From Microvirga lupini (GTDB lineage: Bacteria > Pseudomonadota > Alphaproteobacteria > Rhizobiales > Beijerinckiaceae): a stretch of DNA of 64,000 nt. A program made the position numbers and the translations under genes. The stretch lies in assembly GCF_014191055.1 (NCBI RefSeq), contig NZ_JACHWB010000003.1, positions 744,066-808,065 of the forward strand, written 5' to 3'. Under the pieces are notes generated by a model that was given only the letters and a program-made list of their open reading frames with translations, did no database searches and was not told the origin of the DNA. Each line of letters opens with the position of its first letter. Within the stretch, counting starts at the first letter, position 1. This document shows positions 1-64,000 of this stretch, piece by piece.

Positions 1-2
1 TC

Positions 3-530
3 TTCGTGGAGGGCATCGCGGTCTTCGGGATCTTTCCCTATATAGCGCCGCTGCTCGAGGAGCGCGGCGGAGGCGGGGCGGCGGAAGCCGGCTTCGCCAT
101 CGGCGGATTTGCCGTCGGTGGCCTTGTCTATTCCGTCCTGGTGACCTGGATGCTCAGGCGTATGGGCATCGGCAAGATCCTCCTGGGCGGAGGTTTCTTT
201 GCCGGTGCCGCGCTGGTGATTCTGGGCCTGGGCGGAGACTGGAAGCTCGATGCGGCGGCCCTGGTGCTCATGGGCCTCGGCTTCTACATGCTCCACAACA
301 CCTTCCAGGCTCAGGTGACGGAGGTGGCTCCAGGCGCCCGAGCGTCGGCCGTGGCGCTTCATGCGTTTTCGTTCTTCTGTGGTCAGGCCTTGGGCGTCGT
401 CCTGATGGGACTCGGCCTGCGTAACATCGGGCTGACGGGGGCGACATCTGGTGCCGCCCTCGTCATCCTCGGCGTCGGCCTCACGGCATCCATCGTCCTG
501 ACGCGGCAGGCGGCTCAGCGGGCGCGATAG
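3..530 (+). CDS. MFS transporter, C-terminal part (5' truncated by window)
   Basis: The open frame runs in from the window edge, so only about the last 175 residues are visible. They contain several hydrophobic spans with short basic loops (for example a loop ending MLRRMG between two helices), as expected for the second half of a 12-helix major facilitator in the inner membrane. The substrate cannot be told from this part. The GTG at 6 is internal and is probably not the real start. The 3' end overlaps the end of the convergent queF by 16 nt. Confidence 0.7.
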
Positions 531-964
531 GGAGCAACGCCCTGGTCCGGGAGCCAAAGGTTCTTCGGCAGCTCACCGGTCTGCCAGAACACGTCGATCG
601 GGATGCCGCCGCGCGGGTACCAGTAACCGCCGATGCGCAGATATCGGGGCTCCAGCAGATCCGCCAAACGCTTGCCGATGGCGACCGTGCAATCCTCATG
701 GAAGGCGCCGTGGTTGCGGAAGCTGTGCATGTAGAGCTTCAGCGACTTCGATTCGACGAGCCAGGGTCCTGGCACGTAGTCGATCACCAGAATGGCGAAA
801 TCCGGCTGGCCCGTCACCGGACAGAGCGAGGTGAATTCCGGCACTGTGAAGCGAGCCAGATAGTCGGTGTCGGGATGCGGGTTCGGCACCCGGTCGAGCT
901 GCGCCGTCTCGGGTGAATCGGGGAGGGCGCTTGCCTGACCGAGCTGGAGAGTGGTTTCTGTCAT
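515..964 (-). CDS. queF: NADPH-dependent 7-cyano-7-deazaguanine reductase QueF
   Basis: This 149-aa cytosolic enzyme reduces preQ0 to preQ1 in queuosine biosynthesis, using NADPH. The QueF signature ESKSLKLY is present near residue 72, and the nucleophilic Cys48 lies in [13 protein letters not shown], with the acidic residue that follows it. Length matches the short, unimodular QueF type. The start ATG lies 144 nt from the divergent eno start, so the two genes share an intergenic region. I saw no preQ1 riboswitch-like fold in the leader. No other queuosine genes are in the window. Confidence 0.95.
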
Positions 965-1051
965 ATGATTTCGCCTTGGATCGAGGGGATGAAGCTCTTG
1001 CCGTCCTTGCTCACCTGGGTATTTCGGTCAATAAGCCAATCCATGACTTGA

Positions 1052-2392
<1,341 letters not shown>

Positions 2393-2425
2393 TCCTACCC
2401 GAGACAAAAGAACTTTTACTCTTCG

Positions 2426-2503
2426 TCATGGCCGGGCTCGTCCCGGCCATCCACGTTTTCCGGGTTCAAAACGTGGATAACCCGGCACAAGGCCGGGCAT
2501 GAC
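2426..2503. repeat. Dispersed palindromic repeat, copy 1
   Basis: This is a 78-bp imperfect inverted repeat. The outer arms are GTCATGGCCGGGC and GCCCGGCCATGAC-like, and an inner pair is CCACGTTTT / AAAACGTGG. A second copy with the same plan lies at 7414-7500. Read as protein, the left arm gives MAGLVPAIHVF, a familiar spurious peptide from this intergenic repeat class in Rhizobiales genomes. It fills most of the gap between eno and the FtsB-like gene. Confidence 0.85.
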
Positions 2504-2576
2504 ATCGAGGGGGCAATAGCGCTTCGCGCGCAACTCTCAACGCCTTCTTAACCATGCTGCTGTAAGACTCAGCCTC

Positions 2577-2891
2577 ATGGTAATCCGCAGACGCGCACGA
2601 CGATTCCTGATCCCGCTGGTGCTTTATAGCATTTCAGCGGCTGTGGCCGGCTACTTCGTGCATCACGCCCATAGCGGTGCACGCGGTATTGAGGCTCGAC
2701 AAAAATATGAGGCCCAGGTTGCCGAACTTTCGGACGAGCTTGCGGGTTTAAAGACTCAGCGCTCCGACTGGGAGCGCCGCATCGCCCTGTTGCGGAGCGA
2801 TCAGATCGACCGGGATCTGCTCGAGGAAAGAGCACGCGTAATGTTAGGACGTGTGCACAAGAACGACCTTGTCATCATCACGGGTCCCTGA
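2577..2891 (+). CDS. FtsB/DivIC-like septum formation initiator
   Basis: This 104-aa bitopic membrane protein has a short basic N-terminus (VIRRRARR), one membrane segment at about residues 11-28, then a periplasmic coiled coil (residues 37-75, heptad-like, rich in E, L and K). A C-terminal DLLEERARVMLG segment is typical of the DivIC/FtsB family. Members bridge the divisome through FtsL and FtsQ. The position between eno and pdhA is the usual place for ftsB-like genes in alphaproteobacteria. The start ATG at 2577 sits just before the hydrophobic segment. The family call is firm; the name ftsB itself is by analogy. Confidence 0.85.
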   Translation: MVIRRRARRFLIPLVLYSISAAVAGYFVHHAHSGARGIEARQKYEAQVAELSDELAGLKTQRSDWERRIALLRSDQIDRDLLEERARVMLGRVHKNDLVIITGP

Positions 2892-2917
2892 TTAAGCATA
2901 GCCCAAAAGTTCTGCTT

Positions 2918-2932
2918 AACTTGAATCAAGTT
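2918..2932. promoter_or_regulatory. Perfect palindrome upstream of the pdh operon
   Basis: The 15-bp sequence AACTTGAATCAAGTT has perfect 7-bp arms around a central A. It lies 132 nt upstream of the pdhA start in an AT-richer patch. It does not match the gamma-proteobacterial PdhR box. It could be an operator for a dimeric regulator of the pdh operon, or part of the 3' structure of the preceding gene, since TTAAGCA/TGCTTAA arms lie just before it. Function is inference. Confidence 0.4.
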
Positions 2933-3063
2933 AATTGAAATTTTGATAACAAAAACAGACGCTTGCCTGTTTCATTGTGCACCGCAAAACCGCTTTTAGC
3001 CCACTCGATTTCCCCCTTCGTCTGCGCTACAACTTTCGTCGAGGAAACCCTTCGGAGGACCCG

Positions 3064-4125
3064 ATGGCTGTTGCTGCCCGCAAGGCGGGCCGTGCCGGTG
3101 CAGGCGCGGCTAACAAGACCACTTCCACTAAAGGCTCCACACGCGGAGCTGCTCTCAATTCCCCACAATTCGACAAGAACCAAGATCTGACCGCCTATAA
3201 CGACATGCTTCTGATCCGGCGCTTCGAGGAGAAGTCCGGCCAGATGTACGGCATGGGTCTGATCGGCGGTTTCTGCCACCTCTATATCGGCCAGGAAGCT
3301 GTCGTCGTCGGCATGCAGATGGCGACGAAAGAGGGCGACCAGGTGATCACCGGCTATCGCGACCACGGTCACATGCTCGCCTGTGGCATGGACGCGAAGG
3401 GTGTCATGGCCGAATTGACCGGACGCCGGGGCGGCCTGTCGAAGGGCAAGGGCGGCTCCATGCACATGTTCTCCAAGGAGAAGCATTTCTATGGCGGCCA
3501 CGGCATCGTCGGCGCTCAGGTGTCGCTCGGCACCGGCATTGCGTTTGCCAACCATTATCGCGAAAATGGCAATGTCTGCCTGACCTATTTCGGCGACGGC
3601 GCGGCCAATCAGGGTCAGGTCTACGAGAGCTTCAACATGGCGCAGCTCTGGAAGCTGCCCGTGGTCTACGTGATCGAGAACAACCGCTATGCCATGGGCA
3701 CGGCGGTGTCGCGTGCCTCGGCCCAGACCGACTTCTCCAAGCGTGGCGTGTCTTTCGGCATTCCGGGCGAGCAGGTCGACGGCATGGACATCCGTGCAGT
3801 CTACGCCGCCGGGCAGCGCGCCATCGAGCATGCCCGCTCGGGCAAAGGGCCGTACATCCTCGAGATGCAGACCTACCGCTATCGCGGCCACTCCATGTCC
3901 GACCCGGCCAAGTACCGCACGAAGGACGAGGTGACCCGCATGCGCGAGGAGCACGATCCGATCGAGCAGGTCCGCCGCCGTCTGTTGGAGAGCTGGAAGC
4001 TGTCGGAAGACGAGCTGAAGGCGATCGACAGCCGGGTGCGCGAGATCGTCAACGAGGCGGCCGAGTTCGCCACGCACGATCCAGAGCCCGATCCGTCCGA
4101 GCTCTATACGGACATTCTTCTCTAA
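3064..4125 (+). CDS. pdhA: Pyruvate dehydrogenase E1 component, alpha subunit
   Basis: PdhA (353 aa) is the thiamine-diphosphate-binding half of E1, which decarboxylates pyruvate and passes the acetyl group to E2 lipoate. The TPP/Mg motif starts GDGAANQGQ and ends with ENN. The phosphorylation-loop equivalent YRGHSMSDPAKYR is present. The frame is open 29 codons further upstream, but ATG 3064 has a strong GGAGG 5 nt before it and begins the normal protein (MAVAARKAGRAG), including a basic, Ala/Thr-rich N-terminal tail common in this order. It is the first gene of pdhA-pdhB-DUF5076-pdhC-lpdA. Confidence 0.97.
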   Translation: MAVAARKAGRAGAGAANKTTSTKGSTRGAALNSPQFDKNQDLTAYNDMLLIRRFEEKSGQMYGMGLIGGFCHLYIGQEAVVVGMQMATKEGDQVITGYRDHGHMLACGMDAKGVMAELTGRRGGLSKGKGGSMHMFSKEKHFYGGHGIVGAQVSLGTGIAFANHYRENGNVCLTYFGDGAANQGQVYESFNMAQLWKLPVVYVIENNRYAMGTAVSRASAQTDFSKRGVSFGIPGEQVDGMDIRAVYAAGQRAIEHARSGKGPYILEMQTYRYRGHSMSDPAKYRTKDEVTRMREEHDPIEQVRRRLLESWKLSEDELKAIDSRVREIVNEAAEFATHDPEPDPSELYTDILL

Positions 4126-4188
4126 GCGGCGTGTTGACGCCGCTTCTCCCTGAATCTCGCCGCTGCGACAATCAAAACAGGTCTTTTA

Positions 4189-5640
4189 ATGGCGATCGAT
4201 ATTCTCATGCCTGCCCTCTCGCCCACCATGGAGCAGGGCAAACTGGCCAAGTGGCTGAAAAAAGAGGGCGATCAGGTCAAGCCCGGCGATGTGCTGGCCG
4301 AGATCGAGACCGATAAGGCGACCATGGAGGTCGAGGCCATCGACGAGGGCGTCCTGGCCAAGATCCTGGTTTCCGACGGAACCGACAATGTCGCCGTGAA
4401 CACCCCCATTGCGATCCTCGCGGGCGAGGGTGAGGACGTGTCGGCCGCAGCCTCCTCGGCGAAGGCGCCAGCTGCCCCGGCACCGGAAGCACAACCTGCG
4501 CCGACTCCCGATATGGAGCGTGAAGGGATGGCTGACCGGCCGTCGGCCGACTCAATCCCAGGCACCGACGCAAAGCCAGTGGCGGAGCCCGCGTCTCCCT
4601 ACGTGATCCAGAATCGCACCGCGCATGATGCGATGGCGGAGATTCCGGAAGGCACGGAGATGGTCTCCATGACCGTGCGCGAAGCGCTTCGCGATGCCAT
4701 GGCCGAGGAGATGCGCAAGGACGACAGCGTCTTCGTCATGGGCGAAGAGGTGGCCGAGTACCAGGGCGCCTACAAGGTCACGCAGGGCCTGCTGCAGGAA
4801 TTCGGCGCCAAGCGCGTGATCGACACGCCCATCACCGAGCACGGCTTTGCCGGCGTCGGCGTCGGCGCGGCCTTCACGGGGCTGCGCCCCATCGTCGAGT
4901 TCATGACCTTCAACTTCGCCATGCAGGCGATCGACCAGATCATCAACTCGGCGGCCAAGACCCTCTACATGTCCGGCGGCCAGCTCGGCGCGCCCATCGT
5001 GTTCCGCGGCCCCAACGGCGCCGCGGCCCGCGTAGGTGCGCAGCACAGCCACGACTATGCTGCCTGGTACTCGAACGTTCCGGGGCTGAAGGTCGTCGCT
5101 CCCTACACGGCGTCCGACGCGAAGGGGCTCCTCAAGAGCGCCATCCGCGATCCGAACCCCATCGTCTTCCTGGAAAACGAGATCCTCTACGGACAATCCT
5201 TCCCGGTGCCGAAGCTCGATGATTTCACGGTGCCGATCGGCAAGGCGCGAATCCACCGCCAGGGCAAGGACGTCACCATCGTGTCCTTCTCGATTGGCAT
5301 GACCTATGCACTCAAGGCCGCCCAGGAGCTGGAAAAGGAAGGGATCGACGCCGAGGTCATAGACCTGCGCACGATCCGTCCCATGGACACCGACACCATC
5401 GTGGCCTCGGTCATGAAGACGGGCCGCTGTGTCACGGTGGAAGAGGGCTTCCCACAATCCGGTGTCGGCGCAGAGATCGTCACGCGCATCATGGAAAATG
5501 CGTTCGACTATCTTGACGCACCTGTGATCCGCGTCACCGGCAAGGACGTTCCCATGCCTTATGCGGCCAACCTCGAGAAGCTCGCGCTGCCGAACGTGGC
5601 CGAAGTCGTGCAGGCGGCGAAGGCCGTTTGCTACAGGTGA
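4189..5640 (+). CDS. pdhB: Pyruvate dehydrogenase E1 component, beta subunit, with N-terminal lipoyl domain
   Basis: This 483-aa protein has a lipoyl domain at residues 1-80 (acceptor Lys in [11 protein letters not shown]), an Ala/Pro-rich linker at about 85-140, and then the E1-beta transketolase-like body. The body includes [20 protein letters not shown] and [21 protein letters not shown] lipoyl domain on E1-beta is a known alphaproteobacterial trait; elsewhere it is found only on E2. It pairs with PdhA to form the heterotetrameric E1. It lies 63 nt after pdhA and 4 nt before the next gene, so the two are very likely cotranscribed. Confidence 0.97.
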
Positions 5641-5644
5641 CCTC

Positions 5645-5941
5645 ATGACTGAACGGAAATTCGAAGCCCTCAACGTTCCGCCGGATGCGCTTGAAAAAGG
5701 TGGCATCGAGATCCTGAGGGCTTCGGTGGTCGATGGGGCGGTGAGCATCGCGCTGCGCCGTGCCTTCGACGATCCGTTCACCTGGGGCGTGCTCCTGGTG
5801 GATCTCGCCCGCCACGCCGCGCGTGTCTATGCCATGGAAACGGACCTCTCGGAGGAGGAGGCCATGGCGGAGATCACCGCAGGCCTTCAGGCCGAGCTGG
5901 ACGATCCGAGCGATCCCGGCTCGACGCAGGCCATCAACTGA
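5645..5941 (+). CDS. DUF5076-like small protein of the pdh operon
   Basis: A 98-aa acidic cytosolic protein starts at ATG 5645 (MTERKFEALNVPPDALEKGG), 4 nt after pdhB and 30 nt before pdhC. It has no signal peptide, membrane segment or cofactor motif. The middle (SIALRRAFDDPFTWGVLLVDLARHAA) is compact and amphipathic. I believe it belongs to the DUF5076 family, small proteins found next to alphaproteobacterial pyruvate dehydrogenase genes, but the family name is from memory. Function is unknown. Position suggests an accessory or regulatory role in the complex. Confidence 0.8.
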   Translation: MTERKFEALNVPPDALEKGGIEILRASVVDGAVSIALRRAFDDPFTWGVLLVDLARHAARVYAMETDLSEEEAMAEITAGLQAELDDPSDPGSTQAIN

Positions 5942-5971
5942 ATTCCAGATCAGGTCAGGATCTAAAACGCC

Positions 5972-7405
5972 ATGCCCATCAATATCCTGATGCCCGCCCT
6001 GTCTCCCACCATGGAAAAGGGCAACCTTGCCAAGTGGCTGAAGAAGGAAGGCGACACGGTGAAGTCCGGCGACGTCATCGCCGAGATCGAAACCGACAAG
6101 GCCACCATGGAAGTGGAGGCGGTGGATGAAGGTATCCTCGCCAAGATCGTGGTGCCCGAAGGAACGGCGGACGTTCCCGTCAATGAGCTCATTGCTCTGA
6201 TCGCCGCTGAAGGCGAGGACCCTAAGAGTGTCACGGCTCCGGCGTCCGGCGGCGGCGCCCCGGCGCCTGCGCCGAAGGCGGAAGCTGCTCCGGCTCCTGC
6301 TGCACCGGCAGTGGCGCCGCAGCCGCAGGCCAACACCGTTCAGGGCGACCCGAACGCCCACATGTCCTATGCCCGCGTCGATCAAGCTCCCCAGGGGCCC
6401 GCGACGGCCGCGAAGCCCAATGGGGCAGGGCAGCCGCAGGCTTCCGGCAACCGCGTCTTCGCCTCGCCGCTCGCCAAGCGGGTCGCTAAGGAAGCCGGTG
6501 TCGACATCGCGTCGATCCAAGGCTCCGGCCCTCATGGCCGCGTGGTCGAGAAGGATGTGCGCGCCGCGCTCCAGGGTGGCGGCACGAAGCCTGCTCCGGC
6601 TCCTGCCGCTGCGGCAGCTCCGGCAACCGCTGCGAAGCCGGCAGCGCCGCAACTGGCTCAGAGCATGGGCGCCGAACAGGTCAAGGCGATGTTCGAGGCC
6701 GGCACCTACGAGGAAGTGCCCCTCGACGGCATGCGCAAGACCATCGCCAAGCGCCTCGTTGAGTCGAAGCAGACGGTGCCGCATTTCTACCTGTCGCTGG
6801 ATTGCGAACTCGACGCGCTTATGGCCTTGCGCGAGCAGATCAACGCGGCCGCCGGCAAGGACAAGGACGGCAAGCCCGCCTACAAGCTCTCGGTCAATGA
6901 CTTTATCATCAAGGCGCTGGCCATCGCGCTCCAGCGCGTACCGGCCGCCAATGCAGTCTGGGCCGAGGACCGGATTCTGAAGATGAAGCATTCGGACGTG
7001 GGCGTGGCCGTCGCTATCGAGGGCGGCCTGTTCACGCCGGTCGTGCGCAAGGCCGAGCAGAAGACGCTCACGGCTATCTCGGCCGAGGTGAAGGATCTGG
7101 CGGGCCGCGCCCGCAACCGTCGCCTGAAGCCCGAGGAGTATCAGGGCGGCTCCACGGCCGTGTCGAACCTCGGCATGTACGGTATCAAGAACTTCCAGGC
7201 CGTCATCAACCCGCCCCAGGGTACGATCCTGGCGGTCGGCGCCGGCGAGAGCCGAGTGGTGGTGAAGAACGGCGCTCCCGCCGTCATCCAGGCCATGACC
7301 GTGACGCTCTCCTGCGACCACCGCGTGGTCGACGGAGCGCTCGGCGCGGAACTCCTCGCCGCCTTCAAGCAGCTCATCGAAAGCCCGATGGGGATGCTGG
7401 TTTAA
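5972..7405 (+). CDS. pdhC: Dihydrolipoamide acetyltransferase (E2 of pyruvate dehydrogenase)
   Basis: E2 (477 aa) carries acetyl groups from E1 to CoA and forms the core of the complex. In order it has one lipoyl domain (residues 1-80, [11 protein letters not shown]), an Ala/Pro linker, a peripheral subunit-binding domain at about 150-190 (ASPLAKRVAKEAGVDI, GSGPHGRV), a second Ala/Pro linker, and the catalytic domain from about 240. The active-site segment SCDHRVVDGALGAE contains the catalytic His and Asp. A single lipoyl domain here is balanced by the extra one on PdhB. A palindromic repeat follows 8 nt after the stop. Confidence 0.97.
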   Translation: MPINILMPALSPTMEKGNLAKWLKKEGDTVKSGDVIAEIETDKATMEVEAVDEGILAKIVVPEGTADVPVNELIALIAAEGEDPKSVTAPASGGGAPAPAPKAEAAPAPAAPAVAPQPQANTVQGDPNAHMSYARVDQAPQGPATAAKPNGAGQPQASGNRVFASPLAKRVAKEAGVDIASIQGSGPHGRVVEKDVRAALQGGGTKPAPAPAAAAAPATAAKPAAPQLAQSMGAEQVKAMFEAGTYEEVPLDGMRKTIAKRLVESKQTVPHFYLSLDCELDALMALREQINAAAGKDKDGKPAYKLSVNDFIIKALAIALQRVPAANAVWAEDRILKMKHSDVGVAVAIEGGLFTPVVRKAEQKTLTAISAEVKDLAGRARNRRLKPEEYQGGSTAVSNLGMYGIKNFQAVINPPQGTILAVGAGESRVVVKNGAPAVIQAMTVTLSCDHRVVDGALGAELLAAFKQLIESPMGMLV

Positions 7406-7413
7406 TATCGATC

Positions 7414-7500
7414 GTCATGGCCGGCCTCGTGCCGGCCATCCACGTCTTTAACGGCCCGCTCCACGAGGACGTGGATGCCCGGGCCAAGCCCGGGCATGAC
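7414..7500. repeat. Dispersed palindromic repeat, copy 2, inside the pdh operon
   Basis: This 87-bp imperfect inverted repeat has the same plan as copy 1: outer arms GTCATGGCCGGCC and GCCCGGGCATGAC, inner arms CCACGTCTTT and GAGGACGTGG. It occupies the whole gap between pdhC and lpdA. Its right end abuts the GGGGGAG ribosome-binding site of lpdA, so the transcript would carry a long hairpin directly before the lpdA start. Confidence 0.85.
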
Positions 7501-7511
7501 GGGGGAGTTCC

Positions 7512-8951
7512 ATGGCAAACCAATACGACATCATCGTCATCGGCGGCGGTCCTGGGGGCTATGTGGCGGCGATCCGCGCGGCGCAGCTCGGGTTCAAGAC
7601 TGCGGTCGTGGAACGCGAGCATCTCGGGGGCATCTGCCTCAACTGGGGCTGCATCCCGACCAAGGCGCTGCTGCGCTCGGCCGAGATCTACCACTACATG
7701 GAGCACGCCAAGGATTACGGCCTTTCCGCTCAAGGGATCGGCTTCGATGCGGCGGCCATCGTCAACCGTTCGCGCGGCGTCTCCGGCCGGCTCAACGGCG
7801 GCGTCGGCATGCTGCTCAAGAAGAACAAGGTCGATGTGATCTGGGGTGAGGCGGCGATCTCCAAGCCCGGCGAGGTCGTGGTAACGGCGCCGAAGAAGCC
7901 CGCCATGCAGCCGCAGAACCCGGTGCCGAAGGGCGTGCTGGAGCCCGGCACCTATGCGGCCAAGAACATCATCGTCGCGACCGGCGCCCGTCCGCGCGCT
8001 CTGCCTGGCATCGAGCCGGACGGCAAGCTGATCTGGACCTATTTCGAGGCCATGGTGCCGCCCGCCATGCCGAAGTCTTTGATCGTCATGGGCTCGGGCG
8101 CCATCGGCATCGAGTTCGCCTCCTTCTATCGCACCATGGGCGTGGAGGTAACGGTGGTCGAGGTGATGCCGCAGATCCTGCCCGTCGAGGACGCGGAGAT
8201 CGCAGGTCTGGCCCGCAAGCGTTTCGAAAAGCAGGGCATGAAAATCCTGTCGGGCGCCAAGGTCACGAAGGTTGAAAAGGGTTCGAATTCCATCACCGCC
8301 ACCATCGACGATGGCAAGGGCGGCACCCAGACGATCACCGCGGATCGCATGATCTCGGCGGTCGGCGTCGTGGGCAACATCGAAAATCTCGGCCTTGAGA
8401 AGCTGGGAGTGAAGATCGAGCGCGGCGTCGTTGTCACGGATGGCTTGGGGCGCACCAACGTGCCCGGTATCTATGCCATCGGCGACGTGGCGGGCCCGCC
8501 CATGCTGGCGCACAAGGCCGAGCACGAGGGCGTGATCTGCGTCGAGACCATCAAGGGCATGCACACCCACGCCATGGACAAGGCAAAGATCCCGGGCTGC
8601 ACCTATTGCAACCCGCAGATCGCCTCCGTTGGCCTCACCGAGGCCAAGGCCAAGGAGCAGGGGTTCGACATCCGCGTTGGCCGCTTCCCCTTCATCGGCA
8701 ACGGCAAGGCCATTGCACTCGGTGAGCCGGACGGCCTCGTGAAGACAATCTTCGACAAGAAGACCGGTCAGCTCCTGGGTGCCCACATGGTCGGCGCGGA
8801 AGTGACCGAGCTGATCCAGGGCTTCGTGATCGCCATGAACCTGGAAACCACCGAGGAAGAGCTGATCCACGCCGTCTTCCCGCACCCGACGCTCTCCGAG
8901 ACGATGCACGAGAGCGTGCTCGATGCCTATGACCGCGTGATCCACATCTGA
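7512..8951 (+). CDS. lpdA: Dihydrolipoyl dehydrogenase (E3)
   Basis: This 479-aa FAD flavoprotein reoxidises dihydrolipoamide with NAD+. The FAD-binding GGGPGGY is at residues 11-17, the redox-active disulfide is in GGICLNWGCIPTK, the NAD-binding GSGAIGIEFA is at about 195, the second FAD segment is YAIGDVAGPPMLAHKA, and the catalytic His-Glu pair is in HPTLSET near the C-terminus. A short insertion around PKKPAMQPQNPVPKGV (about residues 123-145) is seen in other Rhizobiales E3 proteins of pdh operons. ATG 7512 follows GGGGGAG by 5 nt. It is the last gene of the operon, followed by a strong terminator. Confidence 0.97.
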   Translation: MANQYDIIVIGGGPGGYVAAIRAAQLGFKTAVVEREHLGGICLNWGCIPTKALLRSAEIYHYMEHAKDYGLSAQGIGFDAAAIVNRSRGVSGRLNGGVGMLLKKNKVDVIWGEAAISKPGEVVVTAPKKPAMQPQNPVPKGVLEPGTYAAKNIIVATGARPRALPGIEPDGKLIWTYFEAMVPPAMPKSLIVMGSGAIGIEFASFYRTMGVEVTVVEVMPQILPVEDAEIAGLARKRFEKQGMKILSGAKVTKVEKGSNSITATIDDGKGGTQTITADRMISAVGVVGNIENLGLEKLGVKIERGVVVTDGLGRTNVPGIYAIGDVAGPPMLAHKAEHEGVICVETIKGMHTHAMDKAKIPGCTYCNPQIASVGLTEAKAKEQGFDIRVGRFPFIGNGKAIALGEPDGLVKTIFDKKTGQLLGAHMVGAEVTELIQGFVIAMNLETTEEELIHAVFPHPTLSETMHESVLDAYDRVIHI

Positions 8952-9005
8952 CGGTAGGGCGGCACGATTTGGGTCCTGCGGGGCCAAAGTTGAGCTTCAG
9001 GAATC

Positions 9006-9041
9006 AAACAGCCAGGACCTTTTCGAGGTCCTGGCTGTTTT
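9006..9041 (+). terminator. Rho-independent terminator after lpdA
   Basis: Perfect 14-bp arms AAACAGCCAGGACC and GGTCCTGGCTGTTT surround a 7-nt loop, and the right arm ends in a short T run. It lies 55 nt after the lpdA stop and ends the pdh operon before dctA. Confidence 0.9.
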
Positions 9042-9089
9042 CATTTCGGGACGAAGTGCCGCCGGCGAAGCGTCCATGAGGAGGCGACG

Positions 9090-10424
9090 ATGACAAGCGT
9101 CGCAGTGAGAGACGGGATCGGAGACACGCGATCTCGCAAGAAGCCCTGGTACAAGGTTCTCTACATTCAGGTCCTGATCGCTATCGTTCTTGGCGCCCTG
9201 ATCGGCTGGCTGCTGCCGGATCTTGCCAAGAACGATTGGGTCAAGGCCCTCGGCGACGGCTTCATCAAGCTGATCAAGATGGTGATCGCGCCGATCATCT
9301 TCTGCACGGTCGTGTCCGGCATCGCCCATATCCAGGACGCCAAGAAGGTGGGGCGGGTCGGCGTTAAGGCGCTGGTGTATTTCGAAATCGTGTCCACCTT
9401 CGCCCTCGTCATCGGCCTTCTCGTCGGCAATCTCGTGAAGCCGGGCGCCGGCTTTGCCGGGACGCCAGACCCGGCCGCGGTCGCTGGCTATGCCAAACAG
9501 GCGGCCGAGCAGAAGCCGGTCGATTTCATTCTCCACATCATCCCCGACAGCGTGGTGGGGGCCTTTGCCCAGGGCGATATCCTGCAGGTGCTCCTCTTCG
9601 CGATCCTGTTCGGCTTCGCTTTGCTCGTGCTTGGCGAGCGCGGCGCGACAATCCGCAGGCTCATCGACGATGCGGGGCATGCCATGTTCGGGGTGATCGC
9701 GATCGTCATGAAGGCCGCGCCTCTCGGCGCCTTCGGCGCCATGGCCTACACCATCGGCCGCTTCGGGCCGCAGGCCCTCGGCAACCTCATCGGCCTCATT
9801 GCGACTTTCTATGCTACGGCGGCGCTCTTCGTCTTCGTGGTCTTAGGCGCAATCGCTCGCATGGCCGGCTTCAGCATCTTCAAGTTCCTCGGCTATATTC
9901 GGGACGAGCTGCTCATCGTGCTCGGCACGAGTTCGTCCGAGAGCGCCTTGCCGCAATTGATGGAGAAGCTCGAACGGCTCGGCTGCTCGAGATCGGTCGT
10001 CGGTCTCGTCGTGCCGACCGGCTATTCCTTCAATCTCGATGGCACCAATATCTACATGACGCTCGCGACCCTGTTCATTGCGCAGGCGCTGCACTTCGAT
10101 CTCACCTTCGGCCAGCAGCTGACGATTCTCCTGGTTGCCCTCCTCACATCGAAGGGCGCCAGCGGTGTCACGGGCGCGGGCTTCGTCACCCTCGCGGCTA
10201 CGCTGGCGGTGGTGAACCCGGCCCTGGTGCCCGGCATGGCCGTCATTCTCGGCATCGACAAGTTCATGAGCGAGGTGCGCGCGCTCACCAACATCATCGG
10301 CAACGGCGTGGCCACGATCGTGGTGGCTTGGTGGGAGGGCGAACTCGACCGCGACAAGCTCGAAGCCGGTCTCAACCGGCGGATCGACCCGTCCGATATC
10401 GAAACGGCCGTAACGACGGATTAG
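9090..10424 (+). CDS. dctA: DctA-type dicarboxylate/cation symporter
   Basis: This 444-aa inner-membrane protein of the DAACS family takes up C4-dicarboxylates (succinate, malate, fumarate) with protons or sodium. About eight hydrophobic spans are present. The serine-rich re-entrant loop [10 protein letters not shown], the NMDGT-equivalent [10 protein letters not shown] and the [10 protein letters not shown] hairpin segment are all present. AGGAGG lies 6 nt before ATG 9090. No dctBD regulators are adjacent and I found no convincing sigma-54 promoter. It is a single gene between the lpdA terminator and a GFA-domain gene on the same strand. Confidence 0.93.
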
Positions 10425-10521
10425 CCGCCAACCGTCTGCCCATGATGCCACTCCATGCTCCTCTGGGCTGACAAGGGTGCGTGCGACGGCTAAACTCGGC
10501 AGGACGAAGCGGGGACACGCC

Positions 10522-10977
10522 ATGGCGGACGATAGGGCTGTGCAGGAAGGCGGATGCCGGTGCGGACAGGTGCGGTTTCGGGTTCGTGGCGCTCCCATCA
10601 TCACCATGGCCTGCCATTGCACGGGCTGCCAGCGCATGACCGCAAGCGCCTTCTCGCTGAGCGCACTCTATCCGAGCGAACGCTTCGAGGTGGTGCAGGG
10701 CGCCCCGGTCATCGGTGGACTGCATGGTCCCACCCGACATTTTTTCTGCCCGCATTGTATGAGCTGGCTGTTCACGCGGCCGGAGGGTCTCGACGGGTTC
10801 GTCAACGTTCGTGCGACGATGTTCGATGATGCAAGGGGTTTTACCCCCTTCATTGAGACCTACACCAGCGAGGCGCTGCCCTGGGCCAAGACGCCGGCGG
10901 TCCATAGTTTCGAGAAATTCCCGCCTATGGAACGCTATGCGCAACTGGTCGACGATTTCGCGCGAGGCTTGACCTGA
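10522..10977 (+). CDS. GFA-domain (glutathione-dependent formaldehyde-activating enzyme-like) protein
   Basis: A 151-aa zinc protein of the GFA/CENP-V family. The motif [12 protein letters not shown] near the start and [12 protein letters not shown] about 25 residues later supply the expected cysteines, and CPHCMSW follows at about residue 77. The family includes Gfa, which binds S-hydroxymethylglutathione, but most paralogues are not proven to act on formaldehyde. The frame is open 15 codons upstream; ATG 10522 gives the usual short N-terminus before the first CxC. It is 98 nt after dctA, and I see no link between the two. Confidence 0.85.
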
Positions 10978-11008
10978 ACCGGCGCGGATGGGCGCTTAAA
11001 TCAATAGA

Positions 11009-12982
11009 TCAATATTCGGGCACGAGTCGATGCGTAACCAGAGGTATGTGGATCTCGCACCGGAGCCCTGCCGGATCGAAACTCAGATGCGCTTTCGCGT
11101 TACATTGGGCCGGCAGAACACGCTCCATGAGAAATGACCCAAAGCCGCTGTGCGCCGGCTTCCCGACAGGAGGGCCATTCTTCTCCACCCATGCGAGGTG
11201 GAGCTCCCTCCGGCCGTGTTCGACTACAAGCTCCCATGTGACGGCTACACACCCCTTGCGCACAGATAGGGCACCGTATTGCGCGGCATTCGCTGTCAGT
11301 TCATGAAAAGCCATGCTCAGCGGGATGGCGAGATCCGCCGAAAGATTCACTTCCGGCCCCTCCAGCCTGAAGCGCTCGTGTCTGCTACCCCAGAAAGGCT
11401 GAAGCTCACATTGCAGCATCTCCCGCAAAGGCGCAGTCTGCCAGTAATCCTCCGTCAGAAGGGTCTGGGTTTTGGCAAGGGCAGCGACCCGCGATGAGAA
11501 GGATCGGTTGAAATCCCGCATGTTGGTTGCCGTACGGGCCGTCGCGCTTGCCAGAGCTTGAACGACCGCGAGGGTGTTGCGCACCCGGTGATGGAGCTCC
11601 CGCACCAGCAATGTTTGGCGTTGCTCGAACCGCTTCCGTTCGTCGATGTCCTGAATGACCCGCACGCTGTATTGAAATTTTCCCTGCTCATTGAAGACTG
11701 CTGTCGATGAGACATTCAGCCAGACACTGGAGCCATCCTTCCGGATCGAGCGCTTCTCCAACGAATAGGTTTTCAGTTCGCCCGCGACCTGTCGTTCGTA
11801 AAGGTCGCGCTCAGCCCCGGAATCATCAGGGTGAATGAGATCGAAGATGTTCAAGCCGAGAAGCTCGCCGCGGGAATAACCGGTGATAGCGGATAGCCCC
11901 CTGTTGACGGTCAGAAGTTTGCCGGCAGCATTTGTTTCAGCGATGCCGACGCCGGCATGCTCATGGGTCGCCCAGAGCCGCTCACGGCTTTCCCGTTCGG
12001 CTCTGGTCTGAACGGCGTTCTCGACGGAGACCGACGCGATCTGGGCGAGTTGGGTGAGGATGGCTTCATCGTCAGCGGTGAAGTCACCATCCTGCTTATC
12101 CAGCAGCATGAGCACGCCCAACGTGCCGCCTTGGGGGCCAATCACCGGAACAGCAAGCACGCTCGGCAGTCCCGGAGAGACTGCTTCTGTGAGCCAGGCA
12201 TCCTGCAGTTCCGGATAAGACTTGAGTTCGGCCCCAGTGAGCCGAAGCGAATGTCCAAGCTGGCCCACATGGGAGTAAATGGCAGCACTGCTCTGCCCCA
12301 GGCTGGATGCAGGATAGTTGCGGTACTTGTCCGAAACCGAGACAATTACGGGCTCACTCGGCCATAAGGCATAGGGAAGCGTATGGATTGCGGCCCAATG
12401 AGCACCGATGATCAGGCGCGCCTGATCCGAGATCTCGTGAAAGATATCTTCGGGGGCATCCGTCGCGGCCATCCGGGTCGTCACTGCCGCCAGGGCTCTC
12501 AACTGCTCCTGGTATCGATGGGCCTTCGCCAGGAGACCTTGTCGCTCCTGCTCGACCAGAATACGGTTGGTGATATCGTGGTGAGCCACCACGGCATAGG
12601 TATGTCCCTCATGCTCAAGCCGCGAAGCACGGAGCTGAAACCACCGCTTCTCTGCAGGGGAATGGCACGGATATTCGAGCGAGAAGTCTGACTGACCCGC
12701 CAGCACAGACCGGATGCCAACAGAAGCGGCCTGCGCACAGGCCGCTTCTACCCCGACGGCGCGATCGCAGATATCGAGGTAGTTCATTCCTATATGTCGA
12801 ATGCCGCTGGCGCTGTTCGCCTGGCCGAAATCACGCCAAGCCTGGTTGACAGCAATAATGGTGCCGGACTGGTCGAGCACGGCCATCGGGCCAGCCAAAG
12901 CATCCAGGACATGCTCGGCAGGCGGAATCGCCACGATCCCGTTCCTCTCCGACGTCCTGTTCATAGGTCTATGTCCCAACAT
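11009..12982 (-). CDS. Soluble HWE-family sensor histidine kinase (PAS-GAF-PAS-kinase)
   Basis: A 657-aa protein without membrane segments, so a cytosolic sensor. It has an N-terminal PAS domain (about 22-145), a GAF domain (about 165-320, ending SVENAVQTRAE), a second PAS with PAC motif (about 335-455), then an HWE/HisKA_2 kinase. The kinase contains HHRVRNTLAVVQALA with the likely phospho-His at about residue 470, and HELTANAAQYGALS. These kinases often work in the general stress response or light sensing, but no response regulator is adjacent, so the partner is unknown. ATG 12964 (MNRTSERNG) is an alternative start; neither has a strong ribosome-binding site. Confidence 0.9.
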   Translation of the reverse strand: MLGHRPMNRTSERNGIVAIPPAEHVLDALAGPMAVLDQSGTIIAVNQAWRDFGQANSASGIRHIGMNYLDICDRAVGVEAACAQAASVGIRSVLAGQSDFSLEYPCHSPAEKRWFQLRASRLEHEGHTYAVVAHHDITNRILVEQERQGLLAKAHRYQEQLRALAAVTTRMAATDAPEDIFHEISDQARLIIGAHWAAIHTLPYALWPSEPVIVSVSDKYRNYPASSLGQSSAAIYSHVGQLGHSLRLTGAELKSYPELQDAWLTEAVSPGLPSVLAVPVIGPQGGTLGVLMLLDKQDGDFTADDEAILTQLAQIASVSVENAVQTRAERESRERLWATHEHAGVGIAETNAAGKLLTVNRGLSAITGYSRGELLGLNIFDLIHPDDSGAERDLYERQVAGELKTYSLEKRSIRKDGSSVWLNVSSTAVFNEQGKFQYSVRVIQDIDERKRFEQRQTLLVRELHHRVRNTLAVVQALASATARTATNMRDFNRSFSSRVAALAKTQTLLTEDYWQTAPLREMLQCELQPFWGSRHERFRLEGPEVNLSADLAIPLSMAFHELTANAAQYGALSVRKGCVAVTWELVVEHGRRELHLAWVEKNGPPVGKPAHSGFGSFLMERVLPAQCNAKAHLSFDPAGLRCEIHIPLVTHRLVPEY

Positions 12983-13220
12983 CTTGGAATGAACAGGCTA
13001 GTAACGGGTATCATGGGCTTCGGTTCAGGTAGAAACTCAGAAGTTGCCGGTCGTCATACTTTGCTGGTGTTCCGGCAGATCGGAGCGGCCCTCAGCAGAC
13101 AGAAAGCCTGGACGGAAGGCCTGCTCCGCGATCTGAGCATTTGCGGTCGAGCCTCGAAAGCCTTAAATCAAGCGCATGTCAGGAAGGGGCGGGGTCCCTT
13201 CGCCCCAGAGGTTTAGCTTC

Positions 13221-14180
13221 ATGGCTGTCGTTCTCGACCTTCTGAATAAGGATCAGCGTCCTCGCCATCCGGAAAAGGCGCACCGGCCGGACCAGCCGGT
13301 TCAGCAGCGCAAGCCCGAATGGATCCGCGTGAAGGCGCCGGGCTCGCCCAAATGGGCCGAGACCAACCGCATCGTGCGCGAGAACAAGCTCGTAACGGTC
13401 TGCGAGGAGGCCGGCTGCCCCAATATCGGCGAGTGCTGGGAAAAAAAGCACGCCACCTTCATGATCATGGGCGACACCTGCACCCGGGCCTGCGCCTTCT
13501 GCAACGTGAAGACCGGCCTGCCGCAGGCGCTCGACCCGAACGAGCCCGAGAGCGTGGCAAAAGCCGTTGAAAAGCTCGGCCTTGAGCATGTGGTCATCAC
13601 CTCCGTCGACCGGGACGACCTCGCTGACGGCGGCGCTCAGCACTTCGCCGATGTGATCCATGCGATCCGGGCCCGCTCGCCGAAGACCACCGTCGAGATT
13701 CTCACCCCTGACTTCCTCAGGAAACCCGGCGCGCTTGAGGTCGTGGTGGCGGCCAAGCCCGATGTGTTCAACCACAACCTCGAAACGGTGCCGTCGAAGT
13801 ACCTGAAGGTGCGCCCAGGGGCCCGCTACTTCCATTCCATCCGCCTGCTGCAGCAGGTGAAGGAGATGGATCCGACCATCTTCACCAAGTCCGGCATCAT
13901 GGTGGGCCTGGGCGAGGAGCGGAACGAGGTGCTCCAGCTCATGGACGACCTTCGCTCGGCGGACGTGGATTTCATGACCATTGGCCAGTATCTCCAGCCG
14001 ACCAAGAAGCACCATCAGGTGATCCGCTTCGTCACGCCGGACGAGTTCAAGGCCTATGAAACCACAGCCTATGCCAAGGGGTTTCTCCTGGTCTCCTCGA
14101 CCCCGCTGACGCGTTCCTCGCATCACGCCGGTGAGGATTTTGCCAAGCTGAAGGCGGCCCGTCTCGCGAAGCTCGGCTAA
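13221..14180 (+). CDS. lipA: Lipoyl synthase
   Basis: LipA (319 aa) is a radical-SAM enzyme inserting two sulfurs into octanoyl-lipoyl domains, such as those of PdhB and PdhC in this window. The radical-SAM cluster motif CTRACAFC and the auxiliary-cluster motif [12 protein letters not shown] are both present, as is the C-terminal [10 protein letters not shown] carrying the conserved Ser. The frame extends 15 codons upstream, but ATG 13221 begins the normal Rhizobiales protein (MAVVLDLLN). It starts a rightward run lipA - P-loop kinase - RatA/COQ10-like with gaps of 15 and 3 nt. Confidence 0.97.
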
Positions 14181-14195
14181 CGAACCGGACGAGGC

Positions 14196-14720
14196 ATGCA
14201 GCGCATTCTGGTCATCGGCAGCCCGGGCGCGGGCAAGAGCACCCTGGCGAGCCGCCTTGCCGAGCGTCTCGGCCTGCCGCTGATCCACCTCGACCGGGAA
14301 TACTTCGGCCCCGGCTGGACCACTCCGACGAAGCCGGAATGGCGCGAGCATGTGACGATGCTCGCCGCGCGCCCGGCCTGGATCATGGATGGAAATTACG
14401 CCAGTACCTTCGACATCCGGGTGCCCCGTGCCACGGTGATCGTCTGGCTCGACCTGCCGCGCTGGCAGTGCCTGGGCGGCGTGGTATGGCGGGTTACCAG
14501 GAATTACGGGCGTACGCGGCCTGACCTTGGGCCCACCTGCATCGAGCGCTTAGACTTTTCCTTCTTGCGCTGGATCTGGTCCTACCGGAACAAGATGCGA
14601 CCGAAGACCGTGCGTATGCTGGAGCGGCTGCGTCCGGACCAGCGCGTTTACGCCCTGCGCTCCCGATCCGACATTCCGGCCCTGGAGGCCGCGCTTGAAA
14701 CCTTCAGAGAGGCCGCCTGA
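14196..14720 (+). CDS. P-loop kinase-like protein (FlaR/DNA topology modulation family)
   Basis: A 174-aa soluble protein with an N-terminal Walker A GSPGAGKS (residues 8-15), followed by LPLIHLDREYFGPGW and WIMDGNY, the pattern of adenylate-kinase-like proteins labelled FlaR or topology modulation. The arginine-rich lid region (VTRNYGRTRPDLG, WIWSYRNKMRPK) fits nucleotide kinase chemistry. The true substrate of this family is not established. It sits 15 nt after lipA and 3 nt before the next gene, so it is cotranscribed. Confidence 0.8.
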   Translation: MQRILVIGSPGAGKSTLASRLAERLGLPLIHLDREYFGPGWTTPTKPEWREHVTMLAARPAWIMDGNYASTFDIRVPRATVIVWLDLPRWQCLGGVVWRVTRNYGRTRPDLGPTCIERLDFSFLRWIWSYRNKMRPKTVRMLERLRPDQRVYALRSRSDIPALEAALETFREAA

Positions 14721-14723
14721 GCC

Positions 14724-15191
14724 ATGCCGACCTTCCGCACCACCCGGACCGTGAAGCATACGCCCGCTCAGATGTTCGCCCTCGTGGCCGATGTGGAGCG
14801 TTATCCGGAGTTCCTGCCCCTGTGCGAGGATCTGCGCGTCATGCGCCGGGTCCAGAGCGGGGAGGGCATCGAAACGCTCGTGGCCACCATGTCGGTGGGC
14901 TACAAGGCCATCAAGGAGAGCTTCACCACCCGCGTGACTCTGGACGATCCGCGCCGGAAGATCACGGTCGAGTACGTGGATGGGCCGTTCAAGTATCTCG
15001 AGAACCGCTGGACCTTCCGAGAGGTGCCGGGCGGCTGCGATGTCGAGTTCTACATCAATTACGAATTCAAGAGTTTCGCCCTTGGGCTCCTCATGGGTAG
15101 CGTCTTCGACAAGGCCTTCCGCAAGTTCACCGGGGCCTTCGAGGAGCGGGCGGACGAGATCTATGGCGCACCCTCCCGGGCCCGCGCCTGA
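14724..15191 (+). CDS. RatA/COQ10-like START-domain protein
   Basis: A 155-aa protein of the polyketide cyclase/START fold. The N-terminus TRTVKHTPAQMFALVADVERYPEFLPLCE (split here at TPAQM) is the family hallmark, and DGPFKYLENRW is the conserved middle segment. Homologues include mitochondrial COQ10, which binds ubiquinone, and E. coli RatA, proposed to bind ribosomes. Being next to lipA is common in alphaproteobacteria and favours the quinone-chaperone reading. The stop lies directly beside the stop of the convergent pncC. Confidence 0.88.
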   Translation: MPTFRTTRTVKHTPAQMFALVADVERYPEFLPLCEDLRVMRRVQSGEGIETLVATMSVGYKAIKESFTTRVTLDDPRRKITVEYVDGPFKYLENRWTFREVPGGCDVEFYINYEFKSFALGLLMGSVFDKAFRKFTGAFEERADEIYGAPSRARA

Positions 15192-15680
15192 TCAGGCGAT
15201 AGCCTGTTCCAACAGCGAGAGCGCATCCTCAACCGCCCGGCGGCGGACAGTCTCCCGACCAAGATCGCCATAGCGGCGTTCCAGGTGGATTGTTGGGGCT
15301 CCTTTGCGTGCTAGGCCGAAATGAACGAGACCGACGGGCTTTGTCGCGGTTCCGCCGGTCGGGCCTGCAACACCAGTTATACCCACGGCCATATCGGCCC
15401 GCGAGTGGGCGAGGGCTCCCTCGGCCATGGCTCGAGCTACTGGTTCGCTTACTGCTCCATGGGTGAAAATCAGGTCGGCGGGCACCCCGACCAGTTCGGT
15501 CTTCGCCTCGTTCGAATAGGTCACGAAGCCGCGCTCCACCACGGCTGAGGAGCCGGAAATTTCGGTCAGCATGGCGGCAACCAGACCGCCGGTGCAGGAC
15601 TCGGCCGTTGCGATCTTGAGGCCCCTTCGGCGATAAGCATCGAGAAGAGCGGCGGCGCGGTCTCTCAGATCCGGAATCAT
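15192..15680 (-). CDS. pncC: CinA C-terminal-type nicotinamide-nucleotide amidase
   Basis: A 162-aa protein that is the stand-alone CinA C-terminal domain. It hydrolyses nicotinamide mononucleotide to nicotinate mononucleotide in pyridine-nucleotide recycling. The segment [20 protein letters not shown] (T25-S44 region) holds the catalytic Ser, and [12 protein letters not shown] is the second signature. The N-terminal MoCF domain found in full-length CinA is absent, as in E. coli PncC (YgaD). Its ATG overlaps the ispDF stop by 4 nt, showing translational coupling downstream of ispDF. Confidence 0.92.
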
Positions 15681-16870
15681 GAATTCACCTCCGGCAGGCG
15701 GATGGTTGCGGCGGCCTGGGCGGCAATACCCTCGTTACGGCCGGTGAAGCCGAGCTTTTCAGTGGTAGTGGCCTTGAGCGAAACCTGATCGAGACGGAGC
15801 CCGGCAATCTCGGCGATACGCTGGCGCATGGCTTCCCTGTGCGGCCCCAGCCGGGGGCTTTCGCAGAGAAGGGTGGTATCGAGATGGTCGACAACGCCGC
15901 CGCGCTCCCGCACCATGCTTACCGCATGGGCCAGGAACTGATCCGAGGAAGCGCCGCGCCATTGCGGATCGCTCGGTGGGAAGTGGGTGCCGATGTCCCC
16001 GTCGGCGAGGGCGCCAAGGATGGCGTCGGTCAGGGCGTGCAGGATCACGTCACCGTCGGAATGAGCGATCACACCCCGGTCATGAGGCACCTTGATTCCG
16101 CCGAGCCAGACATGGTCGCCATCGACAAAGGCGTGAACGTCGAAGCCTGTGCCTAGCTTGGTGATGTAGGTCATGGATGGGCCTTTCAATCGCCGCTCGG
16201 CTTCCAGGAAGTCGGCCGGATGGGTGAGCTTGATGTTCTCGCTGTCGCCCTCGAACACGTGAACCGGCATCCCGGCCCATTCGGCCAGGGCGCCATCATC
16301 TGTGAAGGCATGCATCCCTGCAGCTGTCGCCTTGCGATGGACATCAAGCAGTAAGGAGAAACGGAAAGCCTGCGGCGTCTGTACGGCCCTGAGACTATCC
16401 CTTTCGGGGGTCGAGATGACCTCGGCCTGATGGCCGATCACCTTGATCGTATCGGTCACCGAAATTCCGGGAACTGCCCCATCCCAGCGTCTTGCTGCCT
16501 GGATCGCCCTGTCGATGAGTTCCGGGCTGGCGAAGGGTCTTGCCGCGTCGTGAACCAGGACGATCTCGGGGGCTGAAGAGGCGAGAGCCTCAAGGCCATT
16601 CCGCACCGAATCCTGGCGCGTAGCGCCGCCATGAACGCATGGCAGAAGTGCCGAAGGCAGGGGTACAAAGGCCGCGATGCTTCCCTCATAGAAAGCGTCA
16701 TCATCCGGGTGGATCACGACGAGGATCTGATCGATGCCTGGATGCGAGAGGAAACTGGCGAGTGTTCGTGCCAGGACTGATCGGCCCTGGAGATCTCGGT
16801 ACTGCTTTGGAAGACCTTCTCCCGCTCGTGATCCACGGCCTGCGGCAACGATCAGGGCGGCAACTGACAT
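15677..16870 (-). CDS. ispDF: Bifunctional 2-C-methyl-D-erythritol 4-phosphate cytidylyltransferase / MECDP synthase
   Basis: A 397-aa fusion catalysing two steps of the MEP isoprenoid pathway. The IspD half (residues 1-about 225) has the CTP-binding [17 protein letters not shown]. The IspF half starts near residue 234 with GTGFDVHAF (metal Asp-x-His) and continues with [19 protein letters not shown] and the C-terminal [11 protein letters not shown]. The fusion is typical of alphaproteobacteria, where IspE is separate. It lies divergent from dusB across about 100 nt. Confidence 0.97.
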
Positions 16871-16980
16871 CGGGAAGGCTCTCCGTAACAGGTGCTCTCC
16901 TTAACGCGGCGGCCCCAGAAGGCAAATACCCGCGCGGAATAGCTTGCACGTCATCTAAAAATGGCTATTAATTGAGCACA

Positions 16981-18000
16981 ATGGCACTTGATCAAAAAAT
17001 AGGCGTTTATGGCTTCGGTATTGGATCATTGAAGATCGAATGCAATGCCATCCTGGCCCCTTTATCGGGCGTAACGGATGTTGCCTTCCGGCGTATCGCC
17101 AAGCGCTTGGGGGCAGGGCTCGTAGTTTCCGAGATGGTGGCCTCAGACGAGCTGGTTCAAGGCTCCGAAGAAGCGCAGCTGCGTGCCGAAGGCGCTGGGA
17201 TCGAGCCGCACGTTGTCCAGCTCGCCGGATGCGAGCCCCGCTGGATGGCGGAGGCCGCCCGCGTGGCCGAGGGGGCAGGGGCACGCATCATCGATATCAA
17301 TATGGGGTGCCCGGCAAAGCGCGTGATCGGCGGCTTTGCCGGATCGGCGCTCATGCGCGATCTTAATCACGCTGCCCGTTTGATCGAGGCGACGGTGCAG
17401 GCTGCCAGCGTTCCCGTAACGGTAAAGATGCGGCTCGGCTGGGATCACCAGAATATCAATGCGCCGGATCTCGCCCGCAGGGCCGAAGCTCTTGGCGTGA
17501 AAGCGGTGACGGTCCATGGTCGTACCCGCCAACAATTCTATAAGGGACAGGCCGACTGGGGCGCCATCGCGCCGGTCGCGGATGCGGTGGGCATTCCGGT
17601 GATCGCCAACGGCGACATCGGCTCTGTGGATGACGCGAGGCGCTGTTTGGCCGCCTCGGGAGCGGCTGCCGTCATGATCGGACGTTCGGCCGTCGGGCGT
17701 CCCTGGCTCGTCGGCCAGATCGGCGCAGCCCTGCAGGGACGCACCATTCCTGACCCCTCCCCGGAAGAGATGACGGCTATTGCCGTCGAGCATTATGAGG
17801 GACTGCTCTCACTCTATGGAGAGAAGACAGGAGTCCGTCATGCTCGCAAGCACTTGGCGGCATATGCGGATGTGGCGATCGCCTCGGGTTTCCAGGTTCC
17901 TCCACGAGTTCGCATGGGGCTCGTCACATCGGAGGAGCCCGGAACCGTGATTGCGCTCCTGCGATCAGTTTACAGCTCTTTGGAGCGAGACGCTGCATGA
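16981..18000 (+). CDS. dusB: tRNA-dihydrouridine synthase DusB
   Basis: An FMN enzyme of 339 aa (from ATG 16981) that reduces uridines in the tRNA D-loop. The motif [20 protein letters not shown] includes the catalytic Cys, and [16 protein letters not shown] is the FMN-phosphate/tRNA segment. An in-frame TTG at 16972 would add three residues. A five-codon reading frame, ATG GCT ATT AAT TGA, ends at 16975 just ahead of the start. The nifR3-like dusB preceding ntrBC is the classic alphaproteobacterial order, and its stop overlaps the ntrB start (ATGA). Confidence 0.95.
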
Positions 18001-19100
18001 CGGCTCTTCCCATCAATGACCTGATCATGAATGCCCTGCCGATCCCGGTTCTCACCGTAGGGCCGGAGCATCGGATCGCGCACGCCAATGCGGCGGCCGA
18101 GTCGTTTTTCGAGATGAGCCTGCGCATGATGCAGCGCCAGAAGCTCAGCGACCTGCTGCCCTTCGGCTCACCGGTGATGGCTTTGGTCGAAGATGTTCGC
18201 CAGAGGGGCTCCAGCGTCAGCGAGCACCGGGTCGATATCGGCAGCCCACGTCTCGGCGCCGAGCGCATCGTAGACGTCTCGGCATGTCCTCTTGGCGACG
18301 ACCGCGACAACGTGATCGTCATGCTCCAGGAACGGACCATCGCCGACAAGATGAACCGTCAGCTCACTCATCGCGGGGCGGCCCGGTCGATCACGGCTCT
18401 CGGTGCCCTGCTGGCGCACGAGATCAAGAACCCGCTCTCCGGCATCCGCGGCGCCGCGCAGCTTCTCGAGCAATCGGCGAACGAGGACGACCGGTTGCTG
18501 ACGCGACTCATCTGCGACGAGACCGATCGCATCGTAAAGCTCGTGGAGCGCATGGAGGTCTTCGGCGAAGAGCGGCCCGTGGAGCGAGGTGCCGTCAATA
18601 TCCACGGCGTACTCGACCACGTGAAGCGTTTGGCACAGTCGGGTTTCGCCCGCCACATCCGCTTTGCTGAAAACTATGATCCATCGCTCCCCCCCGTCCT
18701 CGGTAATCGGGATCAGCTGATCCAGGTCATCCTGAACCTCGTCAAGAATGCTGCCGAAGCCATTGGCATCGATGCACCGGATGGAGAGATCATCCTGTCG
18801 ACGGCCTTCCGGACCGGCGTCAGGCTCCAGGTGCCAGGCTCGCAGGAGCGTGTGAGCCTGCCAATCGAGTTGAGCGTCACGGACAATGGACCTGGGATTC
18901 CACCGGAGTTGATGAGCGAGCTCTTCGATCCCTTTGTGACCACGAAGGTCCAAGGCAGCGGCCTTGGGCTCGCCCTTGTCGCCAAGATCGTGGGCGACCA
19001 TGGCGGCATCGTTGAATGCGAACCGGCTCCCCGGCGGACCACCTTCCGAGTTCTTTTACCCATGCACCGCGCCGGCGACGGTCGCGGGGCTGATTTATAA
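17997..19100 (+). CDS. ntrB: Nitrogen regulation sensor kinase NtrB
   Basis: NtrB (367 aa, cytosolic) phosphorylates NtrC under nitrogen limitation and is controlled by PII. A PAS domain fills residues 10-125. The phospho-acceptor His is in [21 protein letters not shown] at about 145. The N box [12 protein letters not shown] and the ATP-lid motifs DNGPGIP and GSGLGLALV follow. It overlaps dusB by 4 nt and is separated from ntrC by 9 nt, so the three form one operon. No PII gene is in the window. Confidence 0.96.
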
Positions 19101-19109
19101 GGCTGACCT

Positions 19110-20576
19110 ATGCCGAGCGGACAGATCCTCCTCGCCGATGACGATGCAGCTATCCGGACCGTCCTGAACCAGGCGTTGTCGCGGGCGGGCTACGAGGTCC
19201 GCTCCACGAGCAATGCCGCCACCCTCTGGCGCTGGGTGTCTCAAGGGGAGGGCGATCTTGTCATCACCGATGTGATGATGCCCGACGAGAACGCCTTCGA
19301 CCTCCTGCCCCGCGTCAAGAAGCTTCGGCCGGAGCTTCCGATCATTGTCATGAGCGCGCAGAACACGTTCATGACGGCGATCAAGGCCTCTGAGCGCGGT
19401 GCCTACGAGTATCTGCCCAAGCCCTTCGATCTAAAGGAACTGGTGGCCGTTGTCGGCCGGGCGCTCTCCCGCCCGCGCGGCGTGCCCACCGGTGCCCAGC
19501 CGGTACCGGAAAACGAGGATATCCCGCTCGTCGGACGCTCGCAGGCGATGCAGGAGATCTATCGGGCGCTGGCGCGCCTCATGCCCACCGACCTCACCGT
19601 GATGATCACGGGCGAATCCGGCACGGGCAAGGAACTGGTTGCGAAGGCGCTGCATGATTACGGCAAGCGCCGACAGGGGCCTTTCGTCGCCGTCAATATG
19701 GCGGCGATCCCGCGGGAGCTTATCGAATCTGAGCTGTTCGGCCATGAGAAGGGCGCCTTCACCGGGGCGACCGCCCGCAATACGGGCCGCTTCGAGCAGG
19801 CCGAGGGGGGAACACTCTTCCTCGACGAGATCGGCGACATGCCCATGGAGGCGCAGACGCGTCTCCTGCGCGTCCTCCAGCAGGGCGAGTATACGACCGT
19901 TGGCGGACGTGTGCCGATCAAGACCAATGTCCGCATCGTGGCCGCCACGAACAAGGATCTGCGGGTTCTCATTCAGCAGGGCCTCTTCCGCGAGGATTTG
20001 TATTTCCGGCTGAACGTAGTTCCGCTGCGGCTTCCGCCTCTTCGCGAACGGGTCGAGGATATCCCGGATCTCGTCCGCCACTTCTTCGTGCTGGTGGAGA
20101 AGGAGGGGCTTGGCCGCAAGCAGCTTGATGTTGAGGCTATGGACCGGCTGAAGCGTTACCGCTGGCCCGGCAATGTTCGCGAATTGGAGAACCTGGTGCG
20201 GCGCTTGGCTGCACTCTACCCCCAGGACACGATCACGGGCGCCATCGTCGACGCGGAGCTCGATTCCCAGCCGCTCCTCGCGCCGCAGCCTGCCGGAAAA
20301 CCCGGCCAGCCAACCCTGCAAGCCTCAGAGGGCCTCTCCGACGCGGTGGAGCGGCACCTGAACGAATACTTTTCCGGGTTCAGGGATTCGCTTCCGCCTC
20401 CCGGCCTCTACCACCGGATCCTGCGCGAGATCGAAGGTCCCTTGATCGGGGCGGCCCTGGCGGCAACGCGGGGCAATCAGATCAGGGCGGCGGAGCTGCT
20501 TGGGGTCAACCGCAACACCCTGCGGAAGAAGGTTCGGGACCTGGACCTTATGGTCGTGCGGTCAAACAGAGCCTGA
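19110..20576 (+). CDS. ntrC: Nitrogen regulation response regulator NtrC
   Basis: A 488-aa sigma-54 activator. The receiver domain (residues 1-120) has the phospho-Asp in [12 protein letters not shown] and the Lys in YLPKPFDL. The AAA+ domain (about 140-375) has Walker A GESGTGKE, an intact GAFTGA loop in [12 protein letters not shown], and Walker [15 protein letters not shown] Fis-type helix-turn-helix is at the C-terminus ([20 protein letters not shown]). It is full length with all motifs needed to activate sigma-54 promoters. Confidence 0.97.
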
Positions 20577-20610
20577 CCAGCCTGAGCTGTAATAATTTGA
20601 CCACAGTGTT

Positions 20611-22929
20611 GTGTTGGTGCATCACCCCAGGGCAGGGTGCCGTCCTCAAGGCGCCCGATCTCGTGGGGCTTCAGTCTTGATCAACCAGGACACCATTGCA
20701 CAGCGTCAGGCGGCAGAGCCGTCCCAGACCGGTCTCGGTTGGCTGGGCTATGGAGCCGTTCTGTCGGCTCTGGCGTCGGCTCTAGCCACTTTCCTGATTC
20801 TCGCCGGTGCGACGCCGATCCTGCCGACCCACAATGTCGTCGTGTGGGTGTTCACGCTGAACGGCGTTCTCATTGCTGTCCTCCTTGGAATCGTGGCCTG
20901 GCAGACCCGGAAGCTGGTGCGGGAGCGCAGGGCAGGGGCAGCGGCAGCCGGACTCCACGTGCGCATCGTCGGGCTCTTCAGCCTAGTGGCCGTCCTGCCG
21001 GCCATTCTTGTCGCCGGTGTCGCGACGGTGACCCTCGAGCGTGGTCTTGATCCATGGTTCACGGGCGCACTTAAGAATCTCATGAACAACACAGTGTCCA
21101 TCGCCCACTCCTACCGGGAGATGCAGTGCCGGACACTGGCGCGCGAGACTCAGCTGATGGCAGCTGACCTCAATCGCGCGAAGGTTCTCTTCGATGCCGA
21201 CCGCAACCTGTTCCGGGAATTCATGAATTCCCGCGCGGTCTTCCTCGGCTTCCCACTTGCCATGCTCGTCGATCCGGACGGTACGGTGGTTGAGCGGATC
21301 GAAGTGAAGAAGGTTGAGAACATTCCTCCGCCCTCTCAGGCAGATCTTCAGGAAGCGAGCTCCCAGGAAGCGCTCTGTCTTTTCACCCGAGGGAGCGGCA
21401 ACATTTTCCGTTCCGCCCTGAAGCTCGATGCCCATGGTGGGCGGGTCCTCTACGTGGCGCGTGAGGTGGATCCGCGAGCCATCGAGTTTCCCCAGGTGGC
21501 TGAAACCGGTGTGGCCTTCTACGAAGCGCTTGACCAGAAGAAGGCCGGCATTCAGATCGCCTTTGCGTCCATGTTCACGCTGATCGCCTTGATCGTCCTG
21601 CTCTCCGCAGTCTGGTTCGGGCTGAATTTCGCGAACCGCCTCGTGGCGCCGATCCGACGCCTCATCCATGCGACGGACCAAGTGGCAACCGGCAACTTTT
21701 ATGTTCAGGTTCCCGTCAAGCGGGGCGAGGGGGATCTTGGCCATCTCGGCGAGACCTTCAACAAGATGACCTCGGAGTTGCGCCGCCAGCATGATGGCCT
21801 CACCACAGCCAGCGAGCTCATGGATCGTCGTCGCCGCTTTACCGAGGCAGTTCTCGCCGGTGTCTCGGCCGGGGTGATCGGCGTGAATGCCCGGGGTGTG
21901 ATCACCATCGTCAACCCTTCGACGGAGTCCCTGCTCGGGGCTTCGCGAGAGGAGCTGCTCGGCAAGTCGATCACCATGATCTTGCCGGAGGTCACTTCCC
22001 TGGTGGAGGAGATGAGCCACGGGCGCCAGCGACTCATGCAGCAGCAGATCCATATCGCCCGCCGCGGCAAAGAGCGCACGATCAATGTCCGCGTGACCAG
22101 CGAGCAGACCCGCAGCGAGAAGCGGGATCTCGTGATCACCCTCGACGACATCACGGATCTCGTCCTGGCGCAGCGGACGTCCGCCTGGGCGGACGTGGCG
22201 CGCCGGATTGCGCACGAGATCAAGAACCCGCTGACCCCGATCCAGCTCTCGGCCGAGCGTATCCGCAGGAAATACGGCAAGGTGATCACCACCGATCGTG
22301 AGGTGTTCGATCAGTGCACGGACACGATCGTGCGGCAGGTCGACGACATCAAGCGGATGGTCGACGAGTTCTCATCCTTCGCCCGCATGCCCAAGCCGAC
22401 CATCGGAAACGAGGATCTGGCCGAGACAATCCGGCAGGTGGTCTTCATGATGAAGATTGCCCACCCTGAGATCGAATTTGCCGATCAGCTTCCTCAGGGG
22501 CCTCTTGTGGCGCCGTTCGACCGCCGTCTCGTGTCCCAGGCTGTGACCAATATCGTCAAGAACGCGACGGAAGCCATTGCGGCAGTGCCAGATGAGGAGC
22601 GAGGGCAGGGGCAGATCGCCATTCTTCTGGACGACACGCACCCGGACTATCTGATCCTGGCCGTGACCGACAACGGCAAGGGCTTCCCTGTTGAAGGGCG
22701 GCAGCGCCTTCTGGAGCCCTATATGACGACCCGCGAGGGTGGAACCGGTTTAGGATTGCCGATCGTCGCAAAGATCCTGGAAGACCATGGGGGCGGCATG
22801 GAACTCGCCGACAATCCTGCCGGAAGAGGTGGGCAGGTTCGCATGTGGATCCCAAAGACGAAACAGATTTCATCGGAAGAGACATCGGCCGTTTCCAGCC
22901 GACATGACTCTCGCAGGGCAAGCTCATGA
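20611..22929 (+). CDS. ntrY: Nitrogen/redox sensor kinase NtrY
   Basis: A large membrane kinase, up to 772 aa. It has several N-terminal membrane spans (about residues 45-165), a periplasmic sensor region, another span near 320, a HAMP domain (NRLVAPIRRLIHATDQVATG), a PAS domain (about 405-500), then the kinase. Its phospho-His lies in [19 protein letters not shown] and the ATP site includes GGTGLGLPIV. It is the cognate kinase of NtrX. The start is unsettled: GTG 20611 is used here, and TTG 20677 (LINQD) is possible because the intervening residues look like non-conserved leader. It overlaps ntrX by 4 nt. Confidence 0.94.
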   Translation: MLVHHPRAGCRPQGARSRGASVLINQDTIAQRQAAEPSQTGLGWLGYGAVLSALASALATFLILAGATPILPTHNVVVWVFTLNGVLIAVLLGIVAWQTRKLVRERRAGAAAAGLHVRIVGLFSLVAVLPAILVAGVATVTLERGLDPWFTGALKNLMNNTVSIAHSYREMQCRTLARETQLMAADLNRAKVLFDADRNLFREFMNSRAVFLGFPLAMLVDPDGTVVERIEVKKVENIPPPSQADLQEASSQEALCLFTRGSGNIFRSALKLDAHGGRVLYVAREVDPRAIEFPQVAETGVAFYEALDQKKAGIQIAFASMFTLIALIVLLSAVWFGLNFANRLVAPIRRLIHATDQVATGNFYVQVPVKRGEGDLGHLGETFNKMTSELRRQHDGLTTASELMDRRRRFTEAVLAGVSAGVIGVNARGVITIVNPSTESLLGASREELLGKSITMILPEVTSLVEEMSHGRQRLMQQQIHIARRGKERTINVRVTSEQTRSEKRDLVITLDDITDLVLAQRTSAWADVARRIAHEIKNPLTPIQLSAERIRRKYGKVITTDREVFDQCTDTIVRQVDDIKRMVDEFSSFARMPKPTIGNEDLAETIRQVVFMMKIAHPEIEFADQLPQGPLVAPFDRRLVSQAVTNIVKNATEAIAAVPDEERGQGQIAILLDDTHPDYLILAVTDNGKGFPVEGRQRLLEPYMTTREGGTGLGLPIVAKILEDHGGGMELADNPAGRGGQVRMWIPKTKQISSEETSAVSSRHDSRRASS

Positions 22930-24296
22930 GCGCTGATATTCTCGTCGTCGACGACGAAGTCGACATTCGCGAACTTGTGGCCGGTATTCTTGAGGATGAA
23001 GGCCACCGGACACGCACGGCTGGGACCTCCGACGAGGCCCTGGCTGCTATCGAGACGCGGCGTCCCCACCTCGTCTTCCTGGATATCTGGCTGCAGGGAA
23101 GCCGCCTGGATGGTCTCCAGGTGCTCGAGATCATCAAGAGCCAGCACCCGGACCTGCCGGTGGTGATGATCTCAGGCCATGGCAACATCGAAACCGCAGT
23201 TTCGGCCATCAAGGCCGGTGCCTACGACTTCATCGAAAAGCCGTTCAAGGCTGATCGGCTCGTGCTCGTGGCCGAGCGTGCCCTTGAGGCATCGCGACTG
23301 AAGCGAGAAGTGCGCGACCTGCGCTCCCGGTCCGTTCAGGCGAGCCGCATTGCCGGCAAGTCCATCGTGATCAACCAGCTTCGCCAAGCGGTTGAGCGGG
23401 CGGCCCCGACAAATGCCCGGATCCTGATCACCGGCGCACCCGGCTCTGGCAAGGAGCTGACGGCCCGAACCCTTCACGGGCTTTCCACCCGCGCCAACGG
23501 TCCCTTCGTGGTGCTCTCGGCCGCGACCATTACGCCGGACACCATGGAGGCCGAGCTCTTCGGTACGGAAGGTGGAGCAGGCGGTGGACGCCGCGTCGGC
23601 GCGCTTGAGGAGGCCCATGGCGGAACTCTCTATATCGACGAGATCGCCGACATGCCGCGGGAGACGCAGAATCGGATTCTGCGCGTTCTCGTGGACCAGA
23701 ACTTCCAGCGTGTCGGCGGAACGACCCGGGTTCATGTGGATGTCCGTATCGTCTCGTCGTCCAGCCGCGATCTGCCGGCTGAGATTGCCGCTGGCCGGTT
23801 CCGCGAGGATCTCTTCCACCGCCTTGGGGTTATTCCGATTCGGGTGCCGTCCTTGGCCGAGCGCCGGGAGGATGTGCCCGAGCTCATCGATTTCTTCATG
23901 GAGCAGATCTCGTCGACGACAGGCCTGCCCAAGCGCCGAATCGCCGAGGATGCGATGGCAGTGCTGCAGTCGCATGACTGGCCGGGCAATGTGCGCCAGC
24001 TCAGGAACAACGTCGAGCGCCTGATGATCCTCACGTCCGGTGAGCCCGACGCGGAGGTCACGGCCGACATGCTGCCGTCCGAGATCGGTGCGCTCGTTCC
24101 GAGTACGCCTGGCGGGGCAGGGGGCGAAAAGCTCATGAGCCTGCCGCTCCGCGACGCCCGTGAGATCTTCGAGCGGGAGTACCTTCTGGCCCAGATTGCC
24201 CGCTTCAGCGGCAACATTTCTAGGACGGCGGAGTTCATCGGCATGGAGCGGTCGGCCCTGCACCGGAAGCTGAAATCCCTGGGGATCGGCGGCTGA
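22926..24296 (+). CDS. ntrX: Response regulator NtrX (AAA+ domain without GAFTGA loop)
   Basis: This 456-aa partner of NtrY has a receiver domain with phospho-Asp in LVFLDIWLQ and Lys in FIEKPFKA, an AAA+ domain with Walker A GAPGSGKE and Walker B GGTLYIDEIADMP, and a C-terminal Fis-like helix-turn-helix (TAEFIGMERSALHRKLKSLG). Where NtrC has GAFTGA, this protein reads TEGGAGGGRRVGALEEAHGG. The sigma-54 contact loop is therefore missing, as reported for other alphaproteobacterial NtrX proteins, which suggests it acts as a sigma-54-independent regulator. It ends the ntr operon; hfq follows after 235 nt. Confidence 0.95.
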   Translation: MSADILVVDDEVDIRELVAGILEDEGHRTRTAGTSDEALAAIETRRPHLVFLDIWLQGSRLDGLQVLEIIKSQHPDLPVVMISGHGNIETAVSAIKAGAYDFIEKPFKADRLVLVAERALEASRLKREVRDLRSRSVQASRIAGKSIVINQLRQAVERAAPTNARILITGAPGSGKELTARTLHGLSTRANGPFVVLSAATITPDTMEAELFGTEGGAGGGRRVGALEEAHGGTLYIDEIADMPRETQNRILRVLVDQNFQRVGGTTRVHVDVRIVSSSSRDLPAEIAAGRFREDLFHRLGVIPIRVPSLAERREDVPELIDFFMEQISSTTGLPKRRIAEDAMAVLQSHDWPGNVRQLRNNVERLMILTSGEPDAEVTADMLPSEIGALVPSTPGGAGGEKLMSLPLRDAREIFEREYLLAQIARFSGNISRTAEFIGMERSALHRKLKSLGIGG

Positions 24297-24531
24297 CGAC
24301 CTGCTGCCGATGTTCCGATGGGTCACGTGCTGTCGTCAGGCCTGGAACTAAAACCTACCAATCCACGGGAAAATGCGCCCCGAGGAGGTAGAACCGTTGC
24401 GTCCCCCTTGCCGAACGCGGCTGTTCGCCCTGTAATAAGTAGGCCGGTCACCGACCGCACGAAAGCGGACAATCATATCAAGGCGGCCCCATAGCCAAGA
24501 CCGGCGGCGATGGGCTGGCGAGGCAACTTCA

Positions 24532-24786
24532 ATGGCGGGCGATCGCGCGCAGAACCTTCAGGACACCTTCCTCAACTACGTCCGGAAGCAGAAAATACCC
24601 CTGACGATCTTTCTCGTGAATGGCGTCAAGCTCCAGGGAGTCGTCACTTGGTTCGACAATTTCTGCGTTCTTCTGCGCAGAGATGGTCACTCACAACTGG
24701 TTTACAAACACGCCATTTCCACCATCATGCCGGGACAGCCTGTTCAGTTGTTCGATCAGATCGACGAGGCTGGCGAGAAGGCCTGA
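24532..24786 (+). CDS. hfq: RNA chaperone Hfq
   Basis: Hfq (84 aa) is the Sm-like hexamer that helps small RNAs pair with mRNAs. Sm1 ([20 protein letters not shown]) and Sm2 ([10 protein letters not shown]) motifs are both complete, with the proximal-face KH pair of Sm2. The C-terminal tail is short, as is normal in alphaproteobacteria. The 235-nt upstream gap probably contains its promoter. The stop lies 1 nt before the GTG of hflX, so the two are tightly coupled. Confidence 0.97.
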
Positions 24787-24787
24787 G

Positions 24788-26176
<1,389 letters not shown>

Positions 26177-26182
<6 letters not shown>

Positions 26183-27022
26183 GGTGGCGCCCGGCTCTCG
26201 CTCGGCCATCTTCGCAGCAACCCAGAGCCGCTCCATCTCTTCAAGGGAAGCGTCATCGAGGCTGCGATCCTGCTCGCCGAGGCCCTGCTCGACAGCCCGG
26301 AACCGGCGCTCGAACTTGGCGTTCGTGCGTCGCAGAGCCTGCTCAGGATCGATGCCGAAATGACGAGCGAGGTTCGTCACGGAAAAGAGCAGGTCGCCGA
26401 TTTCATCCTCGACCTTGTCTCTGTCTCCAGATGAAGAGGCTTCTTTAACTTCCTCTAACTCTTCGTGAATCTTATCGACGACCTGGGCAGCGTCTGGCCA
26501 GTCGAAGCCGACCTTGGCAGCTTTGGCTGTCAGTTTCTGGGCTCGTGTCAGGGCGGGCAGGGCCGTCGGAATGCTGCCGAGAAAGCCCACCTCATGCGCC
26601 TCTGCTGACAAGCCCATTTTGGCTCGCTCTGCCTTTCTTTCCGCCTTCTCCTCGGCTTTGATCGAGTCCCAAAGGTGCTTCACATCCCCGGGCGACAGGT
26701 TCTCGATGCTTCCGAAGACGTGGGGATGGCGCCGGATGAGCTTTTTCGTGATCGCCTCGACCACATCGCCGAAGGCGAAGGCACCCTGCTCCTCGGCCAT
26801 GCGGGCGTGGAAAACCACCTGGAGCAGCAGGTCGCCAAGTTCGTCCCGGAGATCCGCCAGATCGCCACGCTCGATGGCGTCCACGACCTCGTAGGCCTCC
26901 TCAAGCGTATAAGGCGTGATCGACGCGAAATTCTGCTCGAGATCCCAAGGACATCCTGTTCCCGGCGTGCGCAGGGCCGCCATGATCTCCAGGAGGCGTG
27001 TGATGTCGGTCGAAGGCTTCAT
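26177..27022 (-). CDS. mazG: Nucleoside triphosphate pyrophosphohydrolase MazG
   Basis: A 281-aa house-cleaning enzyme hydrolysing NTPs to NMP and PPi. Two MazG domains are visible: the first around residues 25-105, with metal-binding EEAYEVVDAIERGDLADL and DELGDLLLQVVFHA, and the second around 175-255, with EELEEVKEA and EDEIGDLLFSVTNLA. It stands alone, convergent with hflX. ATG 27022 (MKPSTDITRLLEIMAALR) matches the family N-terminus. Confidence 0.95.
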
Positions 27023-27156
27023 GGTTAATTCCTGCTCGCTAGGTCAGTCTCATACCCTGAGGACAAAACCCACGGCTAGCTGGATTTGCGCCATCTCCCT
27101 GCAGTAGCGGTGTATGAAGTCAGCAGAATTCTTTGTGATCATTGAGGAAGGGTACG

Positions 27157-27597
27157 ATGAAAGCGCGGGTCAAACTGGTCGACGGGATGATGTTCGTGGG
27201 CGAGTCCGGCAGCGGACATGCTGTCATCATGGATGGCGCGCCTGAATATGGCGGGCGCAATCTCGGGATCCGTCCCATGGAAATGCTCCTGATCGGGCTC
27301 GGCGGTTGTACCGCCTTCGACGTCGTGCAGATCCTTAGAAAGGGCCGTGAGCAGATCTCGGATTGCGAGGTCGAGGTAGCCGCCGAGCGTGCAGCGACTG
27401 ATCCCAAGGTCTTCACCAAGATCCACCTCGAGTACCGGGTCGTGGGCAAGGACTTGGTACCGGCGAAGGTCGAACGGGCGATCCAGTTGTCCAAGGAGAA
27501 GTACTGCTCGGCCTCGATCATGCTCGGTGCCGTGGCCGAGATCACCCATAGCTGGACAGCTTCAGATGAGACGGCAGAGCCTGAGACGGCATCCTAG
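27157..27597 (+). CDS. OsmC-family protein (YhfA-like)
   Basis: A 146-aa soluble protein of the OsmC/Ohr superfamily. GGRNLGIRPMEMLLIGLGGC puts the first family Cys at about residue 52, and the second is in KYCSASIML. The overall layout matches the YhfA-like branch, which is distinct from the organic hydroperoxide resistance protein Ohr. The two cysteines suggest thiol-dependent peroxide chemistry, but the substrate of this branch is not settled. ATG 27157 has GAGGAAGG 5 nt upstream. It is monocistronic. Confidence 0.88.
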   Translation: MKARVKLVDGMMFVGESGSGHAVIMDGAPEYGGRNLGIRPMEMLLIGLGGCTAFDVVQILRKGREQISDCEVEVAAERAATDPKVFTKIHLEYRVVGKDLVPAKVERAIQLSKEKYCSASIMLGAVAEITHSWTASDETAEPETAS

Positions 27598-27664
27598 GAC
27601 AATCGTTCAGGAGAACCGACAACCTGGGCTGCGTCTGATCGAACATCCTTGAACAGACATTGCG

Positions 27665-27693
27665 CCATGAGCGGTCCTGGCAACCGCTCATGG
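27665..27693. other. Perfect 11-bp stem-loop between convergent genes
   Basis: CCATGAGCGGT and ACCGCTCATGG are perfect complementary arms around a 7-nt loop (CCTGGCA). It lies 68 nt after the osmC-like stop and 137 nt beyond the 3' end of the convergent hypothetical gene. No T run follows on either strand, so it is not a standard intrinsic terminator. It could still act as a bidirectional 3' end. Confidence 0.5.
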
Positions 27694-27829
27694 CCAACCG
27701 TGCATTCTTCGCCAGAAGCTCCAAGCAGATCGCCTGAGGTCCGAGGGGAGAGGTCGGCAGCTCTTTATATGAAATTCGCATAAGATATATTATGGAACTT
27801 AAGCCTCAGGATGCTCGGGCCTTTGATGC

Positions 27830-28180
27830 CTACCTATCGGCCTGTGATTTCGGTTCGAGTGAAAGATACCATTCGGCATATGGCGTATCTCTTACCAGCC
27901 GCCGATTGTAGTCCGGTGCACCGTCACTCCACCAGACTGGACCGCGCTCACCAAGGGCCCGCTTTGCAGCGTCTACCCGAGCACGGGTTTGGCTCAATGC
28001 CTGTGGATCGTCCCTGACATTGCGGATCGCCCGGCGGGCCGCCATCAGCTCCTTGACGAGACGCTCACGCTCTAGAGGTTCCAGATCGGGATTGCTGAGG
28101 CGCCACAAGCGGCCGCGAACCACGAAATAGCGGCCATCCGGGGTGCGCGGATACGGATCGGTGGATGGCGCGCGGCTCAT
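27830..28180 (-). CDS. Conserved hypothetical protein, 116 aa
   Basis: I do not recognise a functional family. The protein is soluble, highly charged and rich in Arg. Its middle is probably helical (LERERLVKELMAARRAIRNV, then ARVDAAKRALGER), flanked by aromatic segments (YFVVRGRLWRLSNP and PVWWSDGAPDYNRR). Similar small basic proteins occur in other Rhizobiales genomes. It is the last gene of the leftward run, 64 nt after the MBL-fold gene, so it is probably cotranscribed. Codon use looks like that of its neighbours. Confidence 0.7.
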   Translation of the reverse strand: MSRAPSTDPYPRTPDGRYFVVRGRLWRLSNPDLEPLERERLVKELMAARRAIRNVRDDPQALSQTRARVDAAKRALGERGPVWWSDGAPDYNRRLVRDTPYAEWYLSLEPKSQADR

Positions 28181-28244
28181 GGGCTCCTCTCAGCACGACC
28201 AGCTCCTAAAGGTCGTCAGGCTCCATCACTGCGTGATCGCACAG

Positions 28245-29045
28245 TCAGCGAGCTTCGATCTGCATCCCATCATAGGCAGGTTCGACATGCGGCGGCAGTT
28301 CGCTCCGCAGCGTCTCATAGTCAAGATCCGTGTGCAGATTCGTCAGGATGGCGCGCTTCGGTTTGACTTTCGCGATAAAGTCCAACGCCTCCGACACCGA
28401 GAAATGGGTGGGATGCGGCGTGTAGCGCAAGGCATCGAGGATCAGGACGTCCAGTCCCTCCAGATAGCGGAGGCTCTCCTCAGGCATCGCGCTCACGTCC
28501 GGAGCATAGGCGATGCTGCCGAACCGGAAGCCCAGGGTATCGATATCCCCGTGGACCATTCTGAACGGAAGCGCCTCTACGTTGCCGCCCGGTCCTTGCA
28601 CCGAGGCCAGGATCCCGGGCTTCAGATGGTGCATCTTGAGAATGGGTGGATAGCTGCTCCCGGCCGGTGTGTCGAAGCAGTAGCCGAAGCGCATCAGCAG
28701 CAGCTCGCTGGTCATCCGATCGGCATAAACCGGGATGCGATGGCGCTGGACGATAGCGAGCGGGCGCAGGTCGTCGATCCCATGGATGTGATCGGCGTGC
28801 TCGTGGGTGTACAGAACCGCATCCAGACGGCGGACATCGGCACCCAGCAATTGATCGCGGACATCCGGACCGGTATCGACCAGCACGGTGGTGACGGCGC
28901 CGTCCGGCCCGGTTCGTTCCACCAGCACGGAGCAGCGTCTGCGCCGGTTCTTTGGATTGGCCGGATCGCAGGCCCCCCAGCCGACACCCACGCGCGGCAC
29001 GCCAGCGGAAGACCCACAGCCGAGGATCGTCAAACGCAACGCCAT
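28245..29045 (-). CDS. MBL-fold metallo-hydrolase (PhnP-like)
   Basis: A 266-aa metallo-beta-lactamase-fold enzyme. The metal-binding motif HEHADHIHGID lies near residue 81, with a further His in FRMVHGDI and in LTNLHTDLDY. The opening LTILGCGSSAGVPRVG is typical of PhnP/RNase Z-like phosphodiesterases, and a cysteine-poor ACDPANPKNRRRRCSVLVE segment follows. In PhnP the substrate is a cyclic phosphate, but this housekeeping branch, usually beside tatD, has no firm substrate. It overlaps tatD by 1 nt, so the two are translationally coupled. Confidence 0.88.
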   Translation of the reverse strand: MALRLTILGCGSSAGVPRVGVGWGACDPANPKNRRRRCSVLVERTGPDGAVTTVLVDTGPDVRDQLLGADVRRLDAVLYTHEHADHIHGIDDLRPLAIVQRHRIPVYADRMTSELLLMRFGYCFDTPAGSSYPPILKMHHLKPGILASVQGPGGNVEALPFRMVHGDIDTLGFRFGSIAYAPDVSAMPEESLRYLEGLDVLILDALRYTPHPTHFSVSEALDFIAKVKPKRAILTNLHTDLDYETLRSELPPHVEPAYDGMQIEAR

Positions 29046-29851
29046 TATGCGGGCGCCCGCCTGAATTCAGCATCGGCAACCGCGGCCTTGGCGAACAGCC
29101 GGTAGAAATTGGCGGTCGTGAGCTGGGCGATCTCGTGATCCGTCACGCCGATGACCTCTGCGAGGACCCGGGCAGTATGGGCCACATAGGCCGGTTCATT
29201 GGTTTTCCCGCGGTATGGAACGGGGGCCAGATAGGGTGCATCGGTCTCGACCAGCAGCCGGTCGTGGGGAACGGCGGCGGCAATCCGGCGAATCTCCTCC
29301 GAGTTCCGGAAGGTCAGTATCCCCGAAAACGAGACGTAGAGACCCAGTTCGACGCCAATCTGGGCGAGCTTCTCACCAGACGAGAAGCAGTGGAGGACCG
29401 CATCGAAGCGCCCTCGCCTCATCTCCTCGGACAAGATCTGGATCATGTCCTCGTCAGCGTTGCGGGAATGGATCACCAGCGGCAGGCCGGTTTCACGAGC
29501 CGCTTCGATATGGGTGCGAAAGACCCGCTGCTGCACATCGCGCGGGCTCTTGTCGTAGTGGTAGTCGAGGCCGGCTTCGCCAATTGCGACGCAGCGCGGG
29601 TGGTGTGACAGCGCGATAAGCCGCTCCGCCGGCACATCCGGCTCCAGCGCCGCATTGTGGGGATGGGTGCCGACCGTGTAGAAGACGCTCTCATGCGCCT
29701 CAGCCAGGGCTCGGTAGATCTCCATACGCGCCACATGGGTCGAGATGGTCACCATCCGGTCGACGCCAGCCCCTGAGGCTGCAGAGAGCACCTCGGGCAG
29801 GCGGCTCTGAAAATCCGGGAAATCAAGGTGGCAATGGCTATCGACCAACAT
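29045..29851 (-). CDS. tatD: TatD-family deoxyribonuclease
   Basis: A 268-aa metal-dependent TIM-barrel hydrolase acting as a 3'-5' exonuclease on DNA/RNA in characterised homologues. The N-terminal VDSHCHLD gives the HxH metal pair; the other ligands are GEAGLDYHYD (Glu), LVIHSRNAD (His), LHCFSSG (His) and VETDAPYLAP (Asp). It is full length. In most related genomes tatD follows metG directly; here a GH1-like gene lies between them. Confidence 0.94.
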   Translation of the reverse strand: MLVDSHCHLDFPDFQSRLPEVLSAASGAGVDRMVTISTHVARMEIYRALAEAHESVFYTVGTHPHNAALEPDVPAERLIALSHHPRCVAIGEAGLDYHYDKSPRDVQQRVFRTHIEAARETGLPLVIHSRNADEDMIQILSEEMRRGRFDAVLHCFSSGEKLAQIGVELGLYVSFSGILTFRNSEEIRRIAAAVPHDRLLVETDAPYLAPVPYRGKTNEPAYVAHTARVLAEVIGVTDHEIAQLTTANFYRLFAKAAVADAEFRRAPA

Positions 29852-29914
29852 CGGTGAAGGCGCCCTCCTCTGCGGCTAGCGGCACGGCTGCATAGATCGG
29901 ATCAGCGCTCTCGT

Positions 29915-31246
29915 CTACCGATGCACACCCTGAGCAGTCGCCACGGGCTCGTCGTCTTCTTTACTTTCCTTGCTACGCATTCTGCGGAGCCGGTCCTGGT
30001 GACTACGGATCGGGAGTTCGTCCATCTCCTGAGGCCGGACGACGGGAACGGTCAGGCAGACGCTTTGCGCGGGAAGCACATCACACCAGTCATGAATGAG
30101 CTGCTTGTAGCAGCGTCCGACAGGACGAATGTTGCGGTCGAGATCATAGAGACCGACCGGCGTGACGCGATTGTTCTCCTCGCGCAGGGCTGTATCCCAA
30201 TCCATCTGGTCGGTGAGCGAGTACCAGGTAAAGCCCACGATGGGCACGCCCGTATTGCGTACCCTCAACACATTGGCCCATTGCTTCCAGAGCCAGTTCA
30301 CGGCCTCGTCGCCATGCGGACCTTCCATAAGGTTCGTTTCGGTGTGCATGACCGGCAGCTTGTAGCGGTCATAATATTGCCGGGTGATCTCGTCGTACCC
30401 GAAAACATCGCCCGCAGCCCTCGTCATCCCATCCGCCTGCACTCGGTGCTCATTGGTGATGTAATAGTCGTTCCCCATGATGCAGTGATGTCTCAGCGAG
30501 GACCGACTGAGGAAGAAGTGGTACTCGTCCCGGCTCATGCCGTTGTCCATCAGGAACTCGTACATCTCGGAATCGAGCCTGCGGCCGTAGTTCAGATCGA
30601 GGGACAGGAAGCGCCTGGCGTTCATGATTTCGGCCGGCTTGATGGCGGCCGGGTTGTCGGCGTGGAAATATTCCGACGACTCGCTCTGGATGAACAGCGC
30701 ATCCGGGCGAACTTTCAGGATTCGTTCCATCGCCAGCACATTGGCCTTCACGATATGCTTGAGCGCCGTCACGAAGGCTTGGTCGCTGCGCATCTGCTCG
30801 TTCCACCAGCCATAGGCGGCTGAGAATTGGGCGCAGATGAACATCTCGTTGATGGGGGTATAGAGCTGAACCCAGGGAAAACGTCGCGCGAAGTCTTCCG
30901 CATAAGCTGCGAAAAGATCAGGGAAATCCGGGTTCTGGAAATTGCCGATCCAGTCGGGAACGCCGAAATGGCAGAGATCGACGATGGGAATGAGGTTACG
31001 GCGCTGGATTTCCTCGAAGGTCATGTCCGCAAAGGACCAGTCGTAGCGGCCGGGACCCAGAAAGCTGGTGTGAAGCGGCGGCCCATAGCGCAGGACCTGA
31101 ATATCGAGCTCTTCGAGGAGGTCGAAGTCCGTCCGCCAGTACTTGTAGTGGCCGCACTTCTCCATCTGATCGATGCGGGTGCGGCTATTGTTGATGGTCG
31201 GGATGCTGTTCTCAATCCCGGTGGCGAACATGAAGGTGGTGTACAT
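29915..31246 (-). CDS. GH1-like (beta-glucosidase family) protein inserted between metG and tatD
   Basis: A 443-aa protein without signal peptide, so cytosolic. The (beta/alpha)8 layout of glycoside hydrolase family 1 is recognisable: LRYGPPLHTSFLGPGRYDW, LIPIVDLCHFGVPDW, the acid/base segment TPINEM (Glu134, where most GH1 enzymes have TxNEP), HTETN with the presumed nucleophile Glu303 (usually xTENG), and WYSLTDQMDW. Both catalytic glutamates are thus kept although the surrounding motifs deviate. A basic, charged C-terminal tail (about residues 405-443) is unlike typical GH1. It lies 47 nt after metG and 63 nt before tatD on the same strand. Substrate is unknown. Confidence 0.75.
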   Translation of the reverse strand: MYTTFMFATGIENSIPTINNSRTRIDQMEKCGHYKYWRTDFDLLEELDIQVLRYGPPLHTSFLGPGRYDWSFADMTFEEIQRRNLIPIVDLCHFGVPDWIGNFQNPDFPDLFAAYAEDFARRFPWVQLYTPINEMFICAQFSAAYGWWNEQMRSDQAFVTALKHIVKANVLAMERILKVRPDALFIQSESSEYFHADNPAAIKPAEIMNARRFLSLDLNYGRRLDSEMYEFLMDNGMSRDEYHFFLSRSSLRHHCIMGNDYYITNEHRVQADGMTRAAGDVFGYDEITRQYYDRYKLPVMHTETNLMEGPHGDEAVNWLWKQWANVLRVRNTGVPIVGFTWYSLTDQMDWDTALREENNRVTPVGLYDLDRNIRPVGRCYKQLIHDWCDVLPAQSVCLTVPVVRPQEMDELPIRSHQDRLRRMRSKESKEDDEPVATAQGVHR

Positions 31247-31293
31247 ATTACGCTTCCGCTGAGGGCCCTTTCGGGCCGATCGAAGCGGACGCG

Positions 31294-32844
31294 TCAGGAC
31301 ACCTCCGCTTCGAGATAACGCGGGAAAATCGGAGCCGGTTGCGGCAGGGCCGTGCCGGCTGCCAGACGATGCTCCGGCCCAACCTCTGCAAGCCCCCTGC
31401 CCTCCGGTGCAACAGCCAGAAGATCGAGCAGCTTGGCCGCAGCCGTCGGCACGAAGGGCTGTGCCAGGATGCCGACCGCGCGCAGAACCTCGGCCGTTAC
31501 GTAAAGCACGGTGTTCATGCGCTCAGGATTGGTCTTGCGCAGCACCCAGGGCTCCTGGGAGGCGAAATAGCGGTTGGCCTCGGCCACTACGGCCCAGATT
31601 TCGGCCAGCGTCGTATGAAGGGCGAAATCCTTCATGGCTGCCCTCGTCTTCGCCGGCAGGGCATCGGCCAGCCAGAGCATGTCCTGGTCGGCCTGGGTGA
31701 GCTCGCCCGGCTGCGGCACGGAAGCGTCGCAGTTCTTGGCGATCATCGACAGGGAGCGCTGCGCCAGGTTGCCGAGATCGTTGGCCAGATCTGCGTTGAT
31801 GCGGTTGACGATAGCTTCGTGGGAGTAGTTGCCATCTTGTCCGAAAGGTACCTCCCGCATGAAGAAGTAGCGGATCTGGTCAACGCCATAGGTGTCGGCA
31901 AGGTCGAACGGATCGACCACGTTGCCCACCGACTTCGACATCTTCTCGCCCTTGTTGAGCAGGAAGCCGTGCCCGAAGACGCGCTTGGGCAGCGGCAGCT
32001 CGGCCGACATCAGGAAGGCAGGCCAATAGACCGTGTGGAAGCGAACGATGTCCTTGCCGATGATGTGGACGTCGGCCGGCCAGTAATGCCAGCGCGGATC
32101 GTTCTCGTTCGGGAAGCCACACCCAGTCACATAATTGTTCAGGGCATCGATCCACACATACATGACGTGCTTCGGATCACCCGGCACCGGGAGGCCCCAG
32201 TTGAAGGTGGTGCGGCTGATCGAGAGGTCCTGCAGGCCGGAGCGGACGAAGCTCACGATCTCGTTCCGGCGGGTTTCCGGGCTGATGAAGTCCGGATAGG
32301 CCTCGTAGTGGGCCAGCAGCCGGTCCTGATAGGCGGAGAGGCGGAAGAAGTAGCTCTCCTCCTCGATCCATTCGACCGGAGTGCCGGTGGGCGCGCGCCA
32401 GCTGCCGTCGGGCTGCTTGGTCAGCTCGGCCTCGTCGTAATAGGCTTCGTCACGGACCGAGTACCAGCCGGAATACTTTGAGAGGTAGATGTCACCCTTT
32501 TCCTGCATCCGGCGCCAGAGTTCCTGGGTCGAGGGCAGGTGGTCGGCGTCCGTCGTACGGATGAACCGGTCATAGGAGCAGTCCAGCCGGTCGGCCATGG
32601 CCTGGAACTTGGCGGCCATCTGGTCGACGAAGTCCTTTGGCGTGGTGCCGTTCTTATCCGCCGTCTGCTGGATCTTCAGGCCGTGCTCGTCCGTGCCGGT
32701 CATGAAGAACACGTCATAGCCGTCGATGCGCTTGAAGCGTGCGATCGCATCGGAGGCGACGACCTCGTAGGCATGACCGATATGGGGAGCCCCATTCGGG
32801 TACGAAATAGCCGTGGTGATGTAGAATTTTTGCTTGTCGGCCAT
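31294..32844 (-). CDS. metG: Methionyl-tRNA synthetase
   Basis: A 516-aa class I aminoacyl-tRNA synthetase charging tRNA-Met. The HIGH-type motif is in [12 protein letters not shown] near residue 20 and the KMSKS loop is [13 protein letters not shown]. It lacks the C-terminal EMAP-like dimerisation domain present in some MetG proteins, so it is the short, monomer-like form usual in this order. The frame extends 29 codons further, but ATG 32844 ([16 protein letters not shown]) is the conserved start. It follows holB by 58 nt. Confidence 0.97.
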
Positions 32845-32902
32845 GTCGAATCCCTGATCCTGAACTTCAAAAACCCTTCGGCTCCTGCGGACGGCGGAGG
32901 CT

Positions 32903-33967
32903 TCAGGCCGCTCGCCGAACAGCGTCGGCAAGATCGTCGAACATCGTCAGGATGAAGGGCCGGCGGTCGAGGTTGAACACGTCGATCTCGCGCGCCGAAC
33001 GGCCGATCTTCTCACACACCTCCACCAAAGGCGCAAGGCGGGAGGCGCCGAGCCCTGCCCGGTCGTGCAGACGCTCGGAGACCCAGCGTTGCACGGTTTC
33101 CAGAGTTAGCTCGTAACTGTCGTCCGCATCGCGACGGGCGAGCGCCTCCGCCAGAGCGAGGATCTGCTTCGTGTCGGTCCTCGGCAGCCCGTCGAGGAGC
33201 TTCGTGACCTGATCGATGAAGGCGACCTTCTCGGCATCGAGCAGCTCTAGGGTGCGGCGGACCGATCCTTCGCCATAGCGGAGCGCCTGATCGACCAAGT
33301 CCCGCGGAATGTCGGACCAGGGAGAGCCAAGCGAGCCAATGGTTGCCCTGATCTCCTGGTCTCCCAGGGGACGCAGCAGCAGACGCCGGCATCGGGAGCG
33401 GATGGTGGGCAGAACCCGCTGCGGAGCATGGCTCACGATCAGGAAAAGCGAGCGCGGGGGCGGCTCCTCGATCACCTTGAGCAGCGCATTGGCGCTCGAG
33501 ATGGTGAGATCCTCGGCGCTATCGACGATGCAGACCCGGTAGCCGCCATTGGCGGCCGTCGAGCCGAACATGTTCAGCGCCCGGCGCACCGCATCCACGG
33601 GAATCGTCGTCGAAGCCGCCTTCTTGTCCGTGGGCGGGGACCGTCTGAGCACGGCCAGATTGGGATGGGACAGGGCTGCGACCTGACGGGCCACCTGGGA
33701 TTCGGTCGGCACGTCCAAGCTGGTCAGGGACCTGTCGCCCGCTTTCTGAGGGTCGAGGACGGCTCGGGCGACCCGGTAGGCGAGCGTGGCCTTGCCGATG
33801 CCCTGAGCACCGCCGATCAGCCAGGCATGGTGCAGGCGGCCGCTGCGGAGCCCCTCCAGAAAAGCCTCCTCGCCTTCCCGGTGACCGAAGAAGGCGAACT
33901 GCTCCCGCGGATGCGGCGCGCCCTCGAACCCGTCGGGCTCGATCACGTCCTGACCGTCACGCGACAT
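32903..33967 (-). CDS. holB: DNA polymerase III subunit delta'
   Basis: A 354-aa clamp-loader subunit. It has the AAA+ fold with [18 protein letters not shown], where a degenerate P-loop is normal for delta'. The SRC-type sensor sequence [12 protein letters not shown] follows [20 protein letters not shown]. The E. coli-type zinc module is absent, as is common in alphaproteobacteria. It overlaps the end of tmk by 11 nt; tmk-holB-metG-tatD is a conserved order. Confidence 0.95.
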
Positions 33968-34646
33968 CGAGCGGCCTCACGGCGTTGTCCGGCAAGCGAT
34001 TCTCGGCGAGCTGAGGCAGCCTTTCGCGCAAGGCAGCCCATATGGCAGCCTCGACCTCGTCGGGCTCCTGATCGGCATTGATCACCACACACCGTCTTGG
34101 TTCGCTGCGAGCGATCGACAGGAACGCTTGGCGCAGGGAATGATGGAAGGAGGCATCCTCCCCCTCGAACCGGTCCGCACCCTCCCCCTTGCCCGCTTGG
34201 CGTTCCCGAGCCCTGGCGAGGCCGGTTTCAGCCGGCAGGTCAAGGATGAAGGTCAGGTCGGGTTTGACGCCACGAAGCGTCACCCGCTCGAGCTGGTCGA
34301 TAAGCGCCTCGTCGATGTTTCCAGCCGAACCCTGATAGGCTCTGGTCGAGTCCGCGAAACGGTCGCAGAGGACATGAGTGCCGCGATTGAGAGCCGGCAC
34401 GATCGTCTTGTCCAGGTGGTCGATGCGGGCTGCGGCGAATAGAAGGGCCTCTGCGAAAGGCCCGAGGTGCTTGGCGTGCCCGCCCAGGATGAAGGCGCGG
34501 ATCTCCTCCGCATGAGGCGATCCGCCTGGCTCACGTGTCACCAGGGTCGGTTGAGCGAGGCCACCCAGCCGTTGCCTGAGCCGCTCGATCTGGGTCGACT
34601 TGCCTGCGCCCTCCCCGCCTTCGAAGGTGATAAAGCAACCTGCCAT
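33957..34646 (-). CDS. tmk: Thymidylate kinase
   Basis: Tmk (229 aa) phosphorylates dTMP to dTDP. The P-loop is FEGGEGAGKSTQ (residues 7-18), DRFADSTRAYQG is the DRY-like motif, and the lid is Arg-rich (ARARERQAGKGEGADRFE). ATG 34646 (MAGCFITFEGG) is chosen. An in-frame TTG directly upstream would add one residue. The A of the ATG is the last base of the dac stop (TGATG), indicating coupling. Confidence 0.95.
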   Translation of the reverse strand: MAGCFITFEGGEGAGKSTQIERLRQRLGGLAQPTLVTREPGGSPHAEEIRAFILGGHAKHLGPFAEALLFAAARIDHLDKTIVPALNRGTHVLCDRFADSTRAYQGSAGNIDEALIDQLERVTLRGVKPDLTFILDLPAETGLARARERQAGKGEGADRFEGEDASFHHSLRQAFLSIARSEPRRCVVINADQEPDEVEAAIWAALRERLPQLAENRLPDNAVRPLDVA

Positions 34647-35857
34647 CAAATGCTTTCGACGAGGCTCGAGAATGCACGGCGAACCCAGCCCGTGCTGAAT
34701 TCCAGCAAGCCATCGAGCGCCCGCTGGCTGAGCGTGCCTTGCTGGACGTCCTCATTGGCGTAGAGCGGCATGTCGAGAGCCTGCATGTCACCACGGCTGA
34801 CCTGAAGCCGGGCCACCTCGGCTCCTTTCTGGATAGGAGCTTTGAGCGGACCGGTGTAGACGATGCGGGCGGTCACCCGCTCGCCGTCTCCTCGCGGGAC
34901 AAGTACACGAACAGGCTTCTTCGCGACAAGGGGAAGAGAGCGCATGTTTCCACCGAAAACCTGAGCCTCACCAACAACCTGCCCTTCCGTAAAGAGCTGC
35001 TGGGTCTCAAACGCCCGGAAGCCCCAATCCAGGAGTTTTCTGGATTCCGCCGCCCGGTCTTTGGCTGTCTTCAGGCCATTCACGACGACGATCAGACGCT
35101 GGTCGTTCTGAACGGCAGAGCCGATCAGCCCGTAGCCGGATTCATCGATATTTCCTGTTTTCAGCCCATCCGCCCCGATATCGGCAAACAGCAGAGGGTT
35201 CCGGTTCTGCTGACGGATCTTGTTCCAGGTGAATTCGCGCTCACCGAAGATCTTATAGAGATCCGGATAGGTCTCGATGACGTACAGCGCGAGCTTGGCC
35301 AAGTCACGAACCGTGACCTTCTGCTCAGGATGCCCGTAGCCGGTGGCGTTTCGGAAGGTGGACTTGGTGAGGCCAATCTGCTTGGCCCGCTCGTTCATCA
35401 TGCGGGCGAAGTTTTCCTCGGTTCCGGCGATCCCTTCAGCAAGGGCGATGGCGGCATCGTTGCCCGATTGAACGATCAGGCCGCGCAGGAGGTCTTCAAG
35501 GCGGACAGGGGTATTCACCTTGGCGAACATGGAAGAGCCGCCGGAGCCACCTCCCCCCTTCCGCCAAGCATTCTCCGACAGCATGAACTCGCTATCGAAG
35601 TTCAAGCGGCCGTTCTTGATCTCATTGAACACGACCTCGGCCGTCATGACTTTTGCCATGCTGGCTGGCGCCGTCGGTTCATCCGCGCTCTTTTCGAAGA
35701 GAACCGCATGGCTTCCGGCATCCATCAGGATGGCTGTCGGAGCCGCCGTCTGGAATCCCTGGGCTCGCGCCTCCTGCGTCACCTGAGACGCAAGGAACAA
35801 ACCACTGACCATAAAGGCAAAGGCCGCAAGGACTCGGGCGGCTCGAGGCTGACGCAT
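34646..35857 (-). CDS. D-alanyl-D-alanine carboxypeptidase (PBP5/6 type)
   Basis: A 403-aa periplasmic peptidoglycan enzyme that trims the terminal D-Ala of pentapeptides. A signal peptide covers about residues 1-33 (hydrophobic core VLAAFAFMVSGLFLAS, then QEARAQ). The penicilloyl-serine transferase motifs are complete: SMAKVM (SxxK), SGNDAAIAL (SxN) and KTGNIDESGYG (KTG). The C-terminal beta domain from about residue 290 and an amphipathic tail (FSTGWVRRAFSSLVESI) for membrane contact are present. It could be named dacA, dacC or dacF; the sequence does not decide. It starts the tightly packed dac-tmk-holB group. Confidence 0.94.
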   Translation of the reverse strand: MRQPRAARVLAAFAFMVSGLFLASQVTQEARAQGFQTAAPTAILMDAGSHAVLFEKSADEPTAPASMAKVMTAEVVFNEIKNGRLNFDSEFMLSENAWRKGGGGSGGSSMFAKVNTPVRLEDLLRGLIVQSGNDAAIALAEGIAGTEENFARMMNERAKQIGLTKSTFRNATGYGHPEQKVTVRDLAKLALYVIETYPDLYKIFGEREFTWNKIRQQNRNPLLFADIGADGLKTGNIDESGYGLIGSAVQNDQRLIVVVNGLKTAKDRAAESRKLLDWGFRAFETQQLFTEGQVVGEAQVFGGNMRSLPLVAKKPVRVLVPRGDGERVTARIVYTGPLKAPIQKGAEVARLQVSRGDMQALDMPLYANEDVQQGTLSQRALDGLLEFSTGWVRRAFSSLVESI

Positions 35858-35983
35858 AGCTCACAATCTCCAGGCTCTTCCCCTAGGAGATCCCAAATCT
35901 GTGGCGCGTCAACAGCAAATCAACATCCAGCTACGCTGGACTGTGTGCGGAGGCGCGAGGCTGAGGAAAGACGATGTCCCAGC

Positions 35984-37033
35984 CTAGCGGAGAACGAACT
36001 TCTGCGCAGAGGGAACAGCAGATGAGCCGTTCCGCTCGAATCCGGAGGGCGTCATGCTTGCAGGTGTCTCATATAGGCTGGCAACCACCGGGCGCGACGC
36101 CCCCACTTGGCTCGGAGCTGCCGAACTGACCCTGGCTACAGGGCTTGCCGCACCCGGAATCGTTCCCAGGTCGAAGGGGCGCTCGGGTGGCAGCGGAACA
36201 TTGCTGGCGACAGCGCTAGGCATCGCCGAAGGCTGAGCGGACCGAGCGGGAGTCTGATAGGCCTCACTGTCAGGCTGGAAGCTGCGCAGAGCGATAGCTT
36301 GGCGCGGCGCGTTCGGCTGCTGAGCTGCCTGGGCGATCATGGTCGGAGCCGTGTTGGTGAGGCTGGCGGGCTGGCCGTCAGTTCTGAGGCTGGCCATCAG
36401 GATGCGATCGTCGCTTCCGTTGGTGGAGGCTCGACCCACATACTCCACCCTCACCCGTGCCGTGCCCTGCTGCTTGAAGCCGAGAGCCATGGCGGCGCGT
36501 TCGGAGACGTCGATCACCCGGTTGCCATGGAACGGCCCGCGATCGTTGACGCGAACGATCATGGAGTGACCGTTCTGGAGGTTCGTCACACGGGCATAGC
36601 TCGGCAGCGGCATCGTGGTATGGGCGGCTGCGATGGAGGCCCGGTCGAAGACCTCGCCATTCGCCGTCATGCGGCCATGGAAATTCGCCCCATACCAGGA
36701 GGCAAGGCCTTCGGTCGGGCGCGGGGTGGCATCGGGAACATAGGTGCGGCCAGCAACCGTATAGGGCTTGCCGACCATCTCCCGTCCGCCGCCCTTCGGC
36801 ACAGGTTGCCCATCGGCGACCACCTTCGGGCTCGGAGCGACGCCGTATTTCGGATCAATCCCGCCCCTGACGTTCGAGGAGCAGTTAGCAGCCATCAGGG
36901 CGATGGCTGTGACGCCAGCAACGCGGAGCAGAGTCCGTTGAGTGAAGGAAGGAAGGATTTCCCTCAGCCCGGTGATCGCTTCAGCGCGGTTGCAACGCAT
37001 GTCGTCTCGCATCCTGTTGTCAGCACGGAGCAT
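35984..37033 (-). CDS. rlpA: RlpA-like septal ring lytic transglycosylase lipoprotein
   Basis: A 349-aa secreted protein. The double-psi beta-barrel domain (about residues 95-195) shows GLASWYGANFHGRMTANGE, then LPSYARVTNLQNGHSMIVRVNDRGPF, the conserved RlpA core with its catalytic Asp. A long basic N-terminus precedes a hydrophobic stretch (LLRVAGVTAIALMAANC), with Cys51 as likely lipidation site, although Asn at -1 is unusual for a lipobox. The C-terminal half is low complexity (Ala/Pro/Ser) and lacks an evident SPOR domain. Later starts (Met8, Met12) would give a more normal signal length. It is 126 nt upstream of dac. Confidence 0.85.
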   Translation of the reverse strand: MLRADNRMRDDMRCNRAEAITGLREILPSFTQRTLLRVAGVTAIALMAANCSSNVRGGIDPKYGVAPSPKVVADGQPVPKGGGREMVGKPYTVAGRTYVPDATPRPTEGLASWYGANFHGRMTANGEVFDRASIAAAHTTMPLPSYARVTNLQNGHSMIVRVNDRGPFHGNRVIDVSERAAMALGFKQQGTARVRVEYVGRASTNGSDDRILMASLRTDGQPASLTNTAPTMIAQAAQQPNAPRQAIALRSFQPDSEAYQTPARSAQPSAMPSAVASNVPLPPERPFDLGTIPGAASPVARVSSAAPSQVGASRPVVASLYETPASMTPSGFERNGSSAVPSAQKFVLR

Positions 37034-37514
37034 GGCTCAGTCCCCGTTTGCCCCGGACATCAAGCCAAAGTGCTTTTCAGCCCTTAAAGGAAAGTTAAAC
37101 GGCCGCGCTTGTCAATGGCAAAGCTAATGGATTTGATACTAAGTATCATAAGAGCGTGAAAACACAATCATTTCATCCGCTTGCAACTTCCTGGGAATCT
37201 GGATCCAAGGAGCGTTCTCTATGAGAACTCCGCGAATCTGAGATATGGTCCGGGGTCGGGTGAGGAAAATCCAGTGAAGTTTCAGTTGTTTAGTTCGACG
37301 ACCTTCCTCCGGGGCCAGCTGGTCCTTATGGATCCGATTAGCCGTGCCAATCGCGCAATCTGCGGACGGCAGAATCGATCATGGTTAATGAATGAGTGCT
37401 GCGTCCGCCACCTTCTTTGAATCGGCCCTGCTGCAAGGGAGACGATCCGAGTTGACGACTTCGGGTTTGCAGCCTTAGAGATTGGCGCAGTTCCGAGCCT
37501 GCCTCGGGCGATCA
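37034..37514. promoter_or_regulatory. Gene-free stretch with a perfect palindrome upstream of rlpA
   Basis: I see no convincing gene in these 481 bases; short open frames lack protein character. At 37134-37148 lies TGATACTAAGTATCA, a perfect 7-bp inverted repeat about a central A, 101 nt upstream of the rlpA start. It fits the TGA-N9-TCA outline of the RirA iron-responsive operator of rhizobia, but other dimeric regulators bind similar shapes. The rest presumably carries the rlpA promoter leftward and the tRNA-Ser promoter rightward. Confidence 0.4.
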
Positions 37515-37604
37515 GGAAGGGTGGCCGAGTGGTTTAAGGCAGCGGTCTTGAAAACCGCCGTGGGTGCAAGCCCACCGTGGGTTCGAATCCCACCCCTTCC
37601 GCCA
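37515..37604 (+). tRNA. tRNA-Ser (anticodon UGA)
   Basis: Ninety nucleotides fold as a class II tRNA. The acceptor arms GGAAGGG and CCCTTCC pair, the D-arm contains GGCCGAGTGGTTTAAGGC, and the anticodon arm is CGGTCTTGAAAACCG with TGA at 37549-37551. A long variable arm (GTGGGTGCAAGCCCAC) and the T-arm GTGGGTTCGAATCCCAC follow. The 3' CCA is encoded. It decodes UCA serine codons. Confidence 0.97.
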
Positions 37605-37675
37605 TTTCTTTCAGTTGAAGTCTCGTGCCACTTCGCGACGTCGCTGAAGATCGCTAGCCGAGATGGCGCTACGCC

Positions 37676-38770
37676 CTACGCGACTGGGGCATCGACCTCG
37701 CACACAACCCCTGTCGGCGCGAAAGCGATCTCCACCTGACCGTCGAGGTCTTGCGCCAGGCTGCGCTCGATGAGACGCGAGCCGAAGCCGCGGCGAGACG
37801 GCGCCTTCACGGACGGACCGCCGCTTTCCGTCCAGCGCAGGCGCAGCCGGGGCGGCGCTGCCCCGTTCTGCACCGTCCACGACACATCAACGATGCCGAC
37901 CTTGTTGGACAAAGCCCCATACTTGACCGCGTTGGTGGCCAGTTCATGCAATGCCATGGCAAGGGCTAAAGACATGCGTGGCGTGAGCCGCACATGCGGC
38001 CCGGCAATGTGCAGCCGGTTTTCGTTCGAGGTCTGGTATGGCTCGAGCGCTCGCGTGACGACCTCGACCAGGTCGGCCCCCTCCCAGCTCTCGCGGGTGA
38101 GCACATCGTGCGCTCGTGACAGGGCAAGCAGCCGCATCTGAACCGCCTCTTTCGCATCCTCCGAGGCAGCATTCGTGCGCAGGGTTTGCGTCACGATGGA
38201 CTGTACGGTGGCCAGAGTGTTCTTCACGCGGTGGTTCAGTTCGCCAATGAGCAACTGCTGGTGCTCGGCGGCGCGCTTGGCCTGGTCAAGCGCGGCCGTC
38301 AGACGCTTTTCCGCCGTGTGCATTTCGGTCAGGCGAGCCCGGGCCTCGTATTGCCGCTCCCGCCCGCGCAGGGCCGTGCGGGCCACGCTGACCAGGGTTC
38401 CGGCGTGGAAGGGGCGTTCCAGGAAGGTCACTTTGCCCAGGATCTCGGTCAGACGCGCCAAGGCAGGATTGCGCTCGACCCCGCCGCCCCGCTGGGTCAG
38501 CAGCACGAAGGCAAAGTCAGACCAGGGAGGCTGGTCCGCCAGCCAGCGGGACAGATCGCTCAAGTCGGCAGTGCGGAGAGCCTCGTCCGTGATGAGCGCA
38601 AAGCCAGCCCCTCTTTCAAGCTCCTGGACCAAAGCCAGCAGGTTCGGGCAGACCTCAGCGATGATCCCGACCGTGTGCAGAATGTCGGCAGCGACAGCGG
38701 CATCCCGCCCGTGCGGCGCCAGGATGACGGCTCGCATTGCGTGGGGATGGGACAAGGCATCAATGCTCAT
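37676..38770 (-). CDS. HWE-family histidine kinase with degenerate receiver-like N-terminus
   Basis: A 364-aa cytosolic protein. Residues 12-130 look like a receiver fold (MRAVILAPHGRDA, FALITDEAL, FVLLTQRGG, KVTFLERPFHAGTLVSVA). Asp62 stands near the phospho-Asp position, but the Lys normally preceding the Pro is replaced by Arg119, so phosphorylation is doubtful. After a coiled-coil linker (about 135-170) comes an HWE kinase: GELNHRVKNTLATVQSIVTQ with phospho-His180, HELATNAVKYGALS, and WTESGGP. Its ATG overlaps the KaiC-like stop by 4 nt, so the two proteins are made together. No response regulator lies nearby. Confidence 0.9.
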   Translation of the reverse strand: MSIDALSHPHAMRAVILAPHGRDAAVAADILHTVGIIAEVCPNLLALVQELERGAGFALITDEALRTADLSDLSRWLADQPPWSDFAFVLLTQRGGGVERNPALARLTEILGKVTFLERPFHAGTLVSVARTALRGRERQYEARARLTEMHTAEKRLTAALDQAKRAAEHQQLLIGELNHRVKNTLATVQSIVTQTLRTNAASEDAKEAVQMRLLALSRAHDVLTRESWEGADLVEVVTRALEPYQTSNENRLHIAGPHVRLTPRMSLALAMALHELATNAVKYGALSNKVGIVDVSWTVQNGAAPPRLRLRWTESGGPSVKAPSRRGFGSRLIERSLAQDLDGQVEIAFAPTGVVCEVDAPVA

Positions 38771-40263
38771 CGGTCTTCCAGCAGAGAGGCGCGATCCTCG
38801 GCGGCCATCACCGGCACACCGCGCAAGATTCCCTGGAAGCCCCTGAGCGGCTCGCCGACAGCAATCCCGCTGCTGTCGACCCGGATCTCGCGGATGGTGT
38901 TCTCATGCGAGCCGAACCGCTTCTTGACGACGGACAGGGCCCGCCGCACCTGCCCGAAGGCCTCGAAGTAGCGCAGCAGGATCACCGTATCGGCCAGATA
39001 GGTCACATCGACTGGAGCCTTCATGTCGCCGACAAGGCCATGCTGGGCGACGAGTAGGAACGTCGAGGCACCCTGCCGGTTCAGGTATTGCAGCAGCTCA
39101 TGCATGTGCAGCACCAGAAACTGCTCCTCCGGCATGGCCGCCTGATAGCCGTTGAGGCTGTCGATCACGACGGTCTTGACGCCATGACTATCAACCCTGG
39201 TACGCACTTTGTGCGTAAACTCACCCGGCGAGAGTTCGGCAGCGTCGACCTGCTCGATGAACAGGTTTCCGGCCGCGCACAGCGTCTCCAGGTCAATGCC
39301 CATCAGCCGGGTGCGGTCGAGTAGCAGGCCGAGCTCCTCGTCGAAGACGAACAAGGCCGCCTTTTCACCCCGCTGAACGGCGGAAACCGCGAACTGAACC
39401 GCGAGAAGCGACTTGCCGGTGCCAGCCGGCCCCATCACCAGGGTGCTAGAGCCCTGCTCGATGCCCCCGCCCAGCAGAGCATCGAGTTCCCGGATCCCGC
39501 TGGCCAGCACGGTGCGGGCAAAGCCGGTCTTGTGCTCGCTGGAGATCAGGCGCGGGAACACCTGGACCCCACCCTCGGCAATGATGAAGTCGTGAAAGCC
39601 ACCCCGGAAGCTCTGGCCGCGGTACTTGATCACCCGCAAGCGGCGGCGCTCAGCGCCATAGGTCGGGGTCATCTCCTCCAACCGGATCACTCCATGGGCG
39701 ATGCTGTGCACGGTCTTATCGTTGGTGTCGGTGGTCAGGTCATCCAGCATCAGGACGGTGGCCCCCTGCTGGGCGAAGTAGTGCTTCATCGCCAGGATCT
39801 GGCGGCGATAGCGCAGGGAGCTTTGGGCCAGCAGGCGGATCTCGGACAGGCTGTCGAGGACGATCCGCACCGGCTTGGCCCGGTCGATGGCCTCGAATAC
39901 CGCCTTGGTGGTCTCGCCGAGTTCCAAGTCGGAGGAGTAGAGCAGGCTCTGCTGGTGTTCCTCGTCGAGCAGGCTCTCGGGCGGCACGAGCTCGAACACA
40001 TGGATGGCATCGTCCAAGGACCAGCCGTGGGAGGCTGCCCCCTCGCGCAGCTCGCGCTCGGTCTCCGACATGGTGATGTAGAGGCCTGTCTCGCCCGCCT
40101 TGGCGCCTTCCAGCAGGAACTGGAGCGCGATGGTGGTCTTGCCGGTGCCGGGGCTGCCCTCCAGGAGGTAGACATGGCCGGGAGCAAGCCCCCCGACGAG
40201 AATGTCATCGAGCCCTTCTACCCCGGTCTGCGCTTTGGGGAGGGGCTTGGATTGTGAGGTCAT
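38767..40263 (-). CDS. kaiC: KaiC-like double RecA-domain ATPase
   Basis: A 498-aa protein with two KaiC/RecA domains. CI has Walker A EGSPGTGKT (35-43) and Walker B VRIVLDSLSE (about 132-141). CII has GPAGTGKS (278-285) and TVVIDSL (364-370). The paired catalytic glutamates are intact in CII (Glu309-Glu310), while CI reads Ser66-Glu67. By eye alignment the cyanobacterial Ser431/Thr432 phosphosites correspond to Thr421-Tyr422 in VTYLADTVILLRYFE, a pattern I associate with non-cyanobacterial KaiC-like proteins. No kaiA or kaiB is in the window. ATG 40263 lies inside the end of the HigA-like gene (59-nt overlap). Confidence 0.9.
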   Translation of the reverse strand: MTSQSKPLPKAQTGVEGLDDILVGGLAPGHVYLLEGSPGTGKTTIALQFLLEGAKAGETGLYITMSETERELREGAASHGWSLDDAIHVFELVPPESLLDEEHQQSLLYSSDLELGETTKAVFEAIDRAKPVRIVLDSLSEIRLLAQSSLRYRRQILAMKHYFAQQGATVLMLDDLTTDTNDKTVHSIAHGVIRLEEMTPTYGAERRRLRVIKYRGQSFRGGFHDFIIAEGGVQVFPRLISSEHKTGFARTVLASGIRELDALLGGGIEQGSSTLVMGPAGTGKSLLAVQFAVSAVQRGEKAALFVFDEELGLLLDRTRLMGIDLETLCAAGNLFIEQVDAAELSPGEFTHKVRTRVDSHGVKTVVIDSLNGYQAAMPEEQFLVLHMHELLQYLNRQGASTFLLVAQHGLVGDMKAPVDVTYLADTVILLRYFEAFGQVRRALSVVKKRFGSHENTIREIRVDSSGIAVGEPLRGFQGILRGVPVMAAEDRASLLEDR

Positions 40264-40603
40264 GCAACAGTCCAATCTCGGCCTGAACGGCCGGAGGCAG
40301 AATGTGGGGCGGGATCAGCGTCAACACCCCGGCCAGCGCCTGCTCGGCGTGCCAGAGATCATAGCGCTGCTGGAGATCGAGCCAGAACTGCGGGGTAGTT
40401 CCCGACAGGCGGGCCAGGCGGGCGGCCATCTCGGGGCTGACCGCCGCCGTGCCGGCGAGAACGCGGTGGAGGGTCTGCCGAGCGATGCGAAGATCGCGGG
40501 CGGCCTGGCTCACGGAAAGGCCGAGGCCAGGCAGCACCTGATCGCGCAGCATCGCACCGGGATGGAGCGGGGCCTGAGGGCAGGCATCGTGCGTGGAAGC
40601 CAT
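40205..40603 (-). CDS. HigA-like XRE-family DNA-binding protein (no toxin partner)
   Basis: A 132-aa protein from ATG 40603. The HigA-family core is clear: HPGAMLRDQVLPGLGLSVSQ (LHPGEhL-like), then the helix-turn-helix QAARDLRIARQTLHRVLAG, then SPEMAARLARLSGTTPQFWLDLQQRYDLW, a very typical HigA segment. HigA normally follows a HigB toxin gene; the 170 bases upstream show no HigB-like protein in any frame. The frame is open for 57 more codons upstream, but these look non-coding. The gene runs 59 nt into kaiC, so it probably acts as a regulator of, or is coexpressed with, the kaiC-kinase pair. Confidence 0.85.
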   Translation of the reverse strand: MASTHDACPQAPLHPGAMLRDQVLPGLGLSVSQAARDLRIARQTLHRVLAGTAAVSPEMAARLARLSGTTPQFWLDLQQRYDLWHAEQALAGVLTLIPPHILPPAVQAEIGLLHDLTIQAPPQSADRGRRAR

Positions 40604-41328
40604 GATCCTGCTTTCGGTAAATCTGACTGTAGCGTTATGGATGACAGTGTCCGGAAAACAAGAGGTGGCCGTGCTCGGCTGGGCAGTTTCCTGGGAATGC
40701 AGGTGCCGCAGGCCTCTAAGGGCAGGTTCGAATGGCTGGACCTGAAGTGGGCATGCCAGGCTGATCGGCGGCATGCCGCCAAGGGGGCGCTGTAAAATGC
40801 CAGCTCCGGGTCAAAATTTCACGTTCCGACGGCTTCACGAGCGTTGGTACTTGAGTGCCCCAAGCGCTTACGTCTCAGGTGCGCTGCCATCGTACAAAGC
40901 TGCAGAGAGCTGTGGCTCAGGGCGGCCCGCTTAGACACACATTAAGGTTTAAGGTCAAACGCGAGTGGATCAGAACGCTTCTCGCAGGTGAAGTTCTCGA
41001 CGCAGTTATGAACTCCGGAGCCATTGTACTTCGCTATGACGGATAGAGGCAGGCCGGCATGCTCCGCAGTCGCTGAGCGTGTTCGTTTCGATGTTATAGG
41101 CCGTCGCTGTACCGGGCGAAGACTGATCTTTCTCGACCCAGCTTTCCACGAGGGTAAGCGTTTCCAGCTGAGGAAGCTGCTCCCCAGAATCGGGACCTGA
41201 ACGGGCTGAACTCTGCGTTCGTCGCTACGATCAACTTCTCCTTGCTGAGCTTTGTGCCATCTGCATACATTGCACAATGCCCTGACGCTGAATCAGCTCA
41301 GTCTCCTGAGAGGTAGGAAAGCCAACCG
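40604..41328. other. 725-base stretch without a recognised gene
   Basis: The stretch separates the HigA-KaiC module from the hydantoinase-like operon, and both operon promoters must lie in it. A perfect 14-bp palindrome, GGCGGCATGCCGCC, is at 40767-40780. On the minus strand between about 41280 and 41040, short protein-like segments occur in different frames (MYADGTKLSKEKLIVATN, then GEQLPQLETLTLVESWVEKD), which may be a decayed gene, but no intact frame joins them. GAGAGGTAGG at the right end serves the GTG start at 41329. Confidence 0.4.
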
Positions 41329-42786
41329 GTGGAATACGATATCGTCATCAAAGGTGGGAATGTCGTAACCACTGAAAGCGTCTCGCCCATGGATGTGGCG
41401 ATTCAGGATGGTGTGATTGCCGCGCTGGGTCTGAACCTTTCAGCCCGCCGCACCATCGATGCCACGGGAAGATTCGTAATTCCAGGCGGTGTGGACGCTC
41501 ATTGTCATATTCAGCAGCTCTCCGGCGGCGGGTTGATGAATGCCGATACATTCGAGACAGCCACCCGTTCGGCTGCATTTGGGGGGACGACAACCGTCAT
41601 CTCTTTTGCAGCGCAGCATCGCGGAGACAGCCTTCGTCAGGTCGTGGAGAACTACTCGCATCTTGCTGCGACCGGCGCGGTGACGGACTACGCCTTTCAT
41701 CTTTGGATATCCGATCCGACGCCGGAAACGCTGGAGCGTGACCTGCCCGAACTGATCGAGCGCGGGCACCGGTCTATCAAGATCTTCATGACCTATGATC
41801 GGGTCCGCCTTCTCGACGAGCAGGTTCTGGACGTGATGATGGTGGCCCGCAGATATGGTGCCCTGGTCTGTGCCCATGCCGAAAACCACGGGATGATCAA
41901 ATGGATGGCCGACAGGCTCGTGTCCCGGGGCTACGTCGAACCGAAATTCCACGGCGTCAGTCACCCAAGGGTGTGCGAGATCGAAGCCTTTGAGCGCCTC
42001 ATCCGCTTTTCTCAGCTTCTCGACCAGCCGATCATGCTGTTCCATGTGTCGACTGCTGAAGGGGCGGCCGCCATTCGCCGGGCTCGGGGCGAGGGCATCA
42101 AGGTCTTTGCCGAAGCCTGCCCTCAATATCTGTTCCTGACGGCGCAGGATCTGGACCGGCCCGGTCTTGAGGGCGCCAAGTGGATGTGCAGTCCGCCTCC
42201 ACGCTCGGTGGCGGACCAGGAGGCATTGTGGCGAGCGCTCGAACTCGGCGACCTTCAGGTCATCTCCTCCGATCACGCGCCTTATCGGTACGATGAACGC
42301 GGCAAGCTCTCGGCAGGTCCCAATCCGGATTTCAAGCAGATCGCCAACGGCCTGCCAGGGCTTGAGACCCGGCTGCCGCTTATGTTCGACGCCATGGTGA
42401 GCCAAGGCCGGTCGAGCCTGGAGAAGTTTGTCGAACTGACTGCAACGGCCCCGGCGAAGATCTACGGGCTTCATCCGCGCAAAGGTGCGATCGCGGTCGG
42501 CGCGGATGCAGATATTGCAATCTGGGACCCTGACCGTGAGGTCACCCTCACTGAGGATGGGCTGCACGACAATGTCGGCTACAATCCGTACGCAGGACGG
42601 AAGATCCGGGGATGGCCCGAACTTGTTCTTCGCCGGGGGGAAGTGATCGTTGCCGATGGAGAGCTTCAAGCCCGGCCCGGGTCAGGCCAGCTGCAACTGC
42701 GGGGCTGCTCCGCCTCCATGCGGCCGACCGGGAGGCTGAGCCCGGAATTCGACCCGAGCGTCAACTTCGGCGCTCAATTGCTGTGA
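41329..42786 (+). CDS. Dihydropyrimidinase/hydantoinase-type cyclic amidohydrolase
   Basis: A 485-aa cytosolic binuclear zinc enzyme that would open a cyclic amide such as a hydantoin or dihydropyrimidine. All metal ligands are visible: His58 and His60 (DAHCH), the carboxylated Lys151 (SIKIFMTYD), His183 (CAHAENHG), His239 (LFHVSTAEG) and Asp315 (SSDHAPY). Tyr156 corresponds to the substrate-oxyanion Tyr of hydantoinases. An allantoinase role is possible but the loop sequences look more like dihydropyrimidinase. GTG 41329 is used, with GAGAGG upstream. It heads four rightward genes with gaps of 73, 7 and 16 nt. Confidence 0.88.
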   Translation: MEYDIVIKGGNVVTTESVSPMDVAIQDGVIAALGLNLSARRTIDATGRFVIPGGVDAHCHIQQLSGGGLMNADTFETATRSAAFGGTTTVISFAAQHRGDSLRQVVENYSHLAATGAVTDYAFHLWISDPTPETLERDLPELIERGHRSIKIFMTYDRVRLLDEQVLDVMMVARRYGALVCAHAENHGMIKWMADRLVSRGYVEPKFHGVSHPRVCEIEAFERLIRFSQLLDQPIMLFHVSTAEGAAAIRRARGEGIKVFAEACPQYLFLTAQDLDRPGLEGAKWMCSPPPRSVADQEALWRALELGDLQVISSDHAPYRYDERGKLSAGPNPDFKQIANGLPGLETRLPLMFDAMVSQGRSSLEKFVELTATAPAKIYGLHPRKGAIAVGADADIAIWDPDREVTLTEDGLHDNVGYNPYAGRKIRGWPELVLRRGEVIVADGELQARPGSGQLQLRGCSASMRPTGRLSPEFDPSVNFGAQLL

Positions 42787-42859
42787 GCTCCAACTCCCAG
42801 ATCCCACCGGCCGCATGGCCTCCCGATCCTCACCATATTTTTCAGCGGTGCGGCACATC

Positions 42860-44308
42860 ATGACTGACAGAGTAACGGTTGTTCGAAAAGCCGCATGGGT
42901 GGTTGCCTGGGACGAGGCCTCTGCCCGGCACGTCTATCGACAGGACGTCGATGTCGCCTTCTCGGGAACCGGCATTCTCTCCATAGGCTCGACCTATGCG
43001 GGTCAGGCAGATGAGGAGATCGACGGCAGCGCGCTCATGGTCATGCCTGGTCTGGTGAACATCCACTGTCACTCAGGGGATGAGCCAATCGCCAAGGGTC
43101 TGTTCGAGGATGTCGGCACCGCGACTCTCTGGGGTAATGCCCTTTACGAGTATTCAGCTCTCATCGACGCCGATGATGATGCCAAAGCCGCCTGCCAGAC
43201 AGTGATGCTGGGCGATCTGATGCGCAGTGGTGTCACAACGCATCTCGACATCGCATCGCCCCATTCCAAATGGCTCTCGTTGGCTGCGGAGAGCGGAATG
43301 CGGGCCTATCTCGCTCCCGGCTTCCGCGAAGCACAATGGCGGATGGCGGGCAGTCACCGCCTCGACTTCGAATGGAACGAGGCGCGAGGGCGAGAGCGGT
43401 ATGCTGAAGCCCTTGCCTTCGTGGACCAAGCACGTGCGCATTCAAGCGGCCGAATCGACGGCGTGATTGCGCCCTCCCAGATCGAAACGTGTTCGGAGGA
43501 GCTGATCCAGGAGGCTGTCGCTCAGGCACGCAGCCGCAGGATGCGGATCACCATTCACGCGGCGCAAACCATGGCTGAACACGAGGAGCTTCTTCGGCGG
43601 ACGGGGGAAACGGCCCCCGCCATGCTGGAGCGCCTCGGCGTCCTCGGTCCGGATCTGATCCTAGGGCATTGCATCTTCCTCGACCACCATTCCTGGACAC
43701 GTCAGCGCAGCCGGGATGATCTCGTCCGTCTTGCCCGAAGCGGCACGTCGGTCGCTCACTGCCCCGTCACCTTCGCGCGCAGCGGAATGACGCTTGAAAG
43801 CCTCGGCGCCTATCAGCGAGCGGGCGTGAATGTCGGTATTGGTACCGACAGCTATCCCTTCAACATGCTCGAAGAGCTGCGCGAGGCTCTGATCTGCTCA
43901 CGGGTCGCCGGACGCAGCGTCTTCGACCTCGACACGGGAGGCCTGTTTTCAGCAGCAACGGTTGGCGGCGCAACGGCTCTCGGTCGCAGCGACATCGGGC
44001 GGCTGGCACCGGGTGCCAAAGCGGACCTATCCCTCGTGGATCTGAGCCACCCGGCCATGCAGCCGGTTCATGATCCGCTACGCAATCTGATCCATTGCGC
44101 GGCGGAGCGCGCTATTCGCGATGTCTACGTGGACGGCCGGTCTGTCGTGAAGGGCCACCGTATCGTCAATCTGGATTACGAGGGAGCGGTTCGCGAGTTG
44201 CAGGATGCCCAGAAGCATGCCTGTCGGCGGGCTGAAAAGGGCGATCCGCAGGGGCGCCCTCTCTCCGTCTTGGCACCCTACTCGCTCCCTTTAGCGGCTC
44301 AGGAGTGA
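42860..44308 (+). CDS. ATZ/TRZ-like amidohydrolase, paralogue 1
   Basis: A 482-aa amidohydrolase of the chlorohydrolase/deaminase type (subtype III mononuclear metal site). Metal ligands are His69 and His71 (NIHCH), His233 (TIHAAQ), His270 (LGHCIF, position used for substrate/metal) and Asp330 (GTDSYPF). The Glu normally three residues after the third His (HxxE, acid/base) is Gln236 here. It is clearly related over its length to the gene at 45004-46455 (both open with a WxVAWDE motif and contain YxGQADxE), so the pair arose by duplication. ATG 42860 is chosen over an upstream in-frame start. Substrate is unknown. Confidence 0.85.
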   Translation: MTDRVTVVRKAAWVVAWDEASARHVYRQDVDVAFSGTGILSIGSTYAGQADEEIDGSALMVMPGLVNIHCHSGDEPIAKGLFEDVGTATLWGNALYEYSALIDADDDAKAACQTVMLGDLMRSGVTTHLDIASPHSKWLSLAAESGMRAYLAPGFREAQWRMAGSHRLDFEWNEARGRERYAEALAFVDQARAHSSGRIDGVIAPSQIETCSEELIQEAVAQARSRRMRITIHAAQTMAEHEELLRRTGETAPAMLERLGVLGPDLILGHCIFLDHHSWTRQRSRDDLVRLARSGTSVAHCPVTFARSGMTLESLGAYQRAGVNVGIGTDSYPFNMLEELREALICSRVAGRSVFDLDTGGLFSAATVGGATALGRSDIGRLAPGAKADLSLVDLSHPAMQPVHDPLRNLIHCAAERAIRDVYVDGRSVVKGHRIVNLDYEGAVRELQDAQKHACRRAEKGDPQGRPLSVLAPYSLPLAAQE

Positions 44309-44315
44309 GACGACC

Positions 44316-44987
44316 ATGGGACCCGCGGTTTATGTGATCAACCCGAACTCCTCACAGGTCGTTACGGCGGCCATCGACAAGGCGGTCGTCCCCCTGAGAA
44401 GTGCTGATGGGCCGGACATCGTCTGCATGTCCCTGGATGAGGGACCGCCCGGGATTCAATCCCAACGGGATGTAGACGGGGTGATCATGCCGATGCTGCG
44501 CAAGGCATCCGAGTTGGAAGACCGCGCAGGGGCGTTCGTCATTGCATGCTTCTCCGATCCAGGACTTCACGCCCTGCGGGAACAGAGCCGCCGTCGTGTG
44601 TTTGGGATTGCCGAGTGTGGTGTGCTGACGGCGCTCACTCTCGGACAGCGATTTGGGGTAATCGCCATCCTGCCGACCTCTGTTCCAAGACATCTCCGTT
44701 ACTTCGGCGCGATGGGCGTCATGGAGCGCTTTGCGGCCGATCTGCCGATCGGGCTCGGGGTTGCGGAGCTCTCCGATGAGACACGAACGTTCACTCGCAT
44801 GGTTGAGGTCGGGCATACGCTGAAAGCAGCCCATGGAGCCGATGTCCTTGTCATGGGATGTGCCGGCATGGCTCGCTATCGCGCTGCCCTGGAAGAAGCC
44901 GTTGGGATCCCGGTCGTCGAGCCGACCCAGGCGGCCGTTGCCATGGCAGTCGGCCATGTTCGCCTCTCTGCACCCGCCACTTATTAA
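44316..44987 (+). CDS. Asp/Glu/hydantoin racemase-family protein
   Basis: A 223-aa soluble protein of the Asp/Glu racemase superfamily. The two catalytic cysteines of cofactor-independent racemases are present: Cys78 (FVIACFSDPGLHAL) and Cys182 (VLVMGCAGMA). The opening YVINPNSSQ is typical of the hydantoin racemase branch. Members racemise hydantoins or amino acids, or isomerise maleate-like diacids. Its place between three cyclic-amide hydrolases favours hydantoin racemisation or an equivalent step. AGGAGTGAG lies 6 nt before the ATG; only 7 nt separates it from the preceding gene. Confidence 0.88.
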   Translation: MGPAVYVINPNSSQVVTAAIDKAVVPLRSADGPDIVCMSLDEGPPGIQSQRDVDGVIMPMLRKASELEDRAGAFVIACFSDPGLHALREQSRRRVFGIAECGVLTALTLGQRFGVIAILPTSVPRHLRYFGAMGVMERFAADLPIGLGVAELSDETRTFTRMVEVGHTLKAAHGADVLVMGCAGMARYRAALEEAVGIPVVEPTQAAVAMAVGHVRLSAPATY

Positions 44988-45003
44988 GTTTTCGGAGCCC
45001 GAA

Positions 45004-46455
45004 ATGACCTCTGATGCCGCCAAGACGACTCTGTTTCGGAACTGCGACTGGATTGTCGCCTGGGACGAGACGGCCCGGTCCCATGTCTATCTCCGCAACT
45101 CGGATTTCGTGATCCGGGGCGCTGACATCGTCCATGTCGGGGGCGGCTATACCGGCCAGGCGGATGTGGAGGTTGATGCCAGCCGGATGATGATCATCCC
45201 GGGCTTCGTGGATATCCACAGCCATCCCGGCCATGAGCCCGGCTGGAAGGGCATGCTGGAGGAATTGGGCAGCCCGCGTCTTGGCCAAAGCTCGCTCTAC
45301 GAGTTCATGCCGGTCTTCCAGATCGGCCCGGAATACACCCGTCCGGCCTTGCGTGTCGCCGCATCGGAGCTCTTGAAGAGCGGTGTCACCACCATCTGCG
45401 ATCTCGGCAGGCCGCGCGAGACCTGGGCCGACGAATATGCAGAAACCGGCATCCGCGCCGTCCTGTGGGGAATGTTCCGGTCCGGCCCCTGGAAAACCAC
45501 CAATGGCCATTCGGTGGAATACAACCTCGATCCGGCGACCGGCGACCGTTTGCTGCGTGAGGCCATCGAGATCGCCGATGTTGCCTCGAAGCATCCCAGT
45601 GGGCGCATCACCGGCTATATCGGTCCTGCCCAGATCGATACCTGTACGGAGGGCCAGATCCGCGATGCGCTGGACGCGGCCCGCGAGCGGAACCAGCCGA
45701 TCCAGATCCACGCAGCCCAGAGCATCGTGGAGTTCCAGGAGATCATGCGCCGTTACGGTTGCACGCCCATCGAATGGCTGGATAAGATCGGAGCCCTTGG
45801 GCCTGACACGATCATCGGCCACTGCATCTTCCTGAACGACCACCCCTGGCTGCATTGGCCGCATGCCAACGATTTCGAGCGCCTGCGCGACAGCGGGGCT
45901 CAGGTCGCCCACTGCCCGGTTGTCTTCGCCCGGCGTGGCATCGCCTTGAACACCCTGAGCCGCTATGTGAATGCGGGCATCCGTGTCGGCATAGGCACGG
46001 ACAGCTTCCCCCATAACATGCTCGATGAACTCCGCATGGCCTGCTATGCGGGCCGCATCATCGCCGGGAGTTTCACGGCATCGACCACAAGGGATGCGTT
46101 CATGGCAGCGACGGCCGTCGGCGCCGACATGATCCGCCGGCCGGATCTGGGGCGTCTTGCTCCGGGCTGCAAAGCGGATTTCTCGGTCGTTGACATGAGC
46201 GACCCCTATATGCAGCCCGACTACGAGCCCATTCGCAGCCTCGTCTACTCGGCCAACGACAGGGCCATCAAGGACGTCTATGTCGACGGCCGCCAAGTTG
46301 TCCGTGACGGGGAGGTGCTGGACTTCGACATCAGCGATGACATCGAGATGCTGCGTCGCGGTCAGGCCGAAGCGATTGCCGCAGCGCCTCAGCGGGACTG
46401 GGCAGGCCGCACTCTTGAGCAACTGAGCCCGCGCGTATTCCCTATCCGCAGCTGA
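45004..46455 (+). CDS. ATZ/TRZ-like amidohydrolase, paralogue 2
   Basis: A 483-aa paralogue of the 42860-44308 product. Metal ligands are His72 and His74 (DIHSH), His236 (QIHAAQ), His273 (IGHCIF) and Asp333 (GTDSFPH). As in paralogue 1, the usual acid/base Glu of the HxxE motif is Gln (Gln239). The two proteins share YxGQAD, HAAQ, GHCIFL and VAHCPV segments but differ in the substrate-side loops, which suggests successive or stereochemically different substrates. ATG 45004 is 16 nt after the racemase stop. It ends the four-gene operon, convergent with the YtcJ-like gene. Confidence 0.85.
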   Translation: MTSDAAKTTLFRNCDWIVAWDETARSHVYLRNSDFVIRGADIVHVGGGYTGQADVEVDASRMMIIPGFVDIHSHPGHEPGWKGMLEELGSPRLGQSSLYEFMPVFQIGPEYTRPALRVAASELLKSGVTTICDLGRPRETWADEYAETGIRAVLWGMFRSGPWKTTNGHSVEYNLDPATGDRLLREAIEIADVASKHPSGRITGYIGPAQIDTCTEGQIRDALDAARERNQPIQIHAAQSIVEFQEIMRRYGCTPIEWLDKIGALGPDTIIGHCIFLNDHPWLHWPHANDFERLRDSGAQVAHCPVVFARRGIALNTLSRYVNAGIRVGIGTDSFPHNMLDELRMACYAGRIIAGSFTASTTRDAFMAATAVGADMIRRPDLGRLAPGCKADFSVVDMSDPYMQPDYEPIRSLVYSANDRAIKDVYVDGRQVVRDGEVLDFDISDDIEMLRRGQAEAIAAAPQRDWAGRTLEQLSPRVFPIRS

Positions 46456-46573
46456 CGGGCGGGTGAGACCGGCCCCACCTTCCCTGCCGTTTATCCATGA
46501 GATGTGAAGGACCCGAGGCCAACCCTTGGGTCCTGCCTATTGTCGGGCGCTCCTGTCCTCAGCGTAACCAGGA

Positions 46574-48211
46574 TCAGCGGCCCGTCTCCCCGTGGCGGTC
46601 GAAGACGACATCACCGCCACGGATCGTGAGATCGCAGCGGGTGTCATGGAGGATTTCCTCGGGAGAGGCTGTCAGGAGATCACGGGAGAAGACCGCAACG
46701 TCCGCTGCCATGCCTGGAACAAGGCGGCCCCATTCGTGCTCGGCCTTGTTCACGTAAGCCCCGAATTCCGTGAAGGCCGTGATGGCCTCCTCGATGGACA
46801 CCACCTCCCGCTCATCCATGACGGTGCCATGGGAGGTCTTGCGGGTGAGCATCGAGAAGAAGTTCGGGAAGGGATTGATGTCGCAGACAGGGGCATCGCT
46901 GCCGGCTGCTGGCTTGAAACCGAGATCGATCCAGGTTTTGAGTGGATAGGAGGGCTTTGCCCGCTTTTCGCCCACAACGGAAACGTACAGGTCACCGAAA
47001 TCGTATATGAACACGGGCTGCGGCACCGGCTGAACGCCGAGACGCCTCATACGGGTGTTCTGGTCGGGTCTTGCATAGCCGGCGTGTTCGATTCGGTGGC
47101 GGCGGTCAGGATCCGGCATCGCCTCGAGAGCGCGCTCAAAGGCATTCAGTGTCTGCTCGATGGCCGCATCGCCGATGGCGTGCACTGCCAGTTGATAGCC
47201 TTTCGCATGGTAATCATGCACAAGTTCGTTCATCTCGTTGTCGTGCAGGAGCATCAAACCGGTGGTCTTCGGTTCCCCGACATAGGGCTCGCTCATGGCT
47301 GCCGTCCGGCCGCCGGCGCTGCCGTCGGTGAAAATCTTCACGGGGCCGACGCGAAGCATGGAGTCACCCACGCCCGTCACCACCCCGTCCGCATAGGCCT
47401 GTTCCACGATGCCTCCCGGTCCCCCGAGCAGGCACTGGGTCGTCCGCACAGGTAAGCGGTCGAGACGTTGGGCAGTGCGGTAGGCCGCCACCTCGCGGTA
47501 GCCGGCCCTCATGCCGACGCCTGCATCCATCACGCTGGTGATCCCATAGGACAGGCATGCTCGGCCGGCATCATCGATGGCCTGAACCAGTTCCTGATCC
47601 GTCGGCTCCGGCAGAACCGCCTTCAATCGATCGCGCCCGGTCTCGGCCAGCAGGCCTGTCAGCCGCCCGTCCCGCTGCTCGATGGAGCCTCCCTGTGGAA
47701 TGGGCGTCGTCTCATTGATGCCTGCCAGCTCCAGGGCCTTGGAATTGCAGATCGTTACATGCCCGCAGGCTCTCACGATGGCGACCGGATGATCGGGGGC
47801 AGCCGCGTCCAGTTCTTCCCGAAGAGGGTGGCGACGGACATCAAGCTCGAACTGGTCATATCCGCGTCCCTGGATCCATTGGCCCGGAGGCGTGACCACT
47901 GCGCGTTGCCGAACTCTTTCGAGCAATGCCGCAAGTGTTGGCGCAGAAGCAGGTCGCACGTCCACATGGCCCATAATCACGCCATATGGGAGAAGATGCA
48001 TGTGCGAGTCGCACAGCCCCGGGGTAGCAAGCCGTCCGGCGAGATCGATCACACGGGTCTTCGGACCGATGAGAGGTTCCATGTCCCCTGCCGACCCGGC
48101 GGCTAAGACCTGCCCGGCCCACAAAGCTACGGCCTCCGTCACCTGTTCGCTGAAGCCTCGAAAGACGCGCCCGTTCGTGAGGACGATGTCGGCTGTGGGG
48201 AGGATGGGCAT
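46574..48211 (-). CDS. YtcJ/AMDH-type amidohydrolase
   Basis: A 545-aa protein of the amidohydrolase_3 group. The N-terminus ADIVLTNGRVFRGF and the metal motif LCDSHMHLLPYG are diagnostic. The later segments QLAVHAIGDAAIEQTL, RIEHAGYARP and GSDAPVCDINPF supply further His and Asp ligands. Characterised relatives hydrolyse formamides or other exocyclic amides. It has no signal peptide. It is convergent to the hydantoinase operon and divergent from the ABC importer genes, sharing a 191-nt promoter region with them, which suggests it belongs to the same pathway. Confidence 0.87.
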   Translation of the reverse strand: MPILPTADIVLTNGRVFRGFSEQVTEAVALWAGQVLAAGSAGDMEPLIGPKTRVIDLAGRLATPGLCDSHMHLLPYGVIMGHVDVRPASAPTLAALLERVRQRAVVTPPGQWIQGRGYDQFELDVRRHPLREELDAAAPDHPVAIVRACGHVTICNSKALELAGINETTPIPQGGSIEQRDGRLTGLLAETGRDRLKAVLPEPTDQELVQAIDDAGRACLSYGITSVMDAGVGMRAGYREVAAYRTAQRLDRLPVRTTQCLLGGPGGIVEQAYADGVVTGVGDSMLRVGPVKIFTDGSAGGRTAAMSEPYVGEPKTTGLMLLHDNEMNELVHDYHAKGYQLAVHAIGDAAIEQTLNAFERALEAMPDPDRRHRIEHAGYARPDQNTRMRRLGVQPVPQPVFIYDFGDLYVSVVGEKRAKPSYPLKTWIDLGFKPAAGSDAPVCDINPFPNFFSMLTRKTSHGTVMDEREVVSIEEAITAFTEFGAYVNKAEHEWGRLVPGMAADVAVFSRDLLTASPEEILHDTRCDLTIRGGDVVFDRHGETGR

Positions 48212-48402
48212 AAGCGTCTCTCACAAAGAGCGGAGTTGCGGCAACGGATGCGTTGAGGAGAGGCAGGTTTGCATACCTTTTAGTTAGTCATCAAGTTCTC
48301 AGACGCTTATCCGTGGGAAAATCCGCCCTTGAAACTCCAGTTGTTTCAGGTCTAGCTTTACCGGGTAGCGGCCACATAAGGCGCACGGAAAGAGGGAATA
48401 CA

Positions 48403-49440
48403 ATGACACAATCCAGATCTTTGACCCGCTGGCTTGCGATGGGCCTTATCGCCGGTGTTGCCGCCGTGTCGGCCGCACCGGCCTCTGCCCAGGCAACACT
48501 CGATACCGTCAAGAAACGCGGCAAGATTCTCTGCGGCGTCTCACCTGTCGCTCCCGGATTCTCCTATGCCGACGACAAGGGTGTCCGACGTGGCTTCGAC
48601 GTCGATATCTGCCGTGCCGTTTCGGCGGCGATCTTCGCCGATCCTGATAAGGTCGAGTTTGTTCCGCTCAATACTAATGTTCGCTTCCAAGCCGTTCAGT
48701 CCGGCGAAGTCGATATCCTGTCTCGCCAGAACACATGGAGCTTCTCGCGCGATGCGTCCCTCGGCCTCGATTTCGGACCTGTGGTGTTCTACGACGGGCA
48801 AGGTCTCATGGCTCCCGCTAAGCTCAACGTGAAGAGCGCAAGCGAACTTGCAGATGCAGCGATCTGCCTGCTGCCGGGCACGACGACGCTCCAGAATTTG
48901 GAAGATTTTTTCCGGCCTAAGAACATCAAGTACGAGTCTGTGGTGTTCGAGAATTCCGACGAGTGGCGCAATGCGTTCTTCAACGGACGCTGCGATGCCA
49001 TCACGACTGATCGCTCGGATCTCGCCTCCGTGCGTGCCATCGCCAATGATCCTGCACAGTATGTGGTGCTCCCGGAAACGATCTCGAAGGAGCCGCTAGC
49101 GCCCACGATCCGCCAGAACGATCCCAATTGGCGCGATATCCTGAACTGGTCCGTCTATCTCCTCATCGGCGCCGAGGAGAAGGGTATCACCCAGGCGAAC
49201 GTGGATGAGTATCTTAAGAGCGAGGATCCTGAGGTTCAGCGCATGCTGGGCGTGAATGGCGACTTCGGCAAGATGCTCGGCCTCGACAACAAGTGGGGCT
49301 ACAACATCATCAAGTCCGTCGGAAACTACGCTGAGGTCTTCGATCGCAATCTCGGACCCAAGACCCGTCTGGGCCTGTCGAGAGGCCCCAACGAGCTCTG
49401 GACCAAGGGCGGCCTGCTCTACGCACCACCTTTCCGGTAG
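48403..49440 (+). CDS. Amino-acid ABC transporter substrate-binding protein (AapJ/BztA-like)
   Basis: A 345-aa periplasmic binding protein with signal peptide at residues 1-27 (LAMGLIAGVAAVSAAPASAQ). The mature start TLDTVKKRGKILCGV and the segments RRGFDVDICRAVSAAIF and DILSRQNTWSFSRDASLGLDF match the general L-amino-acid binding proteins AapJ and BztA. The long C-terminal part (LGVNGDFGKMLGLDNKWGYN, split at LGL) is typical of this group. The frame is open 50 codons upstream, but ATG 48403 with AGAGGG 8 nt before it starts the signal peptide. A hairpin separates it from the permease genes. Confidence 0.9.
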   Translation: MTQSRSLTRWLAMGLIAGVAAVSAAPASAQATLDTVKKRGKILCGVSPVAPGFSYADDKGVRRGFDVDICRAVSAAIFADPDKVEFVPLNTNVRFQAVQSGEVDILSRQNTWSFSRDASLGLDFGPVVFYDGQGLMAPAKLNVKSASELADAAICLLPGTTTLQNLEDFFRPKNIKYESVVFENSDEWRNAFFNGRCDAITTDRSDLASVRAIANDPAQYVVLPETISKEPLAPTIRQNDPNWRDILNWSVYLLIGAEEKGITQANVDEYLKSEDPEVQRMLGVNGDFGKMLGLDNKWGYNIIKSVGNYAEVFDRNLGPKTRLGLSRGPNELWTKGGLLYAPPFR

Positions 49441-49451
49441 TCTGAGATCAG

Positions 49452-49473
49452 CGGGCGGCCGCAAGGCCGCCCG
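49452..49473 (+). other. Stem-loop between binding-protein and permease genes
   Basis: CGGGCGGCC and GGCCGCCCG pair perfectly around a GCAA tetraloop, 12 nt after the binding-protein stop. There is no T run. Such hairpins protect the upstream message or partly terminate it, giving more binding protein than permease, a known arrangement in ABC operons. Confidence 0.65.
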
Positions 49474-49506
49474 TTCCATCCTCGGCATTCTCCGGAAAGG
49501 ATCATC

Positions 49507-50679
49507 ATGCGCATCGATGCGTTGAGTGGAACGAGCCTCCTCTACAACCTTCGCTTCCGGGCGATCCTTTACCAAGTGCTCGCCGTCGGGAGCATTGTCC
49601 TTCTAGGGTGGTATCTTTTCACGAACGTCTCCCAGAAGCTGGCAGAGCAGAACATCGCGACGGGTTTCGGATACTTGAGCCGCGAGGCCGGATTCGTCAT
49701 CAGCCAGAGCCTGATCGACTATAAGCCGACTTATACCTACGGCCGGGCCATCCTGGCCGGTATCGCCAACACTGTCTGGGTTTCGGCCTGGGGTGTCGTG
49801 CTTGCGACCGTTCTCGGTCTTGTCGTCGGCATCGCGCGCCTGTCGCGCAATCCCTTGCTCGCTCTTCTCGCCTTCCTCTACGTGGAGGCACTGCGGAACG
49901 TCCCTCTCCTGCTCTATCTCTTCCTATGGTATGCTCTGATCGTCACCGGCCTGCCGGCCGTCAGGGAAGCGTGGGAAGTGCTACCCCATGTGTTCCTGAG
50001 CAACAGTGGATTGACGGTTCCATCCCTTGTCTGGACCAGTGATTATACGATCATCATCGGCGCGCTGGTTCTCGGAGCAGTTCTGGCATTTGCCATTCGC
50101 CGCCGCATGACAGCTGAGCGCATCACAACCGGCAAGGAGCGGACCTCCTGGCCCTTGATCGGCCTTGCTCTCCTGATCCCGCCAGCCCTCGCGATTTTGA
50201 TTCTCCAGCCAGATTTCACAGTCAGTCTTCCCGAAAAGGGACGTTTCCGCCTGACCGGCGGCTCACAACTCACTCCGGAATTCACAGCTCTGCTCGTCGG
50301 CCTCGCCCTCTCCGCCTCTGCCGGCATTGCCGAGATCGTGCGAAGCGGCATTCTGTCGGTTCGCAAGGGCCAGTGGGAAGCATCGCGGGCCCTGGGTCTG
50401 AGAGACGGGCAGGCCATGCGGCTCGTCGTTCTTCCCCAAGCATTGCGGGTCATCATCCCTCCGCTCACAAGCAGCTATTTGAGCCTCTTCAAGAACTCGT
50501 CGCTCGCGATCGCAATTGGATACCCGGATCTCGTAATGGTTTCAAACACCACCATGAACCAGACGGGGCAGGCGATCGAAGGCATCGCAATCTTCATGCT
50601 TGTCTATCTTGGGCTGTCGATTGCGATCTCGCTGTTCATGAACTGGTACAACAGTCGCGTTGCTCTGAAGGAGCGCTAG
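49507..50679 (+). CDS. Amino-acid ABC transporter permease (AapQ/BztB-like)
   Basis: A 390-aa inner-membrane protein. One span is near residues 24-43, a large periplasmic loop follows, then the conserved permease core with further spans. The EAA loop facing the ATPase reads EIVRSGILSVRKGQWEASRALGL. The N-terminal extension and length match AapQ rather than the short HisQ-type permeases. It pairs with the following gene (3-nt gap). Confidence 0.9.
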   Translation: MRIDALSGTSLLYNLRFRAILYQVLAVGSIVLLGWYLFTNVSQKLAEQNIATGFGYLSREAGFVISQSLIDYKPTYTYGRAILAGIANTVWVSAWGVVLATVLGLVVGIARLSRNPLLALLAFLYVEALRNVPLLLYLFLWYALIVTGLPAVREAWEVLPHVFLSNSGLTVPSLVWTSDYTIIIGALVLGAVLAFAIRRRMTAERITTGKERTSWPLIGLALLIPPALAILILQPDFTVSLPEKGRFRLTGGSQLTPEFTALLVGLALSASAGIAEIVRSGILSVRKGQWEASRALGLRDGQAMRLVVLPQALRVIIPPLTSSYLSLFKNSSLAIAIGYPDLVMVSNTTMNQTGQAIEGIAIFMLVYLGLSIAISLFMNWYNSRVALKER

Positions 50680-50682
50680 GAC

Positions 50683-51795
50683 ATGACGACAGCAACCGAC
50701 ATAGCCGAAGCCCAACTGAAGATGCCGGTCCGGCGCGACCCGGATGTGGGTCGCCGCCTGCTTCATCGCACCCTCAAGCCCCTCATCGGGACTCCGCTCA
50801 ACGCGGTGATCACCCTGGTCTGCTTGTGGATCATGTGGCTTGGAGTCAAGGGTGCCTATGGCTGGCTCGTGACCCGTGCGGTCACCGAGGGAGGCGCGCA
50901 GGCCTGTAAGGTGGGGCAAGGTGCGTGCTGGCCCTATTACGAAGCCAAACTTCGCTTCATGGTCTTTGGGGTCTATCCTTACGATGAGCATTGGCGCGTT
51001 GCACTCGCCATGGTCCTGTTCCTGGGCGCGATCGCCGTTACGATGATCCCGCGCTTTTGGAATCGAAAACTCCTCATGCTCTGGGCCATCACGATTGTGG
51101 CCACGGGAGTGCTGATCGGGGGCGGTGTCCTCGGCCTCTCTTATGTGCCTACGACGCAATGGAGCGGCCTGCCGCTTTCGTTCCTTCTCTCGGCCGTCGG
51201 GCTGGCACTCGGCTTTCCCCTGGGGGTCGTGCTGGCATTGGCCCGCTCTTCGAAGCTTCCTGCCATCCGGGTGATCGCCATCGTCTTCATCGAGGTGATC
51301 CGAGGCGTGCCGCTCATCAGCATCCTGTTCATGGCCTCGGTCATGCTGCCGCTCTTCATGCCTAGCGGGATCACGGTCGACAAGCTGCTGCGCGCGCAAA
51401 TCGCAATCATCATCTTCGCAGCCGCCTATATCGCAGAAGCTGTCCGCGGAGGACTGCAGGCGATCCCGCGAGGACAGCACGAAGCGGCCAGTGCCATGGG
51501 GTTGCATTACTGGCAGTCCATGCGCCTCGTTGTTCTGCCTCAGGCGCTGAAGATCGCAATCCCGCCGCTGGTGAACATTTCCATCGGCTTCTTCCAGGAT
51601 ACGACCCTGGTTACGATCATCGGACTTCTCGATTTCCTCTCCACCGTGCGTACGGCGATGACGGATCCGAACTGGGTAGGCATCGCCGTGCTGGAAGGCT
51701 ACGTCTTCGCAGCTGTCGTGTTCCTGGTCTTCTCCTATGGAATGGGCTCCTACAGCCGATTCCTGGAGCGTCGTATGCGCCTCGGGCACGATTGA
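50683..51795 (+). CDS. Amino-acid ABC transporter permease (AapM/BztC-like)
   Basis: A 370-aa inner-membrane partner of the preceding permease. A long N-terminal region with an early span (about residues 45-60) and an extra pair of spans around 105-150 precede the core. The core carries the EAA loop AEAVRGGLQAIPRGQHEAASAMGL. In aap and bzt operons an ATP-binding protein (AapP/BztD) follows; here a convergent oxidoreductase gene starts its 3' end 62 nt later, so the ATPase must come from elsewhere or the importer is incomplete. Confidence 0.9.
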   Translation: MTTATDIAEAQLKMPVRRDPDVGRRLLHRTLKPLIGTPLNAVITLVCLWIMWLGVKGAYGWLVTRAVTEGGAQACKVGQGACWPYYEAKLRFMVFGVYPYDEHWRVALAMVLFLGAIAVTMIPRFWNRKLLMLWAITIVATGVLIGGGVLGLSYVPTTQWSGLPLSFLLSAVGLALGFPLGVVLALARSSKLPAIRVIAIVFIEVIRGVPLISILFMASVMLPLFMPSGITVDKLLRAQIAIIIFAAAYIAEAVRGGLQAIPRGQHEAASAMGLHYWQSMRLVVLPQALKIAIPPLVNISIGFFQDTTLVTIIGLLDFLSTVRTAMTDPNWVGIAVLEGYVFAAVVFLVFSYGMGSYSRFLERRMRLGHD

Positions 51796-51857
51796 ACCAT
51801 TCAAGGGACCTCTGATCGAGGTGCCCAGAATGCAGAGCTTGCGGGCGACACTCTGCG

Positions 51858-53153
51858 TCAGGAAGCGCGTGCCGCGCGATGCTCCTTGGCAAAATCCATG
51901 GCTTGGTAGGTCCAGTAAGTGAGCTGTGCTGCGGCAATGCCAAATGGACCACCACTCCATGTGAGACCAAAAGGTTCGTAGAGACGGTAACGGTCACTCG
52001 ATCCGAGGATTCCCTCTGCGATCACGCGCCCTCCGATAGCCGTCGTGTTCATGCCACGCCCGCCGAAACCGAACACATACCAAACCCCCGGTTGGAGCTG
52101 TCCGATAAGAGGCATCAAATGGCGTGCATAAGCCATGAGGCCCGACCATGCCGTTTCCACACGCACATCTTTGAGCTGCGGATAGGTGGCGACCATCGTC
52201 CTTTGCATCATCTCCGCAAGACGGCGCGGTTCCGTTGTCCGTGTTGTGATACGCCCGCCCCAGAGCAGGCGCCTTCCTTCGTCGACAAGGCGGTAATAGT
52301 CCCCCGCACGACGATTGTCGCTGATCGCCATAGGCGTGCGTACCGCCTCCGCGATCCTCTCAGGTGCCGCCTCCGTCAAGAGCACATAGGTCGCGATCGG
52401 CAAGATGCTGCGGCGCAGGCGAGGCAACAAGCCATCTGTGTACCCTCCCCCTGCCAAGATCACGTCTTGCGCCCTGACCTCACCTTGGGCAGTTCTGACG
52501 ATCTTCCCTGGCCGATCCAGATCGCATCCTAGGACGCGGGACTTCTCGAATATCTGCCCACCTTGGGCTTCGATAGCCTGTGCGAGTGAGCGTGCGTAGT
52601 TGAGGGGGTGGAAGTGAAAGCTCGCAGGGTCATAAACCGCCTGATAATACTTCGTAGATTGGAGAACAGTTCGCACGGCATCGGTCTGCATCACTTCGAG
52701 GCGATAGCCGAACTCCCTCTGCATTGTCTCGCACTGCCGCCTGAGGCCATCCGGATCGTCATATCGAAGCACACTTATCTTGCCGTAGACCCGCGGATTG
52801 TCGGTCATGGCAAGACTGTTGATGTTCTCCTCGACGATACGGGCACCTTCCATCGAAAGACGGTATAAGGACTGAGCCCTTTCGGCACCCACCATGCGAG
52901 TGATGTTAGCAAGGCTCGTTGCATAGCCGGGACCGACGAACCCGCCATTGCGACCGGACGCTCCCCAGCCGACCCGCTCAGCCTCCAGCACTACAACAGA
53001 GCGACCGGATCGCGACAACTCGAGAGCAGCTGTGAGCCCTGCGAGCCCTCCCCCCACAACGACCACATCAGCATTCACCGTTCCATTGAGGGATGAGCGC
53101 TGTGACGTATCCGTCAGGGTTCGAGCGTAGTAGGTATCCCCGTACCCGGTCAT
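51858..53153 (-). CDS. FAD-dependent oxidoreductase (DAO family, PuuB-like)
   Basis: A 431-aa flavoprotein. The dinucleotide-binding motif VVVVGGGLAGLTAALELSRS lies at about residues 29-48, followed by SGRNGGFVGPGYA. The C-terminal substrate/FAD segment WSGLMAYARHLMPLIGQLQP and GFGGRGMNTTAIGG match glycine/gamma-glutamylputrescine oxidase-type DAO proteins. It would oxidise a primary or secondary amine or amino acid to an imine with H2O2 or another acceptor. It converges on the ABC importer genes and probably handles a product of the island. It has no signal peptide. Exact substrate is unknown. Confidence 0.87.
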   Translation of the reverse strand: MTGYGDTYYARTLTDTSQRSSLNGTVNADVVVVGGGLAGLTAALELSRSGRSVVVLEAERVGWGASGRNGGFVGPGYATSLANITRMVGAERAQSLYRLSMEGARIVEENINSLAMTDNPRVYGKISVLRYDDPDGLRRQCETMQREFGYRLEVMQTDAVRTVLQSTKYYQAVYDPASFHFHPLNYARSLAQAIEAQGGQIFEKSRVLGCDLDRPGKIVRTAQGEVRAQDVILAGGGYTDGLLPRLRRSILPIATYVLLTEAAPERIAEAVRTPMAISDNRRAGDYYRLVDEGRRLLWGGRITTRTTEPRRLAEMMQRTMVATYPQLKDVRVETAWSGLMAYARHLMPLIGQLQPGVWYVFGFGGRGMNTTAIGGRVIAEGILGSSDRYRLYEPFGLTWSGGPFGIAAAQLTYWTYQAMDFAKEHRAARAS

Positions 53154-53221
53154 GAAAGGCCCCTGATTGTTCTGATCTCCTATTTATAATCCTAGCCTAA
53201 TCTTGATGAACTTAGAATGGC

Positions 53222-53935
53222 TTAATCCGGCGGCGAAGGGCATATGCTCCCGCAACATGCAACTCCTGGCAGAAGGTAGCGAAGGCAGCAGAGTTTTCGT
53301 TGCCGGACTGTGTCATTATCCTGCGGCAGGTACCGCACCAGACCGTACATGGGATTGGCCTGACCATTTCTATCCAGGCGATTGGACAACAGTGAACGCC
53401 CCTCCTGCAGGGCGTCAGAGCGGGTAATGCCAATCGCCTCCGCCTGGTCGAGGGCCCACTCGAAGATGTCGGCTGCATTGTTCCATAAAAGGCGGGGCGA
53501 CACTCTGAACAGCCCGGCGAAGTTCCGGATCAGAGGTTCAACATGGCTCTGAAAGAGACTTGAGAAGCAGCCATCGGAGTCAAGGATTTCTGAGGGTTCC
53601 GCATTGGGGAGAACGATGGCTGCGGTCTTCCCTTTTTCGTCTACGGCAAGGCTGATCCGGTCCAGTTCCACTTGTAGACCGCGACCCAGCAATAGCATAG
53701 CTGCGGTCGTTGGGATGATGAGAGCCCCAAAATGCCATTGTGTCCACATGGACACGATTGCCCGACGGTCACCTCCCACGTGAACCTCCGCAAATCGAGC
53801 GAGAAGGTTTTCTGAGATGCTTTGGTCGAGCAGGTCGCGGCCAGAGATGACGGAGCTATGCTCTCCCGGAAGAGCCAAGGCATCCTTGTAGTGAACGAAA
53901 ATTCCGGTGAAGCATGGTGCAAGCGAAGGAATCAT
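53222..53935 (-). CDS. fhuF: FhuF-like siderophore-iron reductase
   Basis: A 237-aa cytosolic [2Fe-2S] protein that releases iron from ferric siderophores by reduction. The FhuF C-terminal signature is present: RKLCCLRYLLPGVACCGSICPSP, split here as RKLCCLRY and ACCGSIC, supplying the four cluster cysteines. The middle (MWTQWHFGALIIPTTAAMLLLG, of which WTQWHFGALI is diagnostic) is family-typical. Its ATG overlaps the permease stop by 4 nt, placing it third in receptor-permease-reductase. Confidence 0.92.
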   Translation of the reverse strand: MIPSLAPCFTGIFVHYKDALALPGEHSSVISGRDLLDQSISENLLARFAEVHVGGDRRAIVSMWTQWHFGALIIPTTAAMLLLGRGLQVELDRISLAVDEKGKTAAIVLPNAEPSEILDSDGCFSSLFQSHVEPLIRNFAGLFRVSPRLLWNNAADIFEWALDQAEAIGITRSDALQEGRSLLSNRLDRNGQANPMYGLVRYLPQDNDTVRQRKLCCLRYLLPGVACCGSICPSPPD

Positions 53936-55206
53936 AGCTGTCGCGCCACTGCCCCTGAAGAGTGGCTGATCCCATTTTCCTCAGAGAGAGAAGGAGGTCG
54001 CTGGCCTAGCAAGACAACGACGGGAAGAGTCAATGCCGTAAAGGCTGCTGCGGCTCCGAAACAGGCACCATAGCCGAAATGCTGTGCGATCCATCCCGAT
54101 CCGACGCCGCCTATCATGCTGACGAGAGCGTCCGTACATTGAAAGAGCGTAAAGTCGACGCCCCCTTGGCGTGGATCGGAGAGCTCCATAAACCTAGCGT
54201 AGAGCCCAACGAAGCCAATTGCCATGATCCCGGATGAACTTGCCAGGGCCAGTGGGATCAGGAGCGATTGCGTCGTATTGCCCGTCCATGCCGCCAATCC
54301 GAGACCTGACAAAGCAACTGTCTGCAAGATGAGCGCCAGGATCATGATCCCCCGTGAGCCCCACGCTCTGACACAGGCACCTCCCGCAATCGCGCAACCG
54401 AAACCGACGATCATGCCGCCTGCTCCATTGATCGTTCCAAGCGACCCCAGATCGACACCTGCATCGATAAGAAAGGGTCCGAGCATGAAGAGCCCCCATT
54501 TCTGCGATGCAGCATAAAAGGCGGCAAGAACGAGGCCCTTGCGCATCTCGACACGCCTGAGGGCGTTCGTAACTGATGGTCGTTGCAGACGCGCAGCTTC
54601 TGGCTTCGAAGAAGGTGACAGCAGGAATGGCAAGCCGAGCAAGCTGAGGAGCACAGCCATGGAGATCATCGCCCAGGCCCACTCCACCTGTGCAACGAGC
54701 AGGAGGAACAATCCCGATCCGATTGCCGCACCAAGATAGGCTCCTCCAACTTGCGCGGAGTTAGCCCAACCGTGGTGCCGCTGATGGAGGCTCTCGACGG
54801 CATGACCGTCACAGGCGATGTCGACGGTCGAAGCCGCGAAGGCAATCACCATGAAGGTTGCCATGATCGGCCAGATATTCGTCGGGCTGATCAGGCCGGC
54901 CAGGACGAGACCGGATGCGGAGATCAGCCCGCCAATCAGCACAATCGACCGCGAACGGCTTGGGCCGTTTTCCGGCAGGCGAAAGCGCTCAAGCGCGGGT
55001 GCCCACGAAAACTTCAGAACCCAGGGCAGGACCGCAAGATAGGTCATGCCGATGTCGTCGAGAGATACTCCTTGCTCACGAAGAACACTCGGGAGCGCGG
55101 TGAACGTCACTCCGCTGATGATGCTCTGCCCGACATACAGCCCACCGACAGCCAAGACGATTGCTGCGGGTGATGCGAGACCTCGCCCTCTGGCGTTCTG
55201 AGACAT
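53932..55206 (-). CDS. RhtX/FptX-like siderophore MFS permease
   Basis: A protein of about 424 aa with twelve hydrophobic spans, AmpG/RhtX-like. The segment VSLDDIGMTYLAVLPWVLKF (split from SWAPALERF) is a hallmark of single-polypeptide siderophore importers such as Rhizobium RhtX and Pseudomonas FptX. These move the ferric siderophore across the inner membrane without an ABC system. ATG 55206 is chosen, 9 nt after the receptor stop; in-frame GTG codons at 55221 and 55218 would overlap that stop. Confidence 0.88.
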   Translation of the reverse strand: MSQNARGRGLASPAAIVLAVGGLYVGQSIISGVTFTALPSVLREQGVSLDDIGMTYLAVLPWVLKFSWAPALERFRLPENGPSRSRSIVLIGGLISASGLVLAGLISPTNIWPIMATFMVIAFAASTVDIACDGHAVESLHQRHHGWANSAQVGGAYLGAAIGSGLFLLLVAQVEWAWAMISMAVLLSLLGLPFLLSPSSKPEAARLQRPSVTNALRRVEMRKGLVLAAFYAASQKWGLFMLGPFLIDAGVDLGSLGTINGAGGMIVGFGCAIAGGACVRAWGSRGIMILALILQTVALSGLGLAAWTGNTTQSLLIPLALASSSGIMAIGFVGLYARFMELSDPRQGGVDFTLFQCTDALVSMIGGVGSGWIAQHFGYGACFGAAAAFTALTLPVVVLLGQRPPSLSEENGISHSSGAVARQL

Positions 55207-55214
55207 GACTCTGC

Positions 55215-57314
55215 TCACCACCGGTAACGCAAGCTCGCGATGAACTTGCGGCCTTCGTCGAAATAGCAGTAGTTCGACGTGCAGACCTGCCCATCCTCAT
55301 CGAGGAGGTTGGTGGCGTTCACCTGGAACCGCAGCCCCTTGAGGCTGGGATTGATGTTCTCCAGATCGTAGCGGATGGCCGCGTCGAGATAGGCACGGGC
55401 ATCATTTTCGATCACAGGACGATTGAGATTGTCGCCAAAGCTCTCGCCGACGTAGCGGATGCCACCAGCGATACCGAGCCCCCTCGCTGACCCGTCCTGA
55501 ACCGTATAATCAAGCCAGAGCGAAGCCATGTGATAGGGCACGCTCGTCAGCTGATTTCCCTCCGTTTCAGGAGTGAGCCTCAGGATGCGTGCGTCCGTAT
55601 AGGAGTATGAGGCTTGGACGCTCAGACCTTCAGCCAGAGTGGCGACGCCTTCAAGTTCGAATCCCCGGGAGCGCAGATCGAGCTGAACCTGCTGGTTGGT
55701 TGCGTCAACGACCTGATAGATCACTGCATTATCTTGGCGAAGATCGAAGATCGCAGCGCGAAGGGATGCGTTCATGCCAGGGATGTCATACTTCACGCCG
55801 GCTTCAATCTGTTCGCCAGTTGTCGGCTCGGCGACGCCGCCGTTGAGGACGGTGCCGGGATTGGGCGTGAATGAGGTTCCATAGCTCACATAGGGAGCAA
55901 GGCCGAAGTCCGTCACATAGCCGAGGGCGGCTCGGCCGGTGAATTTCGCATCGCTCCGGTCATACTCAAATCCGGCAGTGTCATACTCGCTCGTCAGCCA
56001 ATCGTGACGACCGCCGAGGGTCAGGCGCCACTTCCGCCACTTGAGCTGATCCTGGATGTAGATCCCGGTTAGGGTCTGTGTTTGCTCTTCCCGATAGGAG
56101 AGAGCCGGGTCCACTCCAATCGGAATGGTGGCATCGAAACCCTGCTTGGAGATATAGCTTAGGCGGCTGATGTCCAAGCCAGTCAGGATCGTATGATCGA
56201 TCTCTCCGGTCCTCAGGTGGCTTTCGAGATGGGTATCACTGACGATGCCCCAGTTGTTCTCGCGGGTCAGTCCCGAGCCTCCATAGACGTATTCCTGATT
56301 TGTGCCGAGTGCCGAGAAACGTGTGCGCTGGCGCAGAGTGAACATGTCGCTGAAGCGATGCTCGAACTCGTAACCAATCCGACCTTGCTGCTGCCGGAAG
56401 TCGTTGTAGCGACGGTCGCCAGCGTAAACCCTGGTCGCTCCGATCGAGAGGCTGGTAGGATTGCCGGACGCATCCGTCGCATAGTTGTTAATGTAGGCTG
56501 CAGTACCGCCCGTGTTCGAGTCCATGTACTCGCCGAGGATAGTCAGGGTCGTTGCGTCGCTCGGTCGCCAAGTGAAGGCTGGGGCAATGAAGACGCGATC
56601 ATCGGGAACGGCAGCGATTTCGGTTCCAGCATGCCGGACGAGACCTGTCAGCCGGTACAGGAGAGTATTGTCGGATGCGACCGGGCCGGAGAGATCGAAG
56701 CTGCCCTGCAGGCGATCATATGATCCGGTCTGAATTTCGACCTCCCGGAACGGCAGGAAGGTGGGACGCTTCGAGATCAGATCCACAATTCCGCCCGTAC
56801 TGCTTGCCCCATAGATTGAGGCGGCAGGACCTCTCAGGATCGTAATCCCCTCAAGGCCGTAGGGCTCGAGACGAAACAGGCCGTTAGGGCTGTTGACTTG
56901 GCGCAGACCATCGCGGAACACGCCGGTGTAGGTGACATCGACGCCGCGAATGGAAAACGCATCATATCGCGGGTCGAACCCGTAATTTCCAACCCGCGTT
57001 CCTGGCGTATAGGAGACAGCATCCAACAGTGTCTGCGGCTTGCGATCCTCGATCTGCTGCTGGGTGACGGTTGAGATGGATTGCGGCGTCTCAAGAAGCG
57101 GTGTGTCGGTTTTTGTTGCGCTGCGCGATGACGTGGCGACATAGCCGCTGGCCGTGATCGGGCCGCCCTCACCTTCTCTCTTTCCCTCGACAGTCACCTC
57201 CTCGAGCTGGATGACCCGCTGCTCACTGGTCTGAGCGAGCGTCTTTTCTGGGATAAATGCAAGGGCAGTGGATGCAAGGAGCACAAAAGGGAGCTTCACA
57301 GTGGAAACCTTCAT
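55215..57314 (-). CDS. TonB-dependent siderophore receptor
   Basis: A 699-aa outer-membrane receptor. The signal peptide covers about residues 1-27 (LPFVLLASTALAFIPEKTLA). The TonB-box-like VTVEGKR segment follows, then the plug domain (LLETPQSISTVTQQQIED, LEGITILRGPAASIYGASSTGG), then the 22-strand barrel ending in the usual aromatic terminus (FIASLRYRW). It belongs to the FhuA/FptA-like siderophore group. It is first in the leftward iron cassette, preceded by an AT-rich control region. The specific siderophore cannot be read from sequence. Confidence 0.93.
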   Translation of the reverse strand: MKVSTVKLPFVLLASTALAFIPEKTLAQTSEQRVIQLEEVTVEGKREGEGGPITASGYVATSSRSATKTDTPLLETPQSISTVTQQQIEDRKPQTLLDAVSYTPGTRVGNYGFDPRYDAFSIRGVDVTYTGVFRDGLRQVNSPNGLFRLEPYGLEGITILRGPAASIYGASSTGGIVDLISKRPTFLPFREVEIQTGSYDRLQGSFDLSGPVASDNTLLYRLTGLVRHAGTEIAAVPDDRVFIAPAFTWRPSDATTLTILGEYMDSNTGGTAAYINNYATDASGNPTSLSIGATRVYAGDRRYNDFRQQQGRIGYEFEHRFSDMFTLRQRTRFSALGTNQEYVYGGSGLTRENNWGIVSDTHLESHLRTGEIDHTILTGLDISRLSYISKQGFDATIPIGVDPALSYREEQTQTLTGIYIQDQLKWRKWRLTLGGRHDWLTSEYDTAGFEYDRSDAKFTGRAALGYVTDFGLAPYVSYGTSFTPNPGTVLNGGVAEPTTGEQIEAGVKYDIPGMNASLRAAIFDLRQDNAVIYQVVDATNQQVQLDLRSRGFELEGVATLAEGLSVQASYSYTDARILRLTPETEGNQLTSVPYHMASLWLDYTVQDGSARGLGIAGGIRYVGESFGDNLNRPVIENDARAYLDAAIRYDLENINPSLKGLRFQVNATNLLDEDGQVCTSNYCYFDEGRKFIASLRYRW

Positions 57315-57410
57315 TACACAACGATAGTTTCCGCCTAGCAGTGACAGTTAATATGAGTCAAATACTTTAGTTTTTAATTATTATAACTTGAGATATCAAA
57401 TTTATACACA

Positions 57411-57437
57411 TTCTAAATTTAAATTAGAAGGGTTCTA
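57411..57437. promoter_or_regulatory. Irr/ICE-like palindromes upstream of the siderophore receptor
   Basis: Two overlapping inverted repeats share a half-site: TTCTAA-N7-TTAGAA (57411-57429) and TAGAA-GGG-TTCTA (57425-57437). The second resembles the iron-control element (TTTAGAA-N3-TTCTAAA) recognised by Irr in rhizobia. They lie about 100-125 nt upstream of the receptor start in a strikingly AT-rich 100-bp patch. Iron control is expected for the downstream genes. The regulator assignment is inference from shape. Confidence 0.5.
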
Positions 57438-57584
57438 TATTCTAGCGATCTGGCCGCATACCCTTAAACGGTCCAACCGCCAACTCAGTGCTGTTTCTAA
57501 AGAGAGCGGCATTCAAACATCAGGAAGAAATACACAAAGATTTTTAGGCCGACTGATGAGCGACGACCCACTAGTCAAGCGGGC

Positions 57585-58772
<1,188 letters not shown>

Positions 58773-58849
58773 TCACTGAAACATCCATTTCTGTTAGTTC
58801 AGGATGAACCTCTACAGTCCATTGGCCAATAGACAAAGCACGCATAGGG

Positions 58850-59800
58850 TTGGACATTTCGAACATACGGCGGAACTTGACGGAGCGAACGTTCGTGGCC
58901 AGCGGCACCATTCCAAGCTATGCTCTCTATGGAGAACCTGGTGACGATCCTAGTGCCGAGTGGGTCCATTGCGAGGCGATTCAGACCCGCAGTCACTTGC
59001 ACAATTACAGGATTCAGCCTCACCGGCACGAGCAGCTATTCCAGATCCTTCATCTCACAGGCGGCATGGCCGAGATCCTCATCGACGGTCGGAGCACCGA
59101 ACTCAGCGGCCCCTTCGCCATCACCCTGCCGCCGATGGCTGTGCATGGCTATGCGTTCTCGCCCGACGTCAGCGGCACGGTTGTGACACTCTTCGAAAGC
59201 CGCCTATCGCAGATCCTCGCCGACATGAGCGGCGTCCGGGACATCTTTCGGTCGGTGCAACTGATCCGTCTTCACGAACATGAGCACCTTGCGCAAGCCT
59301 TGGCAGCCGATATGGCATCTCTCGCGGCGGAATTTGCAGGTCGAGCCTCTGGACGCCTGGAAGCGATCGAGGCACGACTACTGCTCATTCTTATCGCCTT
59401 GCATCGGATCCAAGGTTCAGGTCAGGGTACCCTTTATGGGCCGGGTCAGAGGGCTCGTGGACATGCTTGGCGTTTCCGCGAACTCATTGAGAAGAACTAC
59501 CGCAGCCATCAGCGCGTGGAGGTTTATGCCATCAGGCTGGGCCTGACCCCGCCTCACCTCAACAGGATCTGCCGCGAGCATTTCGGTGACACGGCGCTGG
59601 GCATGATTCACCAGCGGCTTATCCTTGAGGCCAAGCGCTACCTCACCTTCACGACCTTGACTGCTAAGGAGATCGCACTTGCACTCGGCTTCGAGGACCC
59701 TGCTTATTTCACGCGCTTCTTCAAACGGCAGACAGGCGTTTCGCCTTTGGCGTTCCGGTCAATGCAGCAGAACACGACGGCTGAGGCGCCTACCCGGTAG
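58850..59800 (+). CDS. pobR: AraC-family regulator, probable PobR
   Basis: A 316-aa regulator. The N-terminal cupin-like domain (about 25-120, HRHEQLFQILHLTGG with metal/effector His residues) is followed by a C-terminal AraC double helix-turn-helix (VEVYAIRLGLTPPHLNRICR and AKEIALALGFEDPAYFTRFF). Placement divergent from pobA and its type match the AraC-type PobR activators that respond to 4-hydroxybenzoate. TTG 58850 is the likely start because no ATG precedes the cupin domain; GTG 58898 is another option. The name is inferred from context. Confidence 0.85.
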   Translation: MDISNIRRNLTERTFVASGTIPSYALYGEPGDDPSAEWVHCEAIQTRSHLHNYRIQPHRHEQLFQILHLTGGMAEILIDGRSTELSGPFAITLPPMAVHGYAFSPDVSGTVVTLFESRLSQILADMSGVRDIFRSVQLIRLHEHEHLAQALAADMASLAAEFAGRASGRLEAIEARLLLILIALHRIQGSGQGTLYGPGQRARGHAWRFRELIEKNYRSHQRVEVYAIRLGLTPPHLNRICREHFGDTALGMIHQRLILEAKRYLTFTTLTAKEIALALGFEDPAYFTRFFKRQTGVSPLAFRSMQQNTTAEAPTR

Positions 59801-59844
59801 AAACCCCCGGAGCCAAATGACGTTACCTCCGCGAGGAGGTGCCC

Positions 59845-60012
59845 ATGTCCGATACAGATCGAAAGAACCCCGGGGATGAGGATGCGCCGGGCACGAAGCA
59901 GACGGGAGAAAACATCTGCCCGAGCTGCAGCGGATCCGGTCGCCAGGGTGAGAAGTCCTGTCTGGATTGCGGCGGTTCAGGTCGGATTATCGCTATCGTG
60001 GGCGATGCTTGA
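59845..60012 (+). CDS. Small DnaJ-type zinc-finger-like protein, 55 aa
   Basis: A short gene with an excellent ribosome-binding site (AGGAGGT at 59834-59840, 4 nt before ATG). The protein starts MSDTDRKNPGDEDAPG, then carries two CxxCxGSG motifs, CPSCSGSGR and CLDCGGSGR, 12 residues apart, as in the cysteine-rich zinc domain of DnaJ. The N-terminal third is acidic and probably disordered. No J domain is present. It lies 44 nt after pobR on the same strand and ends 6 nt before the convergent pcaB stop. Similar tiny proteins occur in Rhizobiales; function is unknown. Confidence 0.75.
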   Translation: MSDTDRKNPGDEDAPGTKQTGENICPSCSGSGRQGEKSCLDCGGSGRIIAIVGDA

Positions 60013-60018
60013 AGGCCG

Positions 60019-61086
60019 TCAGTTCTTGGCCTTCGAGGCGGAGAAGCTCATTGAGCGGACCACTGCTTGGGCGTTTCTCAAGCCTGCGGCCGCCGTAACA
60101 ACCATCTGCGGCAGAACCATCCATTCGAGAGTCCAGGAGGCGCCGGACCGCTCGTTCTCATGGACGAGAGCCTGATGCAGGGTGCCGAGAAGGCCTGCAT
60201 TGAATCGGGCCAGGGTCACGAGTACCTCTGCCAGAACGGGATTGGACTTGTGCGGCATCGCCGAGGAGCCGCCGCCCGTTGCGAGACGCACCTCGCCCAC
60301 CTCATTTTGCGCCATCAAGGCAATGTCCTGTCCGATCTTCCCCAGGGTTCCGGACAGGAGTGAGATGAGGGACGCGAATTCGCCGATCCGATCGCGTTGA
60401 GAGTGCCAGGATGGCGCCGAGCGTAGATCGAGGATCTCAGCCATTACGTCTGCAACGGCATCGCCATGTCCCTTCAACTCAGCGCGGGTGCCGACAGGCC
60501 CGCCGAGTTGAATCGCCAGAAACCGTAGCGCAAGCGCCTCAAGGGCATCCCGGTGCCGTTCCAGCGGATGGAGCCAAGTTTCGAGCTTGTCGGCGGCGGT
60601 AAACGGAAGTGCCTGCTGCATACGGGTATGCGCCATCAGGAAGGTCGCACCATCACGATCCTTCAGCCCCCGAAGGGAATGAATCAACACATCGAGCCGA
60701 AGCCCGAAGATCTCGATCACCCGTTTAAATCGGAGCATGAGAGCCGTGTCGATGATATCCTGGCTCGTCGCTCCCAGGTGCACGGCCTTGGCGTGAGTCT
60801 CGCCGACAGCGGCTCGAAGCTGCCTGACGAAGGCCGGAACAATCACTCCGTCCTGTGCCAGACCTGCAGCCAACGCAGGCCAATCGGCTTGAAAGGAGCC
60901 GCAGACTTCTGCAATTCGCCTTGCCGCTTCATCGCTGATCAATCCGGCCTGCGCCTCGGCCTGAGCAAGAGCAGACTCGACGCGCAGCATCGCCGAGAGC
61001 TCGGCCTCATTAGAAAACAACGCCCCCACCTCCTCGTCACCGACGAGAGCCTGCAGCAAGGGGTATGGGAGCGTCGTTGCCATCAT
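60019..61086 (-). CDS. pcaB: 3-Carboxy-cis,cis-muconate cycloisomerase
   Basis: A 355-aa member of the fumarase/aspartase superfamily that cyclises 3-carboxymuconate to the muconolactone in the protocatechuate branch. The signature SSAMPHKSNPVLAE and the HLGATSQDIIDT segment (catalytic region) are both present. It is shorter than the approximately 450-aa Pseudomonas form, as is usual in Rhizobiales. The start is the tandem ATG at 61086/61083; upstream in-frame codons run into unrelated sequence. It follows pcaF by 11 nt and ends the leftward pca run. Confidence 0.93.
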   Translation of the reverse strand: MMATTLPYPLLQALVGDEEVGALFSNEAELSAMLRVESALAQAEAQAGLISDEAARRIAEVCGSFQADWPALAAGLAQDGVIVPAFVRQLRAAVGETHAKAVHLGATSQDIIDTALMLRFKRVIEIFGLRLDVLIHSLRGLKDRDGATFLMAHTRMQQALPFTAADKLETWLHPLERHRDALEALALRFLAIQLGGPVGTRAELKGHGDAVADVMAEILDLRSAPSWHSQRDRIGEFASLISLLSGTLGKIGQDIALMAQNEVGEVRLATGGGSSAMPHKSNPVLAEVLVTLARFNAGLLGTLHQALVHENERSGASWTLEWMVLPQMVVTAAAGLRNAQAVVRSMSFSASKAKN

Positions 61087-61097
61087 GATGTGGAAGC

Positions 61098-62303
61098 TTA
61101 AACAGCCTCGAGGGCGATGGAAATGCCCTGCCCTACGCCAACGCACATGGTGGCCAGAGCGCGCTTCTTGCCTCTGAGCTTCAGTTCGAGCGCGGCCGTG
61201 CCGGTGATGCGGGCGCCCGACATGCCGAGCGGATGTCCTAGGGCTATGGCGCCGCCGTTCGGGTTCACATGCTCGGCGTCCTCCGGGATGCCAAGTTCGC
61301 GAAGAACCGCAAGGCCTTGGCTGGCGAAAGCTTCGTTCAGCTCAACCACGTCGAAGTCCGTCGGCTTGAGGCCCAGGCGGGCGCAGAGTTTCTTCGTGGA
61401 CGGTGCCGGTCCGATGCCCATGATCCGCGGCGGCACACCGGCCGTCGCTCCGCCGACCACGCGGGCAATCGGCTCAAGACCGAACTTCCTCACCGCCTCC
61501 TCGGAGGCGACGATCAGGGCTGCCGCACCGTCATTGACTCCGGAGGCATTGCCGGCCGTCACCGATCCTTCCTTGCGGAACGGAGTGGGGAGTTTCGCCA
61601 ACTGCTCCAGGGTGGTGTCGCCGCGGGGATGCTCGTCCTTGTCGATCACAACCGGGTCGCCTTTCCGCCTTGGGATTGTGACCGGCACGATCTCCTGCGC
61701 CAGGCGTCCATTGGTCTGGGCCGCTGCAGCCTTCTTTTGCGAGCGCAGGGCGAACGCATCCTGATCCTCGCGCGAGATGCCGAAATCCGCCGCCACGTTC
61801 TCGCCGGTCTCCGGCATGGAATCGATGCCGTATTGCTGCTTCATAAGCGGATTAACGAAGCGCCAGCCGATGGTGGTGTCGAAAATCTCGGCATTACGGG
61901 AGAAAGCCGTATCCGCCTTGGGCATCACGAATGGCGCCCGCGACATGGATTCGACGCCGCCGGCGATCATGATTTCGGCCTCACCCGCCTTGATCGCGCG
62001 GGCCGCGGCAATGACGGCATCCATGCCCGAGCCGCAGAGACGGTTCATGGTCGTGCCGCCGATGGAGCCAGGAAGCCCCGCGAGCAGCACCGCCATGCGG
62101 GCCACGTTGCGGTTGTCCTCGCCAGCTTGGTTGGCGCAGCCATAAATCACATCGTCGACCGCCTCGAAGTCGAGTTTCGGATGGCGCTCCAGCAGTGCCT
62201 TCAGGGGCACCGCGGCGAGGTCGTCGGCCCGCACGCTCGACAGGGCACCACCATAACGACCGATCGGCGTGCGCACATAGGCGCAGATATAGGCTTCACG
62301 CAT
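61098..62303 (-). CDS. pcaF: Beta-ketoadipyl-CoA thiolase
   Basis: A 401-aa thiolase that cleaves 3-oxoadipyl-CoA to succinyl-CoA and acetyl-CoA. The acyl-accepting Cys is in NRLCGSGMDAV, the catalytic His in GHPLGMSGAR, and the second Cys in CVGVGQGISIALE. The opening REAYICAYVRTPIGRYGGAL is characteristic of PcaF rather than acetoacetyl-CoA thiolases. ATG 62303 is 1 nt after the pcaJ stop. The frame is open 33 codons further upstream within pcaJ, but the family start is clear. Confidence 0.95.
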   Translation of the reverse strand: MREAYICAYVRTPIGRYGGALSSVRADDLAAVPLKALLERHPKLDFEAVDDVIYGCANQAGEDNRNVARMAVLLAGLPGSIGGTTMNRLCGSGMDAVIAAARAIKAGEAEIMIAGGVESMSRAPFVMPKADTAFSRNAEIFDTTIGWRFVNPLMKQQYGIDSMPETGENVAADFGISREDQDAFALRSQKKAAAAQTNGRLAQEIVPVTIPRRKGDPVVIDKDEHPRGDTTLEQLAKLPTPFRKEGSVTAGNASGVNDGAAALIVASEEAVRKFGLEPIARVVGGATAGVPPRIMGIGPAPSTKKLCARLGLKPTDFDVVELNEAFASQGLAVLRELGIPEDAEHVNPNGGAIALGHPLGMSGARITGTAALELKLRGKKRALATMCVGVGQGISIALEAV

Positions 62304-62304
62304 C

Positions 62305-63093
62305 TTAAGCTCCCTTCTTGCGCCCATGCGCCCGCTCGGTTCTGGCCTGAAGCTCGCGCAAGGTGGTGAGTTCGAGTTCGGAGGGTGGAGGTGTCTCCTC
62401 AAGGCGCTCGGAGAAGCGCACCTTCCAGCCGCAGGTCTCCTGGACGATATCGCGGGTCACGCCGCGATGCATCGACGCGACCGTGAACTCCTTCGTCTCC
62501 GGGTCCGGCTTCCAGATGGCTAGATCCGTGATCAGGAGCGTCGGCCCTTTCGTGGTGATGCCCAGGCGCTCGCGATGATTGCCACCCTCGCCATGGCCGA
62601 AGGAGGTGTAGAACTCGATCTTGTCGACCATCCCGCGGGTCGTCTGCTTCATGGTGATGAAGACCTCTTTGCAGGAGGTGGCGATCTCAGGGGCCCCACC
62701 GCCACCGGGCAGGCGCACCTTCGGCTTATGATAGTCGCCGATGACCGTGGTGTTGATGTTGCCGAAGCGGTCGAGCTGGGCGGCTCCCAGGAAGCCGATG
62801 GAAATGCGCCCACCCTGGAGCCAGTACCGGAACATCTCGGGCACAGACACGGTGGTGATCGCCGTTTCGCAGAGTTCGCCGTCGCCGATGGAGAGCGGCA
62901 GCACGTTGGGCGCTGTGCCTATAGTACCGCTTTCATAGATCAGGGTGATGTCCGGCGCATGGGTGAGCCGCGCCACGTTGCAGGCGGCCGACGGAGCGCC
63001 GATGCCGACGAAGCACACGTCGTCGTTCGACAGGGCGCGCGCCGCAGCAATCGTCATCATCTCGTTGGGGGTGAAGCCGGAGAGGTTCGTCAT
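62305..63093 (-). CDS. pcaJ: 3-Oxoadipate CoA-transferase, beta subunit
   Basis: A 262-aa subunit transferring CoA from succinyl-CoA to 3-oxoadipate. The catalytic Glu lies in LIYESGTIGTAPN, the family SENG-like motif, and FLGAAQLDRFGNINTTVIG is the conserved middle. ATG 63093 (MTNLSGFTPNEMM) begins the protein. It is 2 nt after pcaI and 1 nt before pcaF, so all three are coupled. Confidence 0.93.
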   Translation of the reverse strand: MTNLSGFTPNEMMTIAAARALSNDDVCFVGIGAPSAACNVARLTHAPDITLIYESGTIGTAPNVLPLSIGDGELCETAITTVSVPEMFRYWLQGGRISIGFLGAAQLDRFGNINTTVIGDYHKPKVRLPGGGGAPEIATSCKEVFITMKQTTRGMVDKIEFYTSFGHGEGGNHRERLGITTKGPTLLITDLAIWKPDPETKEFTVASMHRGVTRDIVQETCGWKVRFSERLEETPPPSELELTTLRELQARTERAHGRKKGA

Positions 63094-63095
63094 TA

Positions 63096-63941
63096 TTACA
63101 ATCCCTTCACCCGGTTCGCGAAGGCCTCGGGCCCAACTTCCAGCACGTTCTCCTTCATCCAAGCCGTAAAGAGGTCACGGTCGGCGGAGATCTTGTCCCA
63201 CTCGAGGTAGGCCGCGTTGTCGCGGTCGTAATAGCCGTGCGTGTAGGATGGATGGGCGCCGCCTGGAACATGAGCAATGGACGATACGGTCCAGTGCGGC
63301 AGCACGCAGAGGTTCGGGTGGAGGTCGTCGAAATCTTCCACGATCTCCTCGACCGTAACCACCGAACGCTTGGAGGCCAGCACGGCTTCCTTCTGCACGC
63401 CGATGATGCCCTCAATCAGCACGTCGCCGCGCCGGTTGGCCTTCTGGGCGTGAATGATTGCGACATCGGGCCGATGGGCCGGCACCACCGCGAGTTCTTC
63501 GCCGGTGAACGGACAAGTGATGCTCTTGATCGAGGGATTGACCTCCTTCAGGCCCGCCCCGCGATAGCCGCGGAAGACGGCGCAGGGCAGCCCTGCTGCG
63601 CCCGCCTCATAGGCGTTAGCCATAGCTGCGTGGCTATGCTCCTCGGTTCCGATGGCGCGGGGCCAGCTGTTCTCGATGGCATCACGCATCCGGCGCAGGA
63701 GGCCGACACCCGGATTTCCCGCGTAGGAGAAGATCACCTTCTTGGCCAAGCCCATGCCGATCATCTGGTCATAGATGATGTCGGGGGTCATGCGGATCAG
63801 GGTGAGATCCTTGATCCCCTGTCGGATCACCTCATGGGCGGCGGCATGAGGAATGAGATGGGTGAAACCCTCGAACGCGACGGTATCACCGTCGCGCAGG
63901 TTCTCAGTAACAGCCTCGCGGAGGCTCTGAAATTTGGCCAT
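63096..63941 (-). CDS. pcaI: 3-Oxoadipate CoA-transferase, alpha subunit
   Basis: A 281-aa partner of PcaJ. The CoA-transferase I pattern is present: FEGFTHLIPHAAAHEVIRQG near the start, FSYAGNPGVGLLRRMRDAI and VAIIHAQKANRRGDVLIEG. It is longer than the approximately 230-aa Pseudomonas PcaI, as in other Rhizobiales. ATG 63941 (MAKFQSLREAVTENLRDG) matches the family start. It begins 22 nt after the probable pcaG stop. Confidence 0.93.
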   Translation of the reverse strand: MAKFQSLREAVTENLRDGDTVAFEGFTHLIPHAAAHEVIRQGIKDLTLIRMTPDIIYDQMIGMGLAKKVIFSYAGNPGVGLLRRMRDAIENSWPRAIGTEEHSHAAMANAYEAGAAGLPCAVFRGYRGAGLKEVNPSIKSITCPFTGEELAVVPAHRPDVAIIHAQKANRRGDVLIEGIIGVQKEAVLASKRSVVTVEEIVEDFDDLHPNLCVLPHWTVSSIAHVPGGAHPSYTHGYYDRDNAAYLEWDKISADRDLFTAWMKENVLEVGPEAFANRVKGL

Positions 63942-63963
63942 GATGAGCTTTCGGGATCGATGG

Positions 63964-64000
63964 TCAGATGTCGAAGAACACGGTTTCCTTCTCACCCTGC
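63964..64000 (-). CDS. pcaG: Probable protocatechuate 3,4-dioxygenase alpha subunit, last 12 codons
   Basis: The reverse strand reads QGEKETVFFDI followed by TGA, running in from the window edge. That ending (QGExETVFFDI) is what I recall for PcaG proteins, and a protocatechuate dioxygenase is the enzyme still missing between pobA and pcaB. The fragment is too short for certainty. Confidence 0.5.
   Translation of the reverse strand, partial: QGEKETVFFDI

Follow-up and report, generated by a model that had tools for sequence, protein, structure and literature searches.

A KaiC–kinase pair in Microvirga lupini probably controlled by a captured, toxin-less HigA-type repressor

Described KaiC–kinase pairs and HigA regulators

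Cyanobacterial KaiC is coupled to kinases (SasA, CikA) via adaptor domains, and both CikA and KaiA carry pseudo-receivers. In archaea, KaiC-like ATPases have reportedly been proposed as signalling hubs by Makarova et al. in 2017, and De Luca et al. are said to be the authors of the 2011 study on a kaiC–kinase pair of Ramlibacter. According to the passages available from the Ramlibacter paper (PMC3164672), a kaiC group with SY, TY or SF sites is systematically located before a kinase gene and is not accompanied by kaiB; the kinase carries a specific, receiver-like N-terminal domain, and this setting is referred to as the 'second kaiC-context'. The same passages report co-transcription of the two genes in Ramlibacter and propose an interaction between KaiC and the kinase, as well as a possible hourglass. 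Two-domain KaiC proteins that are combined with a histidine kinase are also found in the KaiC-KaiB-PAS/HK operons of Rhodopseudomonas and Rhodobacter, and KaiA-less KaiBC hourglasses exist (accessible parts of PMC4794148 and PMC10076222), while KaiA itself is known from cyanobacteria only (accessible part of PMC11832031). Autorepression by HigA is well documented in other bacteria: excerpts from PMC6987408 describe binding of the Pseudomonas aeruginosa protein to TTAAC-GTTAA palindromes, and excerpts from PMC5906591 describe repression by the Acinetobacter HigA2 of its own promoter.

Searches of the open-access literature yielded no report on a KaiC-like ATPase with an HWE histidine kinase or on a KaiC–histidine kinase combination in Methylobacterium, and the reports found there on KaiC together with HigA are unrelated, as judged by their titles. 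A HigA head, a predicted operator and a HigA extension at KaiC operons were likewise not found in the titles and accessible passages of this literature. The KaiC–kinase pair has already been described; the HigA head, the predicted operator and the extension appear to be new.

The module, its relatives, and its KaiC and kinase proteins

The window, by which we mean the whole 64,000-nt stretch of M. lupini DNA that was analyzed, lies on contig C3 of a 4.95-Mb genome and contains the following features.

40634 to 40662, reverse strand: candidate promoter, CTTGTT (40657-40662), 17 nt, CATAAC (40634-40639), overlapping the predicted operator
40627 to 40647, reverse strand: predicted operator of HigA, CTGT-N13-ACAG, whose end lies 23 nt upstream of the ATG of higA
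40205 to 40603, reverse strand: HigA-type (TIGR02607) XRE-family regulator, 132 aa (open reading frame and profile match), with a C-terminal extension at about residues 98-132
38767 to 40263, reverse strand: two-domain KaiC-like ATPase, 498 aa, ATG at 40263 (profile match)
37676 to 38770, reverse strand: HWE histidine kinase, 364 aa (open reading frame and profile match), consisting of a receiver-like N-domain, the HWE core (177-259) and an ATPase part
38276 to 38770, reverse strand: receiver-like N-domain and long exit helix (kinase residues 1-165)
37515 to 37604, forward strand: tRNA-Ser gene, facing the 3' end of the module

Scores against the family profiles are 95.7 bits for HigA (TIGR02607; cut-off 47.7), 257 bits for KaiC (ATPase profile PF06745) and 105.2 bits for the kinase (HWE_HK, PF07536; cut-off 22.8). 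An in-frame TTG upstream of the KaiC start codon at 40263 would give a protein of 502 aa.

An earlier note on this DNA, made from its letters, had described three leftward genes overlapping by 59 and 4 nt, and both overlaps are present (40205-40263 for HigA/KaiC; 38767-38770, ATGA, for KaiC/kinase), as is the tight gene coupling that they imply. The longer overlap is nevertheless atypical, since the HigA/KaiC overlap measures 11 nt in 15 of 18 named Microvirga loci and 4, 29 and 59 nt once each; the idea that an overlap of 59 nt serves as a conserved device was therefore rejected. With start codons chosen by script, KaiC and the kinase again overlap by 4 nt in 70 of 80 loci. The module is also not single: a second full copy is located at C3:239749-242673 (protein identity 86% for HigA, 92% for KaiC and 91% for the kinase), and a third KaiC–kinase pair on contig C6 (58 and 47% identity) lacks HigA.

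Gene order among named relatives was surveyed in the best 80 of 510 confirmed KaiC loci, within which the nearest named KaiC relatives are those of Microvirga (92% identity). The order HigA-KaiC-kinase that the note had reported for the window is found in all 18 named Microvirga loci of this set, one Methylobacterium locus also carries HigA before KaiC, and no match to HigA was obtained for the remaining 61 loci, most of which are from Pseudomonas and Bradyrhizobium. A match to the kinase N-domain lies behind KaiC in 79 of these 80 loci, the exception (L099) possessing a short downstream frame. Among 48 congeneric genomes, which probably share members with the named Microvirga loci so that the two counts are not independent, 22 contain a total of 27 HigA copies (E up to 1e-20), and every one of the 27 stands before a KaiC gene whose product is at least 83% identical to that of the window; a KaiC of 76% identity and the more distant ones (60% or less) in these genomes are without HigA. 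Chance juxtaposition of HigA and KaiC is rejected by this 27/27 linkage. In 111 genomes around Methylobacterium gregans, 14 have a HigA match, and 5 of the 16 matches precede KaiC.

In the genus, 57 KaiC genes were found, and the receiver-like N-domain lies behind each of them, whereas the kinase that follows the domain varies; of 63 such domains, 2 (L222, L223) have no KaiC upstream. Structure prediction gives the N-domain a receiver fold, yet its phosphorylation residues are poorly conserved and the receiver combination of Asp, acidic pair and Lys is not retained. In an alignment of 40 of the 80 loci and the three own copies (43 rows; L027 was left out, its start being miscalled), the position of the phosphoacceptor Asp is taken by D, E, A or S (D62 in the window), Ala-Pro occupies the expected place of the acidic pair almost without exception, and Arg119 is invariant in place of Lys. 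Three hybrid kinases (L024, L028, L030) have N-domains with 57-61% identity, as compared with 67-88% in the HWE copies; given this divergence, replacement of the whole kinase gene would be as likely as exchange of the kinase core.

The KaiC protein possesses both P-loops. In an alignment with solved KaiC structures, its glutamate pair reads Ser-Glu in CI and Asp-Glu in CII, and Thr421-Tyr422 aligns with Ser431-Thr432; all 98 aligned relatives retain these pairs and the Thr-Tyr site. The region that we take to be the KaiB-binding loop has a different, conserved sequence in the same 98 relatives, and the C-terminus is shortened by about 11 residues relative to the cyanobacterial KaiC of 519 residues. 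The absence of kaiB that the note had recorded extends to the genome, where the profile PF07689 gave no match; among 32 related genomes, it gave a match in one, that of M. gregans. A KaiABC-type clock was rejected, since KaiB was not found in the own genome and the phosphosites are Thr-Tyr instead of Ser431-Thr432. The locus hence differs from cyanobacterial KaiABC in KaiB, phosphosites and interaction loop, and in its adaptor, which is receiver-like and joined to kinases of the HWE or HisKA type. From the Rhodopseudomonas and Rhodobacter operons, as far as the accessible passages describe them, it is set apart by their KaiB, their other phosphosites (TSS in R. palustris) and their longer KaiC C-terminus.

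Closer is the pair Rta_04330/Rta_04340 of Ramlibacter tataouinensis, for which the available text of PMC3164672 likewise describes a kaiC that is immediately followed, in one operon, by the gene of a kinase with a conserved receiver-like N-domain, a TY-type phosphosite and a genome without kaiB. The kinase in the window is of the HWE type, and neither HigA nor an operator is mentioned in the passages available from that paper. Compared by description, the M. lupini pair fits the 'second kaiC-context' in the features that were tested.

These data also bear on the timing function put forward in the earlier note, and on a reading in which KaiC would work without KaiB as an hourglass, the kinase would read its phosphorylation state, and HigA would provide feedback. 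Thr-Tyr sites are phosphorylatable in principle, KaiBC hourglasses do operate in the absence of KaiA, and because the available passages of PMC3164672 raise an hourglass for the same TY-type KaiC group, a non-oscillating timer keeps some probability. However, the Tyr at the second phosphosite, the replaced KaiB-loop region, the shortened chain end, and the failure to find KaiB in the own genome and in 31 of the 32 relatives searched speak against such a device, which we consider improbable; the claim of a timing function is not supported.

HigA and the DNA element in front of it

HigBA type II modules share with the locus a TIGR02607 HigA and the motif TGT-N13-ACA upstream of the operon. In M. 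lupini, by contrast, higB is missing, higA is the first gene and encodes a C-terminal extension, and KaiC and the kinase follow downstream. As the note had maintained, no higB adjoins the module; the only HigB match (PF05015) in the genome lies on contig C1, before a different HigA.

In a phylogenetic tree, the KaiC-linked HigAs form one group inside other, toxin-linked HigAs, with a support of 84/96 that is not decisive. HigA is under purifying selection, with synonymous changes dominating: dN/dS is 0.07-0.19 against the window copy, and over 19 copies (L024 excluded) pN/pS amounts to 0.13 for the core and to 0.30 for the tail. The C-terminal extension is absent from all 41 HigAs without KaiC, which end at 97-106 residues, while the KaiC-linked proteins reach at least 114 residues and have the stretch I-P-x-H/Y-x-L-P-x-A in common (alignment of 20 of 25 KaiC-linked and 19 of 41 other HigAs); this stretch has degenerated in L024 and is missing from L210, where the frame runs on. 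A predicted model of HigA has an intact fold, with a short helix (104-110) within the extension. Conservation of the tail merely via the kaiC overlap was rejected, since the usual 11-nt overlap lies 3' of the conserved stretch, and since the stretch is kept in Methylobacterium-group modules, in which the HigA and KaiC matches do not overlap.

On a KaiC tree that kept 10 of 48 Pseudomonas rows, the presence of HigA corresponds to 2 changes, and the HigA-bearing KaiCs are not one group; given these two changes, a single capture of HigA with later loss or transfer may have taken place. Both module HigAs of the genome possess the same recognition region, RQTLHRVLAG, and a near-identical predicted operator, so that cross-regulation of the two module copies would be expected.

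In the inspected part of an alignment, 20 upstream copies are alike almost solely beside higA, where CTTGNN-N17-CATAAC and CTGTCRCCCATAACGCTACA are near-invariant. A strict sigma-70 scan gave no site, and the promoter at 40634-40662 is a prediction, with a spacing that is fixed in the 20 aligned copies and CTTG in 19 of them. When the 20-mer CTGTNNCCCATAACGCTACA was scanned with up to 2 mismatches over the 48 congeneric genomes, 33 matches were obtained (5 for the reversed pattern), of which 27 sit 25-45 nt before the aligned starts of the 27 HigAs, 26 of them with 0-1 mismatch and one with 2, while each of the other six has 2 mismatches. In the own genome, the 20-mer matches solely at the two module copies.

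HigA loci without KaiC nearby were examined for the same arms and were also scanned for dyads without reference to the module. The 41 HigA loci without KaiC nearby comprise all 29 with loci of the 42 non-own HigA matches, the own L011 and all 11 non-KaiC loci of the M. gregans-group HigA search; 40 non-redundant ones were used after the near-identical L214 had been dropped. Within 220 nt (-460 to -240 of higA), TGT-N13-ACA ranks top of 1,792 triplet dyads and occurs in 23 of the 40 loci, being absent from that stretch in the other 17 (shuffle control: mean 1.3, maximum 6 of 200; other spacings: none above 7; control region: 1/40). Next by excess are the concentric dyads GTA-N11 and TAA-N9, which gives the outline TGTAAG-N7-CTTACA. 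HigB (PF05015) lies directly before higA in 20 of the 20 motif-bearing loci checked (L217, L218, L220 and the motif-less loci were left out), so that the motif stands where higBA operons begin. A matrix built from 30 sites ranks the window element first among 63,982 positions (14.7 bits; next 8.2) and scores 17.1 bits at the paralogue and 9.7-14.2 bits in Methylobacterium; its sites were gathered by means of their TGT/ACA arms, which had initially been noticed in the modules, a bias from which the dyad scan is free. The window element, matching the higBA motif in sequence, is thus a putative HigBA-type autoregulatory operator; it differs from the TTAAC-GTTAA palindromes given for P. aeruginosa HigA in the excerpts of PMC6987408.

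One could regard HigA as a passenger, a stray antitoxin that is kept through its overlap with kaiC in Microvirga, and the element as a mere kaiC promoter; the fixed spacing of CTTGNN-N17-CATAAC does suggest contacts by RNA polymerase, and L024 (M. guangxiensis) carries a divergent HigA. We give this reading little credence, however, for at 0-1 mismatch the element occurs in the 48 genomes solely before HigA modules (26/26), no element is present at the inspected KaiC pairs without HigA (L007, L228), Methylobacterium-group modules retain the arms CTGT-N13-ACAG before HigA in 5 of 5 cases with an inner sequence unlike that of Microvirga, the identical dyad precedes higBA operons, and the HigA core is held at a pN/pS of 0.13. 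That HigA is a still-active antitoxin for a HigB encoded elsewhere, by which the operon would be coupled to toxin control, is highly improbable, since in spite of the intact predicted fold and the presence of a higB in the genome, this HigB precedes its own HigA, which is only 32% identical to the module protein, and none stands beside the module.

A repressor-controlled KaiC–kinase relay

We suggest that the operon probably represents the known type of KaiC–kinase pair under a captured antitoxin-type repressor, and that it is no KaiABC clock. Judging from the conserved DNA and protein sequences, HigA would bind, without HigB, the predicted operator at 40627-40647 over the promoter and would repress its own operon, thereby setting the cellular amounts of KaiC and of the kinase. 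The autoregulation by HigA that the earlier note had envisaged gains support in that the higBA-like predicted element falls inside the region 40604-40800 that it had named. KaiC, by homology a hexamer-forming ATPase, may act via the receiver-like N-terminal domain of the kinase and in this way control it, as gene linkage suggests; gating of the kinase by KaiC, also part of the note, is consequently plausible, and it had already been proposed in the available passages of PMC3164672. From what is known of the family, the probable output is that the kinase passes a phosphoryl group on to a response regulator whose gene lies elsewhere. Taken as a whole, we consider it likely that HigA, devoid of its toxin, acts as the repressor of its own promoter and so determines the level of a KaiC–pseudoreceiver kinase relay.

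A more far-reaching version of this proposal is doubtful, though conceivable: KaiC or the kinase might have replaced the toxin as the partner of HigA, with the extension binding the KaiC–kinase complex. If this were true, operator occupancy would follow the nucleotide or partner state of KaiC, and an antitoxin-style feedback would read an ATPase signalling hub and not a toxin.

The module apparently provides a clear example in which an antitoxin repressor has parted from its toxin, has retained the architecture of its operator and now stands as a fixed head before a signalling operon, and it offers a precise DNA site for testing. The constant partner of the proteobacterial KaiB-less KaiC is the receiver-like domain, and the kinase is exchangeable; this combination of a constant domain with an exchangeable kinase suggests that KaiC serves as an input module of two-component signalling rather than as a clock.

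Related modules and kinases in the M. lupini genome

Regions of the M. lupini genome related to the higA-kaiC-HWE kinase module:
L006:6747-12152, contig C3, region of the second module copy
L007:7470-11069, contig C6, third KaiC-kinase pair (58/47% identity)
window 11039-11662 (= C3:755104-755727), minus strand, further HWE kinase core (38% identity)

The second module copy is adjoined by a divergent gene of the trehalose-6-phosphate synthase type (PF00982; L006:10327-11805), and about 4 kb off on its 3' side lies a single-domain response regulator (L006:2191-2583, minus strand), which could serve as a phosphotransfer partner. At the third pair, both HigA and the predicted HigA operator are absent, and the divergent gene upstream encodes a Crp-type regulator (PF13545). 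The genome holds 23 matches to the HWE kinase core, three of them weak, the core at window 11039-11662 being included in this count.

Variant modules and KaiB-family matches in other genomes

Variant modules:
L024:5660-10256, module of Microvirga guangxiensis
L224:1919-3761, genome G366, lone KaiC domain (43% identity, about 270 aa) with the receiver-like domain and HWE kinase behind it

The M. guangxiensis module looks decayed; its HigA has diverged in sequence, one operator arm is altered, and the kinase is split into two separate frames. Two KaiB-family matches lie side by side in Methylobacterium gregans (L130, L131; contig C53), the second within an open frame of 621 aa, and a HigA-KaiC module of this genome resides on a separate contig (C196).

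At six ordinary higBA loci (L101, L105, L110, L114, L117, L123), two TGT-N13-ACA sites, spaced 21-26 bp, precede higB.

KaiC relatives in Pseudomonas

KaiC proteins at Pseudomonas loci such as L039 and L055 are 71-75% identical to that of the window, and the same receiver-like kinase domain is encoded behind them. This suggests that, long ago, horizontal transfer took place between alpha- and gammaproteobacteria.
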